This document shows positions 1 to 27,515 of a stretch of 27,515 nucleotides of DNA, piece by piece. The stretch is from positions 1-27,515 of IMG/VR virus record IMGVR_UViG_3300032334_002066; one strand, 5' to 3'. Origin of the DNA: a virus. How positions within the stretch are numbered: the stretch's first letter is position 1; every line of letters starts with the position of its first letter. Under the pieces are notes generated by a model, which was given only the letters and a program-made list of their open reading frames with translations, had not been told where the DNA came from and ran no database searches. The position numbers were made by a program, and so were the translations under genes.

Positions 1-1
1 A

Positions 2-88
2 TCGATTAAGAGAGAAGATTTTGAACAATTAATAGAAGAAAATGAAAAGGTTATCAAGACAACAGAAAGAAGAAAAAGCAGTAGTTGA
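2..88 (+). CDS. C-terminal end of an upstream gene, partial
   Basis: An open frame enters from the left edge and stops with TGA at 86-88, giving 28 residues rich in Glu, Lys and Arg (it reads EDFEQLIEENEKV in the middle). It overlaps the next gene by 47 nt, more than other overlaps here, so it may be chance. It is kept because nothing else fills the left edge and the charged helical composition matches its neighbours. Function unknown. Confidence 0.35.
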   Translation, partial: SIKREDFEQLIEENEKVIKTTERRKSSS

Positions 89-332
89 TTTAATCAACGA
101 AATGTTTAAAATTGCTGGTCATAATGTTACTTATGATGACATTAAAGACCGTAAAGACAATTGGTTCCAACAATGGACAATGACTGCGGAGCAAGATGAA
201 GAATGGAATGAATGGGGTAAAAAATACCTTATGAAACTATTCCGATTCCCATCTAGAACGGCTGAACGTGAAATGAATATGATACGTTTAATGTGGGGAT
301 TGAAATTAGAAGATATCATAATAGAAAATTAA
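42..332 (+). CDS. Hypothetical phage protein, Trp-rich, 96 aa
   Basis: I do not recognise this as a named family. The N-terminus is basic (MKRLSRQQKEEK). The middle has clustered aromatics and acids (WFQQWTMTAEQDEEW) and the C-terminus is an amphipathic stretch ending LKLEDIIIEN. No membrane segment or signal peptide is visible. It heads a run of closely packed small genes (to 1621) with no recognised promoter inside the window, so it is probably transcribed from further left. An alternative start is Met21. The composition looks like a compact soluble protein. Confidence 0.7.
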   Translation: MKRLSRQQKEEKAVVDLINEMFKIAGHNVTYDDIKDRKDNWFQQWTMTAEQDEEWNEWGKKYLMKLFRFPSRTAEREMNMIRLMWGLKLEDIIIEN

Positions 333-336
333 AAAT

Positions 337-636
337 ATGAACATAGATTTAAAAACAATTTGGATTTATTTTATCCACTTAATGACAGGAATTGCACTTG
401 GATACTTTTTATTCGCTTGCAAATCATCAAAAAGTGGATGTGACGCATACAGTAATACAAGTTACAAGTATTGTATTGAAGGAAAAATCATATACAAAAA
501 TGATACAGTAAACGCTGTTGCACTTACAGACCGATTTACATCAACAGACGATAGTATTTACTACTACAATTCAGATTCGTCACTTATATCTTTTTTAACA
601 CCATATACCGTTTATGAAAATATATCACGAAAGTAA
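337..636 (+). CDS. Small membrane-anchored protein or lipoprotein, 99 aa
   Basis: Residues 7-27 form a hydrophobic segment ending LFAC, so this is either a signal-anchor or a lipoprotein signal with a lipobox-like L-F-A-C and Cys28 as the modified residue. The remainder is polar, Ser/Asp/Tyr-rich, with Cys35 and Cys46, consistent with an exported domain. It starts 4 nt after the previous stop and overlaps the next gene by 23 nt, so it belongs to the same transcription unit. Function unknown; a cell-envelope role such as superinfection exclusion is only a guess. Confidence 0.65.
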   Translation: MNIDLKTIWIYFIHLMTGIALGYFLFACKSSKSGCDAYSNTSYKYCIEGKIIYKNDTVNAVALTDRFTSTDDSIYYYNSDSSLISFLTPYTVYENISRK

Positions 637-850
637 AGGACGACCATCAGAAAAGAAATTAGTTGTGGTTGTAGTGTTTAAAAAACCAACAGGAAAAAAA
701 CACTATATGATGATAACAGAATCTAGTGTTGATGATATTCTTGATGAGAAAAAACGTAACCCATTAATTCCAAACAACTATGAAATAGTTGATATGGGGG
801 TAGGTGAATCGTTTATTGCCAAATATAAAGAACAATACAATATTAAATGA
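614..850 (+). CDS. Hypothetical protein, 78 aa, GRP motif at N-terminus
   Basis: It begins MKIYHESKGRPSEKK, so a KGRP tripeptide of the AT-hook type sits at residues 8-11, followed by a hydrophobic beta strand of five valines. Predicted as a small basic alpha/beta protein. It overlaps the preceding gene by 23 nt and the next by 4 nt (ATGA), which indicates translational coupling. The next in-frame Met is at residue 32, so the first start is preferred. Function unknown; one GRP alone does not prove DNA binding. Confidence 0.65.
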   Translation: MKIYHESKGRPSEKKLVVVVVFKKPTGKKHYMMITESSVDDILDEKKRNPLIPNNYEIVDMGVGESFIAKYKEQYNIK

Positions 851-1083
851 GTTTCTACAAACACAACGACAAGTACTATATTATCCACAGAGATATTCCA
901 CTACACAACTTTACAAACAAAGATGGAATAGTTAATTTAGAGATGGTTAAAGACTGTAGAGATTATTTTTTTCGTGTTGATCATGTGTTACGAAACGACA
1001 CACATTTTTTATTCGCTGAAACTATACAAGATGCAGAAATTATTGAAGAAACTCAAAACATGGTGGAAGAAGCACATAGCTGA
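847..1083 (+). CDS. Hypothetical protein, 78 aa
   Basis: Unrecognised. It starts at an ATGA overlap with the previous gene. The sequence is rich in His, Tyr and Asp at the N-terminus (YKHNDKYYIIHRDIPLHN) and acidic at the C-terminus (AEIIEETQNMVEEAHS). No membrane segment or known motif. Its last 53 nt overlap a short ORF in another frame (1031-1117). Confidence 0.65.
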   Translation: MSFYKHNDKYYIIHRDIPLHNFTNKDGIVNLEMVKDCRDYFFRVDHVLRNDTHFLFAETIQDAEIIEETQNMVEEAHS

Positions 1084-1117
1084 TACCTGCCCAGAACATT
1101 TAAACGATATATTTTAA
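1031..1117 (+). CDS. Possible 28-aa peptide overlapping two genes
   Basis: ATG at 1031 opens a 28-codon frame ending TAA at 1115-1117, 3 nt before the next start. The peptide begins with a basic amphipathic helix (LLKKLKTWWKKH) and ends in an acidic ADTCPEHLNDIF tail. T4-like phages encode many tiny proteins with a basic-aromatic helix followed by an acidic tail, and the composition looks selected. Against it, 53 nt overlap the preceding gene and there is no promoter. Moderate to low certainty. Confidence 0.4.
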   Translation: MQKLLKKLKTWWKKHIADTCPEHLNDIF

Positions 1118-1120
1118 GTT

Positions 1121-1357
1121 ATGAAAGAATTTTATTTATTACCCATTTTGATAGGTTCATTTGCATTAGCAATGGGAATCGTATCATATCAAAACAGAAA
1201 TACTTGTAATATGGATATTACAATGAATGATGAAACAGCATTTAAAGCAAAAAAAGTTACTTGGTACACATTTGGAGTAGCAGACATCACAAAATGTTCA
1301 GGTGAGCGTATTCAAGTTCCAACTCGAACAGTTAAAGACGTAAAATTTATAAAATAA
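1121..1357 (+). CDS. Small exported or membrane-anchored protein, 78 aa
   Basis: Residues 5-23 are a hydrophobic segment (LLPILIGSFALAMGIV) that works as a signal peptide or N-terminal anchor. The rest is a small polar domain with Cys29 and Cys59, able to form a disulfide if exported. The start has the AAGTTATG context common in this genome. It lies in the 42-1621 gene run. Function unknown. Confidence 0.65.
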   Translation: MKEFYLLPILIGSFALAMGIVSYQNRNTCNMDITMNDETAFKAKKVTWYTFGVADITKCSGERIQVPTRTVKDVKFIK

Positions 1358-1360
1358 AAA

Positions 1361-1621
1361 ATGGCAATATCACCTCAATCAATACGAAAAGGAATCATCA
1401 TCAAATTTGACGGTGAAATAGTTGACAAACCAACTGTTTTATCTGCAAGTGAATCATGGAATGAAAATCACCAAATATTATTCAAAAAACTACTTAAACA
1501 AGGTGGACAATTCAAAATCAACGGAATATTAGTTTCAGTTACACCTGAAGAAAAAACATTTAACTCCAGAGGTGAATCAGACGGAGGTATTCAAAAAGTT
1601 GACCCATTAGCTAGATTTTAG
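1361..1621 (+). CDS. Hypothetical protein, 86 aa
   Basis: Unrecognised soluble protein beginning MAISPQSIRKGIIIKFDGEIVDKP, with alternating beta-strand patterning suggesting a small beta-rich fold. It is the last gene of the leftmost run. Its stop codon TAG (1619-1621) shares its G with the GGATTT -35-like box of the following promoter. No catalytic motif seen. Confidence 0.65.
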   Translation: MAISPQSIRKGIIIKFDGEIVDKPTVLSASESWNENHQILFKKLLKQGGQFKINGILVSVTPEEKTFNSRGESDGGIQKVDPLARF

Positions 1622-1653
1622 GATTTGGTTTTTTAAATTTTCTTTCATATATT
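1621..1653 (+). promoter_or_regulatory. Phage promoter, family GGAATA-N17-TTCGTATATT (degenerate)
   Basis: GGATTT at 1621-1626, exactly 17 nt, then TTCATATATT at 1644-1653. This is a weak member of the family but the spacing is exact. It precedes the 1665 gene by 11 nt. Confidence 0.55.
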
Positions 1654-1664
1654 GAAAGAAAAAT

Positions 1665-1871
1665 ATGGGAAGAAAGCCGAAAAAATCAAGAGAACCGAAG
1701 TTACCTGAATTCATTGTGCTGAATGAATATTGTCAAGTATTTTGTGGGTTGCGAGGTGGTTATCCTGCTTTCAGTGATGACCTAGATGAAGCAAAACCAC
1801 TCGTAAGAGACAGTCAAGTCAGAACAATTCAATACGGTACATCATTTAAGTTAGAAAAAGAGTACATATGA
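1665..1871 (+). CDS. Hypothetical protein, 68 aa
   Basis: Basic N-terminus (GRKPKKSREPKLPE) followed by a compact domain containing two Cys (residues 23 and 27) and an SDDLDEAKPLV stretch. Unrecognised. First gene of a two-gene unit behind the degenerate promoter at 1621-1653; it overlaps the next gene by 4 nt (ATGA). The basic tail could contact nucleic acid, but this is inference only. Confidence 0.65.
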   Translation: MGRKPKKSREPKLPEFIVLNEYCQVFCGLRGGYPAFSDDLDEAKPLVRDSQVRTIQYGTSFKLEKEYI

Positions 1872-2053
1872 GTATAGAAGAACCACAAGAATTACACATT
1901 CAATTAAAAACAGCTCAACAAGCACTAGATGAAGCTAAAAAGCAAGGAGTAGAAGCTAAATTGTTGGTTTGTGCTTTGAAAGCAGTAAAGGAAAATCCTG
2001 CTGTAAGCATTCAAAAAGCCATTATAAACGGATACAAAGAATGTATTCAATAA
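1868..2053 (+). CDS. Hypothetical helical protein, 61 aa
   Basis: Gln/Ala/Glu-rich helical sequence (LHIQLKTAQQALDEAKKQGVEAKLL), probably two amphipathic helices. It is translationally coupled to the preceding gene through ATGA. Its stop is followed at once by the GGAATA box of the next promoter. No known family recognised. Confidence 0.6.
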   Translation: MSIEEPQELHIQLKTAQQALDEAKKQGVEAKLLVCALKAVKENPAVSIQKAIINGYKECIQ

Positions 2054-2054
2054 A

Positions 2055-2087
2055 GGAATAGTTTTCAAGAGAAAACTTTCGTATATT
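2055..2087 (+). promoter_or_regulatory. Phage promoter with spacer hairpin
   Basis: GGAATA at 2055-2060, 17 nt, TTCGTATATT at 2078-2087. The spacer contains a perfect 6-bp inverted repeat (GTTTTC, loop AAGA, GAAAAC at 2061-2076). Serves the 2106 gene. Confidence 0.75.
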
Positions 2088-2105
2088 TAAGGCAAATAAA
2101 AGGTT

Positions 2106-2324
2106 ATGAAGAAGGAAAAAAACAATTTTTTAGATACGCTTGCAAGTATATTAGTTGTACTTGTAGTTTTTGCTGTAGCTTGGTATTTCATATCGGAATG
2201 GATTGATTATGTTAAAAATCCTCAAACAAGAACAGCTACATTGATTGCAACCACAGTTGCAATAGTTATGATGGTATTGATCTACAATAACCCAGAGTTT
2301 GTAAGATCCTTAATTAAGGAATAA
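2106..2324 (+). CDS. Small membrane protein with two transmembrane helices, 72 aa
   Basis: Two hydrophobic segments, about residues 12-30 (ASILVVLVVFAVAWYFI) and 44-60 (ATLIATTVAIVMMVLIY), with a short polar linker and charged ends. It is the only gene of its transcription unit. Size and topology would suit a holin or a superinfection-exclusion peptide, but no endolysin or other lysis gene lies nearby, so function stays open. Confidence 0.65.
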   Translation: MKKEKNNFLDTLASILVVLVVFAVAWYFISEWIDYVKNPQTRTATLIATTVAIVMMVLIYNNPEFVRSLIKE

Positions 2325-2350
2325 GAGATTTAAAAAAGAATTCGTATATT
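2318..2350 (+). promoter_or_regulatory. Phage promoter, consensus form
   Basis: GGAATA at 2318-2323 overlaps the stop codon of the upstream gene. Seventeen nt later TTCGTATATT (2341-2350) is followed by GTATAAT. Drives the RadA-like gene at 2379. Confidence 0.75.
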
Positions 2351-2378
2351 GAGTGTATAATTTAAAAAAAGAAAAGTT

Positions 2379-3197
2379 ATGAAAATTGTAAAAAGACAAA
2401 CAACGGGAAAACGAGGACGCCCAGCAAAAGTACAAAATTTAGTACCTGTCCCATCAGTGATTGATTTTACTCAAATTACCAAATTGAATAAACTTGACAT
2501 TGACAAACGAATGCTTGAATCAATGTCAACAGGAGTACCTGCTCTAGATACATTGTTTTCACATGAACAAGGAGTACCATGTGCAACAAATATCATGGCA
2601 ATTGGTGATCCAGGAGTAGGCAAAACAACAGTAATGCTTGATGTTTTAGCTTCTGTTCAAAACAAAGGTCGCAAATGTCTATTCATTTCAGGTGAAATGG
2701 GGCGCAAACAAATGTTCAAATATACTGAACGATTCAAACAATTTGGAATTGTAGATACGCTATTCACATCTGATTTTATGCAATACAATACAAAAGATGT
2801 TATTGAACAAGCATTTGATATTGGTTATGATTTGATTTTGATTGACTCGATTGCTGAAATTATTGAAGGTGCTAGAGACGATAACGGATGGGATCGTAAA
2901 ACAGCTGAATCATGGTTGGTTGAGGCCTGTGTTCGAAATAACAAAGGTGAAAACAAACAAACCAAATTTACTTCATTCCTTCTAATCCAGCAAGTAACCA
3001 AGTCAGGTGAGTTTGTAGGTTCAAACAAATTGAAACATATGACAGATGGAATGCTTGAAATGCGACGTGAATCAGAACGTGATGGTGGGGGTTGCTTCAT
3101 GATGTTTAATAAAAACCGTAATGGAAACGTAAACAAAAAGCTATCATTTGTGCTTGAAAACAATAAAATTAATTACGGAATTTTAGTAGATGCTTAA
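2379..3197 (+). CDS. RadA/Sms-like RecA-fold ATPase with AT-hook N-terminus
   Basis: A 272-residue P-loop ATPase. Visible motifs: an AT-hook (KRGRPAK, residues 11-17), Walker A GDPGVGKT (76-83), Walker B DLILID (151-156), the QQVTKSG...KLKHMTD segment (204-223) typical of RadA/Sms, and a degenerate KNRFG signature (KNRNG, 245-249). It lacks the N-terminal zinc finger and C-terminal Lon-like domain of bacterial RadA, so it is a core-only version. RadA drives branch migration in homologous recombination; the phage protein probably acts in recombination or replication, or as a single-stranded DNA motor. The -35 box of the next promoter (GGAATT, 3177-3182) lies inside its last codons. Confidence 0.85.
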   Translation: MKIVKRQTTGKRGRPAKVQNLVPVPSVIDFTQITKLNKLDIDKRMLESMSTGVPALDTLFSHEQGVPCATNIMAIGDPGVGKTTVMLDVLASVQNKGRKCLFISGEMGRKQMFKYTERFKQFGIVDTLFTSDFMQYNTKDVIEQAFDIGYDLILIDSIAEIIEGARDDNGWDRKTAESWLVEACVRNNKGENKQTKFTSFLLIQQVTKSGEFVGSNKLKHMTDGMLEMRRESERDGGGCFMMFNKNRNGNVNKKLSFVLENNKINYGILVDA

Positions 3198-3209
3198 ATT
3201 TCGTATATT
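3177..3209 (+). promoter_or_regulatory. Phage promoter with -35 inside coding sequence
   Basis: GGAATT at 3177-3182 lies within the last codons of the ATPase gene. Seventeen nt later comes TTCGTATATT (3200-3209). Serves the 3227-4080 operon. Confidence 0.7.
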
Positions 3210-3226
3210 AAATTAAAATTAAGAAA

Positions 3227-3466
3227 ATGAGTGAAAGAAGAATTATGAGCCAAATAGCATCAAGTAATGCTGATTTCCATCCGATTATTCGGGATAGTAA
3301 ATTGAGTATTGAAGACAAATTGTATTTGCAAGACGCATTAGTGAATTTATTCAAAGGTGATTTTCAAGCAATGATTCATGATATGTTAGAACATGCTCTT
3401 GAAAAGGAAGAATATGAAGTAGCAATTGTTATTAGAGACGAACTAGATAAAATAGATAAAAAATGA
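3227..3466 (+). CDS. Hypothetical protein, 79 aa
   Basis: Mostly helical, beginning MSERRIMSQIASSNADFHP, with an acidic-amphipathic C-terminal half (LEHALEKEEYEVAIVIRDELDKIDKK) resembling the UvrB/UvrC-motif type of helical hairpin, though not convincingly. First gene of a three-gene operon; its stop overlaps the next start (ATGA). Function unknown. Confidence 0.65.
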   Translation: MSERRIMSQIASSNADFHPIIRDSKLSIEDKLYLQDALVNLFKGDFQAMIHDMLEHALEKEEYEVAIVIRDELDKIDKK

Positions 3467-3747
3467 CAGAAAAAGAATTGCAATTACTAGGTTTTGAGAA
3501 ACAAGAAGATGGTGGAATAGAAGTTTCAGATGATGAAGGTGGACTTTGGATAGAAGATGAATTCCACTACTACACATATGATATAGTAAATGGACTCACC
3601 TTAATTTCAAATTCAAACACTGATGTAGGAGAAGATGGACAGTGGTTTGTAGAAATTTTTAATACCGAACCATCAATCCGTTTTACAGAATTTGGTGAAG
3701 TACAAGCGTTTATAAATTTAATAGAAAGTAGAATAGTAAAAAAATAG
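3463..3747 (+). CDS. Conserved phage hypothetical, 94 aa
   Basis: It begins MTEKELQLLGFEKQED and continues with a Tyr-rich strand (FHYYTYDIVNGLTLISN) and WFVEIFNTEPSIRFTEFGEV. I recall this pattern from small proteins common in Bacteroidota phages and prophages, but with no assigned function. It looks like a small alpha/beta fold. Second gene of the 3227 operon, ATGA-coupled to the first. Confidence 0.7.
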   Translation: MTEKELQLLGFEKQEDGGIEVSDDEGGLWIEDEFHYYTYDIVNGLTLISNSNTDVGEDGQWFVEIFNTEPSIRFTEFGEVQAFINLIESRIVKK

Positions 3748-3750
3748 GTT

Positions 3751-4080
3751 ATGGCAAAAAAAGAAAAACATGTAATTGAAGTGAAGTATTTAGATTTGAA
3801 AAAACGTTTCAAAGCAGGAGAAATGTCAATAGATGAGGTAGATCAAATTACCTGTGAACTGATTGCTGAACTTGCTTTATTAACAGAAAGAAACGTTACT
3901 GAAATTGGTAATACATCAATTGATCTCTACAAGGATAGAGTATGGTGGATTGTTGAAAATGCAGGATTGTTACCTGAATATAGAGACGAAGATGAAGATG
4001 TAGTAGATGAAATTGAAGATGACTACTACAAAGTAGAAGAAGATGAGTTTGAAATAGATGATAGTAAATTTTATAGATAA
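3751..4080 (+). CDS. Hypothetical protein with very acidic tail, 109 aa
   Basis: A basic, helical first half (KKEKHVIEVKYLDLKKRFKAG) and a strongly acidic C-terminal third from about residue 78, almost entirely Asp, Glu, Val and Tyr. Acidic tails of this type often mimic nucleic acid or mask a basic partner, but no partner can be named. Third gene of the 3227 operon. A 218-codon minus-strand frame over its end and the next gene is a shadow. Confidence 0.65.
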   Translation: MAKKEKHVIEVKYLDLKKRFKAGEMSIDEVDQITCELIAELALLTERNVTEIGNTSIDLYKDRVWWIVENAGLLPEYRDEDEDVVDEIEDDYYKVEEDEFEIDDSKFYR

Positions 4081-4103
4081 AAATTTGGAGAATTAAAAAA
4101 GCT

Positions 4104-4113
4104 TTCGTATATT
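4104..4113 (+). promoter_or_regulatory. Phage promoter -10 element without a matching -35
   Basis: TTCGTATATT at 4104-4113 is perfect, but the expected -35 position (4081-4086) reads AAATTT. It is the only one of the 34 sites without GGA at the exact spacing. Serves the DUF932 gene at 4161. Confidence 0.6.
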
Positions 4114-4160
4114 GAAAGCAAGAAAAGAGAAAATAAGTTAAATTAAAAAAAAGAAAAGTT

Positions 4161-4970
4161 ATGTTAAATTTAAGCCAAGACAGTTTTTTGACAATGAGTG
4201 AAGTTAAGCAACGCGCCAAGTCAATTTTTACAGAAACAGCCGCTCCAACGGTTTCAGACAAATTTACCCACATTCCAACCAATCGAGTGATTGAAGATAT
4301 GGAACAATTAGGATGGGGTGTAGTTGATGCCAAAGAGGTAAAAGCTAGAAAAGAAGGAACAAAAGGGTTCCAAAAACACTTAGTTGTATTCCGCAACCCA
4401 GATGTAGTAATCAATGGTGCTGACGGTGATACAGTATTTCCACAAATCTTATTAACAAATTCAAACGATGGAAAAAATGCGTTTACGTTTACAGCAGGCC
4501 TATTCCGTATGGTATGTGAAAATGGTTTGGTTATTTCAACTGAGCAGTTCAATGATGTAAAAATGCGTCACATGGGCTACACATTTGAGGAATTGCAAGT
4601 ACAAATTCGTGAAATGGTTGAGCAGTTGCCTTTGACAGTTGAGTCAATGAACAAAATGAAAGAAATTAAGTTGGACGAGGAACAAGCAAAAGAGCTTGCT
4701 AAAAAAGCATTGACAACTCGTTTCACAGAAGATCAAGTTGAAGCTATGAACATTAACCTAGATGAACTACTTGCACCAACACGTAAAGAAGATGAAGGTA
4801 GTGATTTATGGTCAGTATTCAACGTGATTCAAGAAAAGATATTAGATGGTAGTTTTTCATACATGACAGGTGCTAAAATTAGAAAAGCACGTAAAGTGAA
4901 GAATTTCAAACAAGACATGGAAATCAACCAAAAATTATTTGCAATGGCAGCTGAATTTATAGCTGCCTAA
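4161..4970 (+). CDS. DUF932 family protein, 269 aa
   Basis: Matches the DUF932 pattern of phage and plasmid proteins: a strand-rich core with VVFRNPD (residues 75-81), a PQILLTNSNDGKNAFTFTAGLFRMVCENGLV block (from about residue 94) and a helical C-terminal half (residues 130-269). DUF932 proteins are common in phages and mobile elements; their role is unresolved, though links with recombination or plasmid maintenance are often proposed. It is monocistronic, behind the -10-only promoter at 4104-4113, and followed by the tRNA-like RNA. Confidence 0.8.
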   Translation: MLNLSQDSFLTMSEVKQRAKSIFTETAAPTVSDKFTHIPTNRVIEDMEQLGWGVVDAKEVKARKEGTKGFQKHLVVFRNPDVVINGADGDTVFPQILLTNSNDGKNAFTFTAGLFRMVCENGLVISTEQFNDVKMRHMGYTFEELQVQIREMVEQLPLTVESMNKMKEIKLDEEQAKELAKKALTTRFTEDQVEAMNINLDELLAPTRKEDEGSDLWSVFNVIQEKILDGSFSYMTGAKIRKARKVKNFKQDMEINQKLFAMAAEFIAA

Positions 4971-4979
4971 GCAAAAAAT

Positions 4980-5036
4980 CGTCGCAAGTAGAACCGACGG
5001 CCGCGTAAAGGTGCCGCTACTATAAAATTCGGGGTA
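4980..5036 (+). other. Structured leader between DUF932 gene and tRNA-like RNA
   Basis: GC-rich for this genome. It contains CGTCG (4980-4984) complementary to CGACG (4995-4999), and an alternative nested pairing of GTAG...CGGC with GCCG...CTAC (about 4988-5020). These could be mutually exclusive folds. It may be a processing leader for the RNA at 5037-5121. Confidence 0.35.
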
Positions 5037-5121
5037 AGTCAAGTGGTGTAATTGGTAACACGGTCCTAATTTAATATGGTGAATACCAGGGCTAGTGCAG
5101 GTTCGAATCCTGCCCTGACTA
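5037..5121 (+). tRNA. tRNA-like RNA with aberrant anticodon arm
   Basis: The tRNA elements are clear: acceptor AGTCAAG (5037-5043) with CCTGACT (5114-5120, one mismatch), D-arm GTGT/ACAC with a GG-containing loop (5046-5061), and T-arm GCAGG-TTCGAAT-CCTGC (5097-5113). The anticodon region is not normal. The only 5-bp stem (GTCCT 5063-5067 with AGGGC 5088-5092, one G-T pair) closes a 20-nt loop instead of 7, so no anticodon can be assigned. CCA is not encoded. It could be an intron-bearing tRNA, a decayed tRNA or a tRNA-mimic RNA. A strong terminator follows. Confidence 0.6.
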
Positions 5122-5155
5122 CGCTGCTCTTCATAACAGTAGTTTTCTTTTTTAC

Positions 5156-5186
5156 CCTGCCTCACGAAAGTGGGGCAGGTTTTTCT
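5156..5186 (+). terminator. Strong Rho-independent terminator
   Basis: A 10-bp stem (CCTGCCTCAC 5156-5165 with GTGGGGCAGG 5170-5179, one G-T pair) is capped by a GAAA tetraloop and followed by TTTTTCT. It ends the DUF932/tRNA-like transcript, and the next promoter begins 6 nt later. Confidence 0.9.
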
Positions 5187-5191
5187 AAAAA

Positions 5192-5224
5192 GGAATAGTT
5201 TGATCAAAAGAAATTTCGTATATT
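5192..5224 (+). promoter_or_regulatory. Phage promoter, consensus form
   Basis: GGAATA 5192-5197, 17 nt, TTCGTATATT 5215-5224. It follows the terminator at 5156-5186 and serves the four-gene operon 5247-6219. Confidence 0.8.
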
Positions 5225-5246
5225 GAAGTAAATTAAAGAGAGAACA

Positions 5247-5486
5247 ATGAAAACAGCAATGCAAGAACATATTGAGTGGCTCAAGGCAACGTTAGATATA
5301 TGCGAAGATACAGCGCCAAGTTTAGTAAATTGTTTAAAATTGTGTATAAACGATGCTGAGTCTAAATTAGAAATGGAGAAGGAGCAAATTGAAGATGCTT
5401 ATATCATGGGTAGCTACGATATGGCTGCTAAAGAATTTAAACCAAATGAATACTATAACGAAACCTTTAAACAACAAGAACAATGA
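5247..5486 (+). CDS. EMEKEQI-family phage protein, copy 1, 79 aa
   Basis: First of three paralogues in the window (also 5483 and 11036). Shared pattern: an N-terminal helix with EWL, a central EMEKEQIEDAY block (residues 44-54) and a C-terminal EYYNETF motif. This copy is the most divergent. The family is widespread in Bacteroidota phages as far as I recall, with no known function; the helical, acidic sequence suggests a small protein-binding module. First gene of the 5192-promoter operon; its end overlaps the next start (ATGA). Confidence 0.75.
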   Translation: MKTAMQEHIEWLKATLDICEDTAPSLVNCLKLCINDAESKLEMEKEQIEDAYIMGSYDMAAKEFKPNEYYNETFKQQEQ

Positions 5487-5689
5487 AACAAACAGCAGTA
5501 GAGTGGTTATACAACAATTTAAAATCACATTTTGAACACGATGGAGATTTACTTGAAGTAGTACAATTTAGTTTAGAACAAGCCAAAGAGATGGAGAAGG
5601 AGCAAATTGTAAATGCTTATAACGATTGTGAATGGACTGGGGACCATGAAGATGGAGAACAATACTACAAAGAAACCTATGGGAAATAA
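5483..5689 (+). CDS. EMEKEQI-family phage protein, copy 2, 68 aa
   Basis: Canonical member: begins MKQTAVEWLYNNL, has QAKEMEKEQIVNAY in the middle and ends EQYYKETYGK. It is clearly related to the 11036 gene (MKQTAVEWLDEQL, QAKEMEKAQIMEAY, EQYYKETY). ATGA overlap with copy 1 makes the pair a tandem duplication that has since diverged. Function unknown. Confidence 0.75.
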   Translation: MKQTAVEWLYNNLKSHFEHDGDLLEVVQFSLEQAKEMEKEQIVNAYNDCEWTGDHEDGEQYYKETYGK

Positions 5690-5695
5690 AACAAT

Positions 5696-5944
5696 ATGAA
5701 TTTAGGTAGAAATAAAATAACACCCCGCATCCATCAAGGACATAACTTGAAAAAAATGGTTGGACGTGTATTGTGCAGTAATGCATTTCCAACATTTTAT
5801 GGAAAGCTATTATACACAGAAAATGAACGTTGCTATTTTGAAATGATAGAAAACCCTAAATTTACAAAATACAATGCGTGTGCAGGACAGATAGAGTATT
5901 TGTCTGAACAAGTCGTAATAACAGCAAAATTTGAAGACGAATGA
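5696..5944 (+). CDS. Hypothetical protein, 82 aa
   Basis: Basic N-terminus (GRNKITPRIHQGHNLKKMVGRVL) and a beta-rich remainder with several Tyr and Phe and three Cys. Unrecognised. Third gene of the 5247 operon; it overlaps the next gene by 4 nt (ATGA). Confidence 0.65.
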   Translation: MNLGRNKITPRIHQGHNLKKMVGRVLCSNAFPTFYGKLLYTENERCYFEMIENPKFTKYNACAGQIEYLSEQVVITAKFEDE

Positions 5945-6219
5945 AAAAATTTGCAACAGTAGTAGATGAAGAAATGTGGCATGATGGTTTTCAAATCACA
6001 TTTGGAAATGGTTGTACCATTAGCGTTATATTTGGAAAATCATCATATTCAGATCAAGGTAAAACAACAGCTGAAGTAGCAGCATGGAACGGAGATAAAG
6101 ACTGGATGTTATATTCAGATGGGAAATGGGTTGTTTTAGAAGATGGTTATGTAGAAGTAATGCCTCGTTGCACAGCAGATGATGTAGCTGAAATGATGTT
6201 TACTTTAAGTAAGGAATAG
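5941..6219 (+). CDS. Conserved phage hypothetical, 92 aa
   Basis: Pattern FQITFGNGCTISVIFGKSSYSD followed by AEVAAWNGDKDWM. I recall it as a recurring small phage protein with an all-beta appearance and no known role. Last gene of the 5247 operon. Its stop codon is followed by the GGAATA of the next promoter, partly within its final Lys-Glu codons. Confidence 0.7.
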   Translation: MKKFATVVDEEMWHDGFQITFGNGCTISVIFGKSSYSDQGKTTAEVAAWNGDKDWMLYSDGKWVVLEDGYVEVMPRCTADDVAEMMFTLSKE

Positions 6220-6245
6220 AGATTGTAAAAGAAATTTCGTATATT
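6213..6245 (+). promoter_or_regulatory. Phage promoter, consensus form
   Basis: GGAATA 6213-6218 covers the last Glu codon and stop of the upstream gene. Seventeen nt later TTCGTATATT (6236-6245). Serves the 6263 gene. Confidence 0.8.
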
Positions 6246-6262
6246 CCAATAAAATTAAGAAA

Positions 6263-6667
6263 ATGAATTTAGAAAATTTAGACAGAGACGAATTACTAAC
6301 ACTACAACAACTAATCAATAAAGCACTTGAACAACCAAAACCCGTAGTAAAGGATCTTGAATATATGATCAAAGATATTATGGATGAATTTGATTTTGAT
6401 CAAGTAGAACGTGCTATGGGTGCTTTAGATTGGAAATGGCGAGGAGAAACACCTACCATCTATGATTTAAGAGAAGAAGCAGAACGTTTATTGCGAGGTG
6501 CTGCCGAAAACAGATTAGGAATTTACAAAGATACTCACCATGAAGCAGCAAGCGTATATGCTACAGGTGGATTTGAAGCAAAAGCATGGTGTGATGAAGG
6601 TAAAACAAAAGTTATTGGATTGCAATTAGACTTTATAGTAACAAGTTGGGATTCAAGTATAGGCTAA
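6263..6667 (+). CDS. Conserved phage hypothetical, 134 aa
   Basis: Pattern FDFDQVERAMGALDWKWRGETPTIYDLREEAERLLRGA (about residues 44-81), then YATGGFEAKAW and a C-terminal LQLDFIVTSWDSS strand. This arrangement (helical front, TGGF turn, beta end) recurs in small phage proteins from many hosts, which usually sit among early accessory genes. No function is established. Monocistronic behind the promoter at 6213. Confidence 0.75.
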   Translation: MNLENLDRDELLTLQQLINKALEQPKPVVKDLEYMIKDIMDEFDFDQVERAMGALDWKWRGETPTIYDLREEAERLLRGAAENRLGIYKDTHHEAASVYATGGFEAKAWCDEGKTKVIGLQLDFIVTSWDSSIG

Positions 6668-6700
6668 GGAATAGAATACTCAAAAGAAATTTCGTATATT
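6668..6700 (+). promoter_or_regulatory. Phage promoter, consensus form
   Basis: GGAATA 6668-6673, 17 nt, TTCGTATATT 6691-6700. It starts immediately after the upstream stop codon and serves the 6728 gene. Confidence 0.8.
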
Positions 6701-6727
6701 GATTATATAAAAAAAGAAATAAAAGTT

Positions 6728-7486
6728 ATGAAAGAAACAGAAAACATTAAAGACCCAAACCAATTAGATTTATTTGCAGGTATATTGTTGACAACTGAAC
6801 AGCAAGAACAAGTAAATACCTATATTGAAAATCAAAAGAAAAATTCAGAGTACGCTCAAAATAGACATAAATACGTTGTAGCATTTTTACTTGAAAATAA
6901 TTTTGTTGAAGGTGTTCATTTTGAACAAAGTTGTAAAGTAACTATTGAAACACGCAATACAAGGTTAGGTTATAGTTACAACAACACATCATTTGAAGCT
7001 GAAGTTGAATATGAAAAATGTGATTCACAAATATATTTGCTAGGACAAAACTTTTATGTGTGGGAAGCAGATAAAAAACTCAAACCTGCTAAATTCTCTT
7101 TTGATGTAGAAAAAGGTAAAATTCAATGTGGTTCAATTACAGAACAGTATCGTTTCTACAAACCGAAAACAATACTTGAAAAATTACAACTCCATAATAA
7201 AGCAGCAGCAAACCAATTTGAAGAGTATAAAAAGAAAGCAAACCTAGAAAAAAACACAATTAACAAATATACAAAACTATACCCAGATGCTGAAGTAATA
7301 AGTAAAGATGGTTATACTAAGTATAGAGGTTCATTTAAAATAGTTGAAGTTAAATTCAAATCAGGTAGTTATGTTCAATTTGAATTAGATACTTACAACA
7401 ATAAAGAATACATAGGTAAACGGTTTGATGCTGAACTTGAAAAACTCACAGCAGAGGAATTGTTAGAAAAGTTTAACAATCAATAA
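6728..7486 (+). CDS. Hypothetical protein with sliding-clamp-binding motif, 252 aa
   Basis: No catalytic domain recognised. Residues 12-16 read QLDLF, an exact match to the bacterial beta-clamp-binding pentapeptide QL(S/D)LF, placed in a flexible N-terminus where such motifs work. The middle is beta-rich with paired strands (residues 70-130), followed by a Lys-rich helical segment (about 150-178) and a C-terminal strand-helix part. By inference it binds the host or phage sliding clamp, as a replication partner or as an inhibitor. Monocistronic behind the promoter at 6668. Confidence 0.7.
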   Translation: MKETENIKDPNQLDLFAGILLTTEQQEQVNTYIENQKKNSEYAQNRHKYVVAFLLENNFVEGVHFEQSCKVTIETRNTRLGYSYNNTSFEAEVEYEKCDSQIYLLGQNFYVWEADKKLKPAKFSFDVEKGKIQCGSITEQYRFYKPKTILEKLQLHNKAAANQFEEYKKKANLEKNTINKYTKLYPDAEVISKDGYTKYRGSFKIVEVKFKSGSYVQFELDTYNNKEYIGKRFDAELEKLTAEELLEKFNNQ

Positions 7487-7490
7487 AAAA

Positions 7491-7523
7491 GGAAGCCCTC
7501 AATTAAGAGGGCTTTCGTATATT
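7491..7523 (+). promoter_or_regulatory. Phage promoter fused to a terminator-like hairpin
   Basis: GGAAGC 7491-7496, 17 nt, TTCGTATATT 7514-7523. GGAAGCCCTC (7491-7500) pairs with GAGGGCTTTC (7507-7516) around the loop AATTAA, so the -35 and the start of the -10 lie in the same stem. Serves 7547-8322. Confidence 0.8.
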
Positions 7524-7546
7524 TCAAGTAAGAAAAAGAGAAAGTT

Positions 7547-7825
7547 ATGAAAGAAATGTTAGTAGAAAAATTAGTTAAACATTACAGAACAAGCGGTTGT
7601 GATAGATATGGTCAGTTAAACACAATATCAGCAAGACAAATAGCTAAAACTGATGAAGAAATGGAAGTACTAAAAGAAATAGTACAAGTTGCGTTAGTTG
7701 GTTACCAATATGGTACATACGAAGGTATATTTCCATGGGGTAAATTTAAGGATAGTAATGTAGAACAGATGTGTAAAGAAGCATTCGCTCAAAACCCATC
7801 AAGAAATAATGGTAATCATTGGTAA
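7547..7825 (+). CDS. Hypothetical protein, 92 aa
   Basis: Helical N-terminal half with a YRTSGCDRYGQLNTISARQIAKT stretch, then an aromatic/Gly-rich segment (VGYQYGTYEGIFPWGKF). Unrecognised. First gene of a three-gene operon (7547, 7838, 8038) behind the hairpin promoter at 7491. The start has the AAAGTTATG context. Confidence 0.65.
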   Translation: MKEMLVEKLVKHYRTSGCDRYGQLNTISARQIAKTDEEMEVLKEIVQVALVGYQYGTYEGIFPWGKFKDSNVEQMCKEAFAQNPSRNNGNHW

Positions 7826-7837
7826 AAAATAAAAGTT

Positions 7838-8041
7838 ATGACAGAAAAAATGCAAGAAAATCCACAAAGAGTTAAATTAGTAATTGATGTACTCAAAGAT
7901 ATAGAAGTGGATGGTGAAACAATGCAATGCATTCTTAAAGAAATAAAAATGGACTGGCAAATGTTAAGACAATTAATGTTAACAATGCCAATTGAACAAG
8001 TAGAATATTTAATTGAAGAACGTAAAGATTTAGGATTATGA
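7838..8041 (+). CDS. Hypothetical protein, 67 aa
   Basis: Helical, Met- and Glu-rich (LVIDVLKDIEVDGETMQCILKEIKMDWQMLRQLM), ending VEYLIEERKDLGL. The final (K/R)DLGL also ends the 8795 gene (RDLGL), and GLGL ends 9421. No known domain. It overlaps the next gene by 4 nt (ATGA). Confidence 0.65.
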   Translation: MTEKMQENPQRVKLVIDVLKDIEVDGETMQCILKEIKMDWQMLRQLMLTMPIEQVEYLIEERKDLGL

Positions 8042-8322
8042 AATTTGATTTTGAAAGAGGAAAAAAACAATTGCTAGAGTGGATGGACACTGAATTTGAT
8101 TGTTCATATGGTTATACACTCCAGTACATTAAGGAAATAGATGATATAGATGATATTGAATTTGAAGTAGAATCGTTTCGTCGATTTGAACGAGATTGGA
8201 AAGAAAAAATATCATCAATTCAAAAAGCAACTACACTGAGAGAAGTGTTTGTAGCATTGGAAGACACTGCTATTGAAAGTGATGATAATTTTATTATTGA
8301 ACTTTTTACAACAGAGGAATAA
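8038..8322 (+). CDS. Hypothetical protein, 94 aa
   Basis: Acidic helical protein with a run of Asp/Ile pairs (EIDDIDDIEFEVESF, about residues 38-52). No domain recognised. Third gene of the 7547 operon. Its last codons (Glu-Glu-stop) form the GGAATA box of the next promoter. Confidence 0.65.
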   Translation: MKFDFERGKKQLLEWMDTEFDCSYGYTLQYIKEIDDIDDIEFEVESFRRFERDWKEKISSIQKATTLREVFVALEDTAIESDDNFIIELFTTEE

Positions 8323-8348
8323 GCTTATTAAAAGAAATTTCGTATATT
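8316..8348 (+). promoter_or_regulatory. Phage promoter, consensus form
   Basis: GGAATA 8316-8321 spans the end and stop of the upstream gene. Seventeen nt, TTCGTATATT 8339-8348, then GTATAA. Serves the 8370 gene. Confidence 0.8.
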
Positions 8349-8369
8349 GAGTGTATAAAAAAAGAAAAT

Positions 8370-8753
8370 ATGAGCACAAGAAGTAGAATAGCAATTGAAA
8401 ACGAATCAGGTATAGTAAATTCAATTTACTGTCATTTTGATGGGTATATTAGTGGTGTAGGTAAAACATTATTCAACCACTACGATAAAGAAAAATTACA
8501 AAAACTAATTGAACTAGGAGATATCAGTTCATTAGGAGAATCAACAATAGATACAGTAGCATATTGTCGTGATCGAGGTGAAGATTTTCATTCAACTAGT
8601 TATTTAGATGTTGAAGGTTTGTTTGAGTTAGGTTTTGAAAGTGGAGCAGAATATGTCTATTGCTTAAACAGAGATGGCATTTGGTTAGTGAATAGGTATG
8701 GCTCTAGCAATGTAGAGATATTAAAAGAAACATTAGAGGAAGAGGGTTTGTAA
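8370..8753 (+). CDS. Conserved phage protein, STRS/IYCHFDGY family, 127 aa
   Basis: It begins MSTRSRIAIENESGIVNSIYCHFDGYISGVGKTL, a signature I recall from a broadly distributed phage protein (Bacteroidota, proteobacterial and cyanobacterial phages), followed by LGDISSLGES and a C-terminal VYCLNRDGIWLV strand. The GVGKT string is not a P-loop: glycines and spacing are incomplete and it sits after a CHFDGY strand. Function unknown. The -35 box of the next promoter lies in its final Glu codons. Confidence 0.75.
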   Translation: MSTRSRIAIENESGIVNSIYCHFDGYISGVGKTLFNHYDKEKLQKLIELGDISSLGESTIDTVAYCRDRGEDFHSTSYLDVEGLFELGFESGAEYVYCLNRDGIWLVNRYGSSNVEILKETLEEEGL

Positions 8754-8770
8754 ACTCTCTTTCGTATATT
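8738..8770 (+). promoter_or_regulatory. Phage promoter with hairpin across stop codon
   Basis: GGAAGA 8738-8743 lies in the upstream coding end; 17 nt; TTCGTATATT 8761-8770. An 8-bp stem (8741-8748 with 8753-8760, loop TGTA) spans the stop codon. Serves the 8795 gene. Confidence 0.75.
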
Positions 8771-8794
8771 ACAATAAATTAAAAAGAAAAAAAT

Positions 8795-9028
8795 ATGAAA
8801 AATTCAACAATTGAAATAGTAATAGGTGCATTACAAAGTGCAGTAAAAGAATCAGATAGAATGCTTGCTGATATAGAAACACATCCAGCTCGAACAGTTG
8901 GTTTCTTGCAAGGTACAATCAATGCTACTATTTCGTTTCTGAAAGAACAATTAGCAGATGAAGAAGCATTAGCAATGATAGAACGATTAGAAGATGAGGA
9001 CTTTGTCAAAAGAGATTTAGGATTGTAA
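8795..9028 (+). CDS. Hypothetical helical protein, 77 aa
   Basis: Almost entirely helical: IEIVIGALQSAVKESDRML, then GFLQGTINATISFLKEQLADEEALAMIERLEDEDF, ending VKRDLGL. Looks like a two- or three-helix bundle. The DLGL end is shared with the 7838 gene, and GL with 9421. No function known. Confidence 0.65.
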   Translation: MKNSTIEIVIGALQSAVKESDRMLADIETHPARTVGFLQGTINATISFLKEQLADEEALAMIERLEDEDFVKRDLGL

Positions 9029-9032
9029 TAAA

Positions 9033-9065
9033 GGAAGCCCTTAATTAAAAGGGCTTTCGTATATT
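9033..9065 (+). promoter_or_regulatory. Phage promoter fused to a terminator-like hairpin
   Basis: GGAAGC 9033-9038, 17 nt, TTCGTATATT 9056-9065. GGAAGCCCTT (9033-9042) pairs with AAGGGCTTTC (9049-9058) around AATTAA. Serves the 9086 gene. Confidence 0.8.
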
Positions 9066-9085
9066 TCAAGTATAAAAAGAGAAAG

Positions 9086-9373
9086 ATGAATAAAACACAA
9101 AAACAAAAAGAAAAAATTAAACGATTCCTAACATTTGTAAATGAAGTATTTCCAAACTATGAAATAGATGATTGTGGGGATGATGGAGGTAGAATTAGTT
9201 TCGTACCAACCAAATTTGAAGGATGGCAAAGTGATAACACAATTGAATTTCAACGTTCACGCTTAGACTTGTGTATATTGAATTGTGCTTCAGCTCAAGT
9301 AAAAGAAGATTTTAGAGTGATGGAAGGGATGTTAAAAGTTATTCAAAAAGAAGTAGAGGAAATAGAAGTATAA
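9086..9373 (+). CDS. Hypothetical protein, 95 aa
   Basis: Basic N-terminus (NKTQKQKEKIKRFLTF), central acidic-Gly turn (DDCGDDGGRISFVP), and a C-terminal amphipathic helix (VMEGMLKVIQKEVEEIEV). Three Cys but no metal-site spacing. Function unknown. Single-gene unit; the next promoter's -35 (GGAAAT) lies in its last codons. Confidence 0.65.
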   Translation: MNKTQKQKEKIKRFLTFVNEVFPNYEIDDCGDDGGRISFVPTKFEGWQSDNTIEFQRSRLDLCILNCASAQVKEDFRVMEGMLKVIQKEVEEIEV

Positions 9374-9390
9374 AATAGATTTCGTATATT
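9358..9390 (+). promoter_or_regulatory. Phage promoter with -35 inside coding sequence
   Basis: GGAAAT 9358-9363 in the end of the 9086 gene, 17 nt, TTCGTATATT 9381-9390. Serves the 9421 gene. Confidence 0.7.
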
Positions 9391-9420
9391 AAAGTAAATA
9401 AAAAAGAAAAAATAAAAGTT

Positions 9421-9804
9421 ATGAAAAAAGAAGAGTTAGTAAAACAGTTAGAAGCAGCAAAAACATTATCATCACAAGTTGATATTGATAAAGTAATTGT
9501 ACTTATCCAACAATTGGAAACAGAAAAGAAAAGTGGATTTACACAGGAATTAGCAGATGAAATTGCTAATGAAATTGAGCGTTGTTTAGATAACAATTGT
9601 GATGATTTAGTTGATAAGGATAATGCTGAGTTTTCAATTGGTTATGGAAATGTAATTGAATTAGATAGTTGTCAGATTAATGTTTATGATACAATGGATC
9701 ATATCACAGCATGTTTAGAGAAATTTGTTGTTGAAGAAGATGATGAATGTGGACCAAGTGAAAATAATGTAATGCAATCGATCAATGAAGGATTAGGATT
9801 GTAA
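9421..9804 (+). CDS. Hypothetical protein, 127 aa
   Basis: A helical N-terminus with possible short coiled coil (EELVKQLEAAKTLSSQVDIDKVIVLIQQLETEK, residues 4-36), then a domain of mixed structure containing CLDNNCDDL and an ELDSCQINVYD strand. Four Cys, without a clear zinc pattern. Acidic overall. Ends GLGL. Single-gene unit behind the promoter at 9358. Confidence 0.65.
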   Translation: MKKEELVKQLEAAKTLSSQVDIDKVIVLIQQLETEKKSGFTQELADEIANEIERCLDNNCDDLVDKDNAEFSIGYGNVIELDSCQINVYDTMDHITACLEKFVVEEDDECGPSENNVMQSINEGLGL

Positions 9805-9827
9805 TAGTAAAATAGAAATTTAATAAA

Positions 9828-9860
9828 GGAAGCCCTCAATCAAGAGGGCTTTCGTATATT
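9828..9860 (+). promoter_or_regulatory. Phage promoter fused to a terminator-like hairpin
   Basis: GGAAGC 9828-9833, 17 nt, TTCGTATATT 9851-9860. GGAAGCCCTC (9828-9837) pairs with GAGGGCTTTC (9844-9853) around AATCAA. Nearly the same sequence as at 7491. Serves the 9884 gene. Confidence 0.8.
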
Positions 9861-9883
9861 TCAGTAAATTAAAAAGAAAGGTT

Positions 9884-10351
9884 ATGAAAAGTATTTGTTC
9901 AGCAGATCATATTGTTGGATACAACGAAAGTGCAATTGCTAAAGGTGAAAATAACGATTGTGTAGTTAGAGCAATCGCTTCAACGTTTGGATTAGAATAT
10001 GACGTTGCACATAAGTTTGCAGCAGATAAATTAAAAAGACAACCACGAAAAGGTACATTCAATACTGCATTGAAACTTAGTTCATGGATGGACAACATCA
10101 AAGGTATTCCATATTCAGTTATACCAAAAGAAAACCTAATGTATCCAGGTTCAGCAAGACATCAAAAGAATGGTGGTAAACCAACAAACATAACATTGTC
10201 AATGTTTATTGAAAAATACCCTAAAGGAAAATACCTCGTCATCAAGAAAGGCCATGCATTTTCAGTGATTGATGGTGTTGTTGTTGGAAATAAAAGCGAC
10301 GGAAACCATTTGAGAGTAAAAATATATTTTGCACTTAAAGTAGAGGAATAA
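9884..10351 (+). CDS. Papain-fold cysteine-peptidase-like phage protein, 155 aa
   Basis: Pattern NDCVVRAIA at residues 24-32 places Cys26 at the start of a helix, as the nucleophile does in papain-like/C39-like folds. The second catalytic element is GHAFSVIDG at 123-131 (His124, Asp130). Between them are GTFNTALKL and a LSMFIEKYPKGKYLVI strand typical of the same family in phages. It may cleave or modify a host peptide, or be a transglutaminase-like relative; no substrate can be named. Single gene behind the hairpin promoter at 9828. Confidence 0.7.
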   Translation: MKSICSADHIVGYNESAIAKGENNDCVVRAIASTFGLEYDVAHKFAADKLKRQPRKGTFNTALKLSSWMDNIKGIPYSVIPKENLMYPGSARHQKNGGKPTNITLSMFIEKYPKGKYLVIKKGHAFSVIDGVVVGNKSDGNHLRVKIYFALKVEE

Positions 10352-10377
10352 AAGATATAAAAAAGATTTCGTATATT
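10345..10377 (+). promoter_or_regulatory. Phage promoter, consensus form
   Basis: GGAATA 10345-10350 spans the last Glu codon and stop of the peptidase-like gene. Seventeen nt, TTCGTATATT 10368-10377. Serves the 10424 gene. Confidence 0.8.
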
Positions 10378-10423
10378 GAAAGTAAGAAAAGAGAAAATAA
10401 ATTAAATAAAAAAAAGAAAAATT

Positions 10424-10759
10424 ATGAAAATTACAAGCAAAACATTAATGGTTGGATTCGAAACAGAAGTAAAATTAGGAAATAATGATGCAATTGAAAT
10501 GACATTACAACACCAAGCATTCATTTATGAAAGTAAAGATGGTAGTGTTGGTGTTGATTTAGATTTAGGTATTGATGTATTAAATGTAAAATTCTTAGGA
10601 ATTGATGTTGATTCAAGTTTCGAAGGATATAAACAATTTAGAGCACAATTAAAAGATTTAGGTATTGATTTAGATAAATTGATTAATGAAAAAGAAGAAG
10701 AATTAGCTAATTCAGGACTTGAAGATAAATTGAAATTAATGTTTAGAGATAAAATTTAA
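10424..10759 (+). CDS. Hypothetical protein, 111 aa
   Basis: Beta-rich N-terminal two thirds with short internal repeats of LGIDV/LGIDL (VDLDLGIDVLNVKFLGIDVDSS, then KDLGIDLDK) and a helical, Glu/Lys-rich C-terminus. The GID repeats suggest a short solenoid or repeated strand-turn. Unrecognised. Single gene unit. Confidence 0.65.
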   Translation: MKITSKTLMVGFETEVKLGNNDAIEMTLQHQAFIYESKDGSVGVDLDLGIDVLNVKFLGIDVDSSFEGYKQFRAQLKDLGIDLDKLINEKEEELANSGLEDKLKLMFRDKI

Positions 10760-10760
10760 G

Positions 10761-10793
10761 GGAATAAGAGGTGTAAGCCTCTTTTCGTATATT
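10761..10793 (+). promoter_or_regulatory. Phage promoter with spacer hairpin
   Basis: GGAATA 10761-10766, 17 nt, TTCGTATATT 10784-10793. AAGAGG (10766-10771) pairs with CCTCTT (10778-10783). Serves 10828, 11036 and 11268. Confidence 0.75.
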
Positions 10794-10827
10794 GAATGTA
10801 TAAATTAAGAAAATAAAAAGAAAAGTT

Positions 10828-11034
10828 ATGAAAAAAATAAACATTAAAGAATTAGGTAAAGAATTTAGCATATTTGGTAATAAAGGAAATGTATGGAGCA
10901 ATACAGCACATGCTTATAAATCAGGTGTAGGTAATTTATGTGGTACACCAGCATTGAGTTCTAACCATGCTAGAATGGAAGGTATTGAAGAAGTGGGTTG
11001 TGAAAAGTGTTTAGAGATATTGAAAGGTAAATAA
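10828..11034 (+). CDS. Small Cys/His (zinc-site-like) phage protein, 68 aa
   Basis: Candidate metal ligands are His28, Cys38, Cys58 and Cys61, in the pattern NTAHAY...LCGTPALSSNHARMEGIEEVGCEKC. The LCGTPALS...GCxKCL arrangement recurs, as I recall, in small phage and bacteroidal proteins, with no known function. First gene of the 10828-11408 operon; the next start follows after 1 nt. Confidence 0.7.
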   Translation: MKKINIKELGKEFSIFGNKGNVWSNTAHAYKSGVGNLCGTPALSSNHARMEGIEEVGCEKCLEILKGK

Positions 11035-11035
11035 T

Positions 11036-11287
11036 ATGAAACAAACAGCAGTAGAGTGGTTGGATGAACAACTACAAATAATGGACTCTAAATCTTATAA
11101 CAATTTAATTCAAATTGAAATGGGAAGAGATAATTATAGAGAGATTATTCAACAAGCCAAAGAGATGGAGAAAGCCCAGATAATGGAGGCTTATTTGATA
11201 AGATATGAAGGTATAAATGATAATGTAGCAGAACAATACTATAAAGAAACCTATAAATCAGAACAATATGACAGCAAAACAAATTGA
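11036..11287 (+). CDS. EMEKEQI-family phage protein, copy 3, 83 aa
   Basis: Begins MKQTAVEWLDEQLQIMD, with QAKEMEKAQIMEAY near residue 50 and EQYYKETYKSEQYDSKTN at the end. Closest to copy 2 at 5483: the first nine residues are identical and the core is shared. Copies 1 and 2 lie about 5.5 kb upstream in tandem, so this one arose by a dispersed duplication or separate acquisition. The end overlaps the next small gene by 20 nt. Confidence 0.75.
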   Translation: MKQTAVEWLDEQLQIMDSKSYNNLIQIEMGRDNYREIIQQAKEMEKAQIMEAYLIRYEGINDNVAEQYYKETYKSEQYDSKTN

Positions 11288-11408
11288 TAACATGTCAATT
11301 GAAGCCATTGAAGAATTAGCCAATACATTAAATGAAAAAGAATTAAGTAAATGGTCTGGAAATGGTTATAGTGGAGCTAGTTACATTGAAATTATTAAAA
11401 GTAGATAA
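11268..11408 (+). CDS. Small hypothetical protein, 46 aa
   Basis: ATG at 11268, stop TAA at 11406-11408. Sequence MTAKQIDNMSIEAIEELANTL then ELSKWSGNGYSGASYIEIIKSR, mostly helical. It overlaps the EMEKEQI copy 3 by 20 nt and is followed directly by the next promoter (GGAATA at 11411), which supports its stop as the operon end. Confidence 0.6.
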   Translation: MTAKQIDNMSIEAIEELANTLNEKELSKWSGNGYSGASYIEIIKSR

Positions 11409-11410
11409 AG

Positions 11411-11443
11411 GGAATAAAATAGGTAAAATAGAGATCGTATATT
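11411..11443 (+). promoter_or_regulatory. Phage promoter, ATCGTATATT variant
   Basis: GGAATA 11411-11416, 17 nt, ATCGTATATT 11434-11443. Spacer contains AATAGAG as at 11693. Serves the 11465 gene. Confidence 0.75.
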
Positions 11444-11464
11444 GAATGTATAAAAAGAGAGAAA

Positions 11465-11692
11465 ATGAAAAAATTATTAGGGTATAAGTGGAAATCACAA
11501 CAAACAAGAAAAGATAATGTTGATCTAGTTTTAGATATAATTGGATTAGGTCCAAATCAAGATAGAATGTATTGTTCCTTAGCAACAGAAATAAAAGACA
11601 TACGTGTTGTGTTTCTTCCAAACACACCTTCTCATATTTTATTAAGTAATAGTGGGGTGTTGGATGAATTATTTGAACCTGTATTTAATTAA
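11465..11692 (+). CDS. Hypothetical protein, 75 aa
   Basis: Basic start (MKKLLGYKWKSQQTRKDN) followed by alternating strands (VDLVLDIIGLGP, DIRVVFLPNTPSHILLS). Unrecognised small alpha/beta protein. Single-gene unit behind the promoter at 11411. Confidence 0.6.
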   Translation: MKKLLGYKWKSQQTRKDNVDLVLDIIGLGPNQDRMYCSLATEIKDIRVVFLPNTPSHILLSNSGVLDELFEPVFN

Positions 11693-11725
11693 GGAATAGA
11701 AAATATAAAATAGAGATCGTATATT
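11693..11725 (+). promoter_or_regulatory. Phage promoter, ATCGTATATT variant
   Basis: GGAATA 11693-11698 immediately after the stop codon, 17 nt, ATCGTATATT 11716-11725. Serves the 11753 gene. Confidence 0.75.
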
Positions 11726-11752
11726 TAATGTATAATAAAAAAAATAAAGGTT

Positions 11753-11974
11753 ATGAATTTAATTAAACAAACTGAAAATAAAACAACATCAAAAACATTT
11801 ACTTTCCAATATGGGGAAGATTGGTTTAATGATTATTTAGTTTACACTGAATGGTATAAGGAAAATGGTAAAGTAATTGATTTTAAATTAGTTGATCAAA
11901 ATGGAAACACAATTAACGATCAATCACTAATTGAAGCTATCCAAGAACAAGTAGATAATATGATAGAGGACTAA
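11753..11974 (+). CDS. Hypothetical protein, 73 aa
   Basis: Thr-rich strand (TENKTTSKTFTFQYGEDWF), aromatic middle (YLVYTEWYKENGKVIDF) and acidic amphipathic C-terminal helix (LIEAIQEQVDNMIED). Unrecognised. Single-gene unit; its stop overlaps the -35 (GGACTA) of the next promoter. Confidence 0.6.
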   Translation: MNLIKQTENKTTSKTFTFQYGEDWFNDYLVYTEWYKENGKVIDFKLVDQNGNTINDQSLIEAIQEQVDNMIED

Positions 11975-12000
11975 GAAATATAAAATAGAGATCGTATATT
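11968..12000 (+). promoter_or_regulatory. Phage promoter, degenerate -35
   Basis: GGACTA 11968-11973 covers the end of the 11753 gene and its stop, 17 nt, ATCGTATATT 11991-12000. Serves 12026 and 12195. Confidence 0.65.
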
Positions 12001-12025
12001 CAGTGTATAATAAAAAGAAAGAAAG

Positions 12026-12181
12026 ATGTATAGTTTAGATTGTGATTATTTTGTAGAGGAGTTCAGTTCAATAGAAAAATTGATATACTATGTGGAACAA
12101 GTAGGAATGGATCCTAATTATGAAATAACACGAAATGGAAAACCAACAGGAGAATACCTGAGTGAATTGATTAGATATTAA
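12026..12181 (+). CDS. Small hypothetical protein, 51 aa
   Basis: ATG at 12026, stop TAA 12179-12181. It reads MYSLDCDYFVEEFSSIEKLIYYVEQVGMDPNYEI and ends GEYLSELIRY. Acidic, Tyr-rich and helical. It sits 25 nt downstream of the promoter at 11968-12000 and 13 nt before the next gene. Function unknown. Confidence 0.55.
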   Translation: MYSLDCDYFVEEFSSIEKLIYYVEQVGMDPNYEITRNGKPTGEYLSELIRY

Positions 12182-12194
12182 AAAAATAGAAATT

Positions 12195-12374
12195 ATGAGT
12201 GATAAAGAATTGTTAGAAATGATCATCAATGATATTGAATTGTTGAAATTAATACTAGATAGAGGAGATATTGATGTGTATGGTTTTTGTGAGGAAGTAA
12301 TCCATTTAAAGGATTTTGTTGAAGGACAAATGAAAATCAACGATGAACATCACCAACAGGAATCGTCAAAATAA
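12195..12374 (+). CDS. Small hypothetical protein, 59 aa, C-terminus in a repeat
   Basis: ATG at 12195, stop TAA 12372-12374. A helical, acidic protein (LLEMIINDIELLKLILDRGDIDVYGF). Its last 14 residues (MKINDEHHQQESSK) are encoded by the first copy of the degenerate repeat that continues into non-coding DNA. The end of the gene may have been formed by, or eroded into, that repeat. Unrecognised. Confidence 0.55.
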   Translation: MSDKELLEMIINDIELLKLILDRGDIDVYGFCEEVIHLKDFVEGQMKINDEHHQQESSK

Positions 12375-12543
12375 TTGAGATAAACGTGTAAACAACGCGA
12401 ACGAACATCGTCAATGACGATCATCAACAAAACGGAAATCATCGATGATCATCACCAACAGGAATCATCAATGTGTGGAATGAACATCAACATGGGGAAC
12501 GTCAATTGTTAATGATGATTATCAACAAAACGGGAATCGTTAA
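12342..12543 (+). repeat. Degenerate ~100-bp tandem duplication made of 28-30-bp units
   Basis: Four related units: 12342-12369, 12416-12445, 12444-12471 and 12514-12543. Units 1 and 3 share CACCAACAGGAATC; units 2 and 4 share AACAAAACGG. Units 1 and 3 are 102 nt apart, units 2 and 4 are 98 nt apart, so the block is a ~100-bp duplication. All units carry GATxA(T/A)(C/T)ATCA. Candidate iterons of a replication origin or protein-binding array. Confidence 0.55.
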
Positions 12544-12882
12544 TAGTATGTGACAAGTGTGTTTTACAATGGATGGTGTGAAAAAATAGTGTATCTAACC
12601 CCCCCATGAATCGCCCCAACCATTTTTAACCCCTTCCAAAAGTATATACAAAAACACACGTCCCCTACGTGAAAAACGGGGGAAAGGGGGGTAAAAAATA
12701 GTAAAAAACATTTGGAAACCTGGGTAATTTTTCATATATTTCACATATGTATACGGGAACAAAATGATGTTCTCCGTCATGGAAACGGGTAACGGATAGA
12801 TACAGCGTTAAGGGCACGAAAATATCCCCAGGACCTACAAAACACGGAAATCGTCACGGATGTTCATTGTCAGGAAATCAAC
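12544..12882. other. Non-coding, C- and G-run-containing structured region
   Basis: No convincing gene. It contains C-runs (from 12599; CCCCTTCC near 12630) and complementary G-runs (GGGGGAAAGGGGGG, 12678-12691) that can form a long-range stem, with a perfect internal hairpin CACGT-CCCCT-ACGTG (12657-12671). The base composition is unlike the flanking genes. A 61-codon minus-strand frame (12595-12780) is judged spurious. Could be an origin, packaging or regulatory region, or an ncRNA. Confidence 0.4.
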
Positions 12883-12910
12883 AAAAAAAGCTTGCAAAGA
12901 AATTGCAGGC
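12883..12910 (-). terminator. Minus-strand intrinsic-terminator-like hairpin
   Basis: GCTTGCAA (12890-12897), loop AGAAA, TTGCAGGC (12903-12910) form an 8-bp stem with one G-T pair. On the + strand seven As precede it, so on the minus strand the stem is followed by seven Ts, as in an intrinsic terminator. No minus-strand gene is known here. Confidence 0.4.
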
Positions 12911-12924
12911 CATCATACTGCTTA

Positions 12925-12957
12925 GGAATACTTTTTATCAAACAATTTTCGTATATT
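12925..12957 (+). promoter_or_regulatory. Phage promoter, consensus form
   Basis: GGAATA 12925-12930, 17 nt, TTCGTATATT 12948-12957. The first promoter after the non-coding region; serves the 12980 gene. Confidence 0.75.
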
Positions 12958-12979
12958 TAAAATGAAAGAAGAAAATAAA

Positions 12980-13096
12980 ATGAAAACAATAGAAGTTACA
13001 CAACAAGAAATAAATCAAGCAACACGTCCTAACGTGTATAGGAATAAAAAGAAATATACAAGAAAAGATAAACACAAAGGGAATAAAGATTGTTAA
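12980..13096 (+). CDS. Small basic protein, 38 aa
   Basis: Reads MKTIEVTQQEINQATRPNVYRNKKKYTRKD and ends KHKGNKDC, stop TAA 13094-13096. Strongly basic. An in-frame ATG at 12962 exists but lies only 4 nt after the -10 box, close to the expected transcription start, so 12980 is preferred. Small basic peptides of the type RPxVYxxKKKYxRK occur in many T4-like phages, as I recall. Probably nucleic-acid binding, by inference from charge only. The next promoter's -35 lies inside it. Confidence 0.6.
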   Translation: MKTIEVTQQEINQATRPNVYRNKKKYTRKDKHKGNKDC

Positions 13097-13112
13097 AATT
13101 GATTCGTATATT
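13080..13112 (+). promoter_or_regulatory. Phage promoter with -35 inside coding sequence
   Basis: GGAATA 13080-13085 in the Gly-Asn codons of the upstream gene, 17 nt, TTCGTATATT 13103-13112, then AGTATAAAT. Serves the 13146 gene. Confidence 0.75.
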
Positions 13113-13145
13113 ACAGTATAAATAAAAAATATAAAAAGAAAAGTT

Positions 13146-13346
13146 ATGAAATTTGAAAGTATTAAAGAATTAAATTTGTTTATAAATGAATTTGATGAAG
13201 TTGATTTTGTAGATAATAATGATGAAAGTGAGTTTTTAGATTTAGTAAATGAAGAATTAAAAAATTATAAAAGAAAAAATCCTTTTAATGTTAATAATTG
13301 TTTGATTAAATTAGAAAATAAAGGATTGTTAGATAAGTTTTGTTAA
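13146..13346 (+). CDS. Hypothetical acidic protein, 66 aa, C-poor gene
   Basis: Acidic N-terminal two thirds rich in Asp, Glu, Asn and Phe, and a basic-to-hydrophobic end (NCLIKLENKGLLDKFC). Only two cytosines occur in the 201-nt coding strand, so Ala, His, Gln and Thr are absent and there is one Pro. Unrecognised. Its own promoter at 13080 and another right after its stop make it a single-gene unit. Confidence 0.6.
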   Translation: MKFESIKELNLFINEFDEVDFVDNNDESEFLDLVNEELKNYKRKNPFNVNNCLIKLENKGLLDKFC

Positions 13347-13379
13347 GGAATAAGTAAAACAAAATATAATTCGTATATT
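13347..13379 (+). promoter_or_regulatory. Phage promoter, consensus form
   Basis: GGAATA 13347-13352 directly after the TAA stop, 17 nt, TTCGTATATT 13370-13379, then AGTATAAAT. Serves the 13429 GRPVN-repeat gene. Confidence 0.8.
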
Positions 13380-13428
13380 ACAGTATAAATAAGAAATATA
13401 AATAATTAAATTTAAAAAAAGAAAAGTT

Positions 13429-13749
13429 ATGAAAAGTGAAGTTAAAAGTGTAAAATTAGGACGTCCTGTAAATGAAAACAGTGTAAGACAATTAAGGATT
13501 AAAGAGTTAGAAAGTAAAAAAGAGTTAGGATTGTTAAAAAGAGGACGTCCTGTAAATGAAAATAGTGAAAGACAAAAGAGGATTAGTGAGTTAGAAAATA
13601 AAAGAAAAAATGGAGAGTTGAAAAAAGGACGTCCTGTAAATGAAAATAGTGAAAGACAGAAAAGACTAAAAGAGTTAGAGAGTAAAAGAGAGTTAGGTTT
13701 AGTTAAAAGAGGACGACCTAAAAAAGATAATAATGAAATAGCTGCTTAG
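13429..13749 (+). CDS. GRPVN-repeat (AT-hook-like) protein A, 106 aa
   Basis: Built from three tandem units of about 29 residues, each opening with GRPVNENS(x)RQ and continuing in a charged helix (KRISELENKRKNGELKK type), plus a final KRGRPKKDN. The four GRP cores, mostly preceded by K/R, are AT-hook-like; AT-hooks insert GRP into the minor groove of AT-rich DNA. The phage protein could coat or bridge AT-rich DNA, including its own genome. It has a paralogue at 16562; the two bracket the C-poor gene block. Preceded by AAAGTTATG. Confidence 0.75.
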   Translation: MKSEVKSVKLGRPVNENSVRQLRIKELESKKELGLLKRGRPVNENSERQKRISELENKRKNGELKKGRPVNENSERQKRLKELESKRELGLVKRGRPKKDNNEIAA

Positions 13750-13774
13750 GAATAAAATAATAATCATCATCAAA

Positions 13775-13807
13775 GGAAGCCTCTTATTAAAGAGGCTTTC
13801 GTATATT
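13775..13807 (+). promoter_or_regulatory. Phage promoter fused to a terminator-like hairpin
   Basis: GGAAGC 13775-13780, 17 nt, TTCGTATATT 13798-13807. GGAAGCCTCT (13775-13784) pairs with AGAGGCTTTC (13791-13800) around TATTAA. Serves the 13833 gene. Confidence 0.8.
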
Positions 13808-13832
13808 GATAACATAATTAAAAAGATAAAAG

Positions 13833-14033
13833 ATGAAAAATATGAATGAATTAATCAGTGTAAGTGAAGTGAGTGATGAACGTTATGAAATAATTGATAA
13901 ACTTGTTATTGGTAGTGAATTAAAAGACTTTTTTAGATCTGTTGAAAAAATACAAAAGACGTTAAATAAACATAATATTGAAGCAAAAGAACAATATGAA
14001 TATCTATTGACTTTAATGATTAATCAGTGTTAA
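13833..14033 (+). CDS. Hypothetical helical protein, 66 aa
   Basis: Helical sequence SDERYEIIDKLVIGSELKDFFRSVEKIQKTLNKHNIEAKEQYEYLLTLM. A second start three codons in (MNELIS) is possible. No known domain. Single-gene unit; GGAATA follows the stop. Confidence 0.6.
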   Translation: MKNMNELISVSEVSDERYEIIDKLVIGSELKDFFRSVEKIQKTLNKHNIEAKEQYEYLLTLMINQC

Positions 14034-14066
14034 GGAATAAGTTTATTAAAAAATAATTCGTATATT
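14034..14066 (+). promoter_or_regulatory. Phage promoter, consensus form
   Basis: GGAATA 14034-14039 directly after the stop, 17 nt, TTCGTATATT 14057-14066, then TGTATAAT. Serves the 14092 gene. Confidence 0.8.
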
Positions 14067-14091
14067 AAATGTATAATTAAAAAGATAAAAA

Positions 14092-14280
14092 ATGACAGTA
14101 AAAGAATTAATTGAAGAGTTAGAAAAAGTAAAAAATAAGAATTTAAAAGTAGTTGTTAGAGGATGTGATCCAACGGACTGGGTTTATAATAATGAAGTTG
14201 AAGATGTTGGTGAACAAAATGTTTATGATGAAGAAATAGGTTATAGAAAACGATTTGTAATTGATGGAGGAATGTTTTAA
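14092..14280 (+). CDS. Conserved small phage protein, 62 aa
   Basis: Begins MTVKELIEELEKVKNKNLKVVVRGCDPTDWVYNNEVEDV and ends FVIDGGMF. The layout (short helix, strand LKVVV, Asp/Gly turns, closing VIDGG) matches a small family I recall from phages and mobile elements with the 'TVKELIEEL...D' opening. Function unknown. Its last codons carry the GGAATG -35 of the next promoter. Confidence 0.7.
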   Translation: MTVKELIEELEKVKNKNLKVVVRGCDPTDWVYNNEVEDVGEQNVYDEEIGYRKRFVIDGGMF

Positions 14281-14301
14281 TACATTTCTCCTTCGTATAT
14301 T
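14269..14301 (+). promoter_or_regulatory. Phage promoter with -35 inside coding sequence
   Basis: GGAATG 14269-14274 in the closing Gly-Gly-Met codons, 17 nt, TTCGTATATT 14292-14301. Serves the 14324 gene. Confidence 0.75.
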
Positions 14302-14323
14302 GATGATATAAAAAGAAAATAAA

Positions 14324-14452
14324 ATGAGTGAAGAAGAAAGAAAAGAATTAGAATTGTTAGCATTTTTATTAATCCAGGAAGTGAATACTGTACAATTTAT
14401 TTTTATGCCTGAAGTGTTTAGATTTGAAGATAGTATAATTAGATTAAACTAA
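14324..14452 (+). CDS. Small hypothetical protein, 42 aa
   Basis: ATG 14324, stop TAA 14450-14452: MSEEERKELELLAFLLIQEVNTVQFIFMPE and a short end FRFEDSIIRLN. Acidic front helix, hydrophobic strand. Placed between a promoter (14269-14301) and the next one (14453), which supports it as a real single-gene unit. Unrecognised. Confidence 0.55.
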   Translation: MSEEERKELELLAFLLIQEVNTVQFIFMPEVFRFEDSIIRLN

Positions 14453-14485
14453 GGAATAACTTAATTAAAGTAAGATTCGTATATT
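14453..14485 (+). promoter_or_regulatory. Phage promoter, consensus form
   Basis: GGAATA 14453-14458 directly after the stop, 17 nt, TTCGTATATT 14476-14485, then GGTATAAT. Serves the 14510 gene. Confidence 0.8.
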
Positions 14486-14509
14486 TCAGGTATAATTAAA
14501 GAGATAAAA

Positions 14510-14731
14510 ATGAAAAAAGAAGAATTAAATTTAAAAATTAAAGAATTAAAAGATTTTGGTTTTACAGGGAATAGTATTGAGTTTAAAGAATTATTAATAA
14601 CTTGTTCAACTCAGGAAGATGAGAAAGAAACTCCTTATTACTTTGTTTATGAAGAGGAAGATGAAAGTGAGGATGGAATTTTTAGTTCTCTTAATTCAGA
14701 GGAAATAGTAGAGTTTGTTTTTAATTATTAA
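14510..14731 (+). CDS. Hypothetical protein, 73 aa
   Basis: Basic helical start (MKKEELNLKIKELKDFGFTG), a Tyr/Glu middle (TPYYFVYEEEDESEDGIFSS) and a closing IVEFVFNY. Small acidic protein, unrecognised. The last + strand cytosine before the C-free run is at 14697 in its 3' end. Confidence 0.6.
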   Translation: MKKEELNLKIKELKDFGFTGNSIEFKELLITCSTQEDEKETPYYFVYEEEDESEDGIFSSLNSEEIVEFVFNY

Positions 14732-14745
14732 ATAAATAAATAAAA

Positions 14746-14778
14746 GGAATAAGTAAATTAAAAAGAAATTTGTATATT
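14746..14778 (+). promoter_or_regulatory. Phage promoter, TTTGTATATT variant (no C)
   Basis: GGAATA 14746-14751, 17 nt, TTTGTATATT 14769-14778. The C of the consensus TTCG is replaced by T, consistent with its position in the C-free run. Serves the 14829 gene. Confidence 0.75.
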
Positions 14779-14828
14779 AATAATATAAAAAGATAAATAA
14801 ATAAAGTATAATTAAAAAAAGAAAAGTT

Positions 14829-15245
14829 ATGAAAAAGTTAAGTAAATTGGAATTGGATATTGTTGTAAATGAAGTAGTTAATAATATTAAAAGTATTGAA
14901 GAGAATAAAAGTAAAGAATTATTTGAAAAAAGTGAAAATAAAGATTTATTTTTAAGTAAAGTAAATGAAATGAAAGAATTAGAAGATAAATTAGATTTAT
15001 TAAATAAAGAAATTAATATATTAGAAAAAGAATTTGTTAAAGAAGGATTAAGAGTATTTTTTATTAGTAAAAATAATAGAGGATATGGAAATAATAAAAA
15101 TAAATTATTTAATGTTAATTTAGAAAATGGTAAAGGAAGTAGTTTTAGTTTATATAAAGATATTGAAAAAGAAATTATATTAAGTAGTTTAGAGGATATG
15201 AATATTAAAGAATTAATAAAGGATTTAATAGAGAAGTTTAAATAA
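14829..15245 (+). CDS. Cytosine-free gene, predicted coiled-coil protein, 138 aa
   Basis: The coding strand has no cytosine from start to stop. The protein therefore contains no Ala, His, Pro, Gln or Thr (nor Cys or Trp); Ser is only AGT, Leu only TTA/TTG, Arg only AGA. Residues 1-76 are a long charged helix with heptad-like Leu/Ile spacing (SENKDLFLSKVNEMKELEDK region), probably a coiled coil. A short strand/Gly-Asn segment follows (FFISKNNRGYGNN), then helices at the C-terminus. No family recognised. Its C-free DNA is the extreme of the C-poor block 13100-16500. Confidence 0.65.
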   Translation: MKKLSKLELDIVVNEVVNNIKSIEENKSKELFEKSENKDLFLSKVNEMKELEDKLDLLNKEINILEKEFVKEGLRVFFISKNNRGYGNNKNKLFNVNLENGKGSSFSLYKDIEKEIILSSLEDMNIKELIKDLIEKFK

Positions 15246-15268
15246 ATAAATAATAAATAAATAATATA

Positions 15269-15301
15269 GGAAGCCCTTTTTATAAGGGCTTTTTGTATAT
15301 T
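15269..15301 (+). promoter_or_regulatory. Phage promoter fused to a hairpin, TTTGTATATT variant
   Basis: GGAAGC 15269-15274, 17 nt, TTTGTATATT 15292-15301. GGAAGCCCTT (15269-15278) pairs with AAGGGCTTTT (15284-15293) around TTTAT. The hairpin holds the first cytosines after the C-free run. Serves the 15338 gene. Confidence 0.75.
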
Positions 15302-15337
15302 AAATGTATAATTAAAAAAGATAAAAAAATAAAAGTT

Positions 15338-15754
15338 ATGTTTGGTAAAATTGATATTGAAAAAACTAAAGGAAGTTTATTAGTAAGAAATGAAATAATT
15401 GAAAAATTAGATAAAGAATTAGGAGTTAAATTTGGTTATAGTTTTAATGATTTATATGGTGTTAAAGGAGGAGTTGTTAGAAGATTGAAAGGTGGGATTG
15501 TTAATAGAGAAATGATGGAGAGAGGTAGTAATATGAAGATGTATAATGAATTGTTTAATAAAGTAAAAGAATTTATTGAGAATTTAGAATTTGAAAATTA
15601 TAAAATTGAATTAAATAAGAAAATGGATTATGGTTGGAATGATTATATGAGAATGAAAGAATATGGATTTGAAGGTAATTTTGAAGATTATAAGAATTTT
15701 AGAATTGAAAATGAAGGAACTTTGATATTAAAGATTAAGTGGGAAGTTGAATAA
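15338..15754 (+). CDS. Hypothetical protein, 138 aa, nearly C-free gene
   Basis: Start chosen at ATG 15338 (AAAGTTATG context). An upstream ATG at 15293 lies inside the promoter hairpin and -10 box and would add 15 residues. Only two cytosines in 417 nt; no Ala, Cys, His, Pro or Gln. Sequence has GVKGGVVRRLKGGIVNRE in the middle, suggesting a Gly-rich loop, then helices and a beta end (TLILKIKWEVE). Same length as the 14829 gene but not similar in sequence. Function unknown. Confidence 0.65.
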   Translation: MFGKIDIEKTKGSLLVRNEIIEKLDKELGVKFGYSFNDLYGVKGGVVRRLKGGIVNREMMERGSNMKMYNELFNKVKEFIENLEFENYKIELNKKMDYGWNDYMRMKEYGFEGNFEDYKNFRIENEGTLILKIKWEVE

Positions 15755-15768
15755 AATAAAATAATTAA

Positions 15769-15801
15769 GGAAGACCCTTTTATAGGGTCTTTTCGTATAT
15801 T
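15769..15801 (+). promoter_or_regulatory. Phage promoter fused to a terminator-like hairpin
   Basis: GGAAGA 15769-15774, 17 nt, TTCGTATATT 15792-15801. GGAAGACCCT (15769-15778) pairs with AGGGTCTTTT (15784-15793) around TTTAT. The A/T change in the stem is compensated on both sides compared with the GGAAGCCC hairpins. Serves the 15827 gene. Confidence 0.8.
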
Positions 15802-15826
15802 GATTGTATAATTAAAAAGAAATAAA

Positions 15827-16018
15827 ATGATTGATTTAAAAAATGTTATTAGTTTAATTGAAATTAAATTTTGTAAAAAAGTAAGTTGTATAGTAAGAGA
15901 AGATGGTAGTGATAAATGTTGGTTAGTTATATTTGAAGGAGAAACTGAGTTTAAGTTTATTAGATTAGATGATAAGGACATAGAAATGATAAATAAATTT
16001 AGTATATTAAATGTATAA
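15827..16018 (+). CDS. Hypothetical protein, 63 aa
   Basis: Alternating helix and strand: IDLKNVISLIEIKFCKKVSCIVRED, CWLVIFEGETEFKFIRLDD, IEMINKFSILNV. Two Cys near residue 20 in a strand. Unrecognised. Its 3' end contains the -35 and -10-like boxes of the next promoter (15976-16008), so the last codons are under two constraints. Confidence 0.6.
   Translation: MIDLKNVISLIEIKFCKKVSCIVREDGSDKCWLVIFEGETEFKFIRLDDKDIEMINKFSILNV
15976..16008 (+). promoter_or_regulatory. Degenerate phage promoter fully inside a coding end
   Basis: GGACAT 15976-15981, 17 nt, TTAGTATATT 15999-16008, then TGTATAAT. Both boxes lie within the 15827 gene. Serves the 16033 gene. Confidence 0.55.
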
Positions 16019-16032
16019 TTAAAAATAAAAAG

Positions 16033-16176
16033 ATGGATATTGGTTTTGTTTATAAAGGAGTGTTAGTGTTATTTGATAAAAAAATTGGATATTTTTTATA
16101 TATTGGGGAAGATAAATTTACATTCCCAGATAAAGAAACAATTAAAGATTTTATAAATAAAGAGTTAATGGAATAA
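16033..16176 (+). CDS. Small hypothetical protein, 47 aa
   Basis: ATG 16033, stop TAA 16174-16176: MDIGFVYKGVLVLFDKKIGYF, then LYIGEDKFTFPDKETIKDF and NKELME. Beta-rich. Its final Met-Glu-stop codons spell the GGAATA box of the next promoter exactly. Unrecognised. Confidence 0.55.
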   Translation: MDIGFVYKGVLVLFDKKIGYFLYIGEDKFTFPDKETIKDFINKELME

Positions 16177-16202
16177 AATAATATAATGTAGTTTCGTATA
16201 TT
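16170..16202 (+). promoter_or_regulatory. Phage promoter made from the upstream stop codon
   Basis: GGAATA 16170-16175 consists of the last G of Met, the Glu codon and the first two bases of TAA. Seventeen nt, TTCGTATATT 16193-16202. Serves the 16227 gene. Confidence 0.75.
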
Positions 16203-16226
16203 GAGTGTATAATTAAAAAAAGAAAT

Positions 16227-16310
16227 ATGATAGGTAGTATAGTTTATTTAAGTTTGTTATTGAATGTAGTATTAATTATGAAATTAATTAGTAAATCAGG
16301 GAATAAGTAA
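16227..16310 (+). CDS. Tiny single-span membrane peptide, 27 aa
   Basis: ATG 16227, stop TAA 16308-16310. Residues 4-19 (SIVYLSLLLNVVLIMK) are hydrophobic, with a short basic tail (KLISKSGNK). It fits a single-pass small membrane protein. Too short to classify, but it has its own promoter upstream and another after it. Its Gly-Asn codons supply the next GGAATA. Confidence 0.45.
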   Translation: MIGSIVYLSLLLNVVLIMKLISKSGNK

Positions 16311-16332
16311 GTTAAATTAAAGTTTGTATATT
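16300..16332 (+). promoter_or_regulatory. Phage promoter, TTTGTATATT variant, -35 in coding end
   Basis: GGAATA 16300-16305 in the last codons of the 16227 gene, 17 nt, TTTGTATATT 16323-16332, then GGTATAAT. Serves the 16357 gene. Confidence 0.7.
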
Positions 16333-16356
16333 AAGGTATAATTAAAAAAAGATAAA

Positions 16357-16500
16357 ATGAAAAAAAGTTTAAGTTTAGTAAAAGGTAATTTAGTTGATAA
16401 AGTTTGTATTACTTTAGGTTTAGGATTTATAGTTGGAATAGTAAGTTTAATAATATATAATTGTATTGCTATTGGAACTACTTGTTATTTTAGTGTTTAA
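16357..16500 (+). CDS. Small membrane protein, 47 aa
   Basis: ATG 16357, stop TAA 16498-16500. A basic start (MKKSLSLVKGN) is followed by a membrane span of about residues 16-38 (VCITLGLGFIVGIVSLIIYN) and a short end with Cys. Single-gene unit directly followed by GGAATA. Function unknown. Confidence 0.55.
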   Translation: MKKSLSLVKGNLVDKVCITLGLGFIVGIVSLIIYNCIAIGTTCYFSV

Positions 16501-16533
16501 GGAATAAGTAAGTAAATAGATAATTCGTATATT
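16501..16533 (+). promoter_or_regulatory. Phage promoter, consensus form
   Basis: GGAATA 16501-16506 directly after the stop, 17 nt, TTCGTATATT 16524-16533, then ATATAAAT. Serves the 16562 GRPVN-repeat gene and perhaps the RNA at 16914. Confidence 0.8.
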
Positions 16534-16561
16534 GATAATATAAATAAAAAGAAATAAAGTT

Positions 16562-16894
16562 ATGAAAAAAGTTGAAGTAAAAGAAGTAAAGCAATTAGGC
16601 CGTCCAGTTAATGTTAATAGTGCAAGACAAATCCGTTTAGCAGAGTTAGCGGTTAAAAAAGCAAATGGTGAGTTGAAACGTGGACGCCCTGTAAATGAGA
16701 ACAGTGAAAGGCAAGCTCGATTAGCTAAGCAAGAAATAAATAAGATATTAGGTGTAGGGCAAGGACGCCCTGTAAATCCAAATAGTGCTAGGCAGTTAAG
16801 ATTAGCTGAGTTGAAGGCTAAGGCTGAGTTAAATGGTGGTACCGTTAAACGTGGACGACCAGCTCAAGTTAAAGGTGATGAAGTGGCTGGATAA
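16562..16894 (+). CDS. GRPVN-repeat (AT-hook-like) protein B, 110 aa
   Basis: Three units of about 27-30 residues opening GRPVN(V/E/P)NS(A/E)RQ, each followed by a helix (RLAELAVKKANGELKR type), and a terminal KRGRPAQVKGD. Paralogue of the 13429 gene, but with normal cytosine use (Ala and Pro abundant), so the pair shows how composition differs inside and outside the C-poor block. Likely binds AT-rich DNA through its GRP cores; inferred from the motif only. A perfect 7-bp hairpin (AAGTGGC/GCCACTT, 16881-16901) spans its stop codon. Confidence 0.75.
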   Translation: MKKVEVKEVKQLGRPVNVNSARQIRLAELAVKKANGELKRGRPVNENSERQARLAKQEINKILGVGQGRPVNPNSARQLRLAELKAKAELNGGTVKRGRPAQVKGDEVAG

Positions 16895-16901
16895 GCCACT
16901 T
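16881..16901 (+). other. Hairpin across a stop codon
   Basis: AAGTGGC (16881-16887) pairs perfectly with GCCACTT (16895-16901) around the loop TGGATAA, which holds the stop codon. No U-run follows, so it is probably not a full terminator; it may be a processing or 3'-protecting stem before the RNA at 16914. Confidence 0.5.
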
Positions 16902-16913
16902 GAATAAAAATAT

Positions 16914-17039
16914 AGTCAGGTGGCGGAAATGGAAGACGCTATGGCCAAGTAACTGAATCCTAGGGAAATGTACAATCCCAATTGGCAGTAAGTGAACCCA
17001 TACCAGACGTGGATGCAGGTTCGAATCCTGTCCTGACTA
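16914..17039 (+). tRNA. tRNA-Leu-like RNA with oversized anticodon region, 126 nt
   Basis: Perfect acceptor stem AGTCAGG (16914-16920) with CCTGACT (17032-17038), a Leu-type D-arm GCG/CGC with GG in the loop (16923-16939), and T-arm GCAGG-TTCGAAT-CCTGT (17015-17031). The middle is about 40 nt too long for tRNA-Leu. A stem of about 9 positions with one mismatch (16940-16948 with 16982-16990, core GCCAA/TTGGC) closes a 33-nt region containing GGGA/TCCC. No anticodon is assignable and CCA is not encoded. The last 27 nt match the RNA at 5037 with one difference. Terminator downstream. Confidence 0.6.
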
Positions 17040-17040
17040 C

Positions 17041-17094
17041 TATCTTTTTAATTATACGACCTGTGAGCCCGAGTAATCGGGCTTTTGGGGTCTG
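17041..17094 (+). repeat. Terminator cassette, copy 1 of direct repeat
   Basis: About 54 nt beginning TATCTTTTTAATTATACG and ending GGGGTCT, repeated at 17424-17476 with few changes. Contains the terminator at 17066-17087. Confidence 0.75.
17066..17087 (+). terminator. Intrinsic terminator after the tRNA-like RNA
   Basis: AGCCCGA (17066-17072), loop GTAA, TCGGGCT (17077-17083), then TTT. A perfect 7-bp GC-rich stem. Confidence 0.8.
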
Positions 17095-17127
17095 GGAATA
17101 TGGGTTGGGTAAATGGGTTCGTATATT
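17095..17127 (+). promoter_or_regulatory. Phage promoter, consensus form, last of the series
   Basis: GGAATA 17095-17100, 17 nt, TTCGTATATT 17118-17127, then GTATAAAT. The spacer is unusually G-rich. Serves the 17152 gene; no further exact family member is seen downstream. Confidence 0.8.
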
Positions 17128-17151
17128 GAGTGTATAAATAAATTGAGAAAC

Positions 17152-17409
17152 ATGATTAAAGTTGATTTTACAGTGAGTGATTTAAGTGGTAAAGTAATTA
17201 AGACATACGCCCTAAACCTAGAACCAAGCCAAATATTGATTGAGGTTGATAACGCTAGAGAGGTATGGGATGAGTACCATGTTAGAGCCAAGAGCGATAA
17301 CCCAATTGCTCCATTTGAGGTGTTTAAGACCAAGACCTATAAGCAGGAGATGATGGAGCGCCAGTACATGCTTGACTTACATGATGAGGTATGTGACCAA
17401 GATTTTTAA
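17152..17409 (+). CDS. Hypothetical protein, 85 aa
   Basis: Start at ATG 17152 rather than 17113, because 17113 lies within the promoter. Beta-rich start (MIKVDFTVSDLSGKVIKTYAL), then EVWDEYHVRAKSDNP and a helical Met/Lys-rich C-terminus. Normal cytosine use, unlike the genes just upstream. It lies between the two copies of the terminator cassette. Unrecognised. Confidence 0.65.
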   Translation: MIKVDFTVSDLSGKVIKTYALNLEPSQILIEVDNAREVWDEYHVRAKSDNPIAPFEVFKTKTYKQEMMERQYMLDLHDEVCDQDF

Positions 17410-17423
17410 ATAAGCAACAATTT

Positions 17424-17476
17424 TATCTTTTAATTATACGCCCTATGAGCCCGAGCAATCGGGCTTTCGGGGTCTA
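17424..17476 (+). repeat. Terminator cassette, copy 2 of direct repeat
   Basis: Begins TATCTTTTAATTATACG and ends GGGGTCT. Same order as copy 1 at 17041-17094, with a handful of substitutions and one T fewer. Confidence 0.75.
17448..17468 (+). terminator. Intrinsic terminator after the 17152 gene
   Basis: AGCCCGA (17448-17454), loop GCAA, TCGGGCT (17459-17465), then TTCGGGG. Stem identical to copy 1; loop changed GTAA to GCAA. The U-run is short (TTTC), so efficiency may be lower. Confidence 0.7.
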
Positions 17477-17492
17477 GAAAACAGAGACACAT

Positions 17493-17663
17493 ATGACAAC
17501 ATCAACATTTATCCAATTAAACCAAACACGCATTCTAAACATTGATGGGTGCTTAACCGATCAAGCCAACGTGACCGTAAAGCGTGAAGACGGTAAGCTG
17601 GAGTTTTATTATTTTGAGAACGGTGAGCTGGTAGGTTCAAAAACCAAGGTACAAGGCTGGTAG
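17493..17663 (+). CDS. Small hypothetical protein, 56 aa
   Basis: ATG 17493, stop TAG 17661-17663. It reads MTTSTFIQLNQTRILNIDGCL, then VTVKREDGKLEFYYFENGELVGSKTKVQGW; beta-rich, with normal codon use including CGC, GCC and ACC. No promoter of the 34-member family precedes it; the terminator at 17448 lies between it and the previous gene, so it may depend on read-through. Unrecognised. Confidence 0.55.
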   Translation: MTTSTFIQLNQTRILNIDGCLTDQANVTVKREDGKLEFYYFENGELVGSKTKVQGW

Positions 17664-17686
17664 GCCTGTACCGGTACGGCCGTATA

Positions 17687-17719
17687 TATATGGTATGTAT
17701 ATGGTATGTATATGGTATC
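17687..17719 (+). repeat. Three tandem 11-bp repeats
   Basis: TATATGGTATG repeated at 17687-17697, 17698-17708 and 17709-17719 (last base C in the third). Perfect head-to-tail copies, about one helical turn each, so a bound protein would line up on one DNA face. Confidence 0.7.
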
Positions 17720-17936
17720 ACGTACTGGGTACCACGCGCGCCGGGGTCAATATATGGCGGGCCGGCGAGGAACGTGGACTTAGAGTAAAAGCTTTCTCTT
17801 TAAAACCTTAACACCATCGACCCAATATATCTTTATATATTAAACTTGCATTTTCCCCCAAAATGAAACCCAAATTTCCAAATCGGCCATTTTTGTAAAA
17901 GATAGTAAACATCAAATCTCTTTTTTTAAAAAAATA

Positions 17937-17968
17937 CTTGGCGTCGACAAAATATATATGTATATTAC
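17937..17968 (+). promoter_or_regulatory. Possible host-type promoter for the late block
   Basis: CTTG at 17937-17940, 20 nt, TATATTAC at 17961-17968. This resembles the Bacteroidota TTTG / TAnnTTTG arrangement. Only a weak match. Confidence 0.3.
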
Positions 17969-17988
17969 GAGACATGGCACGATTTATT

Positions 17989-18006
17989 ATAAACCTTATG
18001 GTTTAT
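17989..18006 (+). other. Perfect hairpin upstream of late genes
   Basis: ATAAACC (17989-17995), loop TTAT, GGTTTAT (18000-18006), with weak extension on both sides. It lies 17 nt before the 18024 start, in the leader of the first late gene. No U-run. Confidence 0.5.
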
Positions 18007-18023
18007 TTATAATTTAATTTACA

Positions 18024-18212
18024 ATGAAATTTAGACTACCAAGAAAAACAAAAAAGAAGATAAGAAAAGGATTTTACCTTTACCCTAAAGATGAAAATGA
18101 TTGTTATCTAGCAGCTTTTCCTAGAGAAAACCAAGAAGATTATAACGCATTTAAAAAAGGTATTTTATCAAATATTCTAGACGACCTTAAAAAAATTAAA
18201 AAATTACTATGA
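18024..18212 (+). CDS. Small basic hypothetical protein, 62 aa
   Basis: Basic N-terminus (MKFRLPRKTKKKIRKGFYLYP) and Lys-rich helical end (DDLKKIKKLL). The opening resembles small proteins I recall from Bacteroidota phages with a 'PRKxKKKIRKGFYLYP' start. Possibly nucleic-acid binding. First gene on the late side; its end overlaps the next small gene by 4 nt. Confidence 0.6.
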   Translation: MKFRLPRKTKKKIRKGFYLYPKDENDCYLAAFPRENQEDYNAFKKGILSNILDDLKKIKKLL

Positions 18213-18319
18213 AAAATCTATTAATGATCCCAGTTCATTTTACAATTGGTTACATTGCAATCATTGTTTGTGGAACAATTAGTTTGTTTGATATATTTAT
18301 AAACAAAGCAAATAAATAA
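18209..18319 (+). CDS. Small single-span membrane peptide, 36 aa
   Basis: ATG 18209 (ATGA overlap with the previous stop), stop TAA 18317-18319. Residues 5-27 are hydrophobic (LMIPVHFTIGYIAIIVCGTI), with a basic end (INKANK). The coupling to the previous gene supports it. Its 3' end carries the ATATTTATAA late-type motif. Function unknown. Confidence 0.5.
   Translation: MKNLLMIPVHFTIGYIAIIVCGTISLFDIFINKANK
18293..18302 (+). promoter_or_regulatory. Candidate late promoter motif ATATTTATAA
   Basis: Exact ATATTTATAA, 37 nt upstream of the 18340 start. The same 10-mer precedes 22167 and 25571, and a one-base variant precedes 19616. No -35 box, as expected for T4-type gp55 promoters, although the T4 consensus reads TATAAATA. 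Confidence 0.4.
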
Positions 18320-18339
18320 TTATTTAAAAATAAAATAAA

Positions 18340-18621
18340 ATGGCAAACGTACCAGTAAATTTTGGTGGATTAATTTTAACCGCAGGAAATTCCATTTCAG
18401 GATCTTTTTCAGGAATCCAAAGCCTAGGAACAGGCTCCGCTAATAACCCAACAGGATCAGTTATTGTTGCTTTTAAATATGGTGTTGACCGTAGCTCCAC
18501 AAATGGTATTATTGAAGCAACAGGTGTTCCATTTACTTTACCTGCAGGGGTTTTTCTTCCATTAACTATTACATCCGCAAGTTTAGCAGCAGGAAGTGCA
18601 CCTGTAATTTTCTACCAGTAA
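18340..18621 (+). CDS. Small Gly/Ser-rich, probably virion-associated protein, 93 aa
   Basis: Ser, Gly, Ala and Thr rich with beta patterning (GGLILTAGNSISGSFSGI, GSVIVAFKYGVDRSS, PLTITSASLAAGSAPVIFYQ), no charged clusters and no Cys. It looks like a small all-beta decoration, fibre or cement protein of the capsid or tail. Monocistronic behind the motif at 18293. The structural role is inferred from composition and position, not from homology. Confidence 0.6.
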   Translation: MANVPVNFGGLILTAGNSISGSFSGIQSLGTGSANNPTGSVIVAFKYGVDRSSTNGIIEATGVPFTLPAGVFLPLTITSASLAAGSAPVIFYQ

Positions 18622-18686
18622 AAAATCTTTGGCAACCCAATTTTTTATTCGTATACTAACAGTATAAATAAATAAAAATAAAGGTT

Positions 18687-18833
18687 ATGTTAAGTAAAGT
18701 AGAAAACAAAGGAATTAAAATTTTAGCAATCGTTACATTGTTTGTAGCATTCAGTTTCACTGGATTATTCGGATTAGCATTCGTAGCAGGATGTTTAATT
18801 GGAGATATCGTAGGTGAGGTTATTTTTGGGTAA
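18687..18833 (+). CDS. Small hydrophobic membrane protein, 48 aa
   Basis: ATG 18687 (AAGGTTATG context), stop TAA 18831-18833. A short charged start (MLSKVENKGIK), then one long or two short hydrophobic segments (ILAIVTLFVAFSFTGLFGLAFVAGCLIG, residues 12-39). A degenerate TTCGTATACT at 18648-18657 lies upstream without GGAA at the right spacing. Holin-like in size but no lysis gene is nearby. Confidence 0.55.
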   Translation: MLSKVENKGIKILAIVTLFVAFSFTGLFGLAFVAGCLIGDIVGEVIFG

Positions 18834-18848
18834 TAAAAAATCAAAGTT

Positions 18849-19094
18849 ATGAAAGAAAACGAAAAGTATCAACCAAGCAGAAAAATCACAACTGCAGACG
18901 GAACCATCATGTACACGTTCGATGGAAAATTACACAATTGGGAAGGACCGGCTTTAATCCCCGAAGGTAATAAACGTAAAAGAGAATATTACCTTAACGG
19001 AATTAAAATGACGGAAGCACAATGGAAAGAGGCTTTAAAAAACAGAGAAGGACTTCCATGGTATAAAGGTGCAAACGCTCAAGCTCGGTTCTAG
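18849..19094 (+). CDS. MORN-like phage protein, 81 aa
   Basis: Contains DGTIMYTFDGKLHNWEGPALIPEG followed by REYYLNGIKMTEAQWKEALK. The 'dG(x)LHxxxGPA...YYLNG' pattern is the beta-hairpin repeat seen in MORN-like phage and bacterial proteins. One full repeat plus a partial one, then a helix and LPWYKG. Probably a binding module; no partner known. Two nt separate it from the next gene. Confidence 0.65.
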   Translation: MKENEKYQPSRKITTADGTIMYTFDGKLHNWEGPALIPEGNKRKREYYLNGIKMTEAQWKEALKNREGLPWYKGANAQARF

Positions 19095-19096
19095 TC

Positions 19097-19546
19097 ATGG
19101 AACGTTTAACAAATGAGGAGGCTAAAAACTATGTTCCGTATTGTAGAACGCCTTTAGCCCCTCAACCAAAATATTTTTCAATCAAAAAAGATGGTGATTG
19201 GGATGTTATCGAATATTATACCGGACGTTTAAGACAAAGTGTTGATGGTAAAAAAGGTGATCAATATGTTTATATATTAGTTAACCCTTCAATGCCTGAA
19301 ATGTTAAAAATAGGTTATACAAAAAATGATCCCGAAGAACGAGCTGTTCAATTGAGTAAATCAACGGGTGTTCCTATGCCATTTGATGTTGTATATTCGT
19401 ATAGTTGTTTTAATGGGGAGCGTATTGAAAAGGAGGTACACAAGCAGTTAAAGCAAAAACGTGTTAGAGGTGAAAGAGAGTTTTTCTATGTTTCTTTAAA
19501 TGAAGCTAAACAAGTTATTAAAAAAGTTGGAGAACAGTTTGATTAG
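19097..19546 (+). CDS. T5orf172 / MUG113 domain protein (GIY-YIG superfamily), 149 aa
   Basis: Residues 57-140 match the T5orf172/MUG113 pattern: YVYIL at 57-61, KIGYT at 71-75, PEER at 79-82, GVPMPFDVVYSY at 91-102, then a helix with the His of VHKQL (His115) and GEREFFYV. This family belongs to the GIY-YIG nuclease superfamily, with YVYIL and KIGYT as its two signature strands. Residues 1-56 are a separate, less conserved extension. It may nick or process DNA or act as a homing or defence-linked nuclease; which one cannot be told. Confidence 0.75.
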   Translation: MERLTNEEAKNYVPYCRTPLAPQPKYFSIKKDGDWDVIEYYTGRLRQSVDGKKGDQYVYILVNPSMPEMLKIGYTKNDPEERAVQLSKSTGVPMPFDVVYSYSCFNGERIEKEVHKQLKQKRVRGEREFFYVSLNEAKQVIKKVGEQFD

Positions 19547-19556
19547 ATATTTATAT
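19547..19556 (+). promoter_or_regulatory. Candidate late promoter motif ATATTTATAT
   Basis: One base different from ATATTTATAA. Lies between 19546 and the 19616 gene, 59 nt before its start. Confidence 0.3.
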
Positions 19557-19615
19557 GTAAAATCAACGATTTTATACGTGAGTTTTAATTTAGAATAATA
19601 TATACATATAGAGTG

Positions 19616-20083
19616 ATGAGTTTGAATGGTATATTTGCATTATTTGGGTTTCCTGAGGATGGTAAAGATTCCAAAGAAACTAAAAAGATGAGAGCTGAGT
19701 TAGATGAGTTTAAAAAAACTCCTTACTTTAAGTTAGGTATGTTTTATAAACTTATTATGAATGGCCAAACATTTAAAAAGCAGGTTTTAAACTTTTTTTC
19801 AAAAGCTGATCCTTCTTTAGATATGGGAGGAATTGATGAAGCTGGGGAATTTATGATGTTTACTAGAGCTTATTTCTGGATTGAGGAATTTAAGTTTAGA
19901 AGTAAGGTTTGGAAAGAAGATTTAAAAAAACATTCAACCGATGAATTTTTAGTTGCATTAAAGCTTTCTATACATTACTTTGAAGGTACAGAAGAATATG
20001 AAAAATGTGCTCACTTGAAAAAAGTTCAGGTACTAGTAGAGAAAAATCTAAAAGAACAAGAAATCCGTGACTATTTAAAATAA
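19616..20083 (+). CDS. Hypothetical protein, 155 aa
   Basis: Start at ATG 19616; a GTG three bases earlier would add one residue. A mostly helical, Phe- and Lys-rich soluble protein (FKKTPYFKLGMFYKLIMNG, SIHYFEGTEEYEKCAHLKKVQVLVEKNLKEQ). No membrane segment, no recognised fold. It lies between the T5orf172 gene and an HD-domain gene on the late side. Confidence 0.65.
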   Translation: MSLNGIFALFGFPEDGKDSKETKKMRAELDEFKKTPYFKLGMFYKLIMNGQTFKKQVLNFFSKADPSLDMGGIDEAGEFMMFTRAYFWIEEFKFRSKVWKEDLKKHSTDEFLVALKLSIHYFEGTEEYEKCAHLKKVQVLVEKNLKEQEIRDYLK

Positions 20084-20165
20084 AGTTATTATCTTTAATT
20101 TATATTTTAATATTATTATTGTTAAAATAAATAATGGTTATAAAAAAATAAGTAAATAAAATAAA

Positions 20166-20333
20166 ATGAAAAATAAAGAATTAGTATTAAGACGCTTAGA
20201 GTCTATTGAAGGAAAATTAAAACGAATGAGAAACGCTTTAAACGAACGAAATGTAGAAGCGGCTCGTGAATTGTTAAAAGAACTTTTTGAACTTCAAGAA
20301 GATACTCAAGCAATCGTTGAACGTGAAAATTAA
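20166..20333 (+). CDS. Small coiled-coil protein, 55 aa
   Basis: ATG 20166, stop TAA 20331-20333. One long charged helix with heptad-like Leu spacing (LVLRRLESIEGKLKRMRN, then ARELLKELFELQEDTQAIV). Probably dimerises. The 82-nt AT-rich gap before it shows no family promoter. Function unknown. Confidence 0.6.
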   Translation: MKNKELVLRRLESIEGKLKRMRNALNERNVEAARELLKELFELQEDTQAIVEREN

Positions 20334-20350
20334 TTAAATAAATAAAAGTT

Positions 20351-21145
20351 ATGAATCTTACCGCCGAACAAATCCAAGATAATTGGAATGAATTAATGTC
20401 AATTATTGACACCCATATTTCCTCTCCACGTAAAGAGAAATTGATTGATTTTTATGAGCAATATGCCGAACGTTTAATGTTAATGCCTGCTGCGCATAAA
20501 AAAGAATACCATAATGCCTTCCCTGGAGGGTATGTTGAACATGTTTTACGCGTTATTCGATGTGCTATTAAGCAAGCTACATTATGGGAAGAAGAAGGAT
20601 GTGACATGTCTACTTTTACAATTGAAGAACTTGTATTTTCAGCTCTAAACCATGATTTAGGTAAAATGGGTGATGAAGAACAAGATTCATATATCCCTCA
20701 GACTGATCAATGGAGAAAAGATAAGTTAGGAGAGGATTATATGTTTAATACTAAAGTACCATTTGCTTCAGTTCCCGATAGAGGATTATATTTATTACAA
20801 TCACATGGTATCCAGTATACATTTAATGAAATGGTTGCTATCCAGACACATGATGGTTTATATGACAAGGCAAATGAAAAATATCTTGCTAATTTTATGC
20901 CAGAACAAAAACCACGTACTTCACTCCCTTATATCTTACATCAGGCAGATTTAATGGCAGCACGTATTGAGTTTGAACGTGAATGGTTACCTAAATTAAA
21001 AGAAGGTAAAAAGTCCGTGGATAACGGAAAGGGAAATTTTACATTGGGGAATAAACCCAACATGTCTAAAAAAATATCAACCAAAACTAAAGCTTTAGGT
21101 TCGTTCAAAAGTGATGGTTTAAAAAATATGTTAGATAACTTATGA
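20351..21145 (+). CDS. HD-domain phosphohydrolase, 264 aa
   Basis: Metal-binding HD pattern H...HD...D visible: His64 (GGYVEHVL), His101-Asp102 (ALNHDLGKMG), His167 (QTHDG) and Asp200 (HQADLMAAR). HD proteins hydrolyse phosphoesters of nucleotides, often dNTPs or cyclic or alarmone nucleotides, with Mn or Zn/Fe. Domain about residues 45-215; the Lys-rich C-terminus is a tail. HD proteins of this kind are frequent in T4-like phages of Bacteroidota and cyanobacteria, as I recall. Four-nt ATGA overlap with the next gene. Confidence 0.8.
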   Translation: MNLTAEQIQDNWNELMSIIDTHISSPRKEKLIDFYEQYAERLMLMPAAHKKEYHNAFPGGYVEHVLRVIRCAIKQATLWEEEGCDMSTFTIEELVFSALNHDLGKMGDEEQDSYIPQTDQWRKDKLGEDYMFNTKVPFASVPDRGLYLLQSHGIQYTFNEMVAIQTHDGLYDKANEKYLANFMPEQKPRTSLPYILHQADLMAARIEFEREWLPKLKEGKKSVDNGKGNFTLGNKPNMSKKISTKTKALGSFKSDGLKNMLDNL

Positions 21146-21429
21146 TAGCTTTAACAATTGTTTGCTGTGTACTAGCAATTTTAGTCGCGATTTTAGGATT
21201 CACGACTTATAATCTTCTTAGAAAAAATGAAAAACAAGAAGATATTGTAGCCGGATATTTAGCTTATCTAGATCGTTTATCTCGCACGATTGAAATTTCT
21301 GACAAGAAATTGAGAGAATTAGATCGTGGAGGTATATTTGAAAAGGATGATGAGGTTGGGGTTATATTTCAATCAATCTTAAAAATCCAAGAAATATTAA
21401 ATGAATTCAATCTTAGAAAGTTCAGCTAA
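21142..21429 (+). CDS. Membrane-anchored helical protein, 95 aa
   Basis: One N-terminal transmembrane helix (residues 2-22, ALTIVCCVLAILVAILGF) and a cytoplasmic helical domain ending EVGVIFQSILKIQEILNEF. The 'DDEVG(x)(x)F..(L/I)K.IQ.IL.EF' end recurs in T4-like phages I recall, often next to the late sigma factor. It lies between the HD gene and the gp55-like gene. Function unknown. Confidence 0.65.
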   Translation: MIALTIVCCVLAILVAILGFTTYNLLRKNEKQEDIVAGYLAYLDRLSRTIEISDKKLRELDRGGIFEKDDEVGVIFQSILKIQEILNEFNLRKFS

Positions 21430-21430
21430 A

Positions 21431-22138
21431 ATGGCTAAAAAACCTGCAAGTAAAAATTATTTTACTCAGGAAACTGAGGACGCGATCGTGTTGTATAACA
21501 ATACGATCGATCCTGTTTTGAGAAGCAAGATATATGAGGAAAAAATCCATTATGCCTTCTTTAAATTAACCCAGAACATAATCCATACTTTTAAATTTTA
21601 TCATACTGAAGTAGAGAATTTAGAACATTTACAACATGAGATAATCGTGTTTTTACTTTCTAAAATCCATCTCTTTAACCCCCAGAATGGAGCTAAAGCG
21701 TACTCGTATTTTGGTACGATTGTAAAACGTTGGTGTATCTTATACAATGAGAAAAATTATAAAAGTAAGGTTAGTAAAGTATCAACTGATGAACTTTTAA
21801 AAGATGATACACATTCATATACTATAGAACCTACTAACACAGACGATCGTTTATCTCATTTTATGGATGAATGGGTTGAATTTGTAAGTTTTAATTTATA
21901 TGAAGTTTTCCCTAAAGAATATGATGCAAAAATTGCAGATGCTATTTTAGAACTGTTTAGAAAACGAGATAGTATAGATGTATTCAACAAGAAAGCACTT
22001 TACATTTATATCCACGAGATGATCCCAGATGCTAAAACTCCTAAAATTACCAAAATAGCAGGTGTTTTATACGATATATTTAAGAAAAACTATTTATTTT
22101 ATTTGGAACACGGCTACATGAAGTTCCACCTCTCGTAA
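21431..22138 (+). CDS. gp55-like late-transcription sigma factor, 235 aa
   Basis: Start at ATG 21431 (MAKKPASKNYF), right after the upstream stop; an earlier in-frame ATG at 21401 overlaps the previous gene by 29 nt and is less likely. The N-terminal half shows the helical gp55 layout ending in a NPQNGAKAYSYFGTIVKRWCIL segment, which corresponds to the 'NPFAYFTQIIYYAF' sigma-70 region-2-like helix of T4 gp55. It is longer than T4 gp55 (185 aa) by a C-terminal helical extension. It is expected to pair with the host RNA polymerase and direct late transcription from -10-only promoters. Confidence 0.75.
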   Translation: MAKKPASKNYFTQETEDAIVLYNNTIDPVLRSKIYEEKIHYAFFKLTQNIIHTFKFYHTEVENLEHLQHEIIVFLLSKIHLFNPQNGAKAYSYFGTIVKRWCILYNEKNYKSKVSKVSTDELLKDDTHSYTIEPTNTDDRLSHFMDEWVEFVSFNLYEVFPKEYDAKIADAILELFRKRDSIDVFNKKALYIYIHEMIPDAKTPKITKIAGVLYDIFKKNYLFYLEHGYMKFHLS

Positions 22139-22144
22139 TTGTTT

Positions 22145-22154
22145 ATATTTATAA
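22145..22154 (+). promoter_or_regulatory. Candidate late promoter motif ATATTTATAA
   Basis: Exact ATATTTATAA, 12 nt before the 22167 start, directly downstream of the gp55-like gene. Confidence 0.45.
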
Positions 22155-22166
22155 AAAACAATACAT

Positions 22167-22505
22167 ATGAGTAATTTAGAATCAAACGTATTTGGTAAGA
22201 AAAAATTCTCCGATATCCTTAAAGAAATTTACGAAAACCAAAAGAAAAAAGAACAGCAAATCACAGCTTTGATAGGTGAGTTAAAACCACTTATTAACGA
22301 TATTGGTGATGCTACTTTAATTGTTCCTTTAATCAAGGAATATATGGAACTAGGTATTAAAAATGATGAACAGCTAATTAAAATGGCTACCATTATTCAA
22401 CGTGCTCTAGCTTCAGGTAAATCAGAAGAAGAAGGATTTGGAATGACTGAAGAAGAAAAAGCACAATTATTATCCGAAGTTAAAAAATTTAATCCAAAAG
22501 ACTAA
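22167..22505 (+). CDS. Hypothetical helical protein, 112 aa
   Basis: Charged helices: FSDILKEIYENQKKKEQQITALIGELKPLI, then GDATLIVPLIKEYMELGIKNDEQLIKMATIIQRAL and an acidic-basic end. Similar proteins occur next to tail genes in T4-like phages of Bacteroidota as far as I recall, without a known role; could be an assembly chaperone. Its stop overlaps the next start by one base. Confidence 0.6.
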   Translation: MSNLESNVFGKKKFSDILKEIYENQKKKEQQITALIGELKPLINDIGDATLIVPLIKEYMELGIKNDEQLIKMATIIQRALASGKSEEEGFGMTEEEKAQLLSEVKKFNPKD

Positions 22506-23779
22506 TGCCAGTATATAGAACCGGTATTACTAATTCTACTAGAGGAACAACTGCTGTTTCCTCTACTCCTGACTTACAGGGCCAAATCAATAACTTAAAA
22601 TCTCAATTAGCTGCAGCTAGAGTTATTGATATTGTCTTAGATGAAAACCACCCTAAATTTGATTCTGTAGGACAATGGAATGGAATAGGTGCTATATTTT
22701 ATGAATTTACCAATCAGTCTGCTACAGGTACAACTGTAAATTTTGCTTTACCTTATGATTCACAAATTAAAACATACCCATTAGTTAACGAAATCGTACT
22801 TTTATTTTCCCTTCCAAATCAACAACAAGGACAAAATACTTCAAATCAATCATACTTTTATTTAAAACCATTAGGGGTATGGAATCACCCTCACCATGAT
22901 GCTTACCCAAACCCTTCTACTATTATTAATCCAACCCAACGCAGAGATTATAAATCAACAGAAAATGGTGCAGTAAGACGAGTAGAAGATCAATCTACCG
23001 AAATCAATTTAAACAGTCCTGTTAACCCATCTCAAAACACATTTGTTGAAAAAACAGATATTCATCCTTTAATGCCTTATATGGGTGATTCATTATTAGA
23101 AGGAAGACATGGACAAAGTTTACGTTTTGGTAGTACTGCAAAATCAAAAAGTTCAATAAATAATAACTGGTCATCTGCTGGTACTAATGGTGATCCTATT
23201 ACTATAGTAAGAAATGGTCAACCTACTAATGTTAGTGATAAGGGGTGGATTCCTATAACAGAAAATTTAAATGGTGACTTATCATCCCTTTATTTAACTT
23301 CGTACCAAAAGATTCCATTTAGTATAGCAAACGAAAATTTTGTTTCTTATACTACACCACCTACAACCCCATCTCAATTTGCAAGCCCTCAAATAATTTT
23401 AAATTCAGATAGGATAGTGTTAAATGCTAAAACAGATAGTGTTTTAATTAGTGGACAAAATTCAGTTGGTATATCGTCAAACAATAGTATTAATATTGAA
23501 GCAAAACAAATATATTTAGATGGAAATGATATACGTTTAGGGAATAAAAATGCTTCTCAATCAGCTTTAAAAGGAGATATTACAGTAGAATATTTAAAAA
23601 TATTAATTACAGAATTAAAGAATTTAACCGAGGTTTTAAAAACTGTTCAAGATTGGCCTGGCGGAGTGCCAACTCCAAATTCTGCAATATTAACAGTTGC
23701 TAATTCTTCTCAAGAAATTTTTGAAAAAATTTATAATAACATAGATGATATTAAATCAAATTTTATAAAATTAAAATAA
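22505..23779 (+). CDS. Baseplate central spike protein, gp5/VgrG-like, 424 aa
   Basis: Residues about 38-135 look like an OB fold, with the 'YPLVNEIVLLFSLP' strand typical of gp5/VgrG spikes. A linker follows and then GDSLLEGRHGQSLRFGST (near residue 193), a signature seen in T4-like spike proteins. Residues about 295-345 have a strict short-period beta pattern (IILNSDRIVLNAKTDSVLIS, then SINIEAKQIYLDGNDIRLG), expected for a triple-stranded beta-helix tip. No lysozyme domain is visible, unlike T4 gp5. It sits first in the spike/wedge gene cluster and overlaps the next gene by one base. Confidence 0.75.
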   Translation: MPVYRTGITNSTRGTTAVSSTPDLQGQINNLKSQLAAARVIDIVLDENHPKFDSVGQWNGIGAIFYEFTNQSATGTTVNFALPYDSQIKTYPLVNEIVLLFSLPNQQQGQNTSNQSYFYLKPLGVWNHPHHDAYPNPSTIINPTQRRDYKSTENGAVRRVEDQSTEINLNSPVNPSQNTFVEKTDIHPLMPYMGDSLLEGRHGQSLRFGSTAKSKSSINNNWSSAGTNGDPITIVRNGQPTNVSDKGWIPITENLNGDLSSLYLTSYQKIPFSIANENFVSYTTPPTTPSQFASPQIILNSDRIVLNAKTDSVLISGQNSVGISSNNSINIEAKQIYLDGNDIRLGNKNASQSALKGDITVEYLKILITELKNLTEVLKTVQDWPGGVPTPNSAILTVANSSQEIFEKIYNNIDDIKSNFIKLK

Positions 23780-24456
23780 TGTACCAAACAAGAATTTCAG
23801 GCTCATACAACCCTTCTAAAGGAGATTATGATGGAATGCATTCTTTTGAATCTCGAACAAAAGATGGATTTGGAGGAAAAATGCATACTAAAGTAAATAC
23901 AGCCCTAAAAAATTTTTATAAAACATATAAATCTAACCCAACAATATCAGCTATAAATATAGTAATGGATGATACTAATTGGGTAGTAAAATGGGAAGTT
24001 TTAATTGAAGAAAGTAAAGATGGTAAGGCATATGTTGGATTAACTAGTAGAGGAGGAGCAGGACCAAAAGAAGGAAATAGTGGTTCTATAATAAGAGCAG
24101 AAAAACAGTACAATTCAAAAATTTTAGCTTTAAAAAGTGAAGTCGATTCTAAAACAGAAACATTAAAAATTCTTGATTTTCTTTTTACCCCTAAAATTTC
24201 AGGATGGGCTATAAGACAAATATTTGCTTTGTACACAAACCCCACTAATTATCCTCCATTACCAGCATCAACCCCCCCAGTAACCTCAGGTATAGTAATA
24301 AATTCTACTACAAACCAACCAATTCAAGGAGTTCAAATAACAAAAGAAACTCCAATCAATGATAATATCAATCAACCTAATCAAGGAATTGAAACAAACC
24401 AAACTTCAACTGAAGGGCAAACAAATGATGAAAATACTATAATCTATGAACTTTAA
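23779..24456 (+). CDS. Baseplate-region protein with half a transthyretin-like domain, 225 aa
   Basis: The N-terminal 150 residues are unrecognised, with strands INIVMDDTNWVVKWEVLIEE and an amphipathic helix. Near residue 170 a short Pro-rich linker leads to SGIVINSTTNQPIQGVQITKET, the opening of a carboxypeptidase-regulatory-like (transthyretin-like) beta domain. The domain then stops in a low-complexity Asn/Gln/Thr tail, while its other half appears at the start of the next gene. Tail or baseplate role by position. Confidence 0.6.
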   Translation: MYQTRISGSYNPSKGDYDGMHSFESRTKDGFGGKMHTKVNTALKNFYKTYKSNPTISAINIVMDDTNWVVKWEVLIEESKDGKAYVGLTSRGGAGPKEGNSGSIIRAEKQYNSKILALKSEVDSKTETLKILDFLFTPKISGWAIRQIFALYTNPTNYPPLPASTPPVTSGIVINSTTNQPIQGVQITKETPINDNINQPNQGIETNQTSTEGQTNDENTIIYEL

Positions 24457-24466
24457 TATATAATTT

Positions 24467-25552
24467 ATGGCTAACGGACAAGTTTCAATAGAATTATCTT
24501 CATCATTTTCACAAGACATATCCCCAAAGGACTTACCTAAAATTAATATTTCAGCCCCAGGATATGAATCTATAGAAATAATTCCTTATAAAGGGGATGG
24601 TACTGTAAAAACAGATTTAGGAGTAATTTCTTTAACTCCTACAACTGTTGCTTTAGAACAAGATAAAATTGAAGCATCTCAATTAAATGTAGACCAAATT
24701 AAAGAACTTTCTAAAGGGAATAAAGGAGCAGATTATTTTACCCAAGAGCGTTTATCTAACCAGATAAACACTATTAAATCAACTTTAATTCCCTCTATCA
24801 TAACCATGATATCAGCTTTTGGAGTAACTAAAGCTTCTGATTTAGTTTCTAAAAATCAAAATAAAATTTTAGACACTATAAATAATAGATCAACATGTCC
24901 TACTTCACCAGAATTAACAATTTTAATTAATAAAAAAAATAAATTAGTTAAACAATTAAATAATACTTTAACAATAATAGATAATACTACTAAAGCATTA
25001 GGAGTTACTGGAGGTGTTATTGAAGGTTTAGATATAGCTTTTAACATATTAAAAAATCTTCCAATACCAACCTCTACGGGTGTTCCTGGAGTACCTGGAC
25101 TTCCAACTAATGTTGTATTAGCTATACAAGATAATAAAGATAGACTTGATAAACTTATAGGAAAATTAAGAACTATAAATGCTAGTACATTATCTATTTT
25201 AGTTTTATTAAGACAAGTTCTTTTACAAGCACTTCAATTACTAAATTTACTTGATCAACTTGTTGAAAAATGTTATCCTGATGCTGAACAAGAAACAGTT
25301 GCTATAGAACTTACTGCTTTAACTAATGAACAATCTAACCAATTATCTCCTGTAGTTACAGATGTAAATGGATTTACAATGGGGGTTGAAACCGAAGTAA
25401 CAGATAAACCTTTAAAACGTAGAAGAGCAACCGCAACAAATAAACAAGGTGTTGTAATGTTAAAAGGAGAATGGTCATTTAGTTCAATTGATCAGATATT
25501 AATAGACGAACTAGTATTTTATATTCAACAAAATAATTTAAAAGCAGATTAA
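24467..25552 (+). CDS. Baseplate-region protein, carrying the other half of a transthyretin-like domain, 361 aa
   Basis: Residues 3-60 read like the second half of a carboxypeptidase-regulatory-like domain (KINISAPGYESIEIIPYKG, LGVISLTPTTVAL). The middle (about residues 85-275) is long amphipathic helix with a Pro/Gly turn near 200-215, ending in a CYPDAEQ element. The C-terminal 80 residues are beta-rich (GVVMLKGEWSFSSIDQILIDELV). An in-frame TAA lies directly before the start, so the frame is not continuous with the upstream gene. Structural, probably tail or baseplate; name uncertain. Confidence 0.6.
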   Translation: MANGQVSIELSSSFSQDISPKDLPKINISAPGYESIEIIPYKGDGTVKTDLGVISLTPTTVALEQDKIEASQLNVDQIKELSKGNKGADYFTQERLSNQINTIKSTLIPSIITMISAFGVTKASDLVSKNQNKILDTINNRSTCPTSPELTILINKKNKLVKQLNNTLTIIDNTTKALGVTGGVIEGLDIAFNILKNLPIPTSTGVPGVPGLPTNVVLAIQDNKDRLDKLIGKLRTINASTLSILVLLRQVLLQALQLLNLLDQLVEKCYPDAEQETVAIELTALTNEQSNQLSPVVTDVNGFTMGVETEVTDKPLKRRRATATNKQGVVMLKGEWSFSSIDQILIDELVFYIQQNNLKAD

Positions 25553-25556
25553 CCAA

Positions 25557-25566
25557 ATATTTATAA
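25557..25566 (+). promoter_or_regulatory. Candidate late promoter motif ATATTTATAA
   Basis: Exact ATATTTATAA, only 4 nt before the 25571 start. If used as a promoter the transcript would be nearly leaderless for this gene, or it may serve the following genes. Confidence 0.4.
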
Positions 25567-25570
25567 TCAT

Positions 25571-25918
25571 ATGAAAATCGACGTATTAAAAAAATTAATT
25601 AAAGAATCTGTACGAGAAGTGATTCAAGAAGAATTAAAAGATATTCTTTTAGAAGCAGTCCGTACTCCAAAAACCGTTGTTAGAGAATCATATTCACCTA
25701 CAACTATTCCTGTTTCCCCATCCCAACCTACTTTTACTCCACCAACAATGGATACTAGAAAAGCATATATGGATGTTATGAATGAAACTGCTTTAAGTTT
25801 TACTTCACGTGATGCCCAATCACCATTTAGACCACAAGTAAGTGACCCTGTAAATGGTAGTTTAGGTGCTGGTGAAGTAGGTATGGACCAAATTATGAAT
25901 TTGTTAAATAGTAAATAA
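25571..25918 (+). CDS. Hypothetical structural-region protein, 115 aa
   Basis: An amphipathic N-terminal helix (MKIDVLKKLIKESVREVIQEELKD), a Pro/Ser/Thr-rich linker (YSPTTIPVSPSQPTFTPP) and a helical end (GMDQIMNLLNSK). Similar N-termini (Lys-Leu-Ile-Lys-Glu) mark small T4-like structural or assembly proteins. It overlaps the gp25-like gene by one base. Function unknown. Confidence 0.6.
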   Translation: MKIDVLKKLIKESVREVIQEELKDILLEAVRTPKTVVRESYSPTTIPVSPSQPTFTPPTMDTRKAYMDVMNETALSFTSRDAQSPFRPQVSDPVNGSLGAGEVGMDQIMNLLNSK

Positions 25919-26322
25919 TGCCATTTAATCCCCAACAGATTAACCCACTTGATTTAAATCCGAATGTTGCGGTTGGGGTAAATTTACCTTTTAATGGTCC
26001 TTCTGTCTTTACTCCTAATTATTTAACAGCTCAAGCTGTTAAAAATAATTTAATAAACTATTTTTTAACTAACCCCGGAGAATACCCTTTAAATCCAACT
26101 TTTGGAGGAGGATTAAGAGCCTTTTTATTTGATCAAATAACCGAAGGAACATTAATAGGACTAGAATCAAAAATAACCTCTAATATAGCTTCAGTATTTC
26201 CAAATATTATTATTAACTCATTAGAAATACTTCAAGATCCGGATAATAATACTTTAACAGTGCAATTAAAATATTCAATTGCCAATTCTAATGTAAACGA
26301 TACTTTAACACTTCAACTTTAA
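25918..26322 (+). CDS. Baseplate wedge protein, gp25-like (GPW/gp25 family), 134 aa
   Basis: The core has the gp25 pattern: an AVKNNLINYFLTNPGEYPLNPTFGGGLRAFLFDQ block (about residues 41-74), where gp25-type proteins show 'G(E/D)..l.P.fG..l...lF', followed by an amphipathic helix and two C-terminal strands (NTLTVQLKYSI, DTLTLQL). Length (134) is close to T4 gp25 (132). Gp25 initiates sheath assembly at the baseplate. It is followed one base later by the gp6-like gene, the usual order in T4-like phages. Confidence 0.8.
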   Translation: MPFNPQQINPLDLNPNVAVGVNLPFNGPSVFTPNYLTAQAVKNNLINYFLTNPGEYPLNPTFGGGLRAFLFDQITEGTLIGLESKITSNIASVFPNIIINSLEILQDPDNNTLTVQLKYSIANSNVNDTLTLQL

Positions 26323-26323
26323 A

Positions 26324-27515
26324 ATGGCTACTACAAATAGAGATATAAGATATATTAACCGTGATTTTTCAGAATTTAGAGCACGATTAATAGAATATTC
26401 TAGAACATATTTCCCACAAACATATAATGACTTTTCTCCTGCTTCTCCAGGAATGATGTTTATGGAACAAGCTTCTTATGTTGGAGATGTTTTAAGTTTT
26501 TATTTAGACAATCAATTTCAAGAAACTTTTGTCCAATATGCTCAACAAACAAATAATGTATTTGAATTAGCATATATGTTTGGGTATAAACCTAAAACTA
26601 CAGGAGTAGCTCAAACATCAATAGATTTTTATCAACAACTACCTTCTAAATTAGTAAGTGGGGAATATATTCCTGATTATGATTATGCTATAACTATTGA
26701 AGAAAATACTACTGTAACTTCTCAAAATGGATCTTCATTTTTAATCCAAGATAAAATAGACTTTTCAGTTTCAAGTTCTCAAGATCCTACTGAAGTTACG
26801 ATTTACCAGATTGCAGGTAATATTCCTCAATATTACTTATTAAAAAAGAGTAGAAATGCAATTTCTGCTACTATTAATACTACTACTATTACGTTTGGTG
26901 ATCCTCAACCATTTCAAACTGTAAACATACAAGCACCTAGTATTATAAAAGTATTAGATATTACTGATTCTGATGGAAATAAATGGTATGAAGTAGATCA
27001 TTTAGGACAAGAAATGGTATTAGATACTATTAAAAATACTAATTTAAATGATCCTAATGTAAATGGAGATACTCCTTATTTATTACGTTTAAGAAAAGTA
27101 GCTAGACGTTTTGCAACTCGTTTTACATCTTTATCAAATCTCCAACTCCAATTTGGTGCTGGAAACCCATCAGATGTAACAGAAGAAATTACCCCAAATG
27201 CAGATAATGTAGGAATTGGATTACCATTCCAACAAGATAAACTTACAGTTGCTTATTCCCCTGTTAATTTTTTATATACTGGGACTTATGGAATTTCTCC
27301 TTCTAGTACAACATTAACTGTTAGATATTTAACTGGTGGTGGAGTTAATTCAAATGTTGGTGCTAATACATTAAATGGTTTAAGTACTATAAATTCAAAA
27401 TTTAACCAATTTAATCTTAATGCTACTACAGCAAATTATATTTTTGGATCACTTTCAGCAAATTATCCTGATGCTGCTTCAGGTGGTAGAGGAGGAGATA
27501 CAATAGAAGAAATTC
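26324..27515 (+). CDS. Baseplate wedge protein, gp6-like (baseplate J family), partial
   Basis: Open from ATG 26324 to the window edge (397 codons visible). It opens MATTNRDIRYINRDFSEFRARL and continues YSRTYFPQTYNDFSPASPGMM, MEQASYVGDVLSFYLDNQFQET and VFELAYMFGYKP, the typical T4-like gp6 start (N-terminal helical 'D..pasp...l.e..a.l.d.l.yyld' motif of the baseplate J family). The later part is beta-rich. Gp6 dimers form the backbone of the baseplate wedge ring. T4 gp6 is about 660 aa, so the remainder lies beyond the edge. Confidence 0.85.
   Translation, partial: MATTNRDIRYINRDFSEFRARLIEYSRTYFPQTYNDFSPASPGMMFMEQASYVGDVLSFYLDNQFQETFVQYAQQTNNVFELAYMFGYKPKTTGVAQTSIDFYQQLPSKLVSGEYIPDYDYAITIEENTTVTSQNGSSFLIQDKIDFSVSSSQDPTEVTIYQIAGNIPQYYLLKKSRNAISATINTTTITFGDPQPFQTVNIQAPSIIKVLDITDSDGNKWYEVDHLGQEMVLDTIKNTNLNDPNVNGDTPYLLRLRKVARRFATRFTSLSNLQLQFGAGNPSDVTEEITPNADNVGIGLPFQQDKLTVAYSPVNFLYTGTYGISPSSTTLTVRYLTGGGVNSNVGANTLNGLSTINSKFNQFNLNATTANYIFGSLSANYPDAASGGRGGDTIEEI

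Follow-up and report, generated by a model that had tools for sequence, protein, structure and literature searches.

The C-depleted zone and its genes

The window, that is, the whole stretch of DNA analysed here, is a 27.5-kb virus fragment in which the longest run without cytosine on the + strand spans 576 nt (14698-15273). The run had been described in a sequence-only reading of this DNA and a direct count reproduced it; the same count agreed with that reading in finding the gene fam2 wholly C-free and in finding only two C in the neighbouring gene fam8 (Table 1). Being C-free, fam2 has no codons for Ala, His, Pro, Gln or Thr. The second-longest C-free run of the window measures 353 nt (15367-15719), further runs measure 166, 150 and 141 nt, and nearly all of them fall within 12.95-16.56 kb. 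A 138-letter C-free pattern yielded 701 matches in the window, versus 0 in dinucleotide-preserving shuffles of the window.

Table 1. Positions of the genes, intergenic elements and compositional blocks in and around the C-depleted zone of the window.
Feature	Position	Strand	Remarks
C-richer non-coding block with repeats	12300..12949	.	Directly upstream of the zone
C-depleted zone	12950..16560	+	Some dozen small genes; most have a promoter unit each
C-poor small gene	13146..13346	+	1.0% C; two adjacent C, one CC and one CT
Left GRPVN-repeat gene, within the zone	13429..13749	+	Synonymous C nearly lost, required C (CGT CCT) retained
Promoter unit of the C-free gene	14769..14790	+	TTTGTATATT in place of TTCGTATATT
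C-free gene fam2, 138 aa, no known family	14829..15245	+	0 C in 417 nt
Terminator hairpin GAAGCCC..GGGCTT, 3' of the C-free gene	15270..15291	+	C paired in the RNA stem
Second C-poor gene fam8, 138 aa	15338..15754	+	Two C, both ACT
Terminator hairpin GAAGACCC..GGGTCTT, 3' of the second C-poor gene	15770..15792	+	C paired
C-poor small gene	15827..16018	+	1.0% C; orthologues 0.5-0.9%
C-poor small gene	16357..16500	+	2.8% C; 4/4 C followed by T
Right GRPVN-repeat gene	16562..16894	+	First normal-C gene past the zone, 13.2% C; internal control

The C content of the zone is 1-6.6% per 500 nt, as compared to 9-20% over most of its flanks, and the zone edges are abrupt. G content remains 15-20% and NNG/NNR does not shift, whereas NNC/NNY falls from approximately 0.2-0.3 to 0-0.04, and the fraction of codons that have C in their first or second position falls from approximately 0.25 to 0.01-0.1. 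Since C falls while G and the synonymous G fraction do not, the loss is strand-specific, as had been proposed, and is not plain AT-richness; base composition along the window and in its relatives gave the same picture, with C depleted on the coding strand only and G unaffected. A smooth positional gradient of C loss was considered and rejected, given the sharp edges and the occurrence of normal-C genes between C-free ones.

The zone constitutes the end of the small-gene region and terminates at a GRPVN-repeat gene. Two paralogous genes encoding GRPVNxNSxRQ repeats bracket the C-poor zone, and similar pairs were observed in contigs L117, L118, L119, L120, L122 and G011. At 16914-17039 there is a 126-nt tRNA-like gene (Rfam tRNA, 33.9 bits) that was missed by ARAGORN and is perhaps an interrupted tRNA; a tRNA gene at 5037-5122 (Rfam tRNA, 44 bits) received an unusual two-base anticodon call from ARAGORN.

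The protein products of the zone resemble little that is catalogued. Comparison of the C-poor proteins with PHROGs returned weak matches of unknown function only, and searches of a phage collection with the DNA and proteins of the zone gave no matches; a search of a genome collection with fam8 gave one weak partial match, in which C content is normal. Across 6 orthologues of fam8, 34 residues are invariant, and its AlphaFold prediction is confident (pLDDT 89.8), with no PDB match to the predicted fold at E<=0.001; the prediction for fam2 is of low confidence. In several contigs, pN/pS was approximately 0.83 in C-free genes versus approximately 0.45 elsewhere, values which are indicative only, as a C-excluded site count was used for low-C genes; a pN/pS near 0.83 may hint at relaxed or diversifying selection on the C-free genes.

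Regular intergenic units, 32 of which were counted, recur between 2077 and 17150 of the window. In most genes of the small-gene region the unit runs in the order AGGAA, a 20-nt hairpin or AT stretch, TTCGTATATT, TATAAT and ATG, with promoters and start positions assigned from these motifs and TTCGTATATT situated upstream of the presumed start site. The T tract of the hairpin abuts the next promoter. Nearly every gene of L119 carries TTAGTATATT as its promoter element, whether or not the gene is C-poor. In the fam2 transcript, C first appears within the terminator.

Recurrence of C-poor genes among relatives

Orthologues of fam2 share 75% (G001), 63% (L120) and 33-38% (G008, G009 and G010) identity with the protein of the window; the first four contain 0 C and that of G010 contains 1. 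At approximately 150 aligned sites that differ between the two fam2 clades, this one C was the only T-C difference. A distant relative in L141 (25% identity) likewise has 0 C, with 31% G, in a genome whose normal genes have 17% C, and the version in G037 has 2.5% C.

Unrelated genes are affected as well. Among approximately 19 related contigs, 15 ORFs of at least 55 codons, from several unrelated families, have no C, and 24 unrelated gene families have a member with at most 1.5% C. Unrelated C-free genes were also present in L118, L119, L122, L125, L137, L139, L140, L141 and G011; in these other contigs they occupy the same position or a comparable small-gene region, and C-free runs there measure 977 nt (L118), 924 nt (L137) and 885 nt (L141). 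G009 has 208 genes, and of the 14 with the least C, 13 sit in a single 5-kb interval. The near-complete relatives are 155-174 kb in length and carry almost all genes on one strand. G004, a close relative by RecA identity, is without a C-free module, its lowest ORF of at least 50 codons having 6.4% C. Further contigs were found through the promoter or start-codon motif and then a C-free stretch, and these numbers give no frequency estimate for other phage groups; orthologue counts share ancestry, and family-collapsed values are given where it matters. Nearly all of the sequences are metagenomic fragments, with the host known only for phage immuto; the hosts of this phage family are probably Bacteroidota.

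Eleven ORFs of the window match Flavobacterium phage vB_FspM_immuto_2-6A (Immutovirus, NC_055915, 160 kb) at 26-56% identity. Nine of the 11 (4161 to 26322) follow the same order (DUF932, T5orf172, phosphohydrolase, baseplate gp25), and the ORFs at 42-332 and 7838-8041 match out of order, at 22.7 kb and 72.4 kb of the phage. In the interval corresponding to the zone, immuto carries gp143, which has 1.4% C (next lowest 5.5%, median 14.6%); it differs from the window in having one C-poor gene, which is not fully C-free. Because C loss is seen in independent metagenome contigs and, in milder form, in this gene of a cultured phage, assembly error, which had been raised as a way in which the C-free run might be spurious, was dismissed.

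Replacement of C and the context of the C that remain

The lack of C is maintained, affects one strand, and is accompanied by a replacement spectrum, a next-base context and a sparing of paired C, all of which were observed directly. C was lost at synonymous and amino-acid-changing sites alike, and the loss is probably due to selection and not to mutation. Strand-specific C-to-T mutation, through deamination of a displaced or transcribed strand, would account for a loss limited to the coding strand and for the promoters, which also lose C, often by a change of TTCG to TTTG; it would, however, leave T in place of C. At codon positions 1 and 2, where the out-of-zone orthologue has C, the in-zone base was T in 23% of unique pairs, versus a baseline of 27.5% in ordinary orthologue pairs (p=0.45). 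In L141, the 17.2% C lost was offset by A (+9.4) and G (+7.5), and T was essentially unchanged (+0.3). In the GRPVN-repeat genes, CGN and AGR codons for Arg stood at 41:141 in or next to the zone versus 85:29 elsewhere (p=9e-19, uncollapsed counts), and replacement of CGN by AGR is a C-to-A change. The deamination reading therefore fails, because A and G took the place of the missing C no less than T did. Moreover, PF00383 (dCMP/cytidine-deaminase family) was absent from 10 genomes, whereas 12 of 14 controls scored, in a search covering the PF00383 fold and phage-encoded proteins.

The position of C-poor genes also bears on mutation, which does not explain why normal-C genes are interspersed among C-free ones; in L119 and L125, ordinary-C genes stand between C-free genes. 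Within one gene family, the in-zone member can lack C while the out-of-zone member has a normal content (L119, 2649: 0.4% C; L122, 960: 8.4% C), and the 'MTVKEL' family has 1.5-3.8% C inside the zone versus 7.0-13.0% at or beyond its edge. We consider C-to-T mutation very improbable. The interpretation offered in the sequence-only reading thus survives in part: strand-specific loss stands, and selection against C in the transcript, one of its options, is favoured by the evidence; strong C-to-T pressure by deamination is not, and capture from a C-poor source finds no support, as members of a single family lack C within the zone yet have ordinary C content beyond it.

G is untouched on the coding strand, and therefore whatever senses C acts on a single-stranded target, either RNA or one DNA strand during transcription; a target at the level of double-stranded DNA is unlikely, because the coding strand would then have lost G too. 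The C that remain in low-C genes are preferentially followed by T (NCT:NCA 73:29 versus 1200:1522, p=4e-8, one gene per family), and GTN and GGN codons exhibited no matching T-over-A shift. The effect extends across codon borders: T followed 29 of the 56 third-position C in the 1.5-4% C class, versus 388 of 1985, and in gp143 of immuto_2-6A all 5 of 5 C were followed by T. A codon or tRNA explanation was rejected: NNC and NNT codons are read by shared tRNAs, and the next-base effect crosses codon borders. In the 3'UTRs of C-free genes, C in predicted stems outnumbered unpaired C by 38:8, versus 117:133 (p=5e-6); the density of unpaired C was 1.0% versus 4.6%, and that of paired C 4.7% versus 4.0%. 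The CT preference and the sparing of paired C favour an RNA target with a dinucleotide preference, and the sparing could arise in part from terminator function.

That C is absent completely suggests that each C counts singly, which single-hit damage fits better than a threshold property. Low C might favour such a property of the transcript, be it freedom from secondary structure, an R-loop at an origin or escape from Rho, as fewer G-C pairs can form once C is lost and GC skew then reaches its maximum, and a C-richer, repeat-bearing block lies directly upstream of the zone; but this supplies no reason to remove the last C, leaves the normal-C genes among C-free ones in L119 and L125 unaccounted for, and the preference for CT over CA is not what Rho binding or folding would predict. 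We hold it to be improbable. Prokaryotic viperins are an established class of defence, and a shortage of CTP, or a chain-terminating CTP analogue such as their product ddhCTP, would allow only C-free transcripts to be completed. This would act by single hits and on one strand, and it agrees with the first C of the fam2 transcript being in its terminator; chain termination by ddhCTP, however, should ignore the next base, yet the residual C strongly favour a following T, and some genes keep an early C, such as the ACT at codon 10 of fam8. The CTP explanation appears distinctly improbable. Mutation, threshold effects (structure, R-loop, Rho) and CTP shortage or ddhCTP are all less likely than the action of an RNase or a modified template.

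A putative C-directed RNase, a possible modified template and known systems

Tentatively, we propose that the C-free genes evade a putative C-directed endoribonuclease, of host or phage origin, which would cut single-stranded RNA at CpV in preference to CpU. Selection on single-stranded mRNA, not mutation, would keep the genes C-free; each unpaired C, chiefly one before A, C or G, would pose a danger of its own during infection; the danger would come from this endoribonuclease, acting in host defence or supplied by the phage and cleaving CpV better than CpU; and genes that need expression while the nuclease is active would have shed every target. RNA as the target, a nuclease as the agent and expression during attack are each steps that we infer. 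Put more generally, and with a little more reserve, it is possible that unrelated genes of dsDNA phages produce three-letter messages, mRNAs stripped of C against a putative C-cutting (CpV) RNase in the infected cell.

The promoters count against an RNA target. The C of TTCGTATATT was lost ahead of low-C genes in 22 of 34 cases, versus 23 of 159 (p=8e-9, counts uncorrected for relatedness); the element lies upstream of the presumed start, and its loss of C tracks the downstream gene, which would not be expected of an RNA target. Two features of the 3'UTRs bear on the RNase in the same direction: the few unpaired C there lack the CT preference (3:5 versus 49:84), and terminator stems may retain C merely to stay functional.

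The main rival, which we nevertheless judge rather unlikely, is a block at the template strand. If G in the phage DNA were replaced by 7-deazaguanine, a C-free coding strand would present a template without modified G, readable first by the unmodified host RNA polymerase; strand bias, single-hit behaviour and promoter C loss would all be covered. G009, a zone-bearing relative, encodes QueC, QueE, FolE2 and QueD, together with a protein that shares 33% identity with the immuto_2-6A protein annotated as DNA guanine transglycosylase. Of 28 records, 10 contain QueC, among them 8 of the first 10 to be tested. Complete replacement of dG has been reported for Firehammervirus DNA (PMC10273834). The DpdA-like protein of G009 also occurs in Campylobacter Firehammerviruses; the TGT model PF01702 gave no match. 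Set against a modified template, C-free runs are missing from G004 and from other relatives that have QueC, Firehammervirus CP21 is likewise without a C-free gene (its lowest ORF has 3.8% C), most normal-C early genes would still need to be transcribed, and the preference of residual C for a following T would have no obvious cause. At L100:9183-14387 (relative G009), the complete preQ0 set (QueC, QueD, QueE and FolE2) and the DpdA-like protein are encoded beside a family-B DNA polymerase. Radical-SAM matches taken at one point as viperin-like were dropped, the G009 protein being QueE-like.

That one base has been eliminated entirely, and has stayed eliminated, from the messages of many unrelated genes implies a powerful agent at work during infection, one for which even a single C carries a cost. 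Should this agent be an RNase, the sequences foretell its specificity (CpA, CpC and CpG worse than CpU, in unpaired RNA only), and it would be an enzyme not yet described from Bacteroidota or their phages, C-specific and serving RNA-based defence or host shutoff; should it be modified template DNA, the genes bear on how hypermodified phages start transcription. Both readings can be tested in culture, with immuto_2-6A on its host Flavobacterium sp. LMO8; the lack of C could also serve to find the genes that such phages most need under attack.

Phages with 7-deazaguanine-modified DNA (Dpd) resemble the relatives studied here, in which genes for the preQ0 pathway and for a DpdA-like protein are present; they differ in that C-free genes are not reported in the available portion of the published account (Hutinet 2019, PMC6884629), and CP21 is without any. 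Within partial open-access coverage of the literature, no paper pairing 'cytosine-free' with 'bacteriophage' was found. RNA viruses suppress CpG and UpA, thereby evading ZAP and RNase L. There, too, viral RNA sheds short motifs seen by a host RNA-targeting factor, with dinucleotide context, but the suppression is genome-wide and in eukaryotic viruses, whereas here it is a handful of dsDNA phage genes that have been rid of one base altogether. RegB of T4 is a sequence-specific RNase that acts on early phage messages, as the putative enzyme may; its target is GGAG, and a C-specific counterpart was not found here. A parallel in outcome is single-protein production with MazF, an engineered system that spares ACA-less mRNAs, which offer the nuclease no target, and cuts every other mRNA. 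That system removes a three-base motif by design, whereas nearly every C has been removed here in nature, and if an RNase is indeed the agent, the C-free genes would be a natural counterpart of those nuclease-proof, ACA-less mRNAs.
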